Assembly (NCBI RefSeq): GCF_000154785.2
Contig: NC_015730.1
Coordinates: forward strand, 3,991,501 to 4,055,500
From: Roseobacter litoralis Och 149
GTDB taxonomy: Bacteria; Pseudomonadota; Alphaproteobacteria; Rhodobacterales; Rhodobacteraceae
Reading direction: 5' to 3'
DNA length: 64,000 nt
Positions 1 to 64,000 of the stretch are shown here, one piece after another (the stretch's first letter is position 1; the number at the start of each line of letters is the position of its first letter). The position numbers and the translations under genes are program-made. The notes beneath the pieces were generated by a model. That model did no database searches, was not told the origin of the DNA, and worked only from the letters and a program-made list of their open reading frames with translations.

Positions 1-176
1 TGCCTGTTCAAATCAACGGCAAGCGGCGCGCAGAAATCGTCGTATCCGCCGATTTAAGCAAGGAAGAGGTTGAAAAAATCGCCCTTGCGGACCCAGCTGT
101 GATACGAACACTGGATGGGGCCACCCCGAAAAAGATCATCGTCGTACCGGGACGGATTGTGAATGTCGTCGTATAG
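1..176 (+). CDS. leuS: Leucyl-tRNA synthetase, C-terminal end (partial)
   Basis: The first complete codon is at base 3 and the frame runs to TAG at 174-176. The 57 visible residues match the extreme C-terminal domain of bacterial leucyl-tRNA synthetase: [10 protein letters not shown], then [13 protein letters not shown], then the closing [15 protein letters not shown] stretch. The enzyme charges tRNA-Leu in the cytoplasm. The catalytic and editing domains lie left of the window. The gene overlaps lptE by 14 bases, an arrangement I know from Rhodobacterales, so leuS, lptE and holA are probably one transcript. Confidence 0.93.
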
Positions 177-642
177 CCGCCGCAGCCTGCTTTTGTTGCC
201 CCTCGCTCTGGGGGCCTGTGGCTTTGCGCCGGTCTATGGAACCGGCAGCACCGGCAGTGCGCTGCAAAACGCGGTTGAGGTCAGCGACCCCGATGATGTT
301 GACGGATACCTCGTGGTCCGCCGCCTTGAAGAGCGTCTGGGCCGCGCCGCACAGCCCACCTACAAACTGACGCTGGCGGTTGATTCCAAACGCGAAGCGC
401 TGGCGGTGAACAGGGATAGCAACATCAACCGCTACAACATCGTCGGCACTGCCGATTACGTTCTGGTCGAACAGGCGACGGGGCGGGTTGTCACCTCGGG
501 ATCCGTGGATAATTTCACCGGCTCGTCAGCCACAGGCACGACCGTTGCAACACTGGCCGCCGAACGGGATGCCCGCGAACGGCTGATGTCCCTGCTCGCA
601 GACCAGATTGTCGTCCGCTTGCTGAGCACTGATTTGACATGA
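163..642 (+). CDS. lptE: LPS assembly lipoprotein LptE
   Basis: This 159-residue protein starts inside the end of leuS. It has a lipoprotein signal: basic SRR, a leucine-rich core, then the lipobox LGAC with the lipidated Cys near residue 19. The mature start [10 protein letters not shown] is typical of LptE in Alphaproteobacteria. LptE is an outer-membrane lipoprotein that plugs LptD and helps insert lipopolysaccharide. The assignment rests on the lipobox, the GFxPVYG motif, the size and the leuS-lptE-holA order. It shares ATGA with holA, implying translational coupling. Confidence 0.88.
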
Positions 643-1640
643 AACTCTCTACCCGCGATGCAGTTTCCTATTTCGCGCGCCCTGACCCGGACAAGGCCGG
701 CATTCTGATTTACGGCGCGGACGCCATGCGGGTGGCCCTGAAACGCCAGCAATTGCTGGCCGCCCTTCTGGGCAAGGAGGCCGAAGAAGAAATGCGCCTG
801 ACGCGCCTGAATGGCGGTGATCTGCGCAAGGACCCAGCGCTTTTGCTCGATGCCGTCAAGGCCGTTGGCTTCTTCCCCGGCCCACGCGCCGCATTCGTGC
901 AAGAGGCGAACGAAAACACAGCCCCCGCAATCCTGACCGCCCTCGCCGATTGGCAGAGCGGGGATGCGCAGATCATCGTGACCGCAGGGGCGCTGAAACC
1001 AACCTCGAAACTGCGCAAGGCCTTTGAGGCCCATCCGAACGCCTATGCCGCCGGTATTTACGACAACCCACCCACACGCGCAGAAATCGAAACGACGCTG
1101 GCTGAAACCGGCCTCGCCCTGCCGACAGGTGACGTGATGGCCGCCCTCAGCGATCTGGCGCAGGCCATTGACCCCGGTGATTTTCGCCAGACCATCGAAA
1201 AACTCTCCCTCTACAAATTGCACGACCCGGCCCCGATCTCCCTGCAGGACATCGCGGCCTGTGCGCCAACCTCGACCGAGGCGGATGTGGATGACGTCCT
1301 GATGGTGGTTGCCGAAGCGCGTGCGCATGAAATTGGCCCGATGATGCAGAAACTCATCGCGCAGGGGGCCAATCCGGTCGGCCTGTGCATCGGGGCGATG
1401 CGTCATTTCCGGGCCTTGCACCGGGCGGCCTGTGACACATCCGGCAGGCCGACGATATTTGGCCCCAACCGGGATCGCATGCTGGCGCAGTCTCGCAAAT
1501 GGGGCGCTGTCAAACTTGAAACCGCGCTGACCGTCCTGACGGATACGGATCTCAAACTGCGCTCTGCCGGGCAACATGCGCCGGGCATGGCGCTGGTGGA
1601 ACGCGCATTTATCCGCCTCGCCATGCTGGCCCCGAGATAA
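639..1640 (+). CDS. holA: DNA polymerase III subunit delta
   Basis: A 333-residue protein of normal length for HolA, the clamp-loader subunit that opens the beta sliding clamp. The N-terminal part (about residues 20-140) has the expected features: GILIYGADAMRVALKRQQ, then LLDAVKAVGFFPGPRAAFVQ and a WQSGDAQIIVTAG strand. The middle and C-terminal helical domains follow, with a DVDDVLMVV stretch and LALVERAFIRL-like end. Its ATG lies in an ATGA overlap with the lptE stop, a conserved pairing. Nothing appears damaged. Confidence 0.88.
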   Translation: MKLSTRDAVSYFARPDPDKAGILIYGADAMRVALKRQQLLAALLGKEAEEEMRLTRLNGGDLRKDPALLLDAVKAVGFFPGPRAAFVQEANENTAPAILTALADWQSGDAQIIVTAGALKPTSKLRKAFEAHPNAYAAGIYDNPPTRAEIETTLAETGLALPTGDVMAALSDLAQAIDPGDFRQTIEKLSLYKLHDPAPISLQDIAACAPTSTEADVDDVLMVVAEARAHEIGPMMQKLIAQGANPVGLCIGAMRHFRALHRAACDTSGRPTIFGPNRDRMLAQSRKWGAVKLETALTVLTDTDLKLRSAGQHAPGMALVERAFIRLAMLAPR

Positions 1641-1658
1641 CGGCAAAAGGAAACGCAA

Positions 1659-2243
1659 ATGTATACGGTTATCGGCCCCGTCAAATCCCGCGCCATGCGC
1701 GTCCTCTGGATGCTCGAAGAACTGGGCGAGGCTTACAATCACATCGACGCCGCACCCCGGTCCGACGAGGCGCGCACATATAACCCATCCGGTAAGGTGC
1801 CCGCGCTGATCGACGGCGCGGAGGTGCTCACCGATTCGATGGCAATCCTCACCTATCTGGCGGATAAACACGGCAAGCTCACCGCACCGGCGGGCACAGT
1901 TGCGCGGGCGCGGCAGGACGCGATGACCTTCTGGCTGGTAGACGAATTCGACGCGATCCTCTGGGCAGCAGCAAAACACAGTTTTGTCTTGCCGCAGGAA
2001 CACCGCGTACCGGCGGTCAAAGACTCCCTCAAGGCAGAGTTCAGCGCATCCGCCGATCAACTGGCCGCAAAACTCAATGGGCCGTTTCTGATGGGCGATC
2101 ACCTTACGGTTCCGGACATTCTCGCCTGTCATTGCCTGAACTGGGCCGTCGGTGCTGGATTCCCGCGCGTGGATGACAAACTATTCGCCTATGGCAAAAA
2201 CCTCCGCCAACGGCCCGCGTTTCAGGCAGCTGCTGCGAGGTAA
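1659..2243 (+). CDS. Glutathione S-transferase family protein
   Basis: The 194-residue protein has a thioredoxin-like N-terminal domain (MYTVIGPVKSRAMRVLWML, then NPSGKVPALIDG and LTDSMAILTYLADK, the glutathione-contact region) and a helical C-terminal domain ending in RQRPAFQAAAAR. It probably conjugates or reduces small molecules with glutathione; the substrate cannot be told. A fairly good AAAGGAAAC site precedes the ATG, 18 bases after the holA stop. It meets the flavoprotein gene tail to tail, with the last 22 bases of the two genes overlapping. Confidence 0.85.
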   Translation: MYTVIGPVKSRAMRVLWMLEELGEAYNHIDAAPRSDEARTYNPSGKVPALIDGAEVLTDSMAILTYLADKHGKLTAPAGTVARARQDAMTFWLVDEFDAILWAAAKHSFVLPQEHRVPAVKDSLKAEFSASADQLAAKLNGPFLMGDHLTVPDILACHCLNWAVGAGFPRVDDKLFAYGKNLRQRPAFQAAAAR

Positions 2244-3406
2244 TCCACCGCCCCGCGTCCCGCCCAGCGTCCGGTCGCAAGACATGCGGTGATCAGGTAG
2301 CCGCCCGTCGGTGCTTCCCAGTCGATCATTTCCCCCGCACAGAAGACGCCAGGGCGCGATTTCAGCATCAGGCGATCGTTCATCGCGTCGAATCGCACGC
2401 CGCCAGCCGTTGAAATCGCTTCATCCATCGGCCTCAGCCCATCGTATGGGACAGCCAGCTTCTTGAGGGTCGTGACCCATGTGTCCCGCGACGGTCGCGC
2501 CGTCGCAGTCATCTCAAAAAAGAAAGCAATTTTCGCAGGTGACAGACGCAGGTTATTTCGCAGCCAATGGGCAAGCCGTAGCTTGGCTGGCTTCTTGGCC
2601 AAATCCGCCGCCAGTTTTTCTGCGGACAGATCCGGGACAAGATCCACAAACAAAGGCGCACCGTCCCGCAAAGCCGGTGTAAGGCTATAAACCCCGCCGC
2701 CCTCGAGACCGTATTGCGTAATCGACGCCTCTCCACGTGATGACAGGCCACCAGCCTGCCATGCCACTGACTTAAGAGCATTCCCAAAATGCGGGGCCAT
2801 ATGGTCCGTCCACGTGATCGACACCGCCGCATTCGACGGCGCGAAGGGGCTCAGCGCGCAGCCCTCTGCACCAACCGCATCGGCCCATGCGCCATCAGAC
2901 CCCAACCGCGCCCAGCTTGCACCCCCCATGGCCAACACAGTGACATCCGCTTTCACCTGTTCGCTGCCCTTTGGCGTATCAAACAGGGCGGCGTCCTGAT
3001 CCCATCCCAACCAACGCCAGCGGGTTCGACGCTCTACACCCGCTGCATCCAGACGCGCCAGCCACGCGCGCAACAGCGGCGATGCCTTCATGGCTTTTGG
3101 AAACACGCGACCCGTGGACCCTGTGAACAAATCCTGATCAAGCCCGCGCGCCCAGTGTTGAACAGCCTCAGCGTCAAAGCTTTCGACAATTGGACGCAAA
3201 GGCGTCTCAGCGGCAGAATACTGCGTCATGAAAGGCGCAAACGGCTCGTCTCGTGTCAGGTTCAAACCCGACTTGCCCGCCATCAAAAACTTGCGTCCAA
3301 CAGAGGGCTTCGCATCACAGACAATGACACTGTGGCCCGCATCGCTCAACGTTTCGGCGGCCATCAAACCTGCGGGGCCTGCCCCGATCACCAATGCCGT
3401 GCTCAC
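2222..3406 (-). CDS. HI0933-family NAD(P)/FAD-dependent oxidoreductase
   Basis: This 394-residue flavoprotein opens with a dinucleotide-binding motif, VIGAGPAGLMAAETL (about residues 6-20), followed by GRKFLMAGKSGLNLT, the hallmark of the HI0933/BaiN-like family. Further marks are TVLAMGGASWARLGSDG in the middle and FCAGEMIDWEAPTGGYLI near the C terminus, where FAD is closed in. The reaction is not established for this subfamily. The start codon overlaps the mscS stop by four bases, so the two are probably cotranscribed. It is the last gene of the minus-strand block. Confidence 0.85.
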   Translation of the reverse strand: MSTALVIGAGPAGLMAAETLSDAGHSVIVCDAKPSVGRKFLMAGKSGLNLTRDEPFAPFMTQYSAAETPLRPIVESFDAEAVQHWARGLDQDLFTGSTGRVFPKAMKASPLLRAWLARLDAAGVERRTRWRWLGWDQDAALFDTPKGSEQVKADVTVLAMGGASWARLGSDGAWADAVGAEGCALSPFAPSNAAVSITWTDHMAPHFGNALKSVAWQAGGLSSRGEASITQYGLEGGGVYSLTPALRDGAPLFVDLVPDLSAEKLAADLAKKPAKLRLAHWLRNNLRLSPAKIAFFFEMTATARPSRDTWVTTLKKLAVPYDGLRPMDEAISTAGGVRFDAMNDRLMLKSRPGVFCAGEMIDWEAPTGGYLITACLATGRWAGRGAVDYLAAAA

Positions 3407-4737
3407 GATGAGACGCCCGGTAAACCGCCTTTTATTTCGACCACACGCTGCGGATAAGGTATTTCGATGTCATTCTCCTTCAGAGCATTCCAGATCAGAA
3501 AGAGCACATCTGACGTGAATTTATTGGGGCCATCGTCAAAGCCGTTGACCCAGAACTCGACGGCAAAGTCGATGCCGCTGTCGCCAAACCCACGCAACTC
3601 GCAATCCGGCGGGTAGGGATCGTTCAGCACGCCGGGGTGCGTCGCCACCGCCGCCTCGATCAGCGCGGGCACCCGATTGATGTCCGTATCATAGCTGACG
3701 GAAAACGGGGCCTCATAGCGATTGGCCGATCCACTGTCGGAATAGTTCACCACCCGCGTCGTGATGAAATCCTCATTGGGCACGACGATCCAGCGCCCGT
3801 CAAAGGTTTCCAGAATAGCCGCGCGCGCGGTCATTTTCACAATGCGACCGGATTCGCCGCCATCCAGTGCGACGTAATCCCCAACGGTCGCCTGTCCCTC
3901 GACCAGCAGAATTACGCCGGATATAAAGTTCGACGCGATCTTTTGCAGCCCGAACCCAAGGCCCACACCGACCGCCCCCCCGATAAAGGCCAGCGTGCTG
4001 AGGTTGATGCCCATGATGTTCATCAACAGCAGAAACGCGATACCAAAAATCGAAAATTCCACCACTTTGGCCACAAGCTGGCGCAGCGACGGGCGCATGT
4101 CCTTCTGACTTTCAATGAATTGCGCACTTTGGCGGTTCGACCATCCGCCGAGCCAGAACAACACGCTGCCCGCGATCAGACCCCGGATCAGGCTCATCAC
4201 CGAGAAAGAGATGTTCCCGAGGCTTATGGTCGTCTCGGTCAGCTTGGCGCTCACCGCATCAAGCAGACCCAGCGCATAGATCGCAGCGATGGGGATCAGC
4301 ACATATTTCCCCAGCAGCTTCAGCAACGGGTCCGAAATAATGTCCCGCACCAGCGTGCGCACAGCCAGAAACAGGAACACACGTTTGCCAAAGGCGATCA
4401 CCGCGCCACTGTCGAAAATTGACCGGACGACACTTTCCCCAATGGCGGTGAAACCATAGGCCAGCAGCGGCAACAGCAAGGGCAGGAACATCAGAACCGT
4501 GCGCCGGGACCGCGCAATCATCGACTCCGCCTCAGCGGCCGGGGTCAGCAGGCGCGTCAGCGTTCCGCGCAGCCGTGCCGCAGCAATCACCGCCAGCGCA
4601 TAAGCAAGCACCAACAAGGCAAACTGTGACCAAGCCGCCGGGCTCAGGGCCCATGACTGCGCGATCTCCCATATCTGCAATGCATAGCCAGCAGCAAGCT
4701 GCACAATTTCCGGCTGCTCGGCGAGGTCAAACTCCAC
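3403..4737 (-). CDS. MscS-family mechanosensitive ion channel
   Basis: A 444-residue inner-membrane protein with several hydrophobic N-terminal segments (about residues 35-60, 85-105, 145-215, 235-255), then the pore-lining helix GGAVGVGLGFGLQKIASNFI typical of MscS. The beta domain follows: VEGQATVGDYVALDGGESGR and WIVVPNEDFITTRVVNYS. It would open under membrane tension and release solutes on osmotic downshock. The extended N-terminal membrane region resembles larger MscS-like (MscK/YbdG-type) channels rather than minimal MscS. It overlaps the downstream flavoprotein by ATGA. Confidence 0.88.
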   Translation of the reverse strand: MEFDLAEQPEIVQLAAGYALQIWEIAQSWALSPAAWSQFALLVLAYALAVIAAARLRGTLTRLLTPAAEAESMIARSRRTVLMFLPLLLPLLAYGFTAIGESVVRSIFDSGAVIAFGKRVFLFLAVRTLVRDIISDPLLKLLGKYVLIPIAAIYALGLLDAVSAKLTETTISLGNISFSVMSLIRGLIAGSVLFWLGGWSNRQSAQFIESQKDMRPSLRQLVAKVVEFSIFGIAFLLLMNIMGINLSTLAFIGGAVGVGLGFGLQKIASNFISGVILLVEGQATVGDYVALDGGESGRIVKMTARAAILETFDGRWIVVPNEDFITTRVVNYSDSGSANRYEAPFSVSYDTDINRVPALIEAAVATHPGVLNDPYPPDCELRGFGDSGIDFAVEFWVNGFDDGPNKFTSDVLFLIWNALKENDIEIPYPQRVVEIKGGLPGVSS

Positions 4738-4840
4738 GACTGCATCCTCTTTTTAAAATCCACTCATCCGTCTTGCTGTGTGCCTGTGTGTGCCTTTCAG
4801 AGCAAGGTAAATGTCTGTTGTGAGCTGCCTCAATACCGCG

Positions 4841-6844
4841 TCAGACCGTGACCCGGGGGCGGCCCGCGGCTTCGACTGTGATCAAGGCCTCGACAAAAAC
4901 TTCGCGCGCTTCGACGCCAGCGGTTTTGACATCGCGTGTCACGGTCAGCTGTATATCGGCAGCCCCCGCCTGCGCGGCATCGGCCTGCGCACGCTCCCTC
5001 AGGTGTGCCTCAAGCGCCTGTAGTGCGGCATCGCAATCCGCGAAATCCTCCGGCCCACTGTCAAAGTGAACGCGAAACCTCCCTTCCGCGGGGGACGTCA
5101 CACTACCAGCCCGGCGCATGGTCACGCGCCCGACCACCGCACCGATCGCATTCGCCACCCCGGCGTGTTCGGGCAACACCATTTCGGCCCTGACGGCGCG
5201 CCCGACCGCCGGATAATAGGTTGGCGCCGACGCCCCCAGCCCCACAACCGGCACATCAAGTGCTGCATCAAACCGCAGCAAACCGCGATGCGCCCGCAAT
5301 CCCGCCTGCATCAGCCCATGGCGCGCCAGATCGCCCGGTGCACCGCCAAAATCCGCATTCTCTTCGGCAAAGGCGGCCTCCAGCAGCGCCGTGACCGTTT
5401 GCTGCGTGAGTTGATCCACGATCATCTGCGCCATGTCCTGCGCCGTTCGCGCCAGCACCTCGCCCGCGCCGGAGCGTCGCCGCGCCAGCAAAACCAACGC
5501 CTTGCGTGCCGCTTCCGCATCCCAATCCGTCAGCGTTCCCAGCACATGGCTCGCATCCGACGGGGTAACGCCGCCCAATTGCACAAGGCCGCGTTCCACC
5601 AACCTGTTGAGCGCGCTGTGCTCAAGGCGCGCGCGCAAAACCGAGCCCAGCGGGTGCATCGTGCTACCGATCCGATCCAGCAGCGTAGTTTCCCGCGCGC
5701 TCAGCCCCTCGGTGGATTGCCCGCGCACAGCTTGCACAAACCGCGCATCATGCTCGCCCGGTGCTGCGGCGCGCAGGGCAGCGTCCAGGGCAGCATGCAC
5801 AACCTCGGGCGCATGATGCGCCATCAGCGACACCGGAACGACCCGGCGCGGCCCCAGCGTGATCGCGCGCGCCAATCCGCCCGATACCATCTCGACCGCG
5901 CTGTCCCCGCCAAGGCCCGTGGTGCGCATGGCCACCGCTTCGACCATCGTGCGATAGGGGCCAACCTGCGCCCCCGCCGGGTCAATCGCCGGGCGACCAT
6001 CCTTGAGCAGGGCGATATCCGTCGTCGTCCCGCCAATATCACTGACCAGCGCATCCTGCGCACCCGTAAGCCACCGCGCACCCACCAGTGACGCCGCCGG
6101 GCCACTCAGGATCGTCTCAATCGGATGGTGCCGCGCCTGTACTGCCGAAATCAACGCGCCATCCCCCCGCACGACCATCATCGGCGCCGTGATGCCAAGC
6201 GCGCGCAGCATATCTTCCGCACGCCCGATCAGCCGGTCAATCATCCCCACAAGCCGCGCATTCAGCAGCGCCGTCATGGCCCGTTTCGGCCCGTTCAGCT
6301 TGGCGGATAGCTCATGCGAGGCAGAAACAGGCCGCCCCGTCACCTCTTCAATCAGCGCGGCAGCCTCAAGTTCATGCGCCGGGTTGCGGGTCGCAAATTG
6401 CGCCGCGACGGCAAAGGCGCTCACGTCTTTTGCCTGCCCTCTCAGAAACTGTTGGATCAGATCACTGTCCAATGCAGCCACTTCAGCGCCTGCGTGGTCA
6501 TGCCCGCCCGAACAGATCAGCACCGGGTCGCCTTTCAGCGCGTCACGCAGGCCATGTGTGTCCAGATCACGTTCCTGAAAACCGATCAAGATCAAAGCGA
6601 TCCGCCCGCCCTGCCCCTCCACCAGCGCATTGGTGGCCAGCGTGGTCGACAGTGAGGCCATGGACACATCAGCGGGCGCAACCGCCGCCGCGCGCAACAC
6701 CGCCCGCACGGCAGCGCCAATGCCCTCGGCCAGATCGTGCCGCGTGGTCAGGGATTTCGCCGTGGCGATGACCTCTTTTTCATCGCGGATCAAAACCGCA
6801 TCCGTATAGGTGCCGCCCGTGTCCACACCCAGCAAGATCGGCAT
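4841..6844 (-). CDS. Hydantoinase/oxoprolinase family protein (HyuA-type)
   Basis: The start is placed at 6844, not at an upstream in-frame codon, because AGGAGAAG stands just before this ATG and because the protein then begins MPILLGVDTGGTYTDAVLI, the first phosphate-binding loop of the HyuA ATPase fold. The 667-residue protein has ISDIGGTTTDIALL (about residue 285) and TTGLGGDSAVEMVSGG. The family hydrolyses 5-oxoproline or hydantoins with ATP, usually together with a HyuB subunit, but no hyuB-like gene is in the window. The substrate is unknown. It lies 67 bases after queG on the same strand. Confidence 0.85.
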   Translation of the reverse strand: MPILLGVDTGGTYTDAVLIRDEKEVIATAKSLTTRHDLAEGIGAAVRAVLRAAAVAPADVSMASLSTTLATNALVEGQGGRIALILIGFQERDLDTHGLRDALKGDPVLICSGGHDHAGAEVAALDSDLIQQFLRGQAKDVSAFAVAAQFATRNPAHELEAAALIEEVTGRPVSASHELSAKLNGPKRAMTALLNARLVGMIDRLIGRAEDMLRALGITAPMMVVRGDGALISAVQARHHPIETILSGPAASLVGARWLTGAQDALVSDIGGTTTDIALLKDGRPAIDPAGAQVGPYRTMVEAVAMRTTGLGGDSAVEMVSGGLARAITLGPRRVVPVSLMAHHAPEVVHAALDAALRAAAPGEHDARFVQAVRGQSTEGLSARETTLLDRIGSTMHPLGSVLRARLEHSALNRLVERGLVQLGGVTPSDASHVLGTLTDWDAEAARKALVLLARRRSGAGEVLARTAQDMAQMIVDQLTQQTVTALLEAAFAEENADFGGAPGDLARHGLMQAGLRAHRGLLRFDAALDVPVVGLGASAPTYYPAVGRAVRAEMVLPEHAGVANAIGAVVGRVTMRRAGSVTSPAEGRFRVHFDSGPEDFADCDAALQALEAHLRERAQADAAQAGAADIQLTVTRDVKTAGVEAREVFVEALITVEAAGRPRVTV

Positions 6845-6911
6845 GCATTCTTCTCCTGTTACTGGTCCCGATGTAGCAAAGCAAAACGACGTTTCCCGCC
6901 TGTTTGCGTCA

Positions 6912-7964
<1,053 letters not shown>

Positions 7965-8630
7965 TCAGAAATCCAGATCATTGTAATGTTTGGCGGGCGG
8001 AAAGCCCGGCACCTGATCTGCCAGAATGTTGCGAAAGGCCGGACGGGATTTGATCTTGGCATACCAGTCCTTCACCACGTCTGATCGGTTCCAATCCACG
8101 TCCGAATTGTAATCCAGCGCGCTCAGATGGGCGGCAGCGGCAAAATCCGCCAGCGACATCGCATCCCCGGCCAGCCAGCGGCGATGATCCAGCAACCACG
8201 TCATGTAATCAAGGTGATACTTGATCGCCTTTGATCCCGCCTTGACGTTTTTACTATCGGGATAGCCCAGTTTCATCATCTTCTTGTTGACCCGCTCATA
8301 CAGCAGTTTCGACGTCACCTCATGGTGAAACTTGTCATCAAACCACCCCACAAGGCGACGCACCTCGGCCCGCGCAATCGCGTCCTTGGGCATCAGCGAC
8401 GGGTCAGGCCGCGTCTCTTCGATATACTCACAAATCGCGGCACTCTCGGCCATGATCACGCCGTCAATCTTGAGCACCGGCACCTTGCCCGCCGGGTTGC
8501 GCCGCATGAATTCCGGGTCTTCTTCCCAATAGCGCTCTTCAACCAGCTCAACATCGATCTTCTTTTCAGCAAGGCTGAGCCGGACCTTCCGACAAAACGG
8601 GGACAAGGGAACATGAAAGAGACGGGCCAT
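7965..8630 (-). CDS. Glutathione S-transferase family protein
   Basis: I start at 8630 because MARLFHVPLSPFCRKVRLSL is the usual GST beginning; an in-frame start four codons earlier is possible. The thioredoxin-like domain has SPFCRKVR (possible catalytic Cys near residue 12), NPAGKVPVLKIDG and AESAAICEYIEE. The helical domain includes LAGDAMSLADFAAAAHLSALDY, the conserved N-cap box region, and ends with a KSRPAFRNIL helix. The 221-residue size is normal. The substrate is unknown. It is unrelated in detail to the GST at 1659-2243. Confidence 0.86.
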   Translation of the reverse strand: MARLFHVPLSPFCRKVRLSLAEKKIDVELVEERYWEEDPEFMRRNPAGKVPVLKIDGVIMAESAAICEYIEETRPDPSLMPKDAIARAEVRRLVGWFDDKFHHEVTSKLLYERVNKKMMKLGYPDSKNVKAGSKAIKYHLDYMTWLLDHRRWLAGDAMSLADFAAAAHLSALDYNSDVDWNRSDVVKDWYAKIKSRPAFRNILADQVPGFPPAKHYNDLDF

Positions 8631-8685
8631 CAGTTTTTCCACAGTGCAAAGGGTCTCTCTTCAATGCCCGCAACTGCGCGCGGAT

Positions 8686-9408
8686 TCAACTCTCGAAACA
8701 GGCGGCGCGCCCATCTCTGCGGATCGTCGCGGCCCCGTCAATGATCGCGCGCGTGCGTTTGCGCACGAAATCAGACGGGCGCGAGGCGGACCGTGTTTTC
8801 GGGCTGGGCAAAATCGCGGCAAGCCGTGCCGCCTGCGTGGCACTCAACGCATCCGGGCTGACGCCAAAATAATGCGCAGCCGCCGCTTTGACGCCAAAGA
8901 CGCCCGAATCGAATTCCGCAATATTGAGGTAGACCTCAATGATCCGCCGCTTGGGCCACAGACCCTCCAGAACCGGGGTCAACAACGCCTCCGCCGCTTT
9001 GCGCGTGTAATTGCGCCCATGCCACAGGTAGAGGTTCTTGACCGTCTGCTGGCTCAGGGTCGAGGCCCCGCGCGTGCCCCCATCCTCGATCGCCTCCCGG
9101 ATGGCAACCATATCAAACCCCCAATGGGTGCAGAAATTCGCATCCTCCGCCGCCACCACCGACCGCGCCATGACCGGTGCCACATCCTCCAGCGCAACCC
9201 ATTCATAGGACACACCACCCAGTTTGCGCCCTTCTGCGAACATATAGGGGGTGGTTAAGGGCGGCACGAAACGGCCCAGAAACATCACCAGCAGACCCAA
9301 GGCCACGACGACCAGCCCCACACGCACCGCGATGCGCAGGGTCTTGCGCACAAGACCTTGCGACCTTACGCGACTAGTCGGGTTGGTTCTGGTTTTACGC
9401 TTCGCCAT
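8686..9408 (-). CDS. mtgA: Monofunctional biosynthetic peptidoglycan transglycosylase
   Basis: A 240-residue inner-membrane protein of the GT51 family. After a basic N terminus there is one membrane segment (about residues 27-45), then the glycosyltransferase domain: ARSVVAAEDANFCTHWGFD holds the catalytic Glu, followed by GASTLSQQTVKNLYLW, RKAAEALLTPVLEGLWPKRRI and EVYLNIAEFDSGVFGV. It polymerises lipid II into glycan strands without a transpeptidase domain. The gene stands 52 bases after gltB and 55 before a GST gene. Confidence 0.93.
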   Translation of the reverse strand: MAKRKTRTNPTSRVRSQGLVRKTLRIAVRVGLVVVALGLLVMFLGRFVPPLTTPYMFAEGRKLGGVSYEWVALEDVAPVMARSVVAAEDANFCTHWGFDMVAIREAIEDGGTRGASTLSQQTVKNLYLWHGRNYTRKAAEALLTPVLEGLWPKRRIIEVYLNIAEFDSGVFGVKAAAAHYFGVSPDALSATQAARLAAILPSPKTRSASRPSDFVRKRTRAIIDGAATIRRDGRAACFES

Positions 9409-9460
9409 GGCGCCACAGTAGGCGCGTCGCCATGGCTTGTGAACCGCGCAGCGGCATCAA

Positions 9461-12400
9461 TTATTCCGCCGGGATCGCGCCTTCTTCCAATGCCAGAGGG
9501 GCAGGCAGATGGACCAGCATCTCCTTGGGGCAAATCTGCAGGAAATGCTGCTTTTCGATATCCCAATGTTGCAGGATATCGCCAACGCGGCGGCTGCCGG
9601 TTTCCGCCAGATGCATCTCAAGCAGCCCGCGCAACTCCGCAAGCCAATGACCTTCGGCCACCGGGCAGATCACGAGCGTTTCCATATTCATCAACGCCGG
9701 TGCCTTGCCGTCGGGGTCATACAAATACGCCATGCCCCCGGTCATCCCCGCACCAAAGTTCGCGCCGATGTCCCCAACGATCACGGCCACGCCGCCGGTC
9801 ATGTATTCGCAGCCGTTCGATCCGCAGCCCTCAATCACCACCTTGGCACCCGAATTGCGCACCGCAAACCGCTCGCCTGCGCGCCCGGCCGCAAACAGAT
9901 AGCCATCCGTCGCACCATAGAGCACGGTATTGCCGATGATCGTATTCTCCCCGGCCACAATCGGCGAGGCCATGGGCGGGCGCACAACAATCCGGCCACC
10001 GGACAGCCCCTTGCCCACATAGTCATTGGCATCCCCGGACACTTCCAGCTTCAGCCCCGGTGCCGCAAAAGCCCCGAGCGACTGGCCCGCCGACCCGCTC
10101 AGCTTGACCGTCAGGTGATCCGGCTGCAGGCTGTTGCGCATCCCGAATTTCTTGACGATGTGGCTTGAGGTGCGTGTGCCCACGGTGCGGTGCGTGTTCT
10201 GAATGGCATAGGACAGCTGCATCTTTTCGCCATCCTCCAGAAAACGCTGCGCATCGCGCACGATTTCGGCATCCAGCGTATCGGGCACCGCATTGCGCGC
10301 TCTGGCACGGTCATAGACGATATCCGCCGCCCCATCGACCGTGATCAACAGCGGGTTCAGATCCAGATCATCCAGATGCGCCGACCCCCGGCTGACCTGC
10401 GTCAGCAAATCCGCGCGCCCGATCACATCATCAAGGCTGCGCGCCCCGATCTGCGCCAGAATTTCACGCACTTCGCTTGCATAGAATGTGATGAGGTTCA
10501 CGACCTTATCCGCATTGCCGGTGAACTTGTCGCGCAGCGCTTCATCCTGCGTACAAACCCCGACGGGGCATGTGTTGGACTGGCACTGCCGCACCATGAT
10601 GCACCCCATCGCGATCAGGGCTGCGGTGCCGATGCCGTATTCCTCGGCCCCCAGCATAGCCGCCATCACGATATCGCGGCCTGTGCGCAAACCCCCATCG
10701 GTGCGCAGGGTCACACGCTCGCGCAGGTTGTTCATCGCCAGCACCTGATGCGCTTCGGTCAGACCCATTTCCCACGGCAGCCCTGCGTATTTGATCGAGG
10801 TCGCAGGCGAGGCACCCGTGCCCCCGTTGTGACCCGAAATCAGGATCACATCCGCCTTGGCCTTGGCCACACCAGCCGCAATCGTGCCAACCCCGGAGGA
10901 GGCAACGAGCTTCACCGTCACCTTGCAGCGCGGATTGATCTGCTTGAGGTCATAGATCAGCTGCGCCAAGTCCTCGATGGAATAGATGTCGTGGTGCGGC
11001 GGCGGCGAAATCAGCGTCACGCCCTTGGTCGAATGACGCAGCCGCGCAATCAGGTCCGTGACCTTCATCCCCGGCAATTGCCCGCCCTCGCCCGGCTTGG
11101 CCCCCTGCGCGACCTTGATCTCAAGCTCTTCGCATTGGTTGAGGTATTCCGCCGTCACGCCGAAACGCCCGGAGGCGACCTGCTTGATCTTGGCCGACGG
11201 GTTGTCGCCATTGGGTTCGGGGACGAAATGTGCCGGGTCTTCGCCGCCCTCACCACTGTCGGATTTCGCGCCGATCCGGTTCATCGCCACGTTCAGCGTT
11301 TTATGCGCCTCCGGGCTCAACGCGCCAAGGCTCATGCCCGGCGTCACGAAACGCTTGCGTATGGAAGTGATGCTTTCCACCTCTTCCAACGGGATCGGTT
11401 TGCCCAATGGCTTTACGTCAAGAAGGTCGCGCAAATGGATCGGCGGGTTGCTCTGCATCTTGGCCGAATACTGTTTCCACATCGCATAGGATGCGGTGTT
11501 GCACGCCGTCTGCATCATATGCATCGACGTCGCTTCCCAGGCGTGGGTCTCGCCGGACTGGCGTGCTTTGTAAAAGCCGCCGATGGGCAGGACGGACCCG
11601 ATGCCTGCCCATCCCTTGGCATGCACCTCTTCGACCTTGTGCTGGATGCCGTGAATGCCGATGCCGCTGATCCGGCTGGTCATGCCGGGGAAATATTCCG
11701 CACACATCGCGCGGCTCAGGCCCACCGCTTCAAAGTTCAGCCCCCCCCGATAGGAAGAAATCACAGAGATCCCCATCTTGGCCATGATCTTCAACAGACC
11801 CTGATCAATCGCATAGCGATAGCGCGCCACCGCCTCGGTCAGCGTGCCGTCAATCAACCCGCGCTCGATCCGGTCCGCGACCGTGTCCTCTGCCAGATAG
11901 GCGTTCACGATGGTCGCGCCCGCCCCGATCAGCACCGCAAAGTAATGCGGATCGATACATTCCGCCGAGCGCACATTCAGCGAACAGAACGTCCGCAGCC
12001 CCTGCCGCACCAGATGGCTGTGCACCGCCGAGGTCGCGAGGATCATCGGCATGCCGACCTTTGTGGCGTCACTCATGTGGTCGGTCAGCACGATATGCCC
12101 GGCCCCCGAACGCACCGCGTCTTCGGCCTCCGCCCGGATACGCTTCAGCCCTGCATCAAGGGTGCCGCGCCCCTCCTCGAAGGTGCAGTCAATCTCCACC
12201 AGCTCGGCGTTGAAATGGCTCACCAGCGTATCAAACTGCGCATTGCCCACGAACGGGCTGTCCAGCGTGATGATCTCCGTCTGGCTGCTGTCCTCATCCA
12301 GCACGTTCTTGAGGTTCCCGAACCGCGTCTTGAGGCTCATCACCCGGTATTCGCGCAAACTGTCAATCGGCGGGTTGGTGACCTGACTGAAATTCTGACG

Positions 12401-13990
12401 GAAAAAATGGCTCAGCGGGCGGTACTGTTTGGACAACACCGCCGAGGGCGTATCATCCCCCATTGACGCCAGTGTTTCCTTGGCATCCTCCACCATAGGT
12501 GCCAGAATTTGTTCAATTTCTTCAATGCTGTAGCCTGCCGCAACTTGCCGGCGGCGCAGTTCATTGCCCGCAAAGATGGTGGTTTCCGTCACGCCGGTCA
12601 GCGCCTCATCCAGATCCTTGATCTTGCCGACCCACTCGCCAAAGGGCTGGTTTGCCGCCAACTTGTCCTTGATCTCCGTGTCATGAAACAGCCGCCCCTC
12701 GCGCATGTCCACGGCCAGTATCTGACCCGGACCCAATGCGCCCTTTTCCACCACATTCGCCTCGTTCAGCGGCACCATGCCCGCCTCGGACCCAGCGATC
12801 AGCATGCCATCATTGGTCACCACATAGCGCATGGGCCGCAGCCCGTTGCGATCCAGCCCCGCACAGACCCAGCGCCCATCCGTCATGGCCAACGCCGCAG
12901 GCCCGTCCCACGGCTCCATCACCGAGTTGCAATAGGAATACATGTCGCGCCAGCTCTGCGGCAATTCCACCGCCTGCTTGGACCAGCTTTCCGGCACCAG
13001 CATGGTCTTGGCCATCGGCGCACTGCGCCCGGCGCGCACCAGCACCTCAAACACCGCATCAAGCGCCGCACTGTCGCTGGACCCCGCAGGCACAATCGGT
13101 TTGATGTCCTCTGCCATCTCCCCAAAGGTCGACGATGCCATGCGAATCTCATGGCTCTTCATCCAGTTCAGATTGCCCTTCAGCGTGTTGATCTCCCCGT
13201 TATGGGCCAGCATCCGGAACGGCTGCGCCAGCCACCACTGCGGGAAGGTGTTGGTCGAATACCGTTGGTGATAGATCGCGAATGCGCTCTCGAACCGCTC
13301 ATCCATCAGGTCGGGGTAAAACTCCGCCACCTGCTCGGCGAGCATCATCCCCTTGTAGATGATCGACCGGCAGGACATGGACGCAATATACAGCGTCGGC
13401 ACCTGTGCTGCCGCCGCCGCCTTTTCAATACGGCGGCGTATGACATAAAGCTCGCGCTCGAATGTCTCTTCGTCCACCCCTTTGATGTTGGAAATCAAAA
13501 TCTGCTCGATCTCGGGCCGCGTCGCATTCGCCTTTTCGCCCAGCACCGAGATATTGACCGGCACGTGACGCCAGCCATAGATGTAATACCCCATCCGCAA
13601 CACTTCGGTTTCCACGATGGTCCGGCAGGTTTCTTGTGCGGCGAAATCCGTGCGCGGCAGAAACACCTGCCCAACCGCCATCAGCAATTCCGTCTTGGGC
13701 TGGTGGCCCGTGCGGCGCACCTGATCATAGAAAAACGGCGCCGGGATCTGCACATGAATGCCCGCGCCATCGCCGGTCTTGCCATCCGCATCGACGGCCC
13801 CCCGGTGCCAGATCGCCTTGAGCGCCTTGATCCCGTTTTCAACGACCTCGCGGCTGGGTTTGCCATCCACGGAAACGACCAACCCGACCCCGCAGGACGA
13901 ATGCTCTTCCGCTTCGGAATACAGCCCGTTTTCCGCCATATAGGCGCGTTTTGCTTCTTCGCGGGCTACCCATGCGTCATCATAAGTCAT
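9461..13990 (-). CDS. gltB: Glutamate synthase (NADPH) large subunit
   Basis: The 1509-residue alpha subunit of GOGAT makes glutamate from glutamine and 2-oxoglutarate. The N-terminal class II amidotransferase domain starts at Cys33 in SSCGVGLVV after a short propeptide. The central and FMN-binding synthase domains follow (SGHNGGTGASPATSIKYAG, GLPWEMGLTEAHQVL). The 3Fe-4S motif C-x5-C-x4-C is in CIMVRQCQSNTCPVGVC. The C-terminal glycine-rich beta-helix (GGRIVVRPP, GANFGAGMTGGMAYLYD) is complete. The start overlaps the upstream GFA gene by ATGA; gltD lies two genes upstream on the same strand. Confidence 0.96.
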   Translation of the reverse strand: MTYDDAWVAREEAKRAYMAENGLYSEAEEHSSCGVGLVVSVDGKPSREVVENGIKALKAIWHRGAVDADGKTGDGAGIHVQIPAPFFYDQVRRTGHQPKTELLMAVGQVFLPRTDFAAQETCRTIVETEVLRMGYYIYGWRHVPVNISVLGEKANATRPEIEQILISNIKGVDEETFERELYVIRRRIEKAAAAAQVPTLYIASMSCRSIIYKGMMLAEQVAEFYPDLMDERFESAFAIYHQRYSTNTFPQWWLAQPFRMLAHNGEINTLKGNLNWMKSHEIRMASSTFGEMAEDIKPIVPAGSSDSAALDAVFEVLVRAGRSAPMAKTMLVPESWSKQAVELPQSWRDMYSYCNSVMEPWDGPAALAMTDGRWVCAGLDRNGLRPMRYVVTNDGMLIAGSEAGMVPLNEANVVEKGALGPGQILAVDMREGRLFHDTEIKDKLAANQPFGEWVGKIKDLDEALTGVTETTIFAGNELRRRQVAAGYSIEEIEQILAPMVEDAKETLASMGDDTPSAVLSKQYRPLSHFFRQNFSQVTNPPIDSLREYRVMSLKTRFGNLKNVLDEDSSQTEIITLDSPFVGNAQFDTLVSHFNAELVEIDCTFEEGRGTLDAGLKRIRAEAEDAVRSGAGHIVLTDHMSDATKVGMPMILATSAVHSHLVRQGLRTFCSLNVRSAECIDPHYFAVLIGAGATIVNAYLAEDTVADRIERGLIDGTLTEAVARYRYAIDQGLLKIMAKMGISVISSYRGGLNFEAVGLSRAMCAEYFPGMTSRISGIGIHGIQHKVEEVHAKGWAGIGSVLPIGGFYKARQSGETHAWEATSMHMMQTACNTASYAMWKQYSAKMQSNPPIHLRDLLDVKPLGKPIPLEEVESITSIRKRFVTPGMSLGALSPEAHKTLNVAMNRIGAKSDSGEGGEDPAHFVPEPNGDNPSAKIKQVASGRFGVTAEYLNQCEELEIKVAQGAKPGEGGQLPGMKVTDLIARLRHSTKGVTLISPPPHHDIYSIEDLAQLIYDLKQINPRCKVTVKLVASSGVGTIAAGVAKAKADVILISGHNGGTGASPATSIKYAGLPWEMGLTEAHQVLAMNNLRERVTLRTDGGLRTGRDIVMAAMLGAEEYGIGTAALIAMGCIMVRQCQSNTCPVGVCTQDEALRDKFTGNADKVVNLITFYASEVREILAQIGARSLDDVIGRADLLTQVSRGSAHLDDLDLNPLLITVDGAADIVYDRARARNAVPDTLDAEIVRDAQRFLEDGEKMQLSYAIQNTHRTVGTRTSSHIVKKFGMRNSLQPDHLTVKLSGSAGQSLGAFAAPGLKLEVSGDANDYVGKGLSGGRIVVRPPMASPIVAGENTIIGNTVLYGATDGYLFAAGRAGERFAVRNSGAKVVIEGCGSNGCEYMTGGVAVIVGDIGANFGAGMTGGMAYLYDPDGKAPALMNMETLVICPVAEGHWLAELRGLLEMHLAETGSRRVGDILQHWDIEKQHFLQICPKEMLVHLPAPLALEEGAIPAE

Positions 13991-14421
13991 TTTACGTCTC
14001 CCTCGACAAATCTGTTCTTTGCTTCGTATTCCGCGCCGGTTGCGCGCGGATGATCCCCGGTGAGCGTCGCAATCGCGCCGTCCACATAAATTTCTGACCG
14101 CATGGTCCAGTCGCGCGCCGCATCAAACAGGCCCGGCATCAACTCATAGGCGGTGCCCGGCGTATCCGTGTCGCGCATCCACAAATGCGACCCGCAGCGC
14201 GGACAAAATGCGCGCTCCGAAAAGTCGGACGAGGCATAGCGCGCCACATCCCCCGTGACCGTTACCGCCTCGGCCTGCGCCTCGAAACACATGAACACGC
14301 CGCCGTTCCAACGCTGGCACATGCGACAATGGCAGGCACCGGGGCGCGGATCATGCGCGCCCACGACGGTGATCTGCACCGCGCCGCACAGGCATTGCCC
14401 TGTCAGATGGTCTGTGCTCAT
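13987..14421 (-). CDS. GFA-family (glutathione-dependent formaldehyde-activating type) protein
   Basis: A 144-residue zinc protein of the GFA/CENP-V fold. The start MSTDHLTGQ at 14421 is chosen over an upstream in-frame codon because it forms an ATGA overlap with the preceding GFA gene and leaves the usual short N terminus. The Zn ligands are evident: GQCLCGAVQI, CHCRMCQRWNGG and FCPRCGSHLWM. Actual formaldehyde activation is not established for most members. It is sandwiched between its paralogue and gltB, overlapping both by four bases. Confidence 0.88.
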   Translation of the reverse strand: MSTDHLTGQCLCGAVQITVVGAHDPRPGACHCRMCQRWNGGVFMCFEAQAEAVTVTGDVARYASSDFSERAFCPRCGSHLWMRDTDTPGTAYELMPGLFDAARDWTMRSEIYVDGAIATLTGDHPRATGAEYEAKNRFVEGDVK

Positions 14422-14852
14422 GCGCCCGGCTCTCCGCCTTCGGTAAAGGCCGCAATCGTCTCGGCCTCCGTCATGCGCCGGTGATCGCCTGTGAATGCAT
14501 AACCTTGCGGGCAATTGTCCGAAAAATACTCAAGCGTCAGCGGGGCACCCGCCGCATCCGGGAACAACCCCGACGACAAATACCGCGCACCGTCATGCAC
14601 CGTGCCGTACCAGAGGGTCGAACCGCAGGTGCCGCAAAACGCCCGCTCCGCCCAGTCGGACGATTTGAAAACCTTGATCGGGCCGCTGGCCTCGGTCCCC
14701 GCCTGCTCCGTCATGATGGAGATATAGGGCCCAGCGTTCTGGCGCTGGCACATGCCGCAATGACAGGCCACCAACGTGGGTGCATCAACAACCGCCGCGA
14801 TCTTCACCGCGCCGCACAGGCATTGACCGTCAATCTTCTGTTTATCGCCCAT
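14418..14852 (-). CDS. GFA-family (glutathione-dependent formaldehyde-activating type) protein
   Basis: A second 144-residue GFA/CENP-V-fold protein, clearly paralogous to the next gene. Motifs are DGQCLCGAVKI, CHCGMCQRQNAGP and FCGTCGSTLWYG, giving the zinc-binding cysteines. The middle and the C terminus (NCPQGYAFTGDHRRMTEAE) differ from its neighbour, so the duplication is not recent. It begins 130 bases after gltD and overlaps the following GFA gene by ATGA. Position suggests cotranscription with gltD and gltB, but no functional link is known to me. Confidence 0.88.
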   Translation of the reverse strand: MGDKQKIDGQCLCGAVKIAAVVDAPTLVACHCGMCQRQNAGPYISIMTEQAGTEASGPIKVFKSSDWAERAFCGTCGSTLWYGTVHDGARYLSSGLFPDAAGAPLTLEYFSDNCPQGYAFTGDHRRMTEAETIAAFTEGGEPGA

Positions 14853-14926
14853 TTCTGGATATTCCCGTTACGTTTCCGTCAAAGGTCAGCCTTGCTGTCC
14901 TTGCCAAATCCTTACACCGCCAAGCG

Positions 14927-14965
14927 CACCGACGTGATACCGACGCAACACCGACATGATACCGA
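14927..14965. repeat. Short direct repeat in the gltD-gfa spacer
   Basis: Two 17-base copies, 14927-14943 and 14949-14965, read CACCGACRTGATACCGA and differ at one base, with a 22-base period. They lie in the 130-base gap just after the gltD stop. They could be a local duplication or paired protein-binding sites. No terminator is obvious in this gap. Confidence 0.5.
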
Positions 14966-14982
14966 TGGTGCATTTCGTCGCT

Positions 14983-16416
14983 TTACTCCGCTGCGATCTG
15001 CGCGCCTGCGTCCAGCTTTTGCAGGATCGCTTCGGCGCAATCGCGCCCGTCACGGATCGCCCAGACCACGAGGCTCGCGCCGCGCACGATGTCCCCAACC
15101 GCATAGACGCCGTCAAGATCGGTCTCACCCGTCGTAAAGGCCGCCTTGATCGTGCCCCAGCGCGTGACCGGCAATTCCGGCTGATCCCAAAGTGCCGGCA
15201 AATCCTCAGGCTCAAAGCCCAGCGCCATGATGACGATGTCGGCCTCCTCGACATAGTCGGCCCCCTCGATCACTTCCGGGGCCTGCCGTCCGGTGGCATC
15301 GGGCGCACCCAGACGCATCTTCTGCACCATCACACCCGTCACCGGGTCGCCGACAAACCCTTTCGGCGCGGAGAGCCATTCGAAAACAACGCCCTCTTCC
15401 TCGGCGTTCTGAACCTCGCGCTGGGATCCCGGCATATTCGCGCGGTCACGGCGATAAAGGCATTTGACCGACGTCGCCCCCTGACGCACAGACGTGCGCA
15501 CGCAGTCCATCGCCGTGTCGCCGCCCCCGATGACGACGACGCGCTTGCCCTCGGCATTCAGCGTGCCATCATCGAATTCCGGCACCGCATCGCCAAAGCT
15601 CTTGCGGTTGCTCGCCGTCAGGAAATCAATCGCGCGCACAAGGCCCTGCGCGCCCACGCCGGGGGCTTCGATCTCCCTTGTTTTATAGACGCCAGTGGCA
15701 ATGATGACCGCATCATGCTTGGTGCGGATATCTTCAAAAGAGACGTCTTCGCCCACCGTGCAATTCAGCTCAAAGGTGATCCCGCCAAGCTCCAGCTGCT
15801 TGTTGCGGCGCATCACCACGTCTTTCTCCAGCTTGAACCCCGGAATGCCATAGGTCAGCAAGCCGCCCGCCCGGTCGTACCGGTCATAAACCGTGACCTG
15901 CACCCCGGCCCGGCGCAGCACATCCGCTGCCGCCAGCCCGCCCGGACCCGCGCCGATGATGCCCACGGATTCGGTCCGCTCGCGCGGGGGCGAAATTGGC
16001 AGAACCCAACCTTCTTCCCACGCCGTATCGGTAATGTATTTTTCCACAGCCCCGATGGTCACGGTGCCATGGCCGGATTGCTCAATTACGCAATTGCCTT
16101 CACACAGGCGATCCTGTGGGCAAATGCGACCGCAAATCTCGGGGAATGTGTTGGTGGCCTGACTGACTTCATAGGCTTCCCGCAGGCGGCCTTCGGCGGT
16201 CAGGCGCAGCCAGTCGGGGATGTTGTTGTGCAGCGGGCAATGCGTCTGGCAATAGGGCACACCGCACTGGCTGCACCGGCTGGACTGCTCCTTGGCCTTG
16301 GCGTCAGCATATTCCGCATATATTTCCTTGAAGTCTTCACGCCGCGCGTCTGCTTCACGCTTTTCAGGCATGCCGCGCTCTACAGTGACAAACTTCAACA
16401 TCTGCTGACTGGCCAT
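14983..16416 (-). CDS. gltD: Glutamate synthase (NADPH) small subunit
   Basis: The beta subunit of GOGAT passes electrons from NADPH through FAD and 4Fe-4S clusters to GltB. I start at 16416 (MASQQMLKFVTVERGMPEKR), giving 477 residues, the usual size; a longer in-frame start only adds unrelated residues. The N-terminal cluster domain has CSQCGVPYCQTHCPLHNNI and ICPQDRLCEGNC. The FAD fold has GIIGAGPGGLAAADVLRRAG and the NAD fold VVVIGGGDTAMDCVRTSVRQ. The C-terminal GVYAVGDIVRGASLVVWAI closes the FAD site. It is the first gene of the gltD-gfa-gfa-gltB run. Confidence 0.95.
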   Translation of the reverse strand: MASQQMLKFVTVERGMPEKREADARREDFKEIYAEYADAKAKEQSSRCSQCGVPYCQTHCPLHNNIPDWLRLTAEGRLREAYEVSQATNTFPEICGRICPQDRLCEGNCVIEQSGHGTVTIGAVEKYITDTAWEEGWVLPISPPRERTESVGIIGAGPGGLAAADVLRRAGVQVTVYDRYDRAGGLLTYGIPGFKLEKDVVMRRNKQLELGGITFELNCTVGEDVSFEDIRTKHDAVIIATGVYKTREIEAPGVGAQGLVRAIDFLTASNRKSFGDAVPEFDDGTLNAEGKRVVVIGGGDTAMDCVRTSVRQGATSVKCLYRRDRANMPGSQREVQNAEEEGVVFEWLSAPKGFVGDPVTGVMVQKMRLGAPDATGRQAPEVIEGADYVEEADIVIMALGFEPEDLPALWDQPELPVTRWGTIKAAFTTGETDLDGVYAVGDIVRGASLVVWAIRDGRDCAEAILQKLDAGAQIAAE

Positions 16417-16640
16417 AAGGATGATGCTCCACAACGATTTCCGAAGTGCACCCATACGCCAACTCAAATCGGAAATAAAGTCAGTATTACTTACCTAGTT
16501 TTACAAAAAGCACCTGAAAAATGAAATCGAATCCAAATTATTTAGTTTTTTGTGTCCGTTTCGGACCTAAATTGAGACTTTTCATTTGATTCCCTGCCCT
16601 TATACCAGCCTTGCACGCACGCAGGCAGCGGATTACCCAT
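16417..16640. promoter_or_regulatory. Divergent intergenic region between gltD and uppP
   Basis: This 224-base AT-rich gap must hold the promoters of gltD (leftward) and uppP (rightward). It contains a small perfect inverted repeat, GTCCG at 16554-16558 and CGGAC at 16562-16566 with a 3-base loop, next to an A/T-rich tract. I could not fix -35/-10 boxes with confidence. Confidence 0.4.
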
Positions 16641-17444
16641 ATGACCCTTTTCCACCTTATTCTTGTCGCCGCGATTCAGGGTCTGACGGAGTTTTTGCCC
16701 GTCAGCTCTTCGGGCCATCTGGTACTGCTACCCGCCCTGACCGGACAGCCTGATCAGGGCCTGGCGATTGACGTGGCCGTCCATGTCGGATCCCTCTTGG
16801 CGGTCATCCTGTATTTCTGGAGCGATGTGCGTATAGCTGCCGCAGGCTCCCTCAGGCTCGCGCAGGGCAAGGTCGACACGCAAGGCGCATTCCTCGCGCT
16901 CTGCCTTATCATCGCGACCATCCCCGTCATGATCGCGGGCCTTATCATAAAGCTGACCGGCCTTGACGAAATGATGCGATCCGTGGCCGTGATCGGGTGG
17001 ACCATGCTTGGCTTTGGTCTTGTTCTCTATTGGGCGGACAGAACTGGTGCATCGACGCGCACCGCCAGCGGCTGGACGCTGAAGGATGCCTTTGCCATGG
17101 GCCTTGCACAGATCTTGTCCCTGATTCCCGGCACATCACGCTCGGGCATCACGATCACCGCAGCGCGGCGTTTGGGCTATGGACGCGAAGGGGCGGCAAA
17201 GCTGGCAATGCTGATGTCCATTCCCACGATAATCGCATCCGGCGCTCTGCTCGGCGCGGATGTCATTGGCGAGGCGGACTGGCAGATGGCAAAGGATGGC
17301 GCATTTGCAGCGGTGCTTGCTTTTGTGTCGGCGCTACTGGCGCTAGCCCTGATGATGCGTCTGCTAAAGAGCGTCAGCTTCACACCATACGTTGTTTACC
17401 GGGTGATCCTCGGCATCATCCTGCTGGTTTACGCCTACAGCTAA
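16641..17444 (+). CDS. uppP: Undecaprenyl-diphosphatase UppP (BacA)
   Basis: A 267-residue polytopic membrane enzyme that recycles undecaprenyl pyrophosphate to the monophosphate carrier for cell-wall synthesis. The start at 16641 (MTLFHLILVAAIQGLTEF) is preferred over an in-frame start ten codons upstream. The two family signatures are visible: QGLTEFLPVSSSGHLVL with catalytic Glu and Ser residues, and SLIPGTSRSGITI with the essential Arg. About eight hydrophobic segments fill the rest. It meets the NDUFA9-like gene tail to tail with a four-base overlap. Confidence 0.94.
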   Translation: MTLFHLILVAAIQGLTEFLPVSSSGHLVLLPALTGQPDQGLAIDVAVHVGSLLAVILYFWSDVRIAAAGSLRLAQGKVDTQGAFLALCLIIATIPVMIAGLIIKLTGLDEMMRSVAVIGWTMLGFGLVLYWADRTGASTRTASGWTLKDAFAMGLAQILSLIPGTSRSGITITAARRLGYGREGAAKLAMLMSIPTIIASGALLGADVIGEADWQMAKDGAFAAVLAFVSALLALALMMRLLKSVSFTPYVVYRVILGIILLVYAYS

Positions 17445-18424
17445 GACCGCAGGTTCTTGGCAGATTTCTTGATCGCGTCGTACTGTCCCGACGGGCGGAA
17501 CCGCCATAAATACTCTGGCAAAACAGACACCATCGTCGCAGGCTCAATGCCAAGCGCGTCGAACCCACGCTGACCCTCGCAAACGACGTTGTCACGGGCA
17601 AGGTTTTTCACTTGGTCCCGCGTGATCATTCCGTTCTTTATCAATCCGAGAGAAGCCGTTTGGATCATGTCAAATGTGAACCCCATAATCCGGGCCGCAA
17701 AAAACGGGATGTTCACGATCAACCGACGCCTGTGTATCGTCTCAAGCATAAGCTCCATCAACGCGCGGAAAGAGCAGACATCTGGCCCGCCCAACTCGTA
17801 CACGCCCGGCGCCACCGTTTCGGTCAAAGCCTTTTCAGCGGCCTGCGCCACATCATCGACATAAACCGGCTGAAACCGGGTATCCGCGCTGACAACTGGC
17901 AAAACAGGACCGAGCTTGGTCATATCAGCGAAACGGTTAAAGAACTGGTCTTCAGCGCCAAAAACGATGGAGGGACGCAGGATCACAGCGGCCGGAATAT
18001 GTTGCAAAACACCCGCTTCCCCCAACGCTTTCGTGCGGGCATAGTCGCTGTCTGAATGCGCGTCAGCTCCGATGGCTGAAATATGCACCATTTTCGCGAT
18101 ACCCTCTTCGGCGGCGATCCGCGCGATGCGTTCGGCGCCTTCGGCCTGAACCGTGTCAAAAGTATTCTTGCTGTCCTCCGCCAGTATTCCAACGCAGTTC
18201 ACAACAGCATCCGCCCCCATCATCACATCCCGCACCGACGCATCATCGCGGACGTTACACAGAACCGGCTCAACCTGACCAACGACACCATAAGGCTTCA
18301 CAAACATAGCTTCATTAGGCCGCCTTACGGCAACCCGGACCCGCCATCCCGCTTTGGCCATACGCCGAGTGATGTAGCGCCCTATGAACCCGGAACCGCC
18401 ATAGATCGTAACCAGCTTTGACAT
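17441..18424 (-). CDS. NDUFA9-like NAD(P)-binding Rossmann protein (complex I associated family)
   Basis: The 327-residue atypical short-chain dehydrogenase begins MSKLVTIYGGSGFIGRYITRR, a GxxGxxG nucleotide-binding motif at residues 9-15. MVHISAIGADAHSDSDYARTKALGE carries the Ser/Tyr/Lys-like region, followed by VILRPSIVFGAEDQFFNRFA and FQPVYVDDVAQAAEKAL. This matches proteins annotated as complex I NDUFA9 subunit family in Alphaproteobacteria; a role in complex I assembly or quinone handling is inferred from homology only. The C terminus (RPSGQYDAIKKSAKNLRS) is normal. Confidence 0.85.
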   Translation of the reverse strand: MSKLVTIYGGSGFIGRYITRRMAKAGWRVRVAVRRPNEAMFVKPYGVVGQVEPVLCNVRDDASVRDVMMGADAVVNCVGILAEDSKNTFDTVQAEGAERIARIAAEEGIAKMVHISAIGADAHSDSDYARTKALGEAGVLQHIPAAVILRPSIVFGAEDQFFNRFADMTKLGPVLPVVSADTRFQPVYVDDVAQAAEKALTETVAPGVYELGGPDVCSFRALMELMLETIHRRRLIVNIPFFAARIMGFTFDMIQTASLGLIKNGMITRDQVKNLARDNVVCEGQRGFDALGIEPATMVSVLPEYLWRFRPSGQYDAIKKSAKNLRS

Positions 18425-18589
18425 TGCGTGCCTCTTTGATCAGATTATTGGCTAGAACTACCCCTGCAGAGAGGGTGAGACAAGGCGCAAATAGGCGCAT
18501 CTCTGGCATATCCCGCGAACACGCCTGTGCCATCAGTTTTCGTTTGACACCTAAAGCCGATCAGATTAACAGCCGTCTCAACGACACCT

Positions 18590-18675
18590 GCCCAGGTGGC
18601 GGAATGGTAGACGCGCTAGCTTCAGGTGCTAGTACTCGCAAGGGTGTGGAGGTTCGAGTCCTCTCCTGGGCACCA
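18590..18675 (+). tRNA. tRNA-Leu (anticodon CAG)
   Basis: The acceptor arms GCCCAGG (18590-18596) and CCTGGGC (18665-18671) pair perfectly, followed by an encoded ACCA. The D region contains GGAATGGTAGAC. The anticodon stem TAGC/GCTA encloses the loop TTCAGGT, placing CAG at positions 34-36, so it reads CUG. A long variable arm marks it as class II. The T loop is TTCGAGT. A degraded integrase starts about 85 bases downstream, so the 3' end of this gene is a plausible former attachment site. Confidence 0.97.
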
Positions 18676-18760
18676 AAATCACTAGAAATCCCTCATATGT
18701 CAAACGCAACTTGGTCGATAACTGCATCCTAGGTTCCACATTCAGGTCCAAAATAAGGGC

Positions 18761-19450
18761 GTGACGTTGAAGATAAAAGGTTTGACAGAACTCGGTAAGG
18801 GAAGTGGGAATACCGCAAGCGCATCCCCGCCGCTGCTCACAAGGCGCTCGGTAAGACTGAGCGAAAAGAGGTGATCCACGCAAGTTCAGATCAAAGACTT
18901 AATGCGGAAGTACGCTTCAATTGTTGCAAAAATTGACACCGAGATCGCTGGAGTCAAAGCTCCAACACCTAAAATGACGCCTTGGGTTGCGTGACAGGCT
19001 GCTCTAAAAGAAGTAGAGCGGACGACCGCTGGTGTGTCTGGCTTAGTAAACACTGATGAAGCCCACGATGAAATTGAGACTTTCAGACAAAAAGACGCGC
19101 TAAAGACGCTGTCGGAGCGAGTGGTTTTTTCGGGCGACCGCAAACAACCGCTTGTGCAAGCTTTACTAAGTCCGCATTGGACCCCGCCAGCCTACGCGCT
19201 TCAAGATGCCTATGAGATTTATGTAAAAAGAGAGACCGGATGGTGGCTCTGTACGTGATCATCTCGCTGCAATCGTTCGCCACGAACGCGTGTTGCGTTT
19301 GGCTGACGCGGCAGGGCTTTCATAGATGAAGCCGCTGTCGGACATATCGCGAGTGCATGCACGAAAGGTTCGTGACCACATGTCATCTCCGGGAAAAGCA
19401 AGGTGGCAACGGGAAAAGGTCGCTCCCTTATCGGTCAAAAAAAGAGCTGG
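18761..19450 (+). pseudogene. Phage-type tyrosine integrase remnant, several frameshifts
   Basis: Reading across frames gives an integrase N-terminal half. GTG at 18761 starts TLKIKGLTELGKG; another frame then gives WEYRKRIPAAAHKALGKTE (from 18805), the common opening of integrases; next RKYASIVAKIDTEIAGVKA, then an open stretch through VSGLVNTDEAHDEIETF to YALQDAYEIYV (to about 19225), then RDHLAAIVRHERVLRLADAAG and ISRVHARKVRDHM in a further frame. At least three frameshifts and internal stops are needed. The C-terminal catalytic domain with the Tyr is not found. It is the relic of an element that used the adjacent tRNA-Leu. Confidence 0.7.
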
Positions 19451-19502
19451 GAATGCTCGGAAGGGTCATTGATTTCGGTGGCCTTGAACTTGGCCTCCGA
19501 GA

Positions 19503-19889
19503 CTACAATAACCCGTCCACAACCGAGCGGTTAAAGACCCGAAAAGGGGTTTTCTCCGCAAAGAGCATACGTGCGTTCACTGCGTTGAAGATTGAAGCCA
19601 GCGAAAACACAACCGACAGCAGTCCAGAAGGTATAAGGGCCGCCGCGTTGCGTAGCGCGACGAAGTTCAGACTGAACAAGCAGATCGCTAAAAGGATCAC
19701 AAACCACCATGGGGCAGGCAACATGAGCCGTTTAGTGGCTGCGAGGGTTGCGAACAGAAGCGGCGCCGCTAATGTCATTGGATAGAAGACTGAAACGCCG
19801 ACCGATACGGGACCAATTTGAAGCGCTATCGCAACGCAGCTTGTTCCCCAAATCAGCACCGCAATGAAGAGCAGGGCGGCGGTGTTCGT
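19503..19889 (-). pseudogene. EamA/DMT-family transporter, truncated N-terminal half
   Basis: About 120-130 residues match the first EamA domain: TAALLFIAVLIWGTSCVAIA, then PLLFATLAATKRLMLP, ALIPSGLLSVVFSLASIFNA and ARMLFAEKTPFRV. The second EamA domain is missing: the frame stops at TAG (19503) and nothing like it continues. The likely initiator is now ACG at 19887-19889, so the gene has no good start either. It follows ybaK by about 10 bases and was probably its operon partner before decay. Confidence 0.65.
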
Positions 19890-19898
19890 CTCTCAGGA

Positions 19899-20366
19899 CT
19901 ATGAGTTTGTGAATATTTGGGCGTTAATCGCCCGCATCAGGTGCTCGGGGTCAACGCTGAAGACCGAGTTTGGAGTGCCTGCGGCAGCCCAGACTTGCTT
20001 GTGATTGAGCAGATTCGCATCAATCCACGTCTCAGGTGTCTCAAGGTGTCCAATTGGTGCAACGCCACCAATGGCAAAACCCGTCTCAGACCGTACACGC
20101 TTTGGATCAGCGCGCGTCAACGGTTCGCCGAAGATTTCCTTTGCTTTCTTCAGATCGAGATCGTGATGACCACCCAAAAGAACCAATTTGAGTGCGTTGG
20201 AGTTCTCACCCTTAAAAATCAAAGACTTCACAATCTGACCGACTTCACAATTACAAGCATTGGCCGCGTCGGCAGCGCTTCTGGTTGAATCAGGCATCGT
20301 TTGAATCGATATATTCAGACCTAGTATTTGCGCTGCTTCAGTTACACGTTTGACACTCTTTGACAT
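19899..20366 (-). CDS. YbaK/EbsC-family aminoacyl-tRNA deacylase
   Basis: The 155-residue protein matches the YbaK/EbsC fold: VGQIVKSLIFKG carries the conserved Lys, followed by KLVLLGGHHDLDLKKAKEIF, RVRSETGFAIGGVAPIGHL and WAAAGTPNSVFSV. Members hydrolyse mischarged aminoacyl-tRNAs such as Cys-tRNA(Pro); the exact substrate here is unknown. The length is normal and the frame intact although both neighbours are pseudogenes. The start ATG at 20366 has GGGAGG a few bases upstream. It may be the only intact cargo gene left in this region. Confidence 0.87.
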   Translation of the reverse strand: MSKSVKRVTEAAQILGLNISIQTMPDSTRSAADAANACNCEVGQIVKSLIFKGENSNALKLVLLGGHHDLDLKKAKEIFGEPLTRADPKRVRSETGFAIGGVAPIGHLETPETWIDANLLNHKQVWAAAGTPNSVFSVDPEHLMRAINAQIFTNS

Positions 20367-20546
20367 TTGACCTCCCTACGGTTTGCGCGAAAACAAGCGA
20401 CGGCGATCATCAACGGACCGTCTCATTAATAATATGCTATCGGTCACCAATGAGCGACCCACATTGAATTTCGACGATATCATTGCTCAACAGCTTCTGG
20501 CTTGCTCGATCTTGCGGTTTTCTGTGCTCAAGCTTTCGCATCACTA

Positions 20547-20880
20547 GCGTGGGCAGTTTCCGTCAAGTTAATTCTGGCCATTGCAACGCGCCAAGGCTGA
20601 TTTCCTTCTCTCGTTACAGCTTTCAGCATCGTGTGCGCCTCCATTGTCCTTTCAACGGCGACTGCCTATGGGCTGGCGGCAATTATGGCCCAGATGAGCG
20701 ATGTGATGACCTAAGTGCGGTTGACTGGCGCAGCCTGTCTCATCTGCCTTGCCTACAAAGCATTGCGTACAGCGGATCGAAACCCAGAGATGTCGAAGCG
20801 CATCAGACCAGCCTCAAGTGCATGGCGCGCTGGCCTCATTCGCTGCGACTACGAAATCAGAGTTCAAGTCAAACAACAGT
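20547..20880 (+). pseudogene. LysE/RhtB-family exporter remnant with in-frame stops, cut by an IS
   Basis: One frame gives AWAVSVKLILAIATRQG, stop TGA (20598-20600), then FPSLVTAFSIVCASIVLS and YGLAAIMAQMSDVMT, stop TAA (20712-20714), then VRLTGAACLICLAYKALRT. The last piece resembles the LysE/RhtB signature around GAAYLxxLAxKALR. The reading ends at the left terminal repeat of the IS1182-type element at 20884. The N-terminal end and the rest of the C terminus were not recognised. The 20367-20546 stretch upstream shows nothing else. Confidence 0.5.
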
Positions 20881-20883
20881 TCG

Positions 20884-22585
20884 CGGAGAGGCTGTGTGGA
20901 AACTCTGTTGATTGTGGTGTCGGCGTGAGCGTTCGGTGTTTTTTTGGGCATTTTGGCTCGGCATCGTCATTTCCACTACTTAGATGGGTTGAGAAGGCGG
21001 CTGAGGCAATCTCCGGCTCACCCCGGCGTTCTCGAGGCTAATTTCAAGCCGAACGATACCCCTTACGCCTTCATCGCCGCGATCATTGCCGGGATGCCTA
21101 TCAAGTTCATGACGCGGGTCATGTTGTAGGCGAGCACATGCAGCGACATCTCGGTGGCGACATTTTTCAACCGTCTCATCTTGAAGTGTGTCGCCCCCAT
21201 CCAAGATTTGATCGTGCCGTAAGGATGCTCGACGGTCATGCTGCGGACGGCCAGTTGGGCTGGGTCTGCGTCCAACCTTTCTTGCACCCGCTCAAGCACA
21301 TCCTCTTTCTCCCATCGACGCACGCGCCGTTCCTTGCTGGCCGTGCATTTGTCCTTGATGACGCAATCGGCGCAGGCTCCCGACCAATATGATCTGATAG
21401 CTTTGCCGTCTTGCTGGCCGGTAAATCTGTAGGTCAGCTGCTTGCCTGCCGGGCAGACATAGACATCCTTGTCGCTGTCATATGTGAAGTCAGCCTTGTC
21501 AAACTGACCGCGCGCAGCGGCGTTCGATGTCATTGGTTTGGGAACGACAACCGAGATACCAGCCTCTTCGCTGGCAACAATTTCCTCGCTCTTGTAATAA
21601 CCTTTATCCGCGATTGCTGTGAGCTGATCTGTCGTCATGACATCGTTTGCTGCCGCGGCCATCATCGACAAGGCATCCCGGTCGAACCCAAGCATTGTTA
21701 CTTGATGCGCAACGATCAGGTGGTGATTGGCTTCGACGACCGTTTGAACATTGTAACCGACAATGCGGGGCATCCGGGCCGTTGTTGCCATGGATCGGGC
21801 ATCAGGATCACTAAGTGAGACTCGGGTTTCGCCGGTCTCATCCATGCGCTGCTCGATTGATCTGTAGCGCACCGCCTCCTTTTGCAGATGCTCCAGCTTG
21901 CGTAGAGTGCGCTCCATGCGGGCCTCTGGCAGCACCGTGCCGGTCTGTTCAAACACTTCGTCGGCGCGATCCAACTCACCCAAATAGCGCTCGATTGCCT
22001 TGTCAATCTCACCCAACTTCTGGCGCAGCTTACCGCGCGTGTAATTCTTGGCCTTGGAGTTCAGCGCCTTGAACCGACTACCGTCAATGGCAACCACATC
22101 CCCATCGAGCAGGTTCATGTTGCGGCAGAGCGCGACAAACTGCTGGCACACCTTGCGGATCGCGGGGCCGTTATCTTTCCGAAAGTCTGCAATCGTCTTG
22201 AAGTCCGGCTTCAACCGACCCGTCAGCCAGACAAGTTCCAGATTGCGACCGCACTCGCGCTCCAGGCGACGCGATGACTGGATCTGGTTCAAATACCCGT
22301 AGAGATAAATCCGAAGCAACAAGCCAGGATGATAGCCAGGCCGTCCAGTTGCCGCTGGCATCGCATTGAAGCCCAGCACCGCAAGATCAAGCAGGTCTAT
22401 AAAGGCATCAATGGCGCGGACAGGACTGTTCTCATCAACATAATCGTCCAGACATTCGGGCAGCAACATCCTCTGCTGCCGGTCCAGACCCTCGATAAAT
22501 TGCGTCATCAACAACCTCCGTATCGAATACGAAAATTATACCATCAGTCCGGTCAAAATGGGGGAGTTTTCACACAGCCTCTCCG
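20884..22585 (-). mobile_element. IS1182-type insertion sequence, apparently intact
   Basis: Terminal inverted repeats are visible: the left end (20884-20905) begins CGGAGAGGCTGTGTGGAAAC, and the right end (22564-22585, read inward) begins CGGAGAGGCTGTGTGAAAAC, differing at one base in 22. They enclose a single complete transposase gene on the minus strand. I see no convincing target-site duplication. The element sits inside a decayed LysE-type gene. A related but defective element lies at 58609-60348, with the common core GTGTGRAAACTC at its ends. Confidence 0.85.
21063..22508 (-). CDS. IS1182-family transposase
   Basis: The 481-residue protein starts at ATG 22508 behind GGAGGTTGTTG. The N-terminal InsH-like domain includes IEGLDRQQRMLLPECLDDY and GRPGYHPGLLLRIYLYGYLN; the catalytic part includes VVAIDGSRFKALNSKAKNYT, IVGYNVQTVVEANHHLIVAH, IADKGYYKSEEIVASEEAG and the late VEHPYGTIKSWMGATHFKMR, giving the DDE residues expected of the IS1182/IS5-like transposases. 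The reading frame is complete, so the element could be active. Confidence 0.93.
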   Translation of the reverse strand: MTQFIEGLDRQQRMLLPECLDDYVDENSPVRAIDAFIDLLDLAVLGFNAMPAATGRPGYHPGLLLRIYLYGYLNQIQSSRRLERECGRNLELVWLTGRLKPDFKTIADFRKDNGPAIRKVCQQFVALCRNMNLLDGDVVAIDGSRFKALNSKAKNYTRGKLRQKLGEIDKAIERYLGELDRADEVFEQTGTVLPEARMERTLRKLEHLQKEAVRYRSIEQRMDETGETRVSLSDPDARSMATTARMPRIVGYNVQTVVEANHHLIVAHQVTMLGFDRDALSMMAAAANDVMTTDQLTAIADKGYYKSEEIVASEEAGISVVVPKPMTSNAAARGQFDKADFTYDSDKDVYVCPAGKQLTYRFTGQQDGKAIRSYWSGACADCVIKDKCTASKERRVRRWEKEDVLERVQERLDADPAQLAVRSMTVEHPYGTIKSWMGATHFKMRRLKNVATEMSLHVLAYNMTRVMNLIGIPAMIAAMKA

Positions 22586-22893
22586 CACAGCGGACTTGTG
22601 CAGGTGCAGCTACTGCTGGCGCAGAAGCCTTATGCAACTCGGGGCGAGAACTTTTGCTGAGCGGCAAATTTGCCAAGAAGGGACGTTCAACCATGGCAAT
22701 ACTGGTGGATTCCAAATGGATCTTTCGCCGTAACCGGGATCGATCATAGGAGAGTGGGGAGAGTTGCCTTTGGCTTTTCCATTTTCGCTGAAGCAGCATA
22801 CACAAGCGGATGGTGTGGATAGCTCCTGCTCCACCCGGCGTCGCAATGCGCCATACTGCAGTTGTCTATCACTGCTATGAAAGGAGCTACCCA

Positions 22894-23913
22894 ATGCAAG
22901 TTACAACAATCGGTATCGATCTGGCCAAACATGTTTTTCAGGTTCACGGAATTACTGAGGATGGGGAGGTTGTCTTCAATCGAGCGATCCGGCGCGCACA
23001 ACTCATGCAGTTCTTCATCAATCTGGAGCCCTGTTTGATCGGCATGGAGGCATGCGGGTCCAGCCACTATTGGGCGCGAGAACTGACCAAGCTTGGGCAC
23101 GATGTTCGCTTGATCCCAGCCAATTATGTGAAGCCCTATGTCAAACGCGGCAAATCTGACGCGAATGATGCCGAAGCTATATGTGAAGCGGTGACACGCC
23201 CGACGATGCGGTTTGTTGCGCCCAAATCCGAGGAACAGCAGGCCGTCTTGTTCCTGCATTGTGCGCGCGATTTGATCGTCAGGCAACGAACACAACTCAG
23301 CAACATGCTTCGCAGTTTGCTCGCCGAGTTTGGTGTCATCATTCCACAAGGAACCGGAGCCGCAGTCAAATACGCCAAAGGTGTTCTGGAGGGAGAAAAG
23401 CCCGCCCTTCCGCAAATCGCAATTGATGTTCTGAAACAACTTAGCCACCAACTTGTCGCTATGCATCTCCGGTTCCGCTGGTACGAGATGCGCATGCGAC
23501 TTCATTCGAAACTGGACAAACGCGTTATGCTGTTGCGCACGATCCCAGGCGTTGGCCCTGTGACCGCGTCCGCCATTGTTGCCACTATCGGCGACGCAAA
23601 ACAGTTTAAGAATGGTCGACAATTTGCAGCGTGGCTGGGGCTCACACCTCTGAACATGTCGAGTGGCGGAAAAGAACGATTAGGACGGATCACAAAAATG
23701 GGTGACCGATACATTCGGCGTCTTTTGGTGACCGGGATGACAGCGAGATTGCGGCAAATGAAAGTGAATCCTGACCGCGTCGATCCATGGGCTATCGGCC
23801 TTCTTGAGCGCAAACCTGCTCGACTGGCGACCGTTGCAATGGCAAACAAGACTGCTCGAATTGTCTGGGCGGTGTTAACCAAGAACGAATACTACCGGCC
23901 TCACACAGCCTAA
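22894..23913 (+). CDS. IS110/IS1111-family DEDD transposase (recombinase)
   Basis: Start at 22894 is supported by AAAGGAGC nine bases upstream and by the typical opening MQVTTIGIDLAKHVFQVHG. The 339-residue protein has the RuvC-like DEDD domain (IGIDLAKHVF; CLIGMEACGSSHYWAREL; GKSDANDAEAICEA) and the C-terminal Tnp_20 domain with LLRTIPGVGPVTASAIVA and AAWLGLTPLNMSSGGKERLG, containing the conserved Ser. These recombinases act with a structured guide RNA from their own non-coding end. The frame is complete. Confidence 0.94.
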   Translation: MQVTTIGIDLAKHVFQVHGITEDGEVVFNRAIRRAQLMQFFINLEPCLIGMEACGSSHYWARELTKLGHDVRLIPANYVKPYVKRGKSDANDAEAICEAVTRPTMRFVAPKSEEQQAVLFLHCARDLIVRQRTQLSNMLRSLLAEFGVIIPQGTGAAVKYAKGVLEGEKPALPQIAIDVLKQLSHQLVAMHLRFRWYEMRMRLHSKLDKRVMLLRTIPGVGPVTASAIVATIGDAKQFKNGRQFAAWLGLTPLNMSSGGKERLGRITKMGDRYIRRLLVTGMTARLRQMKVNPDRVDPWAIGLLERKPARLATVAMANKTARIVWAVLTKNEYYRPHTA

Positions 23914-24137
23914 CAAAAGGAACACCCGAGACAGCAAGACCTACGAAATGATGGCGCACAGTCAGCCCGCCAACCAAGACACCCCGTCGAATGTCCAGGA
24001 CACATTGTTGTTCGATAAGCCGTTTGGGACTTGGTCGCGGAAACCATCAGGGCCGGCGGCTACGAGTGCCGCGCAAACAGGCCGGACACACGTCTGCTTC
24101 TGACCAGTGCGAAATTACTTCAAATATGTCTTGCTAT
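23914..24137 (+). ncRNA. Candidate bridge/seekRNA region of the IS1111-type element
   Basis: This 224-base non-coding segment lies between the transposase stop and the right subterminal repeat. In IS1111-type elements this end encodes the guide RNA (bridge RNA or seekRNA) that pairs with donor and target DNA. I infer the RNA from position and family only; I could not derive its boundaries or fold by eye. Confidence 0.45.
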
Positions 24138-24192
24138 GCAGGAGCTATCCACACAGGACTTGTTAACGAATTCGGCTTTCAATATGAGCCGA

Positions 24193-24936
24193 TCAAGGCC
24201 CTTCCGGGCGGTCCAATGTCTTTTCGCACAGTTTATTCACGGCTGCGTGCAGCAGGACCGTCAGAACTGCAAGCACGATCAGGGCGGCAAACATAAGGTC
24301 TGTTTTGGCCCGGCCATTGGCCAAAAGCATAAGATACCCCAAGCCCTTTGAGGCACCGACCCATTCACCAATGATCGCACCGATGGGGGCGTAAACCGCC
24401 GCGAGCCTCAAGCCGGATGCAAATCCTGGTAAGGCTGCGGGAATCCTGATGTGCCACATAATGCGCGCAGGACTTGCGCCCATCACCTTGGCCAAACCGA
24501 TCCAGTCGCGGTTCGTGCGCATCAGGGCGTCAAAAAAGGACGACGTGACGGGAAAGTAAATGATGATTATGGCCATCGTGACCTTGGACCAAAGACCGAA
24601 GCCCAGCCAAAGGGTCAAGATAGGTGCCAATGCAAACACCGGCACTGCTTGGCTGAACACCAAGATAGGACGCACCAGCGCGCGTGCCGTTGGGGATGCG
24701 ACCAGCCCGATGGCTGACACAAACCCAAGTGCGGCACCCAGCATGAGGCCGATGAGCACTTCGGCCATCGTGACCAACGCATGCTCCGTCAGAAGTGCGC
24801 GGCTTTCCCAGATTGTCTGCCCGACCAGCGCAGGGGGCGGCAAGATGAAACGGGCGACACCCGTGGCCCAGATCACCGTCTGCCAGAGCACCAACACCAG
24901 ACATGTCGCCGCCAGGCCTGCCCGCCATCCGGTCAT
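24193..24936 (-). CDS. thiX: ABC transporter permease, ThiX-like (pyrimidine salvage)
   Basis: A 247-residue inner-membrane permease with about six hydrophobic segments and the BPD_transp_1 coupling region: LAKVMGASPARIMWHIRIPAALPG, then AVYAPIGAIIGEWVGASKGLGYLM. It is the last gene of the thiamin operon and pairs with ThiZ and ThiY, so it should import formylaminopyrimidine or HMP-like thiamin breakdown products. The start overlaps the E-type tenA stop by ATGA. An IS1111-type element ends about 38 bases after its stop, leaving the gene whole. Confidence 0.88.
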   Translation of the reverse strand: MTGWRAGLAATCLVLVLWQTVIWATGVARFILPPPALVGQTIWESRALLTEHALVTMAEVLIGLMLGAALGFVSAIGLVASPTARALVRPILVFSQAVPVFALAPILTLWLGFGLWSKVTMAIIIIYFPVTSSFFDALMRTNRDWIGLAKVMGASPARIMWHIRIPAALPGFASGLRLAAVYAPIGAIIGEWVGASKGLGYLMLLANGRAKTDLMFAALIVLAVLTVLLHAAVNKLCEKTLDRPEGP

Positions 24937-25586
24937 TTTGCGACCACAAAGCCAGCCCAGGAGGCGTCAAAGAACGCGCGCTCCAAACGCACCGCTTCAG
25001 TGAAGGTCGCAGTGACATTTTCGCGGGCGTCATCGTCAAGCGCCTCCCAAACAATATCCAGTTGATCGCGCAAATAGGCGACGACCTGCGCAAATCCATC
25101 GCCTGAGTGCAGGCTTATCCACTCACCCAGCCAAAACGGCAGATCATCTGCGCAGCCTTCAACCGGGGTGGCCCAATCAAGATAAATCCATTCGGCAACC
25201 ACGAGAACCGACAGCATAATCTCATAGCGGCCCGAGCGGCGGGCTTGATCCATCAGCTGTTGAAACGCGATCGTCTCAGGGGCTGCCGGCGCACTCAGCG
25301 AAATCTCCAAGGCCTGTGCAGATCGCAGAAAATAGGTGTTTTCCGGGCCGCAGATCACGCCTAGAAATTGCGCGCCGGGCACGGCATCTTGCAGTGTGGG
25401 CGCATGGGCCACGGCGGATGCCAAAAGCCGCACAAACCCGTCGATGAACTGGTAGTCCTGTTGCAAATAACCTGCCATCTTTTCACGGCTCAGGGTCCCA
25501 TCGGCCAAGGCATTGGTGAACGCGTGATGTGTAGCGGCGTGCCAATCCTGTGCCACAAGCGATTGCAGATATTGTGTTGCGCTCAT
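24933..25586 (-). CDS. TenA-family protein of the E type (Cys replaced)
   Basis: The 217-residue protein has the TenA/thiaminase II fold: HAFTNALADGTLSREKMAGY, LQQDYQFIDGFVRLLASAV. At the place where classic TenA has its catalytic Cys (PCxxGYxEIG), this one reads VVAEWIYLDWA, so a Glu takes over and the Cys is absent. Such TenA_E proteins are reported to act on amino-HMP or its formyl derivative rather than as classical thiaminases; the exact reaction here is inferred. It is the second tenA in the operon, between thiZ and thiX, with four-base overlaps on both sides. Confidence 0.85.
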   Translation of the reverse strand: MSATQYLQSLVAQDWHAATHHAFTNALADGTLSREKMAGYLQQDYQFIDGFVRLLASAVAHAPTLQDAVPGAQFLGVICGPENTYFLRSAQALEISLSAPAAPETIAFQQLMDQARRSGRYEIMLSVLVVAEWIYLDWATPVEGCADDLPFWLGEWISLHSGDGFAQVVAYLRDQLDIVWEALDDDARENVTATFTEAVRLERAFFDASWAGFVVAK

Positions 25587-26284
25587 GTCGGTCTCCGAAG
25601 TTGATCAAACAGATCTGTTTGCGTGCGCACGACATCCGGTGCGTAGATATCGCGCGGAATGGTGGTGTGGGGGGCAGCAACCTCCACAAGGCCTGATGGG
25701 GTCATGATGAGGATTTTCTGGCCCAATCGCGCAGCTTCATTCGGGTCATGGGTGACCAGCAACACTGTGCGGCCGGTCAACAGCTCTGCTGTCAGTTCCT
25801 GCATCTGCGCACGGGTCAGCGCGTCGAGCGCTGAAAACGGTTCGTCCAGCAACACAACCGCGCGGTCCTCCATCAAGGTACGGGCCAATGCCACCCGTTG
25901 ACGTTGGCCGCCTGACAGAGCGCGTGGCAGTTTGTCAGCATGATCTGCCAAGCCCACTTGAACAAGCATGTCGCGGGCTCGGTCCTTGTCTGGACGCTCC
26001 CTCCGCAATCGCGCACCAAGCATGACATTGTCCAACACGCTCAGCCAGGGCATCAACAAATCTTGCTGTGCCATCATGGCAACGCGACCGGGATCGCTGA
26101 GGCTCCCGTCAAAGGTAATGCCATCGGCCAGCCCCGCAAAGAGGCGCAGTACCGTGGATTTGCCCACCCCGCTTGCTCCCAAAAGGCAGGTCCAGCTGTG
26201 CGGTGTCAGGGTCAAGTCGAGCTGCGTAAAGATCGGCGTGCCGTCGATCGTCGCCGATCCTGTCATTCGCAAGGGCTGGTTCAC
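25583..26284 (-). CDS. thiZ: ABC transporter ATP-binding protein, ThiZ-like
   Basis: A 233-residue ATPase. Walker A is GASGVGKST (about residue 36), the signature is LSGGQRQRVALARTLM, Walker B AVVLLDEPFSALD, and the H loop VLLVTHDPNEAARLG. Together with ThiX and ThiY it would energise uptake of thiamin-derived pyrimidine. It overlaps the C-type tenA upstream and the E-type tenA downstream by ATGA each, so coupling is tight. The length is slightly short but all motifs are present. Confidence 0.9.
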   Translation of the reverse strand: MNQPLRMTGSATIDGTPIFTQLDLTLTPHSWTCLLGASGVGKSTVLRLFAGLADGITFDGSLSDPGRVAMMAQQDLLMPWLSVLDNVMLGARLRRERPDKDRARDMLVQVGLADHADKLPRALSGGQRQRVALARTLMEDRAVVLLDEPFSALDALTRAQMQELTAELLTGRTVLLVTHDPNEAARLGQKILIMTPSGLVEVAAPHTTIPRDIYAPDVVRTQTDLFDQLRRPT

Positions 26285-26949
26285 GGATCAAGTCCCATAT
26301 CCCAAAACCCGACCTCCAGCTGTGTCGCCATCGCGAACCGCGCCTGAAGACTGGCCCAACGGGGGCTGGTCGCCGGATCATTGCCGATGCGCCGCGCAAC
26401 TGCCCCATCAATCAGCACGCCCACATCCTGGCAAACCTGCTGATACTCGGCACTGGCATAGGTGTCGATCCAGTCGGCGTAGGTGTCAGAAGTCTTGGTG
26501 GCGGCCAAATGCGTGCCGATTTCACCGTAGCCCATGACACAAGGGGCCAAAGCCGCCAGCAAGTCCAACAGATCGCCGGAATGGCCCGCATCCAGAACAT
26601 AGCGGGTGTACGCCAGATTTTCCTGCCGTTCCTGCGTGGCAAACAGCGTCGCCTCATCAATCCCAGCCTCTGCGCAGATTGTGACATGCAGGGCGAGTTC
26701 CTCATTGATCAACCCGTTCACCGTACCAGCAGCCAAACGCATTTCCGCGACCGTATCCGCCTTGGTCACCGCCAGAGCCCAAGCGCGCGAAAAGTGGATC
26801 AGAAAGACGTAATCCTGTTTCAGATAATGCAGGAAGGCGGCGTGAGGCAGCGTACCGTCGCCCAAGCCCTGCACAAATGCATGACGGGTATAGGCGGGCC
26901 AGACAGGCGTGTTATCCCGCAAGGCCGCGAAGGTTTTACCGTAGGTCAT
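26281..26949 (-). CDS. tenA: Thiaminase II / aminopyrimidine aminohydrolase TenA (Cys type)
   Basis: The 222-residue protein keeps the canonical active site: ALAPCVMGYGEIG with the nucleophilic Cys near residue 130, plus HYLKQDYVFLIHFSRAWALA and AGTVNGLINEELALH. TenA hydrolyses aminopyrimidine from base-degraded thiamin to HMP, feeding ThiD. It lies directly after thiY and before thiZ with ATGA overlaps. Having a Cys-type and a Glu-type TenA in one operon suggests successive salvage steps. Confidence 0.92.
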   Translation of the reverse strand: MTYGKTFAALRDNTPVWPAYTRHAFVQGLGDGTLPHAAFLHYLKQDYVFLIHFSRAWALAVTKADTVAEMRLAAGTVNGLINEELALHVTICAEAGIDEATLFATQERQENLAYTRYVLDAGHSGDLLDLLAALAPCVMGYGEIGTHLAATKTSDTYADWIDTYASAEYQQVCQDVGVLIDGAVARRIGNDPATSPRWASLQARFAMATQLEVGFWDMGLDP

Positions 26950-27881
26950 TCTGCCCCCAGATCGACGGCAAGGGCCGAGACAGGGCGCGTGCCCTCAACC
27001 AGACCACTCTCGGCAAGAAACGCTTCGAACCGTGTGTAGCGCCCTTCATCCAGCGCTTCAGGGCGCAATGCGAAACGGGGCAGCGTGTCACCCCACGCCT
27101 TTGCGTTCAGTTCGTCGTCCAGCTCAGGCGCGTAGCCTTTGAACAGCTCCCACGATGCCTGCGGGTTATTGACGATATATTGTGTCGCCAGTTCCGTCGC
27201 ACGCAAAAAGCGGCGAATCTGATCGGTATCCATCCGGTCTGGGTTCGCCACGTAGATCAATTCGTCATAGGTCGGTACGCCCTCTTCCTCGACATAAAAA
27301 CAGCGCCCCTCAACGCCCTCAATCTCCATCTGGTTCAGCTCAAAATTGCGGTAGGCTCCGATGACCGCGTCAACCTGACCCGACATCAACGACGGGCTGA
27401 GCGAGAAGTTCACATTGACCATCTCGACATCATCCAGCGTGACACCGTGGCGACCCAGCATCGCACTTAGAACCGCCTCTTCGACGCCCGCCACGGAAAA
27501 ACCGATTGTGCCGCCCTTGAGCTGGCTGATCTCCTTGATGGGGCCGTCTTTCAGAACCAACAGGCAGTTGAGCGGCGTTGCCACCAAAGTGCCCACACGG
27601 ATCAGCGGCAGACCTTCGGCCACGTGCAGATGTTGGCTGGGTTGGTAGCTGACGGCGATGTCACCTTGGCCAGCCGCCACGAGTTTCGGCGGGGCTGATG
27701 GATCAGCGGGGGGGATGATCTCGACCTCAAGGCCTTGATCGGCGAAATAGCCCAGCTCTTCGGCCACGATGATCGGACCGTGATCGGGGTTGATGAACCA
27801 ATCCAGCAGCAGGGTCATCTTGTCTTGAGCGAAGGCTGGTGTCGCGACACATAGCGCCGCTGCGGTGATGAGGTATTTCAT
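26946..27881 (-). CDS. thiY: ThiY-like substrate-binding protein (NMT1/THI5 family)
   Basis: I start at 27881, where the protein begins with a clean Sec signal, MKYLITAAALCVATPAFA before QDK; an in-frame extension upstream would bury it and overlap thiF. The 311-residue precursor has the NMT1/THI5 features DWFINPDHGPIIVAEELGYF, PADPSAPPKLVAAGQGDIAV and VANPDRMDTDQIRRFLRA. It should bind formylaminopyrimidine in the periplasm and deliver it to ThiXZ. It follows thiF by 10 bases. Confidence 0.9.
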   Translation of the reverse strand: MKYLITAAALCVATPAFAQDKMTLLLDWFINPDHGPIIVAEELGYFADQGLEVEIIPPADPSAPPKLVAAGQGDIAVSYQPSQHLHVAEGLPLIRVGTLVATPLNCLLVLKDGPIKEISQLKGGTIGFSVAGVEEAVLSAMLGRHGVTLDDVEMVNVNFSLSPSLMSGQVDAVIGAYRNFELNQMEIEGVEGRCFYVEEEGVPTYDELIYVANPDRMDTDQIRRFLRATELATQYIVNNPQASWELFKGYAPELDDELNAKAWGDTLPRFALRPEALDEGRYTRFEAFLAESGLVEGTRPVSALAVDLGAE

Positions 27882-27891
27882 AGGGGTTTCC

Positions 27892-28848
27892 TTACTCTCC
27901 GAGAGCGAGAAGTTTGATCTCGCCCTGCCAGTGTTGTGAAAGCCGGTCCGCCGCCTGCCAGGCACGCAGGCCTGACCGACAGGCCAGAACGGCACGTTGG
28001 TTTGCGTCAGGTGTGGGGCCATGTGGCCCAAAATCGGACACGGCATGGCGCGTTGCCCGCGGTAGGATTGGCCCCTTTTCATCTTTCGCGCGCAGGTCGA
28101 TCAGAAAATCAGTCACGGCGATGTCGCGCGGGGCGATAAAGGCGGGATTGGGCGCAGGGTCTGATGCCGTGTCAAAGCGGAAGCCCCCAAACCGCATCCC
28201 GCCCGCGTCAAAGGTTACAAGCTGCCCCAAGACGTGCAGATCGCCCGTCAGGACTGCGATCGCCATCTGCGCCTGAAGGCTGCCGATCACACCGACACTT
28301 GGCCCCAGTACGCCGTCTGTATCACAAGACCCAAGCTGACCCGGCAGATCGGGAAAAACCGCGCGCAACCCCGGTTTGCCGCCACAAAAGCCACCGACAT
28401 AACCGTCGCGGCCCACGACGCTGGCGCTGACGAGGGGCTGACCTGTCCCAAGGCAATAATCAGACGCGATATAGCTGACCGCGAAACTGTCTGCACAATC
28501 CAGGATCAGTGTCATACCCTCGCAAAGGGTTGCAATATTGGCTGGATCGACGCGCTGGCGAATGGGTTCAATGGTCGTGTCAGGGTTTAATGCAGCCATC
28601 GCCTTTGCGACCACATCGACTTTTGGCAAGCCGATGTCAGTCTCGCGAAACAACGTTTGGCGGTGCAGGTTGGACAGGCTTATGACATCTGCATCCGCAA
28701 TTCGGATTTGGCCGACACCCGCACCCACGAGGTATTGCATCACAGGGGCGGCCAGACCGCCGCCACCGATAACGAGGACAGACGACCCTGCCAGCTTATC
28801 CTGCGCGGCATGTCCCAGTACCGCAGTCTGGCGGGCATAGCGGCTCAT
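27892..28848 (-). CDS. thiF: ThiF-like adenylyltransferase with C-terminal rhodanese-like segment
   Basis: Start at 28848 ([12 protein letters not shown]) forms ATGA with the thiE stop. The E1-like domain has [36 protein letters not shown] and [13 protein letters not shown], with DCADSF. The C-terminal part (from about residue 235) reads [13 protein letters not shown] and then [18 protein letters not shown], a rhodanese-type active loop with Cys. The usual CxxC zinc pairs of ThiF/MoeB are not complete: one position has LRAVF instead of CYRC. It would adenylate the ThiS C terminus and possibly also hand on sulfur. Confidence 0.87.
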
Positions 28849-29441
28849 CCGCAGACCTCCAGCCATTCCCTGACGCGGCCCTCTGGATCGTCGTGCAGCG
28901 TAATGTCCGTAACGGCCGAGACAACATCCGCCCCGGCGTCAAATGCCCCCGGTGCGCGGTCCGTGCTCATCCCGCCGATGGCGACAAGAGGGATATCGCC
29001 CACACGGTCTTTCCATTCGCTGAGCTTCTCAACGCCCTGCTGATGCCATTTCATCTTTTTCAGGATCGTCGGATAGATCGGCCCCAGTGCAACATAGTCT
29101 GGTTTCAACTCCAGCGCGCGTGCCAGTTCGGCTTTGTCATGGGTCGAAATCCCAAGCTTAAGTCCGGCGGAACGGATCGCCGCCACATCGGCCGCATCAA
29201 GGTCTTCCTGACCCAAATGCACCCAGTCGCAATCCAGATCAATGGCCAGCTGCCAGTGATCATTGACCACCAGCAGTGCACTATGGGCACGGCACAACTC
29301 GCGGCTTTCGGTCAGTTGGGCGCGCAGTGCATCTTGCGGCTGGTCTTTGATGCGCAGTTGCACGAGCTTGACCCCCAAGGGCAGCATGCGCCGCAGCCAG
29401 GCCACATCATCAAAGATCGGGTAAAAGCGGGGCAGCGTCAT
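28845..29441 (-). CDS. thiE: Thiamine phosphate synthase
   Basis: A 198-residue TIM-barrel enzyme that joins HMP-PP with the thiazole phosphate. Motifs in order: [68 protein letters not shown] and [14 protein letters not shown]. The length is normal. It overlaps thiG upstream and thiF downstream by four bases each. Confidence 0.93.
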
Positions 29442-30208
29442 AGCATGGCCTTTCCAAAGACGGGCGTGGACGGCGCCGCCATGTCGCGTGCATCCATGGG
29501 ATCAGCACCGGCGGCCAGCGCGCCTGCTTCGACCGCCAGAGCAAAGGCGCGCGCCATCGCCGCTGGATCGCCCGCTTTTGAAACGGCTGTGTTCAACAAA
29601 ACCGCGTCATAGCCCAATTCCATCGCTTGGGCCGCATGGGAGGGCAGTCCAAGACCTGCATCCACGACCAGTGGCGTATCGGGAAAATGGGCGCGCAGGC
29701 TGCGCAGACCGTAGATATTATTCAGGCCCAAGCCGGTGCCGATGGGCGCGCCCCATGGCATCAAAACCTTGCAGCCGACCTCAACCAGCCGCTCGCACAG
29801 CACCAAGTCTTCGGTGCAATAAGGGAACACTTCAAACCCGTCCTCGGCCAGTTGTGCGGCTGCTTCGAGAAGCCCGAAGGGATCAGGTTGCAAGGTGTCG
29901 GCGTGGCCGATGACCTCAAGCTTGATCCAGTTGGTGTCGAACAACTCGCGGGCCATCTGGGCAGTGGTCACGGCCTCGCGCACCGAATAACAGCCTGCGG
30001 TGTTGGGAAGCACGGCGACACCCAGATCCCGGATCAACGCCCAGAAATCCTGCCCCGCCTGATCACCACCCGCCTCGCGCCGCACTGAAACCGTGGCAAT
30101 CCCTGCGTCCGAGCGGCGAAAAGCATCCGCCAAAATTGCGGGCGACGGGTATTGCGCGGTGCCCAGCATCAGCCGGGATGTCACTTCTGTGCCGTAGAAA
30201 GTGGGCAT
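29438..30208 (-). CDS. thiG: Thiazole synthase
   Basis: The start at 30208 ([20 protein letters not shown]) is one base past the thiS stop and has AGGAGG close upstream; the longer open frame runs back into thiS and is not used. The 256-residue enzyme has [20 protein letters not shown] with the Schiff-base Lys, [39 protein letters not shown] and [15 protein letters not shown]. It forms the thiazole ring from DXP, dehydroglycine and ThiS thiocarboxylate. Confidence 0.94.
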
Positions 30209-30209
30209 T

Positions 30210-30407
30210 CTATCCTCCTTGTCGAGGGGCCACGATTTCAACGCGGTCCCCCTCTTGCAGAGTATGTTCTGCGCGCTGATGCTTGGACACGAACGTCTCG
30301 TTGAGCGAGGTGGCCACCTTGGCCTCACCCTTCCCCAGGGCATCCAAGAGCGCGACCAGTGTGAGCGCGCCGGTCTCAAGTGCTTCACCGTTCACGATGA
30401 TCTTCAT
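30210..30407 (-). CDS. thiS: Sulfur carrier protein ThiS
   Basis: A 65-residue ubiquitin-like protein beginning [20 protein letters not shown] and ending [11 protein letters not shown], with the C-terminal Gly-Gly that is adenylated and thiocarboxylated. It starts 23 bases inside the end of thiO and ends one base before thiG, so the three are translationally linked. Confidence 0.93.
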
Positions 30408-31371
30408 ACCAAACCTCCGGTATCTTGCCCTTTAGCAACAGGTCCGAGGTCATCTGCGCCACTGCAGGTGCAAGCAGAAAACCGTGCCGAAACAGACCAT
30501 TTACATAAATCACATCACCAATCCGCCGGATGCGCGGTTGGTTGTCTGGAAAGGCAGGGCGCGCATCAACGCCAATTTCCAACAGCTCTGCCTCACCAAA
30601 AGCGGGGTGCAGGGCGTAGGCCGCATTCATCAATTCCATAACAGACCGCAGCGTCGCGCGCCCGCGTTCGCCGGTTTCGATCTGGGTCGCGCCCAACATG
30701 AAGACACTGTCGCCACGCGGCACGATATACAGCGGGAATCGCGGATGAAGCAGTCGGACGGGGCGCGACAGCGTCGCGTCGGGGCAGCGGACCACAAGCA
30801 TCTCGCCCTTCACGCCGCGCAAATCTGTGAGGGTATCGCGCGCAGCAAGCCCGCGGCAGTCAATCACCTGACCTTTGATGTTACCGCCAAACCCCACGCC
30901 TCTTTGCTCCAACCGCGCATGCAGCGCGGTCAGTGTCGCGCGAGGGTCAAGATGTCCCTCATCTGCCAAGAATAGCGCCTTGGAATAGCGTTCGGCCAAA
31001 AGCGGCTCGCACTCAGCGATCTGCGTTTTTGACAGCGATGTCGCGGTCGGCGCGCGGCGCGCAAAAGTTGCCAGATCGCTTTGATCGCGATTAAGTGCGA
31101 CAACGAGCGTGCCCTCGTGATGTACAATCCCGCCTTGGCTTTCCCACCACCTTGCAGCTTTGCGGCCTTGGCGCACGATCTCGGGCTCTGCGCTCACGCC
31201 TTCGCAATCGGGCGCCAGCATGCCGCCCGCCCACCAAGAACAGGCATGATCGCCCGGCGCGCCTTTGGGATCAATGAGCGTGACCTGCGCGCCGCGTGAC
31301 GACAATTCTGCCGCCACTGCCAACCCGCAAACGCCGCCGCCCAGAATGGTGAATGGGCCGCTCACTTCCAA
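30385..31371 (-). CDS. thiO: Glycine oxidase ThiO
   Basis: A 328-residue FAD enzyme of the DAO family that makes dehydroglycine for ThiG. The FAD-binding opening is [20 protein letters not shown], then [20 protein letters not shown], typical of Thi[21 protein letters not shown] is mid-protein, and [17 protein letters not shown] near the C terminus closes the FAD site. Presence of thiO instead of thiH marks the aerobic route. It overlaps thiD by 10 bases and thiS by 23. Confidence 0.92.
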
Positions 31372-32141
31372 AACGCATGAAAGTGATGAACGGGCCCATG
31401 ACCCCGCCCGACGTGCAATTCATCGGCACGCAAAATCGCTTGATGTAGCCAGGTGTGCGCACGCGATACCGCATCACTCAACGCCATACCCTGCGCCAGG
31501 CCCGCAGCGATTGCAGAGGAATAGGAACATCCCGTGCCGTGGGTGTTGCGGGTATTCACTCGTGGGGCCGAGAAGGCTTGCGTTCCCGTTTGCCAGACAA
31601 GATGATCGGTGCAGGTCTCTGCGTCGGCATGTCCGCCTTTCATCAAAACTGCACCGACGCCAAGTTCGAGAAGGGCGGACGCCTGCGACTGCGTGCTGCC
31701 CTCGCCGACCAGTTTCGCTGCTTCAGGTAGGTTGGGTGTAAGCAGGGTCGCGCGTCCGAAAAGTGAAGATTTCAACGCATTTATCGCGCTATCGGCCAGC
31801 AGAGTATCGCCTGATTTAGCAACCATCACGGGATCAAGCACAACTGGCCCATCATAGCCCGCCAGCGCATCCGCCACCGTTGCAATCAGCGACGGTGTGC
31901 CCAGCATTCCGATCTTGACCACGTCAATATCGATATCATCCAGAACGGCTTTTATCTGCGCAGCAACGACCTCATCCGGGATCGGATGAATGGCTGTGAC
32001 AGCATTGGTGTTCTGTGCGGTAACCGCCGTCACAACAGAAGCAGCATAAACACCCATTGCGGAAAAAGCCTTGAGATCGGCCTGAATACCAGCCCCACCA
32101 CCAGAGTCGGAGCCAGCAATCGTTAACGCCTTTGCTACCAC
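31362..32141 (-). CDS. thiD: Bifunctional HMP kinase / HMP-phosphate kinase
   Basis: The 259-residue ribokinase-like enzyme starts VAKALTIAGSDSGGGAGIQA, has VVTAVTAQNTNAVTAIHPIP, DIDVVKIGMLGTP, VVLDPVMVAKSGDTLL and the anion-hole motif NTHGTGCSYSSAIAAGLAQG with the catalytic Asp-equivalent region. It phosphorylates HMP twice to give HMP-PP for ThiE. As first gene of the operon it lies about 70 bases downstream of the TPP riboswitch. Confidence 0.94.
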   Translation of the reverse strand: MVAKALTIAGSDSGGGAGIQADLKAFSAMGVYAASVVTAVTAQNTNAVTAIHPIPDEVVAAQIKAVLDDIDIDVVKIGMLGTPSLIATVADALAGYDGPVVLDPVMVAKSGDTLLADSAINALKSSLFGRATLLTPNLPEAAKLVGEGSTQSQASALLELGVGAVLMKGGHADAETCTDHLVWQTGTQAFSAPRVNTRNTHGTGCSYSSAIAAGLAQGMALSDAVSRAHTWLHQAILRADELHVGRGHGPVHHFHAFWK

Positions 32142-32210
32142 GTCGTAGCCCCTCGGTTTAAGAGTCAGGAAGCTAAAGGGCGCAGGACATCACGGATGCG
32201 AGTTCCGCGA

Positions 32211-32294
32211 GCTGTTCCCTCCGCCGGTCCTAACCGGTTCAGGTTCAATGGGTTCGCAGCTTGTGCATCTCAGCCCGGTTAAGGGCACCCCAAC
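32211..32294 (-). promoter_or_regulatory. TPP riboswitch (THI element)
   Basis: Read on the minus strand, the region opens with GGGGTGCCC, then CTGAGA (32268-32273), ACCCATTGAACCTGA (ACCTGA at 32239-32244), CCGGTTAGGACCGGCGG and GGAGGGAA (32215-32222). These are the conserved segments of the TPP aptamer in the right order. It precedes thiD by about 70 bases and so should repress the whole operon when thiamin pyrophosphate is plentiful. The expression platform (terminator or RBS occlusion) was not resolved. Confidence 0.94.
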
Positions 32295-32816
32295 AGATAT
32301 AGATCTACGTGTAAGTTGATCGCGCAGAAGCGTCAAATGGTTAAAAGGATCTCAGGAGAATTGTTCTGAATGTCTACGAAATTGATCTTCGAAAGAGAAA
32401 AAGGGCCGCGACCATCTATGTTCTGTCACGCGACACCAAACGGTTTCCTAAAGCTGACACGGATGACTGCTTTTTGCACCGCCTCGCAACGCAGATCTTT
32501 TCGTGCATGCAGAATTTTTTACGCTGCAAACACACCCAGTACAATTCTAGCATGTCGGCTGCGAGCTCAAACCTGTCGTCGGCACCTTCGCAGCATCGAC
32601 GATACGCAATGATGAAGGGCCTTTGAGAACGGCCCCAACCAGCCGTTCATCGCGAGAACCGTTGCCGTATTGCAGCTTCCCCGGAGCGGCGTTGATCGAT
32701 TGCGCAGCATTTCCAACATTAACGTGCACTCATCGCACAAAACGAACTCTCGCAAGCGTAGCTTTAATTACCGCCATGCGACCTCACTTGCTCCGGGTTC
32801 GGCGCATTTATACCTG
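32295..32816. other. Intergenic region between the thiamin operon and a LysR gene
   Basis: The right end near 32295-32370 must hold the thi operon promoter. The rest has only short, unconvincing open frames on both strands and no recognisable protein similarity. A degraded gene is possible but I cannot name one. Confidence 0.4.
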
Positions 32817-33731
32817 TCAATCGCCGCTACCTCGGCGCTTCGCAACGTCCGTGAGACCCCGAGCCAGCAGGTCGAATACGATCCGGATACGGCGGCTGGT
32901 CTGTAACTCCCGATGGGTAACCAGCCAGATTGGAAACTCAAGCGAGGGGAAATCCGACAAGACCTTTTCTAAGCCCGGTTCAGCCTCACCTAACGTTTCG
33001 GGCTGCATCGAGACGCCATAGCCCGCTTTTACCAATTCCCATGCGACGACACCGCTCTCGCTCGACATCACAAAGCTCTCTGCGCGAACGGGCACGCCCA
33101 TGTTATGCAGCGGGGCCATCAAGCGCTCAGGATCAGCATTTCCGACGAAATCGAGGGTCGCCACATCACGCGGCGTATGCGGGCGACCTGCGCGATCAAG
33201 ATAGTCAGTCGCGGCATAGAGATTGGCGCGAAAGTCGCCCAAATGCCGTGCAATCAGGTCCGGCTGATCTGGGCGGACGTGGCGTATCGCGATGTCCGCC
33301 TCGCGCTGTGTCAAATTCTGCATCTCGCTTGATGCATGGATGCGGACGCGGATGCCGGACGCCGTCTGTCGCAACGGCTTGAGTACGCCGGGCAGGATTG
33401 CTGCGGACAAGAGGTCTGTGCCCGTTACAGTAACTTCACCCGAGACTTCCTGTGATTTACCGTCGGCCACCATCGAGATGAGCGTCGCAGCCTCACCCAT
33501 GGTACGCGTGTGATCAATCAGGTCGCGCCCTGCTTCCGTCAAGGTAAGACCACGGACGCTGCGCTCCACCAGCGTCACGCCAAGTGCCTCCTCCAACGCA
33601 CCGATCTGCCGTCCTATCGTCGGCTGCGTTGTCTTCAACACGCGCGCCGCGCCGCTGAACGAGCCCTCCTCAGCTGTCGCGAGGAAGGCGCGCACCTGAT
33701 TCCAATCGAAGGAGATAGCCTGCCAGTTCAT
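32817..33731 (-). CDS. LysR-family transcriptional regulator
   Basis: A 304-residue regulator. The winged HTH (residues about 10-68) reads FDWNQVRAFLATAEEGSFSG, AARVLKTTQPTIGRQIGALE and TLVERSVRGLTLTEAG. The effector domain has READIAIRHVRPDQPDLIAR. It is transcribed away from the methyltransferase/DUF2306 genes across a 177-base gap and may control them; the ligand is unknown. Confidence 0.92.
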   Translation of the reverse strand: MNWQAISFDWNQVRAFLATAEEGSFSGAARVLKTTQPTIGRQIGALEEALGVTLVERSVRGLTLTEAGRDLIDHTRTMGEAATLISMVADGKSQEVSGEVTVTGTDLLSAAILPGVLKPLRQTASGIRVRIHASSEMQNLTQREADIAIRHVRPDQPDLIARHLGDFRANLYAATDYLDRAGRPHTPRDVATLDFVGNADPERLMAPLHNMGVPVRAESFVMSSESGVVAWELVKAGYGVSMQPETLGEAEPGLEKVLSDFPSLEFPIWLVTHRELQTSRRIRIVFDLLARGLTDVAKRRGSGD

Positions 33732-33908
33732 CCATCAGCGTATAGCAGGTGGACGAATTTAGGCAATCGACCTTTCACGAGCGCATGGATGATACCGACT
33801 GCGAAACGAGATCAACCCGGTCTTAGCCATTGAAAGCGACACAATGTACTTCGCAGTTTTTTCTGACTGGCGCATCCGCGTTGCTTCAAACCTGAAGTGC
33901 AACACGCA

Positions 33909-34541
33909 ATGGATGCCGACATGACTGCCGAAGCCTTCTGGGACCGGCATGCGCCCAAGTACGCGAATAAGCCTATCGCTGATGTCTCCGCCTACAAAGA
34001 AAAGCTGGATTGCGTCACCGCGCTTCTTCGACCGACCGATCGGGTTCTTGAAATCGGCTGCGGGACAGGCGGCACGGCGAGCAAGATCGCGCCTGTCGTC
34101 GCTCATGTGACCGCAACCGACCTCTCTGCCGAGATGATCCGGATCGCCCGATCACGATCAGGCGGAGATGGCGCGGGAAAACCGGAATTCCTTCAGGCGG
34201 AGGCGGCGCAGCACATTCCTGGCCAACCGTTCGAGATCATTTGCGCGTTCAGCCTGCTGCATCTGGTGGATGACATACCCACCGTGCTGGATGCAGCATT
34301 CCACCAAATGAAAACCGGCGGTCACTTCATTTCAAAAACGGTTTGCCTGAAGGACGCGCCGGGCTGGATGCGAGCCATGGTTCGCGTGCTCATGGCCGTG
34401 CGGATCGCGCCTAATGTGATCATCTTGAGCAGCGCTGAGTTGACCCGGCACCTGATCCGGGCCGGGTTCGAAATCGAGCAGACGCGGTACTTCGGAAAGA
34501 ACCGACTGAGCCCCTTTATCGTCGCGCGCAAGCCCGCCTGA
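33909..34541 (+). CDS. Class I SAM-dependent methyltransferase
   Basis: About 210 residues. The start is uncertain: ATG 33909, ATG 33921 and GTG 33897 are in frame and none has a strong RBS. The SAM site is DRVLEIGCGTGGTASKIAPV (motif I), followed by HVTATDLSAEMIRIARSRS and the post-motif FEIICAFSLLHLVDDIPTVL. The acceptor is unknown. It is followed 34 bases later by a DUF2306 membrane protein gene, with which it probably forms an operon. Confidence 0.86.
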   Translation: MDADMTAEAFWDRHAPKYANKPIADVSAYKEKLDCVTALLRPTDRVLEIGCGTGGTASKIAPVVAHVTATDLSAEMIRIARSRSGGDGAGKPEFLQAEAAQHIPGQPFEIICAFSLLHLVDDIPTVLDAAFHQMKTGGHFISKTVCLKDAPGWMRAMVRVLMAVRIAPNVIILSSAELTRHLIRAGFEIEQTRYFGKNRLSPFIVARKPA

Positions 34542-34575
34542 GGCAGACCGACACCTTATTCTGAGAGACCGAAGC

Positions 34576-35232
34576 ATGCACATTATCAGCCGTCGCGAAT
34601 GGGCGTTCCTTGCCCTCGTGTTCCTCTACTCTTTCATCCCGGCAGTCGTCGGTCTGATCCGGCTTCCGGAACTTCTCGGCGCTCCAGCGATCATCCCGTC
34701 TAACCCGCGTGCGGTGATCGATCCCCTCCCGATCACATTGCATATCCTCGGCAGTTCAGTTTTCTGCCTTGTGGGGGCTGTTCAGTTCCTGCCGAGCCTG
34801 AGGCGCTACCGCCCTGCCCTGCACAGGACGCTCGGGCGGATCGTGGCAGCAGCAGGGTGCATCAGCGCACTCACCGGTCTCTGGATGACCGTGGCCTATG
34901 CATTTCCCGACGCCCTGCAGGGACCACTGCTTTACGCGGGAAGGGTCACGCTCAGCCTCGCGATGGTCGCCTTTATCGCATGGGCGATCGTTGCAATCCG
35001 GTCGCGAAAAGTCGCCGCGCACCGCGCTGCGATGTTGCGCGCCTATGCCATCGGCCAGGGCGCCTCAACGCAGACCGCGCTCTTTCTGTGCGCGATGGCC
35101 TTCTTTGACACCGAACTGCAGGGATTTGCACGAGACCTTCTGATGGTTGGGGCGTGGACCATCAACCTTGCGATTGCGGAACTTCTAATCCGCCGCACCT
35201 TTGCGGCGCGCACATCCGACGCCGTGATTTGA
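34576..35232 (+). CDS. DUF2306 membrane protein
   Basis: The 218-residue protein has about six to seven hydrophobic stretches. Its motif region HILGSSVFCLVGAVQFLPSL, RRYRPALHRTLGRIVAAAGC and KVAAHRAAMLRAYAIGQGAS, with conserved His residues, matches DUF2306 proteins. Function is unknown. The gene is intact, preceded by the methyltransferase and followed by a nonsense-interrupted membrane protein gene. Confidence 0.82.
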   Translation: MHIISRREWAFLALVFLYSFIPAVVGLIRLPELLGAPAIIPSNPRAVIDPLPITLHILGSSVFCLVGAVQFLPSLRRYRPALHRTLGRIVAAAGCISALTGLWMTVAYAFPDALQGPLLYAGRVTLSLAMVAFIAWAIVAIRSRKVAAHRAAMLRAYAIGQGASTQTALFLCAMAFFDTELQGFARDLLMVGAWTINLAIAELLIRRTFAARTSDAVI

Positions 35233-35294
35233 ACCCGACCGTGCTCCCGGCCAAATACCGGAAAACTCCCAAAACAAAGAAAGAAGACACCGAA

Positions 35295-35714
35295 ATGAAG
35301 CGGCTCGAATTCCATAGTCTTCTGTCGGCCTTGTGACTGTTCATATTACTCAACATCATCTTTCACGACACTCACCAGTTTGTCCTCGCGTCCCATATCG
35401 AGATGCTGCTGACAGGCCTCTACAACGGCATCGAGATCGCCGAAGGGCTGCTGCTTCTGGGCGGTTTCCTCGTCCAATTGGCGATTGCGATGGTGCTCTC
35501 TTCTCTCCCGCTAACCCGCAGGGTCGGTCGTTCTGTCACCTTTCTTGCAGCGATCGTCACGACGGGTACTCTCCTTTCCTCGCCCCCCACCGACATGGAT
35601 GACACCTTTCCCTTCGTCATCGAGCTGGCAGCCATTGTTGGGATCCTCTGGACCGCGTGGACGTGGCCCAAGCATGAACATGCCGTGCCGCAATCTGACG
35701 CAAGTTCTTCGTAA
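35295..35714 (+). pseudogene. Small membrane protein interrupted by an in-frame TGA
   Basis: From ATG 35295 (MKRLEFHSLLSAL) the frame hits TGA at 35334-35336 and then stays open in phase to 35714: LFILLNIIFHDTHQFVLASH, IEMLLTGLYNGIEIAEGLLL, with three to four hydrophobic helices and a charged C terminus. The upstream part has the right composition and phase to be the true N terminus, so a Trp (TGG) to TGA change is likely. Translation from Met at 35403 could yield a 103-residue fragment. I do not recognise the family. Confidence 0.6.
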
Positions 35715-35840
35715 AAATGTGTGCGCACCGCAGACATTTCGAGTGAGTACCGGAAACAACAAGATGTTGGCAAAAACGCCTTTAGGCGATGCGGTTGATC
35801 TTTATGACAAACTCACGCCTCGCCATGGCAAACTTCATCA

Positions 35841-36530
35841 TCACTGGCTGCGGCACCGGTAATCTGGCACGTGCATTGATTGCCGAGGGTATGCCCCCGA
35901 AGCTGATGACCCTTCTTGGACCCGCCCGCGGCCATGCTTGCACGCTGCCGTTTGAGCCGTCAGACGTTGCAGCGCGGCGACCAAGGCAATGACGCTGAGG
36001 ATACCGCCCACGATGACTTGCATAACGATTTGTGTGAACAGCATGGCGGTAGAGATCTCGTTGAGTGATGGCCATGCCGCTGGACCAAGCGCCAAGACGG
36101 CGAACATAACTCCAAAGGAAGCGATCACGCTTGTGCCTTCGAATAGAGGGACCTGCCAAAGACGAAGCAAAACTGTACATCCACCCCATATGATCCCCGC
36201 GGCGACAAACAGGCCGGTGCCGACGAGCCAATTTTTATGCGCTCCGGTGGTTTCGACACCCACTAGCATGGAAAGCCCGCCAAACATGATGAGCGCGCCA
36301 AAAACGCGCGATGCGGAAACGTGCTCTTTCAAAAGAACAGCGCTGAAACCTGATCCAGACACAAAACGGCGACCGGCGCAAACCGGTAGCCCGCCACAGC
36401 GATCAGACCTAGCAGCGGCCCCCAAAATTGCGAGGATACAAAACTTGTAAACAGACAGGCGGCCGCCCCTCGTGCGGTGCCGTAACCAAATCAAAAGTGG
36501 AATGGTAGCCAAACCGAGGGTCACCGAGGA
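35841..36530 (-). pseudogene. EamA/DMT-family transporter remnant, frameshifted
   Basis: Stretches of an EamA transporter are seen in more than one frame: ILAILG, then in another frame GPLLGLIAVAGYRFAPVAV, then back to SAVLLKEHVSASRVFGALIM and NWLVGTGLFVAAGIIWGGCT, then a final VIVGGILSVIALVAALQRLT. The first helix is missing and the last part dissolves into unrelated residues after about 35990. Its 5' end abuts a SnoaL-like remnant on the other strand, suggesting a deletion junction near 36520. Confidence 0.6.
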
Positions 36531-36795
36531 CAAGGCGTCTTTCCATCTGCGCGGCAATCATAGGATCACCTTTGAAGCCGACGGAACTGCCACGGTGGTC
36601 AGCCACGGCTACGCATGGAACCAGATGGAACGCGGTGCCCTGCCCGAGAATGGCGGCAATGCAATTTAGGAAGTGTGGGGCACCTACGAGCACAGTTTCA
36701 CCCAGACCGAAGACGGTTGGCGCGTGAACGGTATCAGCTTCTTTGCCACTGCCGAACGCGGCAACGACTTTGTCCGCGACACGCCGGGCAGCTGA
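36520..36795 (+). pseudogene. SnoaL/NTF2-like protein, C-terminal remnant with a stop
   Basis: One frame reads HLRGNHRITFEADGTATVVS, HGYAWNQ, then TAG at 36667-36669, then EVWGTYEHSFTQTEDGWRVN and GISFFATAERGNDFVRDTPG to TGA at 36793. This is the typical second half of SnoaL-like proteins, and the TAG sits where Trp (TGG) would fit. The N-terminal half is absent. It is followed 46 bases later by an aldo/keto reductase remnant. Confidence 0.6.
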
Positions 36796-36841
36796 GTGCC
36801 ACCACTCACCCCGCAACACAGATAATTCAAGGAGACATCCG

Positions 36842-37477
36842 ATGACAAACTCGAAGGAAAACATCAATCAAAACCGCCGTGCCTTTCTCGCCGGTATTCC
36901 AGCCACTGCGGCAACCGTTGCACTGGGCGCATCGCAGGTTGCCGCCCAAACATCGCCACGCGTTGCCACCGGACGCAGACTGTTGGGAAATCTGGAAGTG
37001 TCCGAGCGGGGGCTTGGCGTCCAGAACATGCACCGGACGTTCTACACCATCGTGCCGGACCGTGACGAGATGATCCGCTTGATCCGGTCAGCCAATAAGC
37101 ATGGGGTGACCTTCTTTGATTGTGCAGAAGTCTATGGACCCTTCGCGTGCGAACGCATCCTTGGAGAGGCCATGGTACCGTTTCGCAATGACATTCAGGT
37201 CACCACCAAGTTTGGCTTTGGCGTCGACCCCGAAACTGGTGTGTGGGACTTTGCAGTCACAAGCCAGCCAGAGCGTTTTCGTCGCCCCGTTGAAGGGTCG
37301 TTGAAACGTCTTGGCACGGATCGCATTGATCTGCTGTACCAGCACCGCGTTGACCAGCGCATACTCATAGACGAGGCGACTGGCCTCATCGCAAGCAAGA
37401 CGCTGGGGCTAGGTGTTTTGGGCCGATTTCCGATCCGCGGCGTTGAAGGTCAGCAAGACACTTATACCGTTGCATGA
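36842..37477 (+). pseudogene. Aldo/keto reductase with Tat-like leader, C-terminally truncated
   Basis: The start ATG 36842 has AAGGAGA eight bases upstream. A twin-arginine leader (NQNRRAFLAGIPATAATVAL, ending VAAQ) is followed by the AKR core. Active-site residues are present: Asp and Tyr in FFDCAEVYGPF, Lys in QVTTKFGFG, His in LLYQHRVDQ. The protein stops at 211 residues, whereas AKRs of this kind have about 330-370; after YQHRVD the sequence is unlike the family, so the last barrel strands and cofactor loops are lost. Function is doubtful. Confidence 0.65.
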
Positions 37478-38125
37478 AATTGATGGCCGTTCTCACTCAG
37501 ATTGGGACGGGCCATCCTTGCCGCGCGCACTGACGGCGAAGGATTGAGCTGCCGTCCACCAAACTGAACGCTGTAGAGACCGCAATATCACGCAAGATAG
37601 CAGCGAATTCACACTTTTCCTCCTGCGGCGCTTGCTGTGGTTCCCGCGAAGCGCACTTAGCAAGTCTTGGTTACTACCAATCGAACGGCAAGTTTGTCTC
37701 GCCGACTGTGATTTAGTAAGGGTCTTAGTGTTGCGCTTGCAGCGAGTGTTCGGCAATCGGGCTACAGCCGCAGCGTTGCGGACGCACATCCAATGTCTCT
37801 TGTGGGCCGTCCGCAAGATCCGTTTGAATTGGGCCGAGGTGCATGCTGCATCGCCTCTGATGGCCGCTACGAGCACAGCTTGTGAATTTGATTTCTTGCT
37901 GTGCGCGCTCGCAGTATGGAAATCGCAGCATGCGCAAAACTGGATCCGCTGCAATGCGGCGGACAATCCGGTCGATCATTCTTTTCGCAGCGAGAACGTA
38001 AGTCCCAACTGACCAGAAGCGGGCTTTCGCCGCAGTTGCACTAACGACGGCTTTTGAGCTAACGGCCTAAGATCGACTGTGATTCTGCCTCTGACAAGAA
38101 CGGTCCTATTTGAACATGGTTGTAT
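37478..38125. other. Gene-poor intergenic stretch
   Basis: About 650 bases follow the truncated reductase. Open frames on both strands are rich in Arg, Ser and Cys and resemble no family. Composition is like other decayed spacers of this window. I see no RNA gene or clear repeat here. Confidence 0.45.
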
Positions 38126-38899
38126 TCAGGCTGACAGCCAATCAAACGTGGTCTTATCTGAAGGCAGAAAGAACTCAATCTGGATTTCTTGAGCAACCGC
38201 ATCTTCTGGACTACCAAAACTGGCCGTGATGGCAATCAGCCCGATTTCGGCGGTATTGATCCGGTATCGTTCCGGAAATACAGGCATTCCTCGCATGGGT
38301 TCGCGTGATCGCGGTGCATATTTTCGGGCAAGCGGGGTCTGCTGGTTCCTGTCTAAAACATGTCTGGCGTCAGCGCTTATGAGAGCGGCCATGTTAAGAC
38401 GGCGCAACACATGCGGGACTACCTGTTCTGGGTTCAAAAGAAAGCGTCCAATTCCATCGGGCGATAGTGTCAAATCGTAGATGTTTCTGCGCAGCCTGTC
38501 CTGCACACCGCCCTTTCCAAGCGCTTGAGTTACCAGAGAGCAGAACGCCTGATTGGATGTCAGGATATCACCAGCGCGATTAACAGCATAGGCTGGGTAG
38601 GGCTCCTGCTTTTGAAGGACAGCGGCGACCGGTGAGCGTATTTCGTCAAATGCAACATCTGACCATTCGACCCGAGCGTTCCAATGAAGAAATCCGGCAG
38701 CTGCATACAGCGGAGCAGCGTCTTCGTAATTAAGTGCCAACGCCTCAGCTAATTTGTCGACGGTCTGCCGTCTTGGGACTGCACGGCCACTTTCCAAAAA
38801 ACTGATCTGTCGTTGAGAAATCCCCGACAGCGCCGAAAGCTGAGTCTGAGAGGCGCGAAACCGGCGTCTAGCTTCGGTGAGGGTTTGCCCGAATTTCAA
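38126..38899 (-). CDS. XRE-family regulator with MmyB-like ligand-binding domain
   Basis: The 257-residue protein has an N-terminal HTH (ARRRFRASQTQLSALSGISQ, RQISFLESGRAVPRRQTVDK) and then a PAS-like MmyB domain: YPAYAVNRAGDILTSNQAFC, NIYDLTLSPDGIGRFLLNPE and FPERYRINTAEIGLIAITAS. Such regulators sense an unknown small ligand. It is divergent from the small membrane protein gene at 38993 across a 93-base gap, which it may control. Confidence 0.9.
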   Translation of the reverse strand: MKFGQTLTEARRRFRASQTQLSALSGISQRQISFLESGRAVPRRQTVDKLAEALALNYEDAAPLYAAAGFLHWNARVEWSDVAFDEIRSPVAAVLQKQEPYPAYAVNRAGDILTSNQAFCSLVTQALGKGGVQDRLRRNIYDLTLSPDGIGRFLLNPEQVVPHVLRRLNMAALISADARHVLDRNQQTPLARKYAPRSREPMRGMPVFPERYRINTAEIGLIAITASFGSPEDAVAQEIQIEFFLPSDKTTFDWLSA

Positions 38900-38992
38900 A
38901 CAGGTCTCCGTTTATGATGTTCTAGTAATAGATTTGATTACCTTCAAACGGCTAATGTTGAAAAGCAAGAATACATTTGAAAGGAACAAGAC

Positions 38993-39409
38993 ATGCGACA
39001 ACAAACACGGACCATCGCAATTTTCATCGGATTGATGTGTCTGGTTCGTTTCTCACTCGGCGCTGTAGGATATGTTGCACCGGACTTCCTGATGCTGGAG
39101 CTGGGCGCGTTGCCTGATGAAAATTTGCAGATGCCCTATGTCGTGCGCGTGTGGGCCATTCGCGATATGGTTATCACAGTGCTAGTGGTCATTGCCACGC
39201 CTGCAACTATCGTCCCACTGCTGATTGGCTGCATCGTCATCGACAGTGTTGATATTTTGACGGCAGTCTTGAGCGGTCAGTCGGGAGCCAATACAGCCAG
39301 TGAAACAATCAGCCTGACGATGACCGCCATACTCGCCCTAATCCCAGAGACAATCGCGCTGGTTCTGATTTTACGAAACCGGCGACTGTCCACTATCCGG
39401 CAAGTGTAA
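38993..39409 (+). CDS. Small four-helix membrane protein, family not recognised
   Basis: The 138-residue protein starts behind GAAAGGAAC. It has hydrophobic segments at about residues 6-26, 52-72, 72-90 and 105-125 and a basic tail (LRNRRLSTIRQV). The layout FIGLMCLVRFSLGAVGYVAP followed by VRVWAIRDMVITVLVV resembles DUF4267-like proteins, but I am not certain. Its head-to-head placement with the XRE-MmyB gene suggests it is that regulator's target. Confidence 0.7.
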   Translation: MRQQTRTIAIFIGLMCLVRFSLGAVGYVAPDFLMLELGALPDENLQMPYVVRVWAIRDMVITVLVVIATPATIVPLLIGCIVIDSVDILTAVLSGQSGANTASETISLTMTAILALIPETIALVLILRNRRLSTIRQV

Positions 39410-39564
39410 TGATGGCCGACCAAACCTCCGCGCCCCGACCTTAATATGTTCCAAAAAATCCTAACTCTAGAGTATACGTAAGCCACGTTGATCAAAGTTA
39501 CCAAAAGAAGTGTTTCAAAATCCAATCAGTTGGTCGAGGTTTTTGGCTCTATTGTGATGGCAGA

Positions 39565-39665
39565 CATGCGCTGCGGCGCAGAAACGACGCACTCCGGGCT
39601 CGCTAGCGCCATTGGAGCAAGCGCAGCATCTATGCGCATTTCGCTCGGATGAGGCACGGCCCAAA
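39565..39665 (+). repeat. Dispersed intergenic repeat, copy 1
   Basis: Within the 560-base gap between 39410 and 39970, this stretch aligns with 53624-53722 at roughly 75-80 percent by eye. The best block is TTGGAGCAAGCGCAGCAT, identical in both. A second short repeat, CTCTCGCGTTAAATYGGCC, occurs twice inside this gap (about 39671 and 39848). No gene was found in the gap; one or more terminators may lie here. Confidence 0.6.
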
Positions 39666-39970
39666 GCTGCCTCTCGCGTTAAATTGGCCATGCTGAGATG
39701 CGGCCCGTCAAACCAGCCATTCGCTGCAACTGCGCTATCGGGTTCGCGGTGAACTCACACCATGCGAAACAAACCGGACATTCGATGTTCGACCTTTGCT
39801 CACGCACCATTCCCTCGCTGTTGCAGCAGAATTTTTGCTGCATTGCAGCCTCTCGCGTTAAATCGGCCGTTCAATGTGACCAATCCAGGTTGATTTCAAT
39901 TCGGTGTTTCGCGGCGTCTTAGCGATGCATGCTTGCTTTCAGAGGGAGAAAGCTGAGGGCGCTCGTCCAG

Positions 39971-41368
39971 TCATACGGTCGCCAAGGCTCTCGTGCCGGC
40001 ATCATTTGACGTTTGAACGCCAAAGGGCCAACGCACAAAGAGCATGGATTCGCCCGCAATATCATGGACGAGCAAGGTGTGCGCTAAATCACCAAGGGGG
40101 CAGTTCAGGACGATTTGTCCCTTTCGCTGGGCTTTTGCGACGACATGAACGTCAAATGGAACATCGGGATGACACGTTTGTAGGTGTGCGACGATTTGGG
40201 GGGCTGCGCCAACAGCCATATAGAGAGCGACACATGTACCCGGTTTGATGTCCTTGATCGCATCGGGCACCGTAAATCCGCTTTGGCGGTGCCCTGTGCT
40301 CAGCACAAGTGTGTCGATATTGCCTCTTTCCGTGAGGCTTTGGCCGACACTCGCAGCCGCCGCACAGGCCGCCGTAACACCGGGCACAATTTCAAACGGG
40401 ATATCGCTGGCTTTGAGGGCATCGGTTTCCTCAGTACTGCGTGCGAACACTCCGGGGTCACCGCATTTCAGGCGCACCACCCTTTGCCCACGTTTGGCGG
40501 CAGCGACAAGCGTTTGAGTGATCTTTTCTTGCGGCCAACTATGACACCCCGGAGACTTACCAACATAGATGCGTTCAGCGTCGCGGCGTGCCAGTTCCAG
40601 AATTTCGGGATCAAGAAGGCGATCATAATAAATGACATCTGCTTCTTGCAGGCGCTGAACGCCGCGCAGGGTGATTAGATCCTTCGCACCGGGCCCCGCC
40701 CCCACAAGGCTAACGCTACCGCCCTTTGTGGCCCCAAAGTCACCTGTCTCGATGGCCGTTTTTATCAACTTGGCTGCTTCGCGTTCGGCCCCGCCGGAAA
40801 ACAATTGGCGCGGTGTGTCATTGAACACCCAGCGCCACAAGTCCCGCCGCGCGCGAGGTCCGAGACGGGCCGCCGCCGCCCCGCGCATACGACCCGCAAG
40901 GGCCGCAAGATCACCAAGGCGAGGTTCAAGTACCTCTTCCAATTTGGTCTTGATTTGGCGCGCCAGCACGGGGGCTGTGCCTTCGGTGCCAATGGCGACA
41001 ACCACAGGGTCACGATCCACAATTGACGGCGTGATGGCGTCACACAGCCGGGGCTGGTCCACCACATTTACCGTCGCGCCGCCCGCTTTTGCCAGCGCAT
41101 GCAGCGCCATGTCGATACCGGGGCACCCCGAAGCAATGAACACCAGCGCGGTATCTGAAAACGTGTCGGGCGTAATGGGGCCAATTTGATGTGTGATCCG
41201 CCCCTCAACCGCGAGGCCCGACAATTCAGGGTCGAGCGCCGGTGCCCAGATGTCGACCATCGCTTCGGTTTTGAGGATCAGCCTTGTTTTTTGCGCGGCT
41301 TGTTCGCCACCACCAATGATGACAACGCGGCGACCTGCCATTTGCAGGAACATGGGGAAGGTTCTCAT
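39971..41368 (-). CDS. cysG: Siroheme synthase CysG (fused)
   Basis: The 465-residue protein starts at 41368 (MRTFPMFLQMAGRRVVIIGG), forming ATGA with the upstream small gene. The N-terminal precorrin-2 dehydrogenase/ferrochelatase module has VVIIGGGEQAAQKTRLIL and AIGTEGTAPVLARQIKTKLE. From about residue 210 the uroporphyrinogen-III methyltransferase follows: VSLVGAGPGAKDLITLRGVQ, VRLKCGDPGVFARSTEE and VPGVTAACAAAASVGQSLT. It converts uroporphyrinogen III to siroheme, the cofactor of NirB encoded in the same cluster. Confidence 0.94.
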   Translation of the reverse strand: MRTFPMFLQMAGRRVVIIGGGEQAAQKTRLILKTEAMVDIWAPALDPELSGLAVEGRITHQIGPITPDTFSDTALVFIASGCPGIDMALHALAKAGGATVNVVDQPRLCDAITPSIVDRDPVVVAIGTEGTAPVLARQIKTKLEEVLEPRLGDLAALAGRMRGAAAARLGPRARRDLWRWVFNDTPRQLFSGGAEREAAKLIKTAIETGDFGATKGGSVSLVGAGPGAKDLITLRGVQRLQEADVIYYDRLLDPEILELARRDAERIYVGKSPGCHSWPQEKITQTLVAAAKRGQRVVRLKCGDPGVFARSTEETDALKASDIPFEIVPGVTAACAAAASVGQSLTERGNIDTLVLSTGHRQSGFTVPDAIKDIKPGTCVALYMAVGAAPQIVAHLQTCHPDVPFDVHVVAKAQRKGQIVLNCPLGDLAHTLLVHDIAGESMLFVRWPFGVQTSNDAGTRALATV

Positions 41369-41658
41369 GCGGACGGGCTTTCTGTGTGATGACGCGCGTC
41401 CCACAGGTCCTGCGCGATCTGATGTGCTTTATCGGGGGTTGGTGCCGCCTTTGGCGTCCAAAGCGCAAGCCCGGCCTCTCCGATGGCCGCGACCTGCGCC
41501 TGACGGCTGCGGTCGGACGGATGAAACGTACCTTGCACCGCGGCAGGTGCGGCGCTCCGCGTCAGGATCGACGCCATCACACCTTGCGCGGCATCCGTCA
41601 TTGTCCGAGCACGGCCCTTGCCACGTGCCAAGATCTGAACAAAGGGCGCGAGGGTCAT
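41365..41658 (-). CDS. Small protein resembling the N-terminus of TrpD2-like glycosyltransferases
   Basis: This 97-residue frame is wedged between nasA and cysG with ATGA overlaps on both sides, so it is translated in step with them. Residues 1-40, TLAPFVQILARGKGRARTMT, resemble the start of YbiB/TrpD2-type (anthranilate phosphoribosyltransferase-like) proteins, which are about 330 residues long. The remainder, including IGEAGLALWTPKAAPTPDKA and a final QIAQDLWDARH, does not continue that fold. It may be an internally deleted relic kept for coupling, or a small protein in its own right. Confidence 0.6.
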   Translation of the reverse strand: MTLAPFVQILARGKGRARTMTDAAQGVMASILTRSAAPAAVQGTFHPSDRSRQAQVAAIGEAGLALWTPKAAPTPDKAHQIAQDLWDARHHTESPSA

Positions 41659-44231
41659 TCTGCCGCCATCGGAAGGTGAGCCTGCGCCAGGAGAGCGGTC
41701 AATTCAGGCTTACAGGATCCACAGTTGGTGCCTGCACAGGTTGCTTCGCCCAAAGCGGCAACACTGTGCGCGCCATTCGCAACGGCAGCCAACAGAGTAT
41801 TTCGGCCCACGTTGAAACATGCACAAACGGTTGCGCCCACATCTGGCCGGTCAGAGGGACTGCGTCCTGCCAGAGCGACAAGCGGTGGTGTCTCTGTGCC
41901 GATCATATCAACGATCGCCATGCGCGACACGACAACAGGGGTCGGCGCGGCAAAGAGCAGCGCTGTGATTTGGCCGTTCTGCGTTATGGCGATGCGTGTA
42001 TTTCCAGTGGCGGCGTCCGTTTGGATTGACGCATCACCCCCCGGTTGTCCACTTAGATCCCGCACCTCGGTTTCCCAATCGCTTGGGTTTTTTGCGCTCG
42101 CCAGTTCCACCTGCCAGCCCGTTTGCGTGCGCGCGATGGCAGCGTAGGGTGTTTGGGGGTCGGGCTCATTGATACAGGCCAAAAACCCGTACCACTTCGC
42201 CTTATATAGCTGCGCTGTTACGGCGTTCGATTTCAACGCAGGTTGGCCAGAAAACGGGTCCACCCGTGGCGCTGTGACACTGTTCACGGTCCCTGTTGTC
42301 GTGCGTTGACGTGTCCAATGCATCGGCGCGAAAAGCTGTCCTTGCGCCACGCGGGAGGTGACGAGCGCGCGCAAAATCGCTCGACCATAGATGCTTTCCA
42401 CTGTCATCAAAGCGCCGGGGGTGACGCCCAATTCAGCCGCGTCAGTGGGGTTTACCTCAACATAAGGTTCGGCGAAATGGGCGCATAACCGCGCCGATTT
42501 GCCCGTCCGCGTCATGGTGTGCCACTGGTCGCGGTTGCGCCCTGTGTTGAGCGTGAATCGTGATTTTGACAATACCGGCGCGGTCACCGCGATCATGCGG
42601 GCCTTGCCGTCGGGGTGAAAAAAACGACCGTTCGCAAAAAACCGATGATCATTTCCCGGCCACTGTGTCGGGATCAGACGGGCATAATCGGCATCAGCAA
42701 AAATGCTCAGATCCAGATCACGCGCAATATGGGAGGCGGCTTTGTCCAGCGCCACATATTCCGCAAAGATATCGGCAGGTTTTTGGTAATCAAAGGCATC
42801 GCCAAACCCCATACGCACCGCCACGTCGCTGAGAATCTTCCAATCGGGCCGCGTACTTCCCGGGGCCGGCAAGAAGGCCCGTTGACGCGAAATACGGCGT
42901 TCGGAGTTGGTGACGGTGCCGTCCTTTTCACCCCACCCGGTGGCTGGTAAAAGAACATGAGCAAGATCGTTGGTATCTGTCTTTTCCATGATGTCGGACG
43001 TGACGACAAATGGAACCTTGGCGATGGCAGCTGAGACGCCGTCAGAGTCGGGCAAGGACACAGCAGGATTGGTCGATATCACCCAAAGCACCTTGATTTT
43101 CCCGTTCGCACAAGCCTCAAACAGATCGACCGCCTTCAGGCCCGGTTTGGTACAAATGGTCGGGCTGTCCCAGAATTCCTGCACCACCTGTCGATGCTCT
43201 GCATTGTCCAATTCCAGATGGTTTGCCAGCATATTGGCAAGCCCCCCGACTTCGCGACCACCCATCGCATTGGGTTGACCGGTGACAGAAAAAGGCCCCG
43301 CCCCCGGGTGCCCGATGCGGCCCGTCGCCAAATGACAATTCAGGATGGCGTTGACCTTGTCAGTGCCACAGCTGGCTTGGTTCACCCCTTGGGAATAGAT
43401 TGTAATGACCCGTTTGGTCCTTGCCCAAAGGGCAAAGAAATTCGCCAGTTCCTGATGGGTCAAACCGGATTGGGACGGATCAGACGCGCGCGCTGTGTCG
43501 ATCGCAGCAGATGTGCCATTCACGTGGTTCTTGGTGAATGCCGCATCCAGTTTGTTCGTATCAGCCAGATGCGCAAGCAGCCCATTGAACAGCGCGATAT
43601 CACCATCAGGCGCAATTTGAAGATGCATGTCCGCAAGGTCCGTCGTGGCAGTGCGGCGCGGGTCGATGTTAACGACATGCATGCCGGGCCGCGCCTCTTT
43701 CGCCGCCGCAATGCGTTGATACAACACCGGATGGCACCACGCGAGGTTGGACCCAACCAGCACGATCAGTTCAGCCTGTTCCAAATCAGCGTAGATGCCC
43801 GGAACCGTATCCGTGCCAAATGCACGTTTATGTCCGGCGACAGATGACGCCATGCACAGCCGCGAGTTGGTGTCGATATTCGCGGCACCAATGAACCCTT
43901 TCATCAGCTTGTTGGCGACGTAATAATCCTCGGTCAACAATTGGCCAGAGGCATAAAAAGCCACGCTTTCGGGGCCATGTTCGGCAATCGCAGCACTGAA
44001 TTTCTGCGCCACCAGATCAAGGGCAGTGTCCCAATCGGCATCCGCGCCGTTCACCTTGGGGTGCAAAAGTCGTCCTTCAAGATCAATCGTTTCGCCTAAC
44101 GCCGCCCCCTTGGAGCACAGACGTCCAAAATTCGCCGGATGATCAGGGTCACCTTTGATCGTGCCATCAGCCCCAGCCAGAACCCCGCAGCCCACGCCGC
44201 AATAGGGACATGTGGTGCGGGTCACGCTCAT
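41655..44231 (-). CDS. nasA: Assimilatory nitrate reductase catalytic subunit
   Basis: An 858-residue molybdopterin enzyme. The N-terminal 4Fe-4S motif is TTCPYCGVGCGVLAG with a fourth Cys in GRLCSKGAALG. Molybdopterin-binding regions include ANIDTNSRLCMASSVAGHKR, QGVNQASCGTDKVNAILNCH and GTVTNSERRISRQRAFLPAP. The C terminus adds a BFD-type 2Fe-2S domain: VGATVCACFNVGRNTLL and GTNCGSCKPELTALL. It reduces nitrate to nitrite in the cytoplasm. It overlaps nirD by four bases. Confidence 0.95.
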   Translation of the reverse strand: MSVTRTTCPYCGVGCGVLAGADGTIKGDPDHPANFGRLCSKGAALGETIDLEGRLLHPKVNGADADWDTALDLVAQKFSAAIAEHGPESVAFYASGQLLTEDYYVANKLMKGFIGAANIDTNSRLCMASSVAGHKRAFGTDTVPGIYADLEQAELIVLVGSNLAWCHPVLYQRIAAAKEARPGMHVVNIDPRRTATTDLADMHLQIAPDGDIALFNGLLAHLADTNKLDAAFTKNHVNGTSAAIDTARASDPSQSGLTHQELANFFALWARTKRVITIYSQGVNQASCGTDKVNAILNCHLATGRIGHPGAGPFSVTGQPNAMGGREVGGLANMLANHLELDNAEHRQVVQEFWDSPTICTKPGLKAVDLFEACANGKIKVLWVISTNPAVSLPDSDGVSAAIAKVPFVVTSDIMEKTDTNDLAHVLLPATGWGEKDGTVTNSERRISRQRAFLPAPGSTRPDWKILSDVAVRMGFGDAFDYQKPADIFAEYVALDKAASHIARDLDLSIFADADYARLIPTQWPGNDHRFFANGRFFHPDGKARMIAVTAPVLSKSRFTLNTGRNRDQWHTMTRTGKSARLCAHFAEPYVEVNPTDAAELGVTPGALMTVESIYGRAILRALVTSRVAQGQLFAPMHWTRQRTTTGTVNSVTAPRVDPFSGQPALKSNAVTAQLYKAKWYGFLACINEPDPQTPYAAIARTQTGWQVELASAKNPSDWETEVRDLSGQPGGDASIQTDAATGNTRIAITQNGQITALLFAAPTPVVVSRMAIVDMIGTETPPLVALAGRSPSDRPDVGATVCACFNVGRNTLLAAVANGAHSVAALGEATCAGTNCGSCKPELTALLAQAHLPMAAE

Positions 44232-44563
44232 GCGGCCACCCGCGCCCGCAAAAAGGCGCGATCCAGCAGAATGCGCCCGTTCTCAACGCGCGCGGGATAA
44301 GTTGCGACGCGGCCCTCGTCCGCGCCCTGTGCGCGCCCGGTTTCCAGCGAAATGACCCAGTTATGCAGCGGACAGGTCACTGACTTTCCGTGCACAATCC
44401 CTTCGGCCAGGGGCCCTGCTTTATGTGGGCACGCATTGTCGAGTGCAAATATCTCATCCTCAGCCGTCCGAAAAACCGCCACGCATCCAAAAGCGGTCTT
44501 TACCATTCGTGCACCCCGCATCGGAACGTTTTCAAGCGGGGCAATATCAATCCAGTCCGTCAT
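44228..44563 (-). CDS. nirD: Nitrite reductase (NADH) small subunit
   Basis: The start at 44563 (MTDWIDIAPLENVPMRGAR) shares ATGA with the nirB stop; an in-frame start further back runs into nirB. The 111-residue protein is Rieske-like (DNACPHKAGPLAEGIVHGKS, TCPLHNWVISLETGRAQG). CPHK and CPLHNW keep the Cys-His pairs, unlike many NirD proteins that have lost them. It assists NirB in reducing nitrite to ammonium. Confidence 0.92.
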   Translation of the reverse strand: MTDWIDIAPLENVPMRGARMVKTAFGCVAVFRTAEDEIFALDNACPHKAGPLAEGIVHGKSVTCPLHNWVISLETGRAQGADEGRVATYPARVENGRILLDRAFLRARVAA

Positions 44564-46986
44564 TCTGCGGCCTCCAACGTCAAGTTCGCCAAAGGCTGAT
44601 AACGATCCGCTTTGGTCTGCGTGTGTTCTGCCCAAGGATCTTTGCGATAGATCGACTGGCTCAATTCAAACCGGTCAACCAAAGCTGGACCTTCGGCCTC
44701 AACACGTTCCTTGATCCAATCAAGACCCACTTTGCCCATCCATTTGTAGATACGATCAAGGTATTTGGCGTTCTCACGATAGAGCTGGGTCACAGCCTTG
44801 ATCACATCTATCGCCTCGTCTTCGGTGGCGACCTGTAACAACAGTTCGGTCTCGCGCACGTCCATCCCCGCCGCACCGCCAATGCTGATCTGATATCCGC
44901 TATCGACACAGACAACGCCGATGTCCTTGCACGTTGCCTCCGCGCAATTTCGCGGGCAACCGGACACACCGAGCTTCAGTTTATGTGGTGTCCAAGACCC
45001 CCAAAGCTCTTTCTCCAACTTGATCCCAAGACCCGTGGAATCCTGCGTGCCAAAACGGCAATGATCCGTCCCGACGCAGGTCTTGACCGTGCGCAAACCT
45101 TTGGAATAGGCGTGGCCCGACACCATGCCAGCCGCGTTCAGATCGGCCCAGATATCAGGCAAATCCTCGCCCTTGACACCCAACAGATCGATACGCTGCC
45201 CGCCGGTGACTTTTACCGTGGGCACCATGTACTTGTCGGCGGCATCGGCTATCGCGCGCAATTCGTTGGGTGTGGTGATCCCGCCCCACATGCGCGGTAC
45301 GACACTGAACGTGCCGTCTTTCTGGATGTTGGCGTGTTTGCGTTCGTTGATGAAACGGCTTTGAGGGTCGTCTTGATATTCCAACGGCCAATCAGCCAGC
45401 AGATAAAAGTTCAACGCCGGGCGACACACATGGCACCCGCACGAAGTCTTCCACCCGCATTCTTGCCAGACGGCGGGCATCGACATCAGGCGCTGTGATT
45501 TGATCATGCGGCGCACGTCCTCATGGGTCATGTCGGTACAGCCGCAAATGGCCGCGGCCGCGGGCATGACGAAATCATCGCCCAGCGTGACGGCCAGTAC
45601 CTGTTCAACCAGCCCTGTGCAGGTCCCGCAGGACCCCGATGCCTTGGTGGTTGATCGCACGGCACCCAGATCAGAGGCCCCGGCTGCGATCGCATCTTCG
45701 ATTTGTCCTTTACAGATTCCGTTGCAGCCACAGATCTCCGCGTCACGCGGTAAGGCTGCAACAGCTGCTAAAGGGTCCAGGGGGGTCCCCCCTTGATAGG
45801 CGGGGCCAAAAATCAGCGTATCGCGCATATCGCTGATATCGACCTTGTCACGGATCAGGCCGAAAAACCAATTGCTGTCAGCGGTATCACCATACATCAC
45901 CGCGCCCATGATCACGTTGTTTTCAATCACCAAACGGCGATAGACACCGCGCGCCGGATCGCGAAACACAATGTCTTCGCGGCCTTCACCATCCGCGAAA
46001 TCGCCCGCACTGAACAGATCACAACCGGTGACCTTCAGCTTGGTGGATAGCTCTTTTTGAACGAATTGCGCGGGTTCCCCCATCAACGTCCGCGCCGCCA
46101 CCTTGGCCTGATCATACAGCGGGGCCACAAGCCCAAAGATCGCCCCGTCGTGTTCCACACACTCGCCCACGGCCAAGACATCCGCGTCAGATGTAATCAT
46201 CTGATCATCCACATGGATGCCCTTGCCAACGGCCAGTCCGCAGTCTTTGGCGAGCTTGACATTCGGTCGAATACCAACAGCCATAACCAGCAGGTCACAA
46301 GGCAATTGCGTCCCGTCATCGAGCAACAGCGCCCTGACGCGGCCATTGTCGCCCAGAATTTCTTTTGAATTTGCGGTGCACTTCACTGTGATCCCTTTGT
46401 CCACCAGTGCCTTGCGCAGCAGATAGCCCGCCGCCTCATCCAACTGGCGTTCCATAAGGTGCCCCATGATATGCACCACGGTCACATCAACACCGCGCGC
46501 GGCCATACCTGCCGCCGCCTCAAGGCCCAACAACCCACCACCAATGACGACGCACTTGTGATCAGGTCCAAGGTCCATCATCCGCTGCGTGTCTTCCAGA
46601 TCACGGTAGGCGATGACGCCCTCAAGATCATGTCCGGGCAACGGGATCATGAACGGGTTCGACCCCGTCCCGAAGACCAGCTTGTCGTAGGCAATTACCT
46701 CTCCGGTATCGGTCGTAACCGTCCGGTTTTCGCGGTCAATGTCCTGCACAAAACAACCAAATCGCGTTTTTATGCCGTTCAAATCGTACCATTCGTCGTC
46801 GTGGGTGACGATTTCATCGTACGTCTTTTCACCGGACAACACCGGCGACAACATGATGCGGTTGTAATTCCCGCGCGGCTCGCCGTTGATCAACGTGATG
46901 TCGTAATCCGCCTCGGCCTCGATCAAGGTTTCAAGCATCCGCCCCGTGGCCATGCCCGCGCCGATGATGATCAGTTTCTGTGTCAT
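44560..46986 (-). CDS. nirB: Nitrite reductase (NADH) large subunit
   Basis: An 808-residue flavo-siroheme enzyme. FAD fold LIIIGAGMATGRMLETLIEA; NADH fold CVVIGGGLLGLEAAAGMAAR; BFD-type Fe-S region ICGCNGICKGQIEDAI with GSCGTCTGLVEQ, and a further ICGCTDMTHEDVRR; siroheme/4Fe-4S binding VGTDHCRFGTQDSTGLG and VSGCPRNCAEATCKDIGVVC. It reduces nitrite to ammonium with NADH. It begins 5 bases after the ABC ATPase gene. Confidence 0.95.
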   Translation of the reverse strand: MTQKLIIIGAGMATGRMLETLIEAEADYDITLINGEPRGNYNRIMLSPVLSGEKTYDEIVTHDDEWYDLNGIKTRFGCFVQDIDRENRTVTTDTGEVIAYDKLVFGTGSNPFMIPLPGHDLEGVIAYRDLEDTQRMMDLGPDHKCVVIGGGLLGLEAAAGMAARGVDVTVVHIMGHLMERQLDEAAGYLLRKALVDKGITVKCTANSKEILGDNGRVRALLLDDGTQLPCDLLVMAVGIRPNVKLAKDCGLAVGKGIHVDDQMITSDADVLAVGECVEHDGAIFGLVAPLYDQAKVAARTLMGEPAQFVQKELSTKLKVTGCDLFSAGDFADGEGREDIVFRDPARGVYRRLVIENNVIMGAVMYGDTADSNWFFGLIRDKVDISDMRDTLIFGPAYQGGTPLDPLAAVAALPRDAEICGCNGICKGQIEDAIAAGASDLGAVRSTTKASGSCGTCTGLVEQVLAVTLGDDFVMPAAAAICGCTDMTHEDVRRMIKSQRLMSMPAVWQECGWKTSCGCHVCRPALNFYLLADWPLEYQDDPQSRFINERKHANIQKDGTFSVVPRMWGGITTPNELRAIADAADKYMVPTVKVTGGQRIDLLGVKGEDLPDIWADLNAAGMVSGHAYSKGLRTVKTCVGTDHCRFGTQDSTGLGIKLEKELWGSWTPHKLKLGVSGCPRNCAEATCKDIGVVCVDSGYQISIGGAAGMDVRETELLLQVATEDEAIDVIKAVTQLYRENAKYLDRIYKWMGKVGLDWIKERVEAEGPALVDRFELSQSIYRKDPWAEHTQTKADRYQPLANLTLEAAE

Positions 46987-46991
46987 ACCGA

Positions 46992-48650
46992 TTACTCCGC
47001 TGCAATTGATTTGGGCTTGGGTTTCGCGCCGTGTTCGTATTCCTCAAGGAAATCAAGAACCTCTTGGCGGTAGGCGTAGTAATCTGGATGTTCCAACAGC
47101 GCCTTGCGGGTGCGCGGACGTGGCAATTTGACGTCGGTGATTTTGCCGATTGTGGCCTGCGGCCCGTTGGTCATCATCACCACGCGATCCGCCAGCAAGA
47201 TTGCTTCGTCGACGTCATGGGTGACGCAGATCGCGGTCACTTTGGTGCGCGACCAGACCTCCATCAGGACTTCTTGCAACTCCCAACGGGTCAAACTGTC
47301 GAGCATTCCAAAGGGTTCATCCAGCAGTAACAACTTTGGCGATAATGCAAAAGCACGCGCGATTCCAACACGTTGCTTCATACCGTTCGACAGGGATGCG
47401 GCCCCCTTGTTCATGCTGTCGGCCAGACCCACCCGTTCGAGGTAATATTCAACAACATCCTGTCGTTCCGCTTGCGATGCGCGCGGGTAAACTTTGTCCA
47501 CACCAATCGCGACGTTTTCCTTGGCAGTTAACCATGGAAACAGATTGGGCGATTGAAATACAACGGCACGTTCCGGGTCCGCACCTTCGACATTCCAGCC
47601 ATCGAGCCGGATCGCCCCCTTGGAAATCGGGTTGAGGCCCGCAGCCATCGTCAACACCGTGGATTTGCCGCAGCCGGAATGCCCGATGAGCGAAACGAAT
47701 TCCCCTTTTTTGATCTTGAGGTCGAAATTCTCAACCACCGTAAGTGGCCCCTTGGGCGTCGGATAGACTTTGTCCAATTGCGAGAAATTCAGGAACTTCT
47801 CCTCAATTCCGCCGCTCTGCGCTTTGGCAACGGCAGCGGGCAAACCGTGGATGGGTGTCACATTGGGCAAAGCGCGCGTTTCTTCGACTTTTGATGCGAT
47901 CCCGACGTCCATCAGGTAGGTCGTCACCCGCGCGCGCAACGCCTTAAACGACGCGTCGTTGTTCATCGCGATCCGATCACGCGGGCGGGGAATGTTGACT
48001 TTGAATTCATCACCAAGCGTGCCGTCAGGGTTCAGCGCAATGATCCGGTCGGCCAGAATGATGGCTTCATCCACGTCATTTGTGATCAAAACACAGGTCT
48101 TTTTATCCTTGTCCCAGATCGCTTCAATCTCATCCGCCAGATTGGCGCGGGTCAGCGCATCAAGTGCAGACAGCGGCTCGTCCAGCAGCAACACTTCAGG
48201 ATCCATGGCCAGCGCACGCGCCACGTTGACCCGTTGGCGCATGCCGCCCGACAATTCCGCAGGGCGGCGCGTGGCAGCGTGGCTCAAGCCCACCATGCCA
48301 ACATAATGGTCGACCTTGGCCGCGCGCTCGGTCTTGGGCAGTTCCGGAAACATCGTATCCACCGCCAGCGCCACGTTGCCGTTCACCGTCAGCCACGGCA
48401 TCAATGAATAACTTTGGAAAATCACACCCCGTTCGCGTCCCGGTTCCACGATCGGCACGCCCTTGAATGTGACCGATCCGGTGGTGGGGTATTCAAGCCC
48501 AGCCATCAAGTTGATCAAAGTCGTTTTTCCGGTGCCCGAAAACCCGAGGATGACAACGAATTCCCCCTCCGCCACATCAAGGTTGATGCCTTTGAGCACC
48601 GGTGTGTCGCCATAGTTCTTGGACACGTTTTTCAGTTGTAGAATGCTCAT
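46992..48650 (-). CDS. Nitrate/nitrite ABC transporter, two fused ATP-binding domains
   Basis: About 552 residues holding two complete ATPase domains. First: Walker A GFSGTGKTT, signature ELSGGMRQRVNVARALAM, Walker B VLLLDEPLSALDALT. Second: GHSGCGKST, signature SLSNGMKQRVGIARAFAL (Gly replaced by Asn), LLLLDEPFGMLDSLT. A linker of about 60 residues joins them. ATG 48650 is used; an overlapping GTG at 48659 is also possible. The nitrate specificity follows from neighbours NrtA and NrtB. Fusion of the NrtC/NrtD-type ATPases avoids the need for two genes. Confidence 0.9.
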   Translation of the reverse strand: MSILQLKNVSKNYGDTPVLKGINLDVAEGEFVVILGFSGTGKTTLINLMAGLEYPTTGSVTFKGVPIVEPGRERGVIFQSYSLMPWLTVNGNVALAVDTMFPELPKTERAAKVDHYVGMVGLSHAATRRPAELSGGMRQRVNVARALAMDPEVLLLDEPLSALDALTRANLADEIEAIWDKDKKTCVLITNDVDEAIILADRIIALNPDGTLGDEFKVNIPRPRDRIAMNNDASFKALRARVTTYLMDVGIASKVEETRALPNVTPIHGLPAAVAKAQSGGIEEKFLNFSQLDKVYPTPKGPLTVVENFDLKIKKGEFVSLIGHSGCGKSTVLTMAAGLNPISKGAIRLDGWNVEGADPERAVVFQSPNLFPWLTAKENVAIGVDKVYPRASQAERQDVVEYYLERVGLADSMNKGAASLSNGMKQRVGIARAFALSPKLLLLDEPFGMLDSLTRWELQEVLMEVWSRTKVTAICVTHDVDEAILLADRVVMMTNGPQATIGKITDVKLPRPRTRKALLEHPDYYAYRQEVLDFLEEYEHGAKPKPKSIAAE

Positions 48651-48655
48651 GCCAC

Positions 48656-49729
48656 TCACCGATTGTTCGAGAATGTGAACATGGATTGAAGCGCATACAT
48701 GACGCGGTCCAACAGGAACCCGATGATACCAATGGTGAACACTGCGACCATGATACGGGCAAGCGATTGGGACGATCCGTTCTGGAATTCATCCCAGACA
48801 AATTTGCCAAGGCCGGGGTTTTGCGCCAACATTTCAGCCGCGATCAGAACCATCCAACCCACACCCAAAGACAATCGCAGCCCCGTGAAGATCAGCGGCA
48901 GGGCCGACGGCAGCACCAGCTTGGTGATCTTGGTATATGTGTTCATTTTCAGCACGCGGGACACGCTGACGAGGTCCTTGTCGATGCTGCTGACACCGAG
49001 TGCTGTATTGATCAGGGTGGGCCAGAGCGAGCACAGCGTGACCGTAATGGCGGACACAAGGAACGATTTTTCGAACCAACCGTCGTTGGTGGTGTAGACA
49101 GCAGACACGATCATGGTGACAATCGGCAACCAGGCCAGCGGGGACACGGGTTTGAAGATTTGGATCAGTGGGTTCAGCGCCGCGTTTGCGGTGACGGAGA
49201 GCCCCGCCGCGATACCCAGTGGAATGGCCACAATCGACGCGATCATGAAGCCGAAAAACACCGTTTTGATCGACGTCCAGATTTGATCGTAATAGGTTGG
49301 TTTGCCAGTATAGATACGGTTGCGCACGGCGTCGGTATCGCCGTTTGCAATCGCTTCTGCGTTGCGTGCATCCTGGCGTTCGTAAAACGCAGCTTCGCGC
49401 TCTCCTTCACGGATCGCGTCTTGACGTAACTCACCCACCTGCTCCCAAACCTGCATGGGTCCCGGCACAGCACCAAGCGATGTCTGCACAGTCGGCGCAA
49501 GGGTAGCCCACATTGTCACAAAGACCGCAATCGCAAGCAGGGGCACACCTAACAGACGCCAGATTTCGCCGGCCTGTGCACGCGGATTATCCCCCGCTGC
49601 AGCTTTCAAGATGGGTGTTACCCAAGACAGGCCAAGCACGCCAAACCATGCGTCGGCTTTGTTAATGCGAGCAAAGCGGCGTGCGCGGCGGGTTTCGGCG
49701 TCAAAGGAGGTGGGGTCAATCGCGGTCAT
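48656..49729 (-). CDS. nrtB: Nitrate ABC transporter permease
   Basis: The 357-residue inner-membrane protein starts at 49729 (MTAIDPTSFDAETRRARRFA) behind AAGGAGG. After a charged N terminus there are about six to seven membrane segments; GIAAGLSVTANAALNPLIQI and FKPVSPLAWLPIVTMI are typical of NrtB/CmpB, and SRVLKMNTYTKITKLVLPSA is the ATPase-contacting loop. It pairs with NrtA and the fused ATPase. A long periplasmic segment after the first helix is normal for this family in Alphaproteobacteria. Confidence 0.92.
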   Translation of the reverse strand: MTAIDPTSFDAETRRARRFARINKADAWFGVLGLSWVTPILKAAAGDNPRAQAGEIWRLLGVPLLAIAVFVTMWATLAPTVQTSLGAVPGPMQVWEQVGELRQDAIREGEREAAFYERQDARNAEAIANGDTDAVRNRIYTGKPTYYDQIWTSIKTVFFGFMIASIVAIPLGIAAGLSVTANAALNPLIQIFKPVSPLAWLPIVTMIVSAVYTTNDGWFEKSFLVSAITVTLCSLWPTLINTALGVSSIDKDLVSVSRVLKMNTYTKITKLVLPSALPLIFTGLRLSLGVGWMVLIAAEMLAQNPGLGKFVWDEFQNGSSQSLARIMVAVFTIGIIGFLLDRVMYALQSMFTFSNNR

Positions 49730-49767
49730 ATCGGGTGTCCAACTGCTGCTTTTGAAAAATGGGATAT

Positions 49768-49795
49768 GCCCGCCGCACGACGACACAAGGCGGGC
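49768..49795 (-). promoter_or_regulatory. Intercistronic hairpin between nrtA and nrtB
   Basis: GCCCGCC at 49768-49774 pairs perfectly with GGCGGGC at 49789-49795 around a 14-base loop, 10 bases past the nrtA stop. No U tract follows, so it is more likely an mRNA-stabilising or attenuating hairpin that keeps binding-protein levels above permease levels than a full terminator. Confidence 0.6.
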
Positions 49796-49804
49796 TGCTT
49801 TGAT

Positions 49805-51175
49805 TTAGCCTTGGATTTCGCCGTCCAGAACGGTCTGTCCGGACTTCAGTCCAATTGGCAGGCTGTCGATGTAGGCGTTTGGTGAGCGGCCATCATAGGG
49901 AATGGCGTCGATGATATCGCTGGCAGGCGTCGGATCTTTGAAACCGTCGGTGTCCCACGGAAAATCAGCCTCGTTGGCCATGCCTTCGTCAACCAACAAG
50001 CGCGCGGCCTCAAGGTAGATGTCAGGGCGGTAGACGTTGGCAGCGGTCTCGAAATACCACGCGTCCGGCATGGTTTCCGGGATTTGGCCCCAGCGGCGCA
50101 TCTGCGTCAGATACCAGATCGCGTCCGAATAGAACGGATAGGTCGCGTTATAGCGAAAGAAGACGTTGAAATCTGGTGCGGGGCGCACGTCGCCTTTTTC
50201 GAACTCGAAAAAGCCCGTCATGGAATTGGCAATGACTTCGGCATCTGCCCCGACGTATTCAGGCCTCGACAGCATCTCGACCGCTTCTTCGCGGTTTGCG
50301 TTGTCGTTTTCATCCAGCCAGATCGCCGCGCGGATCAAAGCCTTGGTCAGGGCGGTCGTGGTGTTGGGGTAGTCTGCGGCAAATTCAGCTGTGATGCCAA
50401 AAACCTTTTCGGGGTTGTTCTTCCACATGTCGTAATCGGTGATCACTGGAACGCCAATGCCCTTGAACACAGCCTGCTGGTTCCACGGTTCACCGACCGC
50501 GTACCCAAAGATCGTGCCTGCTTCCATCGTGGACGGCATTTGTGGCGGCGGTGTTACGGACAACAAAACATCCGCGCCGATTTGACCTGAAATGTCCTGC
50601 TCGCTGTAAAACCCGGGCTCAAGTCCACCCGCAGCCAGCCAGTAGCGGATTTCGTAGTTGTGAGTGGACACAGGGAACACCATGCCCATGTTGAAGGGCT
50701 CACCACGGTCGAGATACTCCTCGACAACAGGCGCCAATGCGCTCGCACTGATGGGATGTTGCGGGCGACCATCGTCCATCAAAGGCACATTCGGGCGCAT
50801 TTGGTCCCAAATCTCGTTGGAGACCGTGATCGCGTTGCCATTTAAATCCATTGAAAACGGCGTGATGATATGGGCTTCGGTGCCGTAGCCGATTGTTGCT
50901 GCCAAGGGCTGACCGGCCAGCATATGCGCGCCGTCCAACTCTCCACTGATCACGCCGTCCAGCAGAACTTTCCAGTTTGCTTGCGCCTCAAGGGTCACGA
51001 AAAGACCCTCGTCCTCAAAATACCCGAGCTCATATGCAACCGCGAGCGGGGCCATATCCGTCAGTTTGATAAATCCCAGTGTCAGGTCTTCTTTTTCAAG
51101 ATCCAAAGACTGGGCCACCGCAGTGGAGGCCAACAAGCTGGATGTTGCCAGTAAGATCGCGCGTGTCTTTTTCAT
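49805..51175 (-). CDS. nrtA: Nitrate-binding protein NrtA (CmpA/NrtA family)
   Basis: The 456-residue precursor has a Sec signal [20 protein letters not shown] ending AQS. Family features are [40 protein letters not shown] and [20 protein letters not shown], then [20 protein letters not shown]. It binds nitrate in the periplasm. It is the first structural gene after the nasTS pair, with a 260-base leader in between that contains a strong terminator. Confidence 0.93.
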
Positions 51176-51208
51176 CGATTATTCCTTTTCAAAACCCAGA
51201 TGGGAAAA

Positions 51209-51268
51209 CAAAAAAAGCCGCACGTAGAGATCACGGGGGAGGAGGTCCGTGGTCTATACGAGCGGCTT
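51209..51268 (-). terminator. Leader terminator upstream of nrtA (NasT-controlled candidate)
   Basis: On the minus strand, a 22-base arm (51268-51247) pairs with 51236-51215 with three mismatched positions, and a run of about seven U follows at once (51216-51210). The outer stem is AAGCCGC/GCGGCTT. It lies between nasS and nrtA, ahead of the nrtA start. This is where NasT-type antiterminators act in other bacteria. Confidence 0.8.
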
Positions 51269-51313
51269 TGCTCTTGGGAGGTGCGCTACCTACATCGGCC
51301 AGCGCGTATTTGC

Positions 51314-51327
51314 GGGCGTCGTTGCCC
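51314..51327 (-). promoter_or_regulatory. Possible ANTAR-target hairpin in the nrtA leader
   Basis: The minus strand reads GGGC-AACGAC-GCCC: a four-pair stem with a hexaloop having A at position 1 and G at position 4, the loop pattern bound by ANTAR domains. It lies about 46 bases upstream of the terminator. ANTAR targets normally contain two such hairpins; the partner was not identified with certainty. Confidence 0.45.
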
Positions 51328-51435
51328 CTTACTCCGATGGTGAACCAGCGAGAGCTGCGAGCGCAATCTTTTTGCTGCGCCGCCGCATGAATTTTTACTG
51401 CAATGCAGAGATCGCTCAGTATTTAGGCGCTTTGT

Positions 51436-52569
51436 CTAGGAGAAATCGTAGGTTCTGCCGTCAAAGAAGGCATCAGGAGAAAGAATCATATGACCGCGGC
51501 TGGATGCGACTGCCGTTTCAAAGTGCAATGCGCCCTCTTCTTTTTCCGATGCACCGGGCATGTCGGCGCCGATGCCGGCAAGGTTCTGACGATAAAGGTC
51601 TGCTCGAAAACATGCCTTGGCTTTTTCTATCCCAACCGCATCCGCCCCAAGTTGGGATGCGATCCATGCGGCCTGACTGCGCCAGGGAAACGTCGCGGCA
51701 TGTTTATGAAACTGCAAAAAACGGCCCACGGGTGTGGGAGCGGTATTTCGTTTGGTGACGATATCACCGGAAAGCGCGGGATCAATTAAATCCGGCGACA
51801 TGCTCAGATGTTCGCTGCGGGCTAGTATTTCGACTGCCAAGGGAGTGTTCTTTTTCGCATCAAGCCAGGCAGATGCCTTATAGACAGCGCGCATCAGTTG
51901 CGCAGCGGCATCGCCATTTCCCTCGACCCAATCATGACGCGCGGCGAGAACCTTTTCAGGTGCGAACTGCCAAACATCTTTGCCCGTCATCATCAGCTGA
52001 GCCACGTCTTGCCCGACCGCGACGCTCCCCCAAGGTTCACCCACCCAGAAGGCATCAACGAACCCGTCCGCGACGGCATCCGCCATTCGTGGCGGCGGCA
52101 CCGTGATTTCTTCGATCTGCAAGTCAGGTGCGTTGGATGTCCAAAGCGACAACAACAAGCGATGCATGGAATAATGAAAGGGTACTCCGACGCGCAGAGC
52201 CGTGCCCTTTCGAGTACTTAACGCTGACAAAAGCGCCTTGGCATCGCCAAACGGCACAGCGCCGATGTCTAAAGCCACATCGTTTGAAACGCCAAACACT
52301 GTGCCATTCACGGACAAGACCATCAGGGTATCGACACGCGCCGGCAATCCTCCGAGCCCGATGGACATCGCCACAGGCATCGGGGACAGCATTTGCGCGA
52401 CGTCCAAATGCCCAAGGGCCAACATATCACGCAGCGCAGACCACGAGGGCTGGCGCACGAGGTTAAGCGCCAGCCCTTCCTCGCCCGCAAAACCAAGTTC
52501 TTTTGCAATCACCAGCGGGGCGCAATCCACCAACGGTACATAGCCGCAATTCAAGACGGTTTGGCTCAC
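51436..52569 (-). CDS. nasS: Nitrate sensor NasS (cytoplasmic NrtA-like protein)
   Basis: The 377-residue protein resembles NrtA (VLNCGYVPLVDCAPLVIAKE, LGHLDVAQMLSPMPVAMSIG, TVPPPRMADAVADGFVDAFW, VGEPWGSVAVGQDVAQL) but lacks a signal peptide, as NasS does. In known systems NasS holds NasT inactive until nitrate or nitrite binds. It overlaps nasT by ATGA. The promoter of the whole cluster is probably upstream of nasT, or in the 260-base gap after nasS. Confidence 0.9.
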   Translation of the reverse strand: MSQTVLNCGYVPLVDCAPLVIAKELGFAGEEGLALNLVRQPSWSALRDMLALGHLDVAQMLSPMPVAMSIGLGGLPARVDTLMVLSVNGTVFGVSNDVALDIGAVPFGDAKALLSALSTRKGTALRVGVPFHYSMHRLLLSLWTSNAPDLQIEEITVPPPRMADAVADGFVDAFWVGEPWGSVAVGQDVAQLMMTGKDVWQFAPEKVLAARHDWVEGNGDAAAQLMRAVYKASAWLDAKKNTPLAVEILARSEHLSMSPDLIDPALSGDIVTKRNTAPTPVGRFLQFHKHAATFPWRSQAAWIASQLGADAVGIEKAKACFRADLYRQNLAGIGADMPGASEKEEGALHFETAVASSRGHMILSPDAFFDGRTYDFS

Positions 52570-53150
52570 GACAACAGCTCCGCAGCCGTGACAAGGGCAT
52601 GGGCGACATGGATGACTTTGCGGTTCTGGCTCATTGCGGTTTTGCGCAACAAATTATATGCGTCGTCTTCCGAAAAACCGCGTCGGCGCATCAAAATCCC
52701 TTTGGCGCGGTCAATTGTTTTGCGGTCCTCCAGTGCTTGTTTGGCGGCGTCCAGTTCGGATTGAATCTGGCGCATAATCTTGAACCGAGCAATTGCTGTT
52801 TCCAGAACCGACTTGATCCTGTCCATCTTGAGGCCATCGACCACATAGGCGCTTACCCCCGCGCTGAGCGCCGCTTGCGTCAGGATGTCATCCGTTTCGT
52901 CGACAAACAACGCAACGGCGCGTTTGGATGTCTCTGTCGCATGGGAAATATGTTCAAGCGTGTCACGATCCGGGTTGGCCAGGTCTATGAGCACAATATC
53001 GGGTGCAAATTCCTTGACGGTCCGGTCGAGTGCCGACATGTGCCCCAGCGCTTTGACGTCCGACCAGCCTGCATCCTTTAAGGCATCAAAAATCGCCCGC
53101 ACTCGTTCGGGGTCAGGCTCAACGACCAGAATGCGCAGATCTTGGTTCAT
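52566..53150 (-). CDS. nasT: ANTAR-domain antiterminator NasT
   Basis: The start at 53150 (MNQDLRILVVEPDPERVRAI) is the usual one; an in-frame extension upstream is ignored. The 194-residue protein has an N-terminal receiver-like domain with FAPDIVLIDLANPDRDTLEH and a C-terminal ANTAR domain, IDRAKGILMRRRGFSEDDAY and NLLRKTAMSQNRKVIHVAHA. It is expected to bind hairpins in the nrtA leader and prevent termination when NasS senses nitrate or nitrite. Confidence 0.93.
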   Translation of the reverse strand: MNQDLRILVVEPDPERVRAIFDALKDAGWSDVKALGHMSALDRTVKEFAPDIVLIDLANPDRDTLEHISHATETSKRAVALFVDETDDILTQAALSAGVSAYVVDGLKMDRIKSVLETAIARFKIMRQIQSELDAAKQALEDRKTIDRAKGILMRRRGFSEDDAYNLLRKTAMSQNRKVIHVAHALVTAAELLS

Positions 53151-54000
53151 GAAACCGTAAAATGCCCTTGCATCGCCGTGGTCAACGCGAATCTCGAGGA
53201 ACGCCATTGTCGCAAGAGTTTGCGAGCACTTAAAAGAAGCTTGAAGGCAAGGATGCCCATTTTTTTCGCAGTCTGAAACTTCTGACTCAAGTCAGTTCTC
53301 GGACAATCAGTTAGGCAACTCAACGGACAAGCCGGATTTCCACCAAGAAGCAGCCCCCTGAGCGTTGCCGCGTGAAGGTTCTGACAATTTAATTATAGCC
53401 TTCGCAGTGCGAGGAGGTCAGACGGAAACAAAGCGTCGCAGCAGATATTTTGTGCAAAAATAACGCAGTCGTTCGCAAGTATTAGATACCCCGCGAACGG
53501 CTGTCCTTACCATTTAGTATTTGACGGCCTTCTGGTTTTCTTGGCTGCGAGCATGAACGTCTCGTTTTTCCTCCGCTTGGCGACCCAGAGAATTATGCAT
53601 TAGCCGCAAATTTCGTCCTGTGAGCGCATGCGGCATGAAAACCGGACGCACAGAATAGGCTCGCTACCGTCTTTGGAGCAAGCGCAGCATTTAGGCGTAT
53701 TTCGCACGCATGAGGCCGGCCCTTAGCGGACTTTGAGCGCTGACTTCGATTTCTGCAGTTGCAGCGCGCTTGGCTGACCTTCGCGGCGTACGCGAAACGA
53801 AGTAAAGGCTGAACTAACGAAGTTCGGGACGAAGTGAGATTTCACTGCATGCGTGCCAATGGCGGCTTTGGGATAACAAGGTAAAAGCGGTGGATTTCGC
53901 CGGTGGCAGAAACGTATGGGTTTTCACGGAATTTTCGACGTAGGTGAAAGCTCACCTTCGTCATGCTACACTTTGAATTGAGAGCTATTTGGAGGACGCG
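53151..54000. other. Long intergenic region upstream of nasT and of the homocysteine methyltransferase
   Basis: No gene was recognised in these 850 bases. It should hold the nasT promoter near 53151-53300, where a small palindrome CTGACTCAAGTCAG sits at 53282-53295. The rightmost part has a hairpin GGTGA/TCACC near 53943-53955 shortly before the next gene. The centre carries a dispersed repeat. Confidence 0.5.
53624..53722 (+). repeat. Dispersed intergenic repeat, copy 2
   Basis: This stretch matches 39565-39665 with scattered substitutions; both contain TTGGAGCAAGCGCAGCAT and GGCTCGCTA and then a CATTTCGC/TATTTCGC block followed by ATGAGGC. It has no coding signal. It is a candidate family of non-coding repeats in this genome. 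Confidence 0.6.
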
Positions 54001-54942
54001 ATGGCCATCTATCGAAATACGTTTCCAAAGGTGAATGCTGATTTGTTATTGGCATATGTCGGCATGGAGACCGACTTGATCTTCAATCGTGGCGTAGACC
54101 TGCCTGGTTTTGCCTCTTACCCGCTCTTGGAAACCACAGAGGGTCGTGAACTTCTCGAAGGGTATCTGAAAGACATGATTGCTTTGGGCAGTGAGATGGG
54201 CGCCGGAGTGATACTTGAAAGCCCGACTTGGGTCGCCAATCGAGACCGCGCCGCGGCTCTCGGCTATACGCGCAATTCTCTGAAAGACCTCAATCAGCAA
54301 GCAGTCGCCATGATGGCCGAGATGCGCGCCGCCCATGGCGATGTGCCAACGGTAATCAGCGCCAACTTGGGCCCACGCGACGATGCCTATACGCCCGAGG
54401 CGCAAATGAGTCCGCAGGACGCAGAACGCTATCATTCCGAACAGATTTCCGCTTTGGCCGACACAGCTGTTGATGTGATCAGTGGGTACACACTCGCGTA
54501 TCCGGCCGAAGCGATAGGGATTGTGCGCGCTGCGCGGCGTTCTGGCTTACCTGTCGTGATCTCATTCACCGTCGAGACGGACGGGAAGCTTCCAACCGGC
54601 AGTTCATTGGAAGACGCAATTTTACAGGTAGATGCTGCGACCAACGGCTATGCGGCCTACTTCATGATAAACTGCGCGCACCCTGACCACTTTAGAACAG
54701 TCCTTGAAGATCGGCCTTGGATGCAGCGCGTCAGGGGGATCATCGCCAACGCTTCAAAATGCAGCCACGCCGAACTTGATGAAGCCGAAGAGCTTGATGC
54801 CGGTGACCCAACCGAGTTGGCTCAACAGCTTTCCGAAATCCGTCACACGTTCCCACACATCATGGTCTTGGGCGGATGTTGCGGCACAGACATGCGACAT
54901 ATGTCGAAGATCGCCAATATAAGTGGATCAATATCGGCATAG
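54001..54942 (+). CDS. Homocysteine S-methyltransferase family protein
   Basis: Start ATG 54001 has GGAGG five bases upstream. The 313-residue TIM-barrel protein shows LLAYVGMETDLIFNRGVDLP, VILESPTWVANRDRAAALGY and VISANLGPRDDAYTP. The zinc ligands are the Cys in YFMINCAHPDHFRTVL and the pair in VLGGCCGTDMRHMSKIA. Members transfer methyl from S-methylmethionine, betaine-type donors or folate to homocysteine; the donor is unknown. It is followed by a headless metallophosphoesterase remnant. Confidence 0.88.
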   Translation: MAIYRNTFPKVNADLLLAYVGMETDLIFNRGVDLPGFASYPLLETTEGRELLEGYLKDMIALGSEMGAGVILESPTWVANRDRAAALGYTRNSLKDLNQQAVAMMAEMRAAHGDVPTVISANLGPRDDAYTPEAQMSPQDAERYHSEQISALADTAVDVISGYTLAYPAEAIGIVRAARRSGLPVVISFTVETDGKLPTGSSLEDAILQVDAATNGYAAYFMINCAHPDHFRTVLEDRPWMQRVRGIIANASKCSHAELDEAEELDAGDPTELAQQLSEIRHTFPHIMVLGGCCGTDMRHMSKIANISGSISA

Positions 54943-54983
54943 CCAGTCCGACAATAACCCCTAAAAAACTACCTTGTTAAAGA

Positions 54984-55559
54984 ATGACCGATTTAGGTGA
55001 AAAACTCGACATACTAGATGTTGTGTTTGGTTGGAGTGAGCCTTCCCAACTCGCTGTGATTGCGACCGCCTTCGATCAGCTTGAGGAACGTCAACTGAAC
55101 TGGCTTCGCGAGAAATCTCCGACGCTCTGGTTGTCAGAAGACGTTTTCGCCTGTCACGGGACACCGACGAGCGACACGACCTATTGGTTGGAGAGGGTTT
55201 CGCCAGAAGGCGAAGTTATCCTCAGATCGCGTAACGAAGGTGCGAGCGAGGCATACGGCGTCAAGGCGAGCCCCCTGCTATTTGGCCATTCTCATCTACC
55301 ACGTCGAATGGACCTACCTGATGGCCGTATGATCCTGAACCCCGGCAGTGTCGGGTGCTCAGACTATGTCGACGACACACCAGTGCGTCATGTCGTTCAA
55401 ACAGGCACCAGCGCAGCCTGCCATGCCGTCGCTGGGAAAACGACTGCCGGATGGGCTACCGCGTTTCTGCATGTGCCTAATGATCCGAGCCGTAGGATAG
55501 AATTGGCAAAGTGTTCTGGTCATTCCAACTGGGAAAAAGACTGGCTACGGGCTGGGTGA
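54984..55559 (+). pseudogene. Metallophosphoesterase, N-terminally truncated
   Basis: The 191-residue frame carries the C-terminal part of a YfcE/MPE-like calcineurin-type phosphoesterase: DVFACHGTPTSDTTYWLE, SPLLFGHSHLPRRMDLPDG, MILNPGSVGCSDYVDDTPV. The first about 70 residues with the metal-binding DxH, GD and GNH motifs are missing, and only 41 bases separate it from the previous gene, so there is no room for them. Activity is unlikely. Confidence 0.7.
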
Positions 55560-55568
55560 ACTGAGCGC

Positions 55569-55588
55569 ACCGGTTTTCGCAAACCGGT
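55569..55588. repeat. Perfect short hairpin after the metallophosphoesterase remnant
   Basis: ACCGGTTT pairs perfectly with AAACCGGT around TCGC, ten bases past the stop. There is no U tract on either side, so a terminator role is uncertain. The rest of the gap to 55710 shows only decayed spacer sequence. Confidence 0.45.
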
Positions 55589-55710
55589 CATTCGATCAAA
55601 GGAAAACTGTCACGCGTTTCGCATGTTCATGCGCGATGCAGCGAACGTCAGTTTGGATGAGGCCACCGTAACCATTCGGCAACTGCTTTGCGTCGGCGGT
55701 ACTTTACCAC

Positions 55711-56262
55711 CTACCTAAAAAACAGATGTGAGTATTCCCTGGTTCCCGCAAGGATCTCTTTTACAACAGAGCCCGGTGTAGGCCAGCTAGGGTGCAAGAC
55801 GGCTTCAACGGCGTCCGCGTCAAATACGAGCCGCGCGTTATGTTTCGCCGCAAGATGCCGCATCTGGATGTTTTCTTTCAGGCACACCATTTTAATTGTT
55901 CGAACGCCCCTGTTCCGGGCAATGATGAGAATGTGTTCAAACAAGGCATCGCCGATCCCGATGTTTTGCCATTCAGTCTCAACACAGAACGCAGCTTCGG
56001 TCGTTGACGGCCAAGCATGAAAGAGACCATTCAGCTCCACCAGTCCCTTTAGGTGCCCGTCGATAAAAGCGCCACACACGATACTATCGTAGCGAAGGAT
56101 GTTTTTCGCGTAGTTCAAAACGCCATTGTCACTGGCGGCCCCGCAAAACCTTGACCGCCGCGTTTGGACATCCAGGCGGAGGAAATGATCGCAAATATCT
56201 TCCTGATCGCCTGAATGGAGACGACGGACGACCAGATGTTGTGGGGTTCTTCTATCACTCAT
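55711..56262 (-). CDS. GNAT-family N-acetyltransferase
   Basis: A 183-residue protein with the GNAT core: VVRRLHSGDQEDICDHFLRL at the N terminus, GAFIDGHLKGLVELNGLFHA, EAAFCVETEWQNIGIGDALF with the acetyl-CoA pyrophosphate loop QNIGIG, then IKMVCLKENIQMRHLAAKHN. The acceptor is unknown. It lies downstream of two small hairpin RNAs and two DUF1127 genes on the same strand, so it could be read from their promoter. Confidence 0.88.
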   Translation of the reverse strand: MSDRRTPQHLVVRRLHSGDQEDICDHFLRLDVQTRRSRFCGAASDNGVLNYAKNILRYDSIVCGAFIDGHLKGLVELNGLFHAWPSTTEAAFCVETEWQNIGIGDALFEHILIIARNRGVRTIKMVCLKENIQMRHLAAKHNARLVFDADAVEAVLHPSWPTPGSVVKEILAGTREYSHLFFR

Positions 56263-56294
56263 TTTGCAGGGCTCCTGCCTGACAGAATGGTTTG

Positions 56295-56330
56295 GGCCAG
56301 CACCCTCGGGAGGAGGTGAGGATGCTGGCC
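56295..56330 (-). ncRNA. Cuckoo/CcsR-like hairpin RNA, distal copy
   Basis: On the minus strand GGCCAGCA pairs with TGCTGGCC (with further CCTC/GAGG pairing inside), and the loop displays CCTCCTCCC (56308-56316). Hairpins with an exposed CCUCCUCCC directly downstream of a DUF1127 gene are the definition of the Cuckoo RNA family, known as CcsR1-4 in Rhodobacter sphaeroides, where they are made under stress and processed from a DUF1127 mRNA. Confidence 0.8.
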
Positions 56331-56369
56331 TTTGCGTTGGCGCTCCCTGTTGGATTTTCGCCGCGGCTC

Positions 56370-56405
56370 GTGCTGACTTACTCTGGGAGGAGCGAGAACC
56401 AGCAC
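56370..56405 (-). ncRNA. Cuckoo/CcsR-like hairpin RNA, proximal copy
   Basis: On the minus strand GTGCTGG pairs imperfectly with the later TCAGCAC, with inner CTC/GAG pairing, and the loop displays CTCCTCCCA (56384-56392). It starts about 37 bases past the downstream DUF1127 stop and 39 bases before the second hairpin. Two tandem copies match the arrangement of this sRNA family. Confidence 0.78.
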
Positions 56406-56441
56406 TTTTCTAGGACCGTTCCGCCTTTGCGGACCGGGCCG

Positions 56442-56657
56442 TTATTCGTTCTCCATGAGCGTTGCGGCGTATTTCGGGATATCGGATCGTGAAATGCCGA
56501 CCTGCGCAAGCTGGTGGTCACTCATGCTTGAAAGCGTCGACAGCATCCGGGCCATTTGAAGCGCCCTTATGCCAGCATGTACTTTTGCGCCGAGCCTCAC
56601 CAACAGCGCGAATGGTGCGGCGAAAGCGTGATTGTGCGTCTGCGTACTAACAGCCAT
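56442..56657 (-). CDS. DUF1127 protein (CcaF1-like)
   Basis: The start at 56657 is chosen for GGAGGCGG just upstream. The 71-residue protein ends LSSMSDHQLAQVGISRSDIP, KYAATLMENE, the C-terminal DUF1127 (YjiS-like) helix motif. DUF1127 proteins are small, basic and often RNA-related; in Rhodobacter one (CcaF1) is linked to the CcsR sRNAs. It overlaps the preceding DUF1127 gene by 11 bases. Confidence 0.85.
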   Translation of the reverse strand: MAVSTQTHNHAFAAPFALLVRLGAKVHAGIRALQMARMLSTLSSMSDHQLAQVGISRSDIPKYAATLMENE

Positions 56658-56871
56658 AAGCCGCCTCCATCGCCAGTCTTTTGATATTGCTGCGTGGTAT
56701 ACCAAGGTCTTTCAGGTCTCGGTCGGTAAGTACTGAGAACTCATGATACGTTGCGCGGTAGACCCTACGTTTGGCCTGCGCCCGTCGCATGTGGTCCATT
56801 TTTTGATTAAAGAACGTGCGGCCAGCATCAAAAACGGCATCCAGCCCACTATTTGATCGTGTTATTGCCAT
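56647..56871 (-). CDS. DUF1127 protein
   Basis: The 74-residue basic protein contains AQAKRRVYRATYHEFSVLTD and RDLKDLGIPRSNIKRLAMEA, the classic DUF1127 signature. GAGGT precedes the ATG. It leads a short operon of two DUF1127 genes and two Cuckoo-like RNAs. It is divergent from a LysR gene, with an 11-base perfect inverted repeat in the gap. Confidence 0.88.
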   Translation of the reverse strand: MAITRSNSGLDAVFDAGRTFFNQKMDHMRRAQAKRRVYRATYHEFSVLTDRDLKDLGIPRSNIKRLAMEAAYGC

Positions 56872-56889
56872 GATATTACCTCGTCTCTT

Positions 56890-56919
56890 GCTGCAGTGCA
56901 GTATTTATGCTGCACTGCA
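56890..56919. promoter_or_regulatory. Perfect 11-base inverted repeat in the divergent DUF1127-LysR gap
   Basis: CTGCAGTGCAG (56890-56900) and CTGCACTGCAG (56909-56919) are exact complements around TATTTATG. It lies 19 bases upstream of the DUF1127 start. It could form a hairpin in the 5' leader or serve as an operator for the divergent LysR regulator. Confidence 0.6.
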
Positions 56920-57002
56920 GAAGTACGCGCATTTGGTAGCGCTCACAATTAGTCGATTTGGCAAGGGACCCATGCCAGATTGGAACAGGTAGGCGATACA
57001 AG

Positions 57003-57914
57003 ATGGATATTTCAGCACAGATGCTGATCTTCGCAACCGTGGTGGAACAGGGAAGCATTTCTGCGGCCGCAAGATCAATGGGGCAGACGCCTTCAGCCGT
57101 CAGCAAGCAGATTGGTCTTCTTGAGGATCACGTGCATTACCGCCTGCTGAATCGGACGAGAACCGGTGTTTCGCCAACGCAAGAAGGCCAGGACTTCTAC
57201 GAAAAATGCAGAGCAATGGCTGAAAAGTTCAAAGAGGCCGAGGCGATGATTCACACTCTTGACGGCGTCGCGCGCGGTACTCTCAAAGTCGCGTCCACCG
57301 TTGCCTTCGGAAAATCCCAGCTGATTCCTGCGTTACCTGCCTTCATGGAGGAAAACCCGGAGGTTCAGGTTGCGCTCGATCTGACGGATCGCGAAATTGA
57401 CCTTCAAAGCGAAGGGTTTGATGTGGCCATATGTTTTGCCGAACAACGCAAGAACCCCGATATTGTCGTCCGGCGCATCATGCAGAGCCGCAGGGTGCTG
57501 TGCGCCGCACCAAGCTATCTTGAGCGGTCGGGAACGCCGACAAGTTTTGCCGAGCTGGCCCACCACAATTGCCTGAGGATTGCCGGGAACAGCCGACGGA
57601 ACGCGTGGAGCGACGGAGATTCGATCAGTTGTGACGGATTTGAAGCCCAAGGCAGCTTTCAGGGAAATAGTACAGATGTCGTCTTTCGAGCGGCACTTGC
57701 TGGGATCGGAATCGCGCGACTGCCCTGTTACATGGCAAATCGAAAGTTTCAATCAGGCGAGCTCGTCCAAGTCATGCCGGAGTATGCACCGCCAAGCACA
57801 GATATCGTCGTGATGTTTCCCGAAAAACGTAATCTTGCCCCCAAAACGCGCGCGTTTGTGGATTTTCTGGTACGGCGGTTTCGTGAGGTTCGAGACTATC
57901 AGATGACTGGGTAA
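57003..57914 (+). CDS. LysR-family transcriptional regulator
   Basis: The start at 57003 (MDISAQMLIFATVVEQGSIS) fits the family; a longer in-frame start adds a non-conserved tail. HTH: AAARSMGQTPSAVSKQIGLL, then YRLLNRTRTGVSPTQEGQDF. The effector domain has GFDVAICFAEQRKNPDIVVR and VVFRAALAGIGIARLPCYMA. The 303-residue length is normal. It is divergent from the DUF1127 pair and followed 13 bases later by a carboxymuconolactone decarboxylase gene. Confidence 0.92.
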   Translation: MDISAQMLIFATVVEQGSISAAARSMGQTPSAVSKQIGLLEDHVHYRLLNRTRTGVSPTQEGQDFYEKCRAMAEKFKEAEAMIHTLDGVARGTLKVASTVAFGKSQLIPALPAFMEENPEVQVALDLTDREIDLQSEGFDVAICFAEQRKNPDIVVRRIMQSRRVLCAAPSYLERSGTPTSFAELAHHNCLRIAGNSRRNAWSDGDSISCDGFEAQGSFQGNSTDVVFRAALAGIGIARLPCYMANRKFQSGELVQVMPEYAPPSTDIVVMFPEKRNLAPKTRAFVDFLVRRFREVRDYQMTG

Positions 57915-57927
57915 CCGGTGCGGAAAC

Positions 57928-58339
57928 ATGATTGATGAGGAAGGAAAAGGTGGCGATTTGACCAAGAACACAACTGACATCGGAAGAAAGCTGTCCGAGC
58001 ACCTTAACCCGGGGATGGAAGACGCATTGAACGCGCGCTACGGGCATCTATTGCCTGGCATGGCCGAAGGTGTGGTCGATTTCGCCTATGGTCGCCAATA
58101 CGCACGGCCTGGCCTTGGTCTTCGTGACAGATATTTGGGAACCATTGCCGCTCTGACGGCCTTTGGGGGGTCAAACAATGCCTCAACTCAAGGTGAATAT
58201 CGCCGGCGGGCGCAAAGCAGGCTTGTCGCAAGAAGAGATTGCAGAAGTAATCTGGCAAATGGCGTTGTATGGTGGGTTCCCGGCGGCGATCAATGCGTTG
58301 AACGCGGCGCTGGAGGTTTTCGGCGAAGAAGATAGCTGA
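57928..58339 (+). pseudogene. Carboxymuconolactone decarboxylase family protein, split by one extra G
   Basis: The first frame reads [48 protein letters not shown]; the family continues in the next frame: [55 protein letters not shown], stop TGA 58337-58339. The switch falls on a run of six G (58165-58170); five G would restore one frame through [10 protein letters not shown]. The start is either ATG 57928 or TTG 57958 behind AAGGAAAAGG. Family members are oxidoreductase-like helical proteins. The extra G is a real mutation, a slippage site or a sequencing error. Confidence 0.75.
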
Positions 58340-58608
58340 GGCGTGGAAGCCCAGTTCCCCGACAAAGCGGCGATCAGGACATCTGTTGCGTGAAACCTGA
58401 GTTCACAGGTCCACTCCAATCAGGTACCGTCTCAGCAAGAACTGCGAGGCCAGAAAACAGCAAGGTCATACCCCTTGTTGCTTGTCTATCATTTTCGCTG
58501 TGAGAAGTATGAACGTCTGGTCCGCGCGTCGCGCTACGGAAAAAAAGTTCAATAGGATGCGGAATTATTTGTGTTACAAGCGCACGCAGCGAGATGTCAT
58601 CACATCCG

Positions 58609-60348
58609 GTTTGGGCTGAGGGTGTGTGAAAACTCTGGATGTTGTATGCTTCTCGTCAAGAATAGGAGGCGTGCATGTCGGGATATATCGAAGGTGCAGA
58701 TCGAAGTCAGATGACGCTTTTTCCGGACCGGCTGGAAGACTGGATCGACGAGGACAATGCGGTTCGCGTGATTGACCTCTTTGTGGAGGAGATCGACCTT
58801 GAGGCGATCGGTTTCCTGTGGACGGCGCCGGCGCGGACAGGGCGGCCCGGCTATTACCCATCTGTCCTGCTTAAGCTGTTTATCTACGGCTATCTGAACC
58901 GCGTGCCCTCCAGCCGCGCGCTGGAGCGGGAGGCTGGTCGCAATGTTGAGGTGATGTGGCTGACGCGGCGATTGGTCCCGGACCACAAGACACTCGCTGA
59001 TTTTCGCCGCGATAACGGTCCCGCCATTCGGCGAACTTGTGCACAGTTCGTCGAACTCTGTCGCCGGATCGGGGTGCTGAAGGGGGATTGTGTTGCCATC
59101 GACGGCTCCAAATTCAAGGCGGACAATAATCGAGACAAGAACTTTACCAAGGGCAAGATCGCGAGCCGCACCACCCATCTGATTGCGAGTATCGAGCGCT
59201 ACCTCGATGAAATGGTCCGGATCGACCGTCAGGAAGAGGGTGAGGTCCGGGCCGAGAAGGTCGCCAATCTGGCACAACGCTGCGCGCGTATCCGGCAGGA
59301 GATCGAACGCTTGGTGGACATCGGCCAGGCGCTCAGGGAAAGCCCGGACAGTCAGATATCCCTGACGGATCCGGATGCCCGCTCCATGGCCACCAGCGCC
59401 AAGGGCAGCGGTTTTGTTGGCTACAACGCCCAGTCCGCGGTGGATACCGAGACCCATCTGATTGTCACACATGACGTGATCAATGCCGGGCACGACATCA
59501 ATGCCGGGCACGACCGTGAACAACTGTCGCCGATAGCCAAGGCGGCAAAGGCCGCTCTCAGACGTGACGAAATGAGCGCGGTGGCTCCCTCTCGGGATAT
59601 TGCTTCGCAATACCCTGCCGGGCAGTGGACAAGGGCTACTTCAGCGGCCGCGAAATCCTGGCCTGTCACGAGGATGGCATCACCCCGACCCTCCCCCGGC
59701 CCGAGACTTCGGGCAATCGCAAGAAGGGCATGTATGTGAAGGCCGACTTTGCCTATGACGCGGATGCGGATCTTTACCGATGCCCGGCAGGTGAGACGCT
59801 GACTTACCGCTATACGACCGAAGAAGGCGGCTTGATCGTGCGACGCTACTGGACCAACGTCTGTCAGACCTGCCCGGTCAAGGCGCGCTGCACCACCGGA
59901 AAAGAGCGCCGGATCACACGTTGGGAACACGAACATCTGGTCGACGAGATGCGCGACCGCATGAGCAGCGAACCCACATTGATGAAACTGCGTCGCTCAA
60001 CGGTCGAGCACCCATTCGGCACGATCAAAGCGTGGATGGGGGCGGCGCACTTCCGGATGCGCACGCTCAAGAATGTCCGCACCGAGATGGCATTCCATGT
60101 CCTCGCCTACAACATCAAGCGCATGATTAACCTAATCGGTGTACGTGGGCTTCTGGCCGCCATTCCGGCCTGATGGGCGGCGCTCAGCTCAAATCGTATC
60201 GCAGCAAACGTCACAAGTGCGCAGATTCAGCCCTCTCCGGAGCAAAAGGCGCAAAAGTGGCCCAAAATCAGGATACCTCCACAAAATCGGTTGAAACGTC
60301 CTCATCGTCGAGAAACCAAGCGAGTTTCCACACACCCTCAGCCCAAAC
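58609..60348 (+). mobile_element. IS1182-type insertion sequence, defective
   Basis: A 27-base inverted repeat with one mismatch marks the ends: GTTTGGGCTGAGGGTGTGTG at 58609 leading to ACTC at 58635, and its complement at 60322-60348. They enclose a broken transposase gene. It is related to but clearly different from the element at 20884-22585. No target-site duplication is obvious. The gap before it (58340-58608) shows no gene. Confidence 0.83.
58675..60173 (+). pseudogene. IS1182-family transposase, frameshifted by a small hairpin insertion
   Basis: The first frame (58675-59739) starts behind AGGAGGC with SGYIEGADRSQMTLFPDRLE and contains CVAIDGSKFKADNNRDKN and VGYNAQSAVDTETHLIV. After SAV at about 59584 the homology moves to another frame: DKGYFSGREILACHEDGI to RSTVEHPFGTIKAWMGAAHF, ending 60173. 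Between them lies an extra 44-base segment. An 18-base tandem duplication (INAGHD twice, about 59479-59514) adds six residues just before. The gene cannot make a whole transposase without frameshifting. Confidence 0.85.
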
Positions 60349-60367
60349 TGGACACTGAGCGCCCTAA

Positions 60368-60466
60368 AGCGTCATGCGAAAAACCTGAATCACGTAACGC
60401 TGCCTGAAATCAAAGATTTCAATGCGTTACGTGATACTTGATGTTTCAGGTATTTCGTCAAACGCT
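60368..60466. repeat. Nested palindromic repeat (MITE-like candidate)
   Basis: A 99-base imperfect palindrome. Outer arms: AGCGT...CGAAAAACCTGAA against TTTCAGGTATTTCG...ACGCT. Middle: ATCACGTAACGC pairs exactly with GCGTTACGTGAT. Inside these, TGAAATC and GATTTCA form a small perfect hairpin. CTA flanks both ends. It sits 20 bases from the defective IS. No gene is seen between 60467 and 60650. Confidence 0.6.
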
Positions 60467-60655
60467 CTAATCGAATGCTGCAGTAGCAGCTCGCATTGCT
60501 GCCCTTCGCTGCGAGCGCAAAGCACTTTCAAGCATTACAAGGGAATAGATCAGGTTGCGCGAAACCTGGATATCTGAGGAGGGGCCATAACATTCGTAGA
60601 TATTGTGATCGTGGGCACCCTCAGAGCGCCCACAACATAGCAATTTCTGCAGTTA

Positions 60656-61080
60656 TCAAGGTATTGGCTTTGTTTGGTAAGTATATTTGTAATTAACAAA
60701 GAAAACCTGATTCAGGTCGCCGAACCCGCTCCCGCTCTCTACATGCAAGATGGCTTTTCCGGAAACATTTAGATCAGCCACGATATCCATCCCCGGAACA
60801 GGAAATGGAACTGTTGCATCAGGTTCCCGAGGATCGCAGAGTGGTCTATGACCTCTGCGATCCTCGGAGTTCACAACGGTGCCTGCTTAAATATAATCGC
60901 GCACAATATAGTGCCCGGCAGGCGCATTGAAACCAACGTATGACGAGAACGTACAACCGCTATCACTCGTTTTTCTACATTCGCCACGGATGGTAACCTC
61001 CGTCGCCGTCGGACTGACGGTTGCGGCCAGCAAAGCAATTGGTGCACCAATCGTTTTCTTCGTCAGTTACCAGCTTGATT
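60656..61080 (-). pseudogene. Degraded small exported protein, family unknown
   Basis: In one minus-strand frame, right after a TAA, CTG begins a signal-like sequence TKKTIGAPIALLAATVSPTA, followed by EVTIRGECRKTSDSGCTFSS and YVGFNAPAGHYIVRDYI, then TAA, and the same frame continues PFPVPGMDIVADLNVSGKAI to FFVNYKYTY. The lost ATG and the stop suggest a dead gene of about 140 residues. I do not recognise it. Confidence 0.4.
60827..60867. repeat. Strong perfect hairpin
   Basis: CCGAGGATCGCAGAG (60827-60841) is exactly complementary to CTCTGCGATCCTCGG (60853-60867). The loop itself can pair as GGTC/GACC around TAT, at the cost of opening the innermost outer pair. There is no U tract on either side. 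It lies inside the degraded exported-protein frame. Confidence 0.65.
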
Positions 61081-61193
61081 GTTTGTGGCATCCCAGAACT
61101 TTGGAAAAATAAAACATATTCTTCCTCCAAATGTGGTGGGCACATGAAAACTGCGCCCATCTCTAATTGTTGCCAACCGGCGAGCCAGTGAGC

Positions 61194-62191
61194 ATGAAAC
61201 AAACAGATCATGCGTCCGGATTTTATGATTTGGCTTCTGAGGAAGCACTTTGCGCGATCATGAAAGCTGCTTTGCTCCAACAGAAATTTATCACCCCGCC
61301 GTCAATCTTGGCAGATGGCGCCGTGCGCTCGATTCTGTCTCTCAGGCTGTCGAGGCAAGAGCTATCGCTCTACTGATCCGTAGACCGGGTGAAGCATCAA
61401 AAGACCTGCAGATGCTCAATTCGACGTGCCTGAAATTTGTCCGCAGTCCTTGGGGCGTTTACTATGATTTGAGGCTTAACCGGCTTCAAAACCCGGACTG
61501 GGAATTTCTCAGTAAGCAACCAACGCATCAACCGACGCTCGATACCCTGATTGGGCCACCACCTGCAGTACTAGGCAAGCGAGCAGACTATGCCTTTCTC
61601 AGAAAGAGACTCAAAATAGGAAGACGGCTAGGCGTCAAGCTGAATTCAGACAAGGTATGGTTCGATGCCATGAGCATTGCGTTCACTGAGAGCGCCAGTC
61701 ATGTTCCTTGGTCGGCGATAGAGGAAACCAAGTTTCTACTGCCGCATCATTCAAAAGATGTTGAGAAAGGACGCACCTTTGTCCAACTCAAATCACGGTA
61801 TTCCGCAGTATTGACCGAACTCAACCGAGTGAAGGTTGGGCTAGCAATAGCATTACCATCGGTTGACATCATCGTTGAGAATGATGAGACAGAACGCATT
61901 TTGGCTCAGAAAGATGGTTTGACGAAGGGTCACGACGGGCATTTGAAATGTCATATTCAAAACGAAAATGCGAAACTTAACGAGGCGATATTTGAGACAG
62001 CAAACACCGCCCGGGGCGAAGAAAACTGCCACGAATGGTTGATCGCAGTTCAGCGTCCATCTGGCTTGTCGTCACTGCTGTTAGATCTGGCGCCCCTAAA
62101 AAGACAGCAAAGCAGAACCAGATGGAGGGTGAATTCACACTTCGCGGGACAAAACTTCCGTTCGACAAGTTTGCCTAAAAGGCTGCTCTGA
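61194..62191 (+). pseudogene. LuxR-type regulator remnant: sensor region without HTH
   Basis: ATG 61194 opens KQTDHASGFYDLASEEALCA; near 61262-61285 the likely continuation moves to a second frame, APTEIYHPAVNLGRWRRALD, which then stays open to 62191. The later part, VDIIVENDETERILAQKDGL, DGHLKCHIQNENAKLNEAIF and ECHEWLIAVQRPSGL-like residues, resembles the PAS-like region of LuxR-family regulators found in Alphaproteobacteria. The C-terminal LuxR HTH expected after DLAPL is absent. The assignment is by pattern only and uncertain. Confidence 0.45.
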
Positions 62192-62312
62192 TGGCTGCTA
62201 CGGACGTTCTGTACACGCCCCACACAGAGTGCACTCAGCGTTGCTCACGCAATTCTAGCGTGCGCCAAGTTTAGCGCGGTTCTACTGTGTTTGACTGAAT
62301 TCGTGGCAGCGT

Positions 62313-62645
62313 TCAGTCCAGAAATTCTACTGGCCGCTCCCATTGGATTAAAACAACACAGCCCTCATTCGACCAGACAGAATGTGTGCTTCCGACGGGG
62401 TTCACAACGAGCGAGCCCTTCGGATAGGTGCCCCGCTCATCAGATTGCGCGCCTTCAAGCACAAAAATGGTTTCCAGCCCTGCATGGCGGTGCAGCGGAA
62501 TACGTGCACCCGGCGCATAGCGCAGCAAGGCGACGGCCGGTGCACCTTGCGTTATGTGATAAATGTCAACGCCTTCCCGGAACGGTGCAAAGGGAAGATC
62601 CGCTATCTGGTCTGGTAAATCTGAGATGCAAATCGGGTCAGTCAT
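62313..62645 (-). CDS. Cupin-domain protein
   Basis: A 110-residue single-domain cupin: [20 protein letters not shown] contains the first metal motif (HRH and Glu), and [17 protein letters not shown] the second His. It resembles ChrR-like cupins. Function unknown. It overlaps the isochorismatase-family gene by 8 bases and is the last gene of the operon; the 121 bases beyond show nothing. Confidence 0.87.
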
Positions 62646-63306
62646 GCCAAGCTGCCTCCAACTGGGCGAATTGGGCCGTCCAACCTACAATGGCGCCTTG
62701 CGCGCGGATCATCTCCAGCGTGGCCGTCTTGAATGAGGGGAAGTAGCTTTCGGTCGCATCCTCGATCAGCAGGCAATCATAGCCACGGTCATTGGCTTCG
62801 CGCATCGTGCTTTGAACACAGACTTCGGTGGTGACGCCCGCAAAGATCAGGCTGGTGATCCGTCTTTGTCGCAGGTGGTCGCCAAGCGGCGTTGCGAAGA
62901 AAGCCCCCTTTCCGGGTTTATCGATGACCAGCTCGCCCGCGATTGGGTAAAGTTCTGGAATAATATCCGCGCCGTCTTCACCCGCCACCAGGATCCGCCC
63001 CATTGGGCCCGGGTCACCAATCCGCAGACTGGGCGCGCCACGGTCGCGTTTTGACATCGGCAAATCGGACAAATCCGGCTTGTGACATTCGCGTGTGTGG
63101 ATCACTTCGATCCCCTTACCGCGGCAAAACGCCAGCAGTGCGGACGCGGTCGGTACGATGCCTTGAAGCAACGAGACGTCGTTGCCCAGCGTCTCGCCAA
63201 ACCCTCCGCGCTCTATAAAGTCGCGTTGCATGTCGATCACCACAAGCGCCGTTGTCGCCGGGTCGAAGGTGAACACAAATGGCAAGGCCGCATCGATTTT
63301 GACCAT
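62638..63306 (-). CDS. Isochorismatase-family cysteine hydrolase
   Basis: The 222-residue enzyme has the catalytic triad: Asp in [17 protein letters not shown], Lys in [15 protein letters not shown], Cys in [20 protein letters not shown]. Members hydrolyse amides such as N-carbamoyl compounds, nicotinamide or ureidoacrylate. Its ATG overlaps the TAA of the ABC ATPase gene by one base (TAATG). The transporter neighbour suggests a catabolic pathway for an imported N compound, substrate unknown. Confidence 0.9.
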
Positions 63307-64000
63307 TACCCGTGCCCCCCCATATGGTGCCCAATGGTCGCGATATCGGCCTCAGCCGTCGGCATGTCATACGTGATTGCCCCTTCGGACATGACCAGCA
63401 CGCGGTCCGTCAGCTCCATGATTTCGTCAAGGTCCTCTGACAGGATCAAGACAGCCGCGCCTGCATTTCGCGCCTTCATGATGCGCGCGCGTATTTCAGA
63501 AACAGCCGAAAAATCGAGGCCGAAGCACGGGTTGGAGATAATCAGTAAATCCACTTGCCCGGACAGCTCACGCGCCAAAACTGTGCGCTGGACGTTGCCA
63601 CCAGACAACGCGCTGATGGGTGCGCTGATGGAAGTCGTCTTGACCTTGAATTGGTTAACCAGATCAAAAGCGCGGGCGCGCATGTTGCGGCCCGACAGCC
63701 AGAAGCCGCCATCTGTGTCAAAGCTGCGAAACGCGATGTTGTCACAGACAGACATGCGCGGGGCGCAGGCGTTGTGCAGTGGCTCTTCGGGCAGGAAACG
63801 GATGTTATGGCGGTGTGCCTCGCTGCGACTGGCAATGTAGGGCGTGCCCTTGACGCGGATCTCGCCGCTTTGGCAAGGACGCTGGCCTGTGAGGATCTCC
63901 ATCAGCTCCATTTGACCGTTGCCCGAAATTCCGGCGACACCGACGATCTCAACTGCATGCACGCGCAAACTGTCGATCCGGATATCCTTGCGCCCGGTGC
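63306..64000 (-). CDS. ABC transporter ATP-binding protein, C-terminal half (partial)
   Basis: The frame is open to the right edge, so the N-terminal ATPase domain is outside the window. The visible second domain has [20 protein letters not shown] (degenerate Walker A), [19 protein letters not shown], the signature [18 protein letters not shown] and Walker [19 protein letters not shown], then [20 protein letters not shown]. This layout belongs to the double-ATPase sugar/nucleoside (RbsA/YufO-like) class. Substrate unknown; permease and binding-protein genes should lie beyond 64000. Confidence 0.9.

Follow-up and report, generated by a model that had tools for sequence, protein, structure and literature searches.

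The 64,000-nt stretch of the Roseobacter litoralis Och 149 chromosome analyzed here (hereafter the window) contains a compact locus in which two overlapping DUF1127 genes are followed by hairpins with anti-Shine-Dalgarno (anti-SD) loops. A LysR-type regulator gene is oriented divergently from these elements. The features, in the order in which the minus strand is read, are as follows.

57003 to 57914, plus strand: divergent gene for a LysR-type regulator (Pfam HTH_1 and LysR_substrate)
56933 to 56948, minus strand: conserved imperfect dyad TTGTGAGCGCTACCAA seen in the alignment, proposed LysR operator
56910 to 56920, minus strand: box 1, CTGCAGTGCAG, of the form CTGC-N3-GCAG, candidate PhaR-type site, exact in 24 of 26 loci
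56891 to 56901, minus strand: box 2, CTGCACTGCAG, of the same form, candidate PhaR-type site, exact in 21 of 26 loci
56647 to 56871, minus strand: DUF1127a gene, 74 aa (Pfam PF06568, 30.0 bits; cut-off 23.3)
56442 to 56657, minus strand: DUF1127b gene, 71 aa (PF06568, 26.4 bits; cut-off 23.3)
56370 to 56405, minus strand: anti-SD hairpin 1, loop motif CUCCUCCC at 56392-56385, based on covariation of helix 1 (4 of 12 pairs doubly changed), the fold, and the ar14 alignment
56334 to 56367, minus strand: middle hairpin, SD-like loop GGGAG at 56347-56343, based on covariation of helix 2
56295 to 56330, minus strand: anti-SD hairpin 2, loop CCUCCUCCC at 56316-56308, based on covariation of helix 3 (7 of 14 pairs doubly changed), the fold, and the ar14 alignment
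55711 to 56262, minus strand: GNAT acetyltransferase gene, an optional neighbor (Pfam Acetyltransf_1)

The minus-strand order of two DUF1127 genes, two hairpins, and a GNAT gene had been proposed in a sequence-only reading and was borne out, with correct coordinates. That reading also placed two exposed loops of the same type at the hairpins; hairpin 2 indeed carries the full CCUCCUCCC, but the loop of hairpin 1, CUCCUCCC, lacks the leading C and is thus not a full CCUCCUCCC. The conserved middle hairpin, the divergent LysR gene, and the two tandem CTGCN3GCAG boxes are additional features identified in this work.

To find relatives of the locus, we used DUF1127a as the first query and an alignment of four copies as the second. 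We aligned 26 loci (25 distinct rows) after removal of duplicates of kept loci (L066, L067, L068, L073, L077, and L083) and of one decayed copy (L082, the third copy of genome G414). Loci L042 and L085 were excluded as the canonical many-hairpin type, and L153, which was found later, stands outside the counts of 26. The start of DUF1127b overlaps the stop of DUF1127a by 11 nt, and the same offset is seen in 25 of the 26 loci. A second DUF1127-like ORF is present in all 26, without Pfam recognition in L084. The LysR gene adjoins the module in 25 loci; among the 26 checked, none was detected at L041. A GNAT-like match of any length was found in 15/26 loci (14 among the 23 loci that tblastn covered, plus L081 by eye), a count limited by the contigs of L074 and L076, which stop at hairpin 2, and no such match was found at L080 and L084. 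The GNAT gene that had been described as following the hairpins is therefore present in the window but not a fixed part of the arrangement. The core of the module consists of the LysR gene, DUF1127a, DUF1127b, and the RNA, with GNAT as an option. A PADLOC search gave no match for DUF1127a, DUF1127b, or GNAT. Beside the LysR gene lies a gene of the carboxymuconolactone decarboxylase family (57928-58339, plus strand), which is split over two frames in the window and occupies a single frame in L007. Elsewhere in the window, a TPP riboswitch (32199-32302, minus strand) scores above the Rfam cut-off.

The hairpin stretch folds 3.8 standard deviations below dinucleotide shuffles (z = -3.83), and none of 200 shuffles was equally stable. 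Across the alignment, the three helices comprise 33 pairs, with pairing kept in 97.0% of 825 pair cells and changes on both sides in 13 of the 33 pairs; none of 500 shuffles reached the pairing or the double-change value. Sliding the alignment by one to three columns lowers the pairing to 32-42%, a control biased toward the structure, as this very alignment had guided its derivation. The middle helix, formed by GGCG/CGCC and three outer pairs, is absent from the ar14 alignment. Double changes occur in two of its seven pairs, four pairs are invariant, and one outer pair is open in six of the 25 rows, among them that of the window (C-C). In a single-sequence fold of the window, the middle hairpin did not form and other pairing was preferred. 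Its loop GGGAG, present in 23 of the 26 alignment rows (counted by eye), is complementary to CUCCC of both anti-SD loops, and the diverged locus L084 has UUCCUCCC at this position. A kissing contact between the middle hairpin and the anti-SD loops, formed by GGGAG and CUCCC, may be proposed from this complementarity. For hairpin 1, an alternative pairing that consumes CUC of the loop is also possible. The bare motif CTCCTCCC occurs three times in the window, which is not significant alone, as at least three occurrences were seen in 19 of 100 shuffles.

No terminator-like site was found after hairpin 2, such that transcription may read through into the GNAT gene; the two sites of this kind in 55700-57100 (1.7 expected) lie elsewhere. 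One terminator-like site on the plus strand overlaps the CTGCN3GCAG boxes. A scan of the same region for sigma-70-type promoters found none, with 1.1 expected.

The sequence-only reading had assigned the hairpins to the CcsR/Cuckoo family and proposed a covariance-model check, the outcome of which was mixed. The Rfam model ar14 (RF02344), run on the local stretch, aligns both anti-SD hairpins at 26.2 bits (E = 0.018), which is under the gathering score of 58.8, so the locus is not assigned to RF02344; over the whole window, no Rfam match at gathering level was found at the DUF1127-hairpin locus. Weak ar14 matches mean little, since 9 of 14 control genomes match this model at E ≤ 10. Another ar14 match elsewhere in the genome (L003) was rejected, being one CTCCTCC stretch with no box. 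RNAs of the Cuckoo/CcsR type in the broad sense have two to four hairpins. The locus has at least two adjacent CCUCCUCCC-type hairpins (with CUCCUCCC as loop 1) located 3' of DUF1127 genes and linked to them; it is of the cuckoo/CcsR kind in this broad sense and is not RF02344 by the curated threshold. A CcaF1-CcsR operon proper is marked by a Rho-independent terminator at the 3' end, an RpoHI/RpoHII promoter, and an RNA that RNase E matures and Hfq binds; with no terminator-like site at hairpin 2, the locus is also not classed as such an operon. The canonical CcsR-like locus of the same genome lies at G000:C3:2651550-2651970 and has one DUF1127 gene and four hairpins. Its ar14 scores of 45.3 and 38.8 bits, the best canonical ones genome-wide, are also below the cut-off. 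In other genera, the canonical loci L009, L012, and L022 contain 10, 15, and 11 CTCCTCCC motifs, respectively, well over four. As the canonical locus exists separately in the same genome and the module has its own LysR gene and RNA shape, the earlier description of an extended version of the known CcsR layout is not supported in that form. The window locus is a separate module and not a simple extension of the CcsR locus.

The same layout was found in 17 loci, six of them in Ruegeria and the rest in Roseobacter, Planktotalea, Octadecabacter, Litoreibacter, Sulfitobacter, Loktanella, Pseudohalocynthiibacter, and an unplaced Rhodobacteraceae isolate. Further module copies occur in other genomes of the family and on one Pseudorhodobacter turbinis plasmid. 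When 394 family genomes were searched with R1, a covariance model built from the module RNA, 12 loci in 10 of them scored 89.8-150.2 bits, and the other matches listed reached no more than 50.1 bits; all 12 loci are rows of the model alignment, so this gap is in part a product of how the model was built. What the search chiefly indicates is that these genomes hold no further close copy, under stricter Infernal filters that may miss weak members. A diverged module in genome G400, which scores 34.5 bits with R1, was recognized via its boxes. Within the genus, R1 places the module in 2 of 19 genomes (both rows of the model), and a protein search likewise pointed to just one other member with a close relative. 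Class-wide, with the same stricter filters, R1 matched 3 of 289 genomes, all of the same family, and none outside it.

Genome G031 has two copies, and G414 has two in addition to the decayed third (G414:C1:2613749; L136 and L082), in which the tandem boxes are kept and no hairpin motif was found. The plasmid copy (L080) adjoins IS3-type transposase genes. Sequence identities differ between the module and host genes: compared with G411, which belongs to another genus, the window LysR is 88.8% identical, PhaR 66.1%, and the PhaC end 74.9%, whereas the values for the same-genus genome G017 are 84.5, 85.6, and 87.2%, respectively. The module is patchily distributed, is present in several copies in some genomes and in one case on a plasmid next to IS3, and disagrees with host genes in its relationships; the simplest reading is therefore that it probably moved horizontally between genera.

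The boxes lie about 49 and 30 bp upstream of the DUF1127a start. Inexact copies differ by one or two bases, and the variation falls mostly in the free N3, above all in its middle base. We examined a reading of the two boxes as an RNA hairpin and rejected it: although the N3 parts of the window could pair with each other (AGT/ACT), those of L007, for example, could not (AGT/ATC), so a protein site fits better. The pattern CTGCN3GCAG is over-represented in the window, with 7 matches against 2.1 expected and none of 100 shuffles having as many. In the accounts available to us, CTGCNNNGCAG is given as the PhaR site of R. sphaeroides, and two PhaR sites are described as flanking the -35 element in phaP promoters of S. 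meliloti (PMC12542648). The module promoter has two exact boxes of the CTGCNNNGCAG form, and these are kept in relatives. The 4.7-Mb genome has two exact tandems (spacer 4-14), one at the module and the other in the phaC-phaP gap next to phaR, where PhaC, the phasin, and PhaR were identified by family models; the reversed-pattern control gave no tandem in this genome.

This association extends to the other genomes that carry the module. Exact tandem boxes are present in 9 of the 11 module genomes and absent in G135 and G235. Among the 12 matches, 11 are at module copies (one decayed) and one is before phaP, compared with a single match, in G345, for the reversed control. PhaR (PF07879) scores over its cut-off in all 11 genomes. 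Exact boxes are found about 705-765 bp before the PhaR start motif, which is the phaP position in the genome of the window, in 8/11 PhaR loci, with 6/11 having them 53-65 bp ahead of it; phaP itself was confirmed in the window's genome only, and the start motif was not found in L138. Across the 394 family genomes (spacer 7-9), 22 tandem matches occur in 20 genomes, against one for the reversed control (G126). Ten of these are module copies (one decayed) and one is the diverged G400 module, which has a LysR gene, one Pfam-recognized DUF1127 gene with a similar second ORF, and two anti-SD hairpins. A match in G213 precedes phasin-like and PhaR-like ORFs (by eye), and one in G211 precedes an acetyl-CoA acyltransferase gene (NCBIfam; below the PhaA model cut-off). 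The remaining nine have no established link to storage genes; one of them was inspected, and nothing was seen.

Canonical DUF1127-hairpin loci were surveyed for the same box (27 loci, two of them without hairpins). A single exact CTGCATAGCAG/CTGCATGGCAG box is kept upstream in all 16 genus loci with hairpins (at 1174-1184 in L002) and in two of the nine canonical loci of other genera. Where the DUF1127 start could be located, the box usually lies 90-125 bp ahead of it; the start was not found in 5 of 25 loci and is doubtful in L022 and L029. At a distance from the module, the minus strand of the window has an intrinsic-terminator-like hairpin with loop ACCUCCUCCC (51262-51206) just before a gene for an NrtA/CmpA-like substrate-binding protein (49805-51175, minus strand, by eye), and an exact CTGCN3GCAG box lies upstream of it at 51408-51398. 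A very similar hairpin occurs in the Loktanella locus L079, together with a one-mismatch box. The ACCUCCUCCC hairpin is a candidate for a third anti-SD RNA, one whose box is of the storage type.

The dyad TTGTGAGCGCTACCAA contains TTGTGA, which could serve as a -35 element. It is kept together with LysR of the window type and is altered in L076 and L084, where LysR has diverged, and in L041, where no LysR was detected. Because this block varies along with the LysR type and the boxes do not, we attribute the former to LysR and the latter to PhaR. The assignment bears on a reading in which the adjacent LysR binds the boxes and PhaR is uninvolved, in the manner of VtlR of Brucella. The nearly constant neighborhood speaks for such LysR control, as does the precedent of VtlR, a LysR regulator reported to control an sRNA and three DUF1127 genes (PMC12595884, available text). 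However, the boxes persist next to diverged LysR genes in L076, L084, and L153, with the LysR-side block altered in the first two, and exact boxes also occur at the phaP position and near phaR. Furthermore, the VtlR motif CAATGCAGCCATGCA has no match within three mismatches at the module promoter of the window, and its best match across the 26 loci has three to five mismatches. We consider LysR control of the boxes unlikely.

Less probable still is that the module is simply another copy of the stress-induced CcsR/CcaF1 locus under the control of RpoH-type sigma factors. Such a copy would share its protein domain, loop motif, and ar14 alignment with the module, as observed, and an RpoHI/RpoHII promoter has been reported for CcsR (PMC10253847, available text), but the canonical locus is present separately, layout and RNA shape differ, and the last hairpin has no terminator. 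What was seen at the promoter points toward PhaR and carbon storage. The hairpins might also act in cis as a leader that regulates the downstream GNAT gene via its own SD. An SD-like AGGAG does lie between hairpin 2 and the GNAT start, with no terminator found in between; yet structure and loops are conserved at loci where no GNAT match was seen (L063, L069, L071, L072, and the plasmid copy L080). Cis control of GNAT is accordingly disfavored, and we regard it as very improbable.

For an RNA acting in trans, candidate targets were sought by the SD match. The motif GGGAGGAG occurs 4-11 nt before ATG at 19 sites in the genome of the window, against one per strand for the control. Three of the 19 are antisense to anti-SD hairpins; among the other 16, four precede ORFs of at most 53 aa and 12 precede longer ORFs, 11 with a Pfam family and one without. 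The candidates include transport proteins (SBP_bac_1, DctP, DctQ, a FadL-type porin, and Peripla_BP_6) as well as a CO-dehydrogenase-type flavoprotein, a sulfide dehydrogenase flavoprotein, and malate-CoA ligase beta (over cut-off). Three AMP-binding enzymes are also present: an acetate-CoA ligase and a PRK07529-type acyl-CoA synthetase, both over NCBIfam cut-offs, and a third that is closest to long-chain-fatty-acid-CoA ligases but under cut-offs (500 residues scanned). A theme of carbon activation among these candidates fits control by polyhydroxybutyrate (PHB), as noticed post hoc and without a background count.

From the gene order, RNA structure, boxes, and distribution, we infer that the module is a horizontally spread relative of the DUF1127-CcsR (CIN1) type, repressed by PhaR and relieved by PHB, whose anti-SD RNA damps carbon activation. 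This is the reading we favor, with some confidence but well short of certainty. One transcript leading away from the divergent LysR gene would encode two DUF1127 proteins, co-transcribed and probably translationally coupled, and carry the hairpin RNA in its 3' portion. PhaR would sit on both boxes and repress transcription until PHB granules form and titrate it, allowing expression, with the LysR regulator as a likely second input. By analogy with CcaF1 (PMC10253847), the DUF1127 proteins may help RNase E to free the hairpin RNA, and GGGAG of the middle hairpin may mask the anti-SD loops until this processing. Messages that have a strong SD (GGGAGGAG) and encode functions in acetyl-/acyl-CoA ligation or substrate uptake would then be bound at this SD by the freed loops and translated less, such that full carbon stores would dampen further carbon activation.

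Several observations weigh against the PhaR-based reading. DUF1127 proteins can also act through protein-protein contacts, according to the text available (PMC12501420). Neither G135 nor G235 has the exact tandem, and for 9 of the 22 matches in the family no link to storage genes is established. Neither a sigma-70-type promoter nor a terminator after hairpin 2 was found, and the alternative pairing of hairpin 1 uses part of its loop. The candidate targets were selected by SD match alone, and the loop motif is common to the canonical locus. A bolder version is tentative, and we think it rather doubtful as a whole. Here, the module would be a mobile storage-sensing riboregulator in which DUF1127 proteins and anti-SD RNA, both released by PHB, jointly keep acetyl-/acyl-CoA ligases, malate-CoA ligase, and carbon transporters from being translated; GGGAG would act as a decoy until processing, and the single-box CcsR-like locus of the genus would be wired to PHB too.

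Many alphaproteobacteria have CcsR/cuckoo RNAs and DUF1127 proteins. To our knowledge, their signals and direct targets are little understood. A search of mostly open-access literature yielded no study that connects DUF1127 or CcsR with PhaR or with phasins. The sharing of boxes with the promoter of a carbon-storage (bioplastic) gene suggests that translation is coupled to the level of storage. Provided that the boxes are indeed PhaR sites, the carbon-storage state would directly set the levels of anti-ribosome-site RNAs and of presumed RNA-binding proteins, and a small cassette could carry storage wiring between bacteria. Together, the module and the canonical locus form a natural two-locus system in one cell, with a short list of testable targets.

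Among known systems, MmgR (alpha-r8) of S. meliloti, an sRNA repressed by PhaR and tied to PHB, provides a precedent for the proposed regulation (PMC12542648, PMC12559287), although it belongs to a different RNA family and the available accounts of MmgR mention no DUF1127 genes. The VtlR regulon of Brucella, in which a LysR regulator is reported to control AbcR2 and three DUF1127 genes, resembles the LysR-sRNA-DUF1127 set of the module (PMC12595884). In contrast, the VtlR motif CAATGCAGCCATGCA was not found at the module promoter. AbcR2 is presumably an sRNA different from the module RNA. The alpha-r14/NfeR1 RNAs (Rfam RF02344; SmelA075/SmelA099) of rhizobia are described as having repeated hairpins with CCUCCUCCC loops, like the module, and as blocking ribosome-binding sites, an action that the available texts treat as inferred (PMC10746234, PMC3927594). 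The module differs in its score (26.2 bits, below 58.8), in stems that are strongly conserved within the module, and in the linkage to DUF1127 and LysR genes. The closest layout is that of the CcaF1-CcsR1-4 locus (CIN1 type) of Rhodobacter sphaeroides, where a DUF1127 gene is likewise followed by hairpin RNAs. There, according to the text available, co-transcription and RNase E processing have been reported (PMC10253847), and each CcsR-type hairpin is described as having an anti-SD motif (PMC3927594). Compared with that locus, the module has two overlapping DUF1127 genes, a divergent LysR gene, tandem CTGCN3GCAG boxes, and a patchy distribution, and it has two anti-SD hairpins placed around an SD-like third, in a genome in which the canonical locus exists besides.
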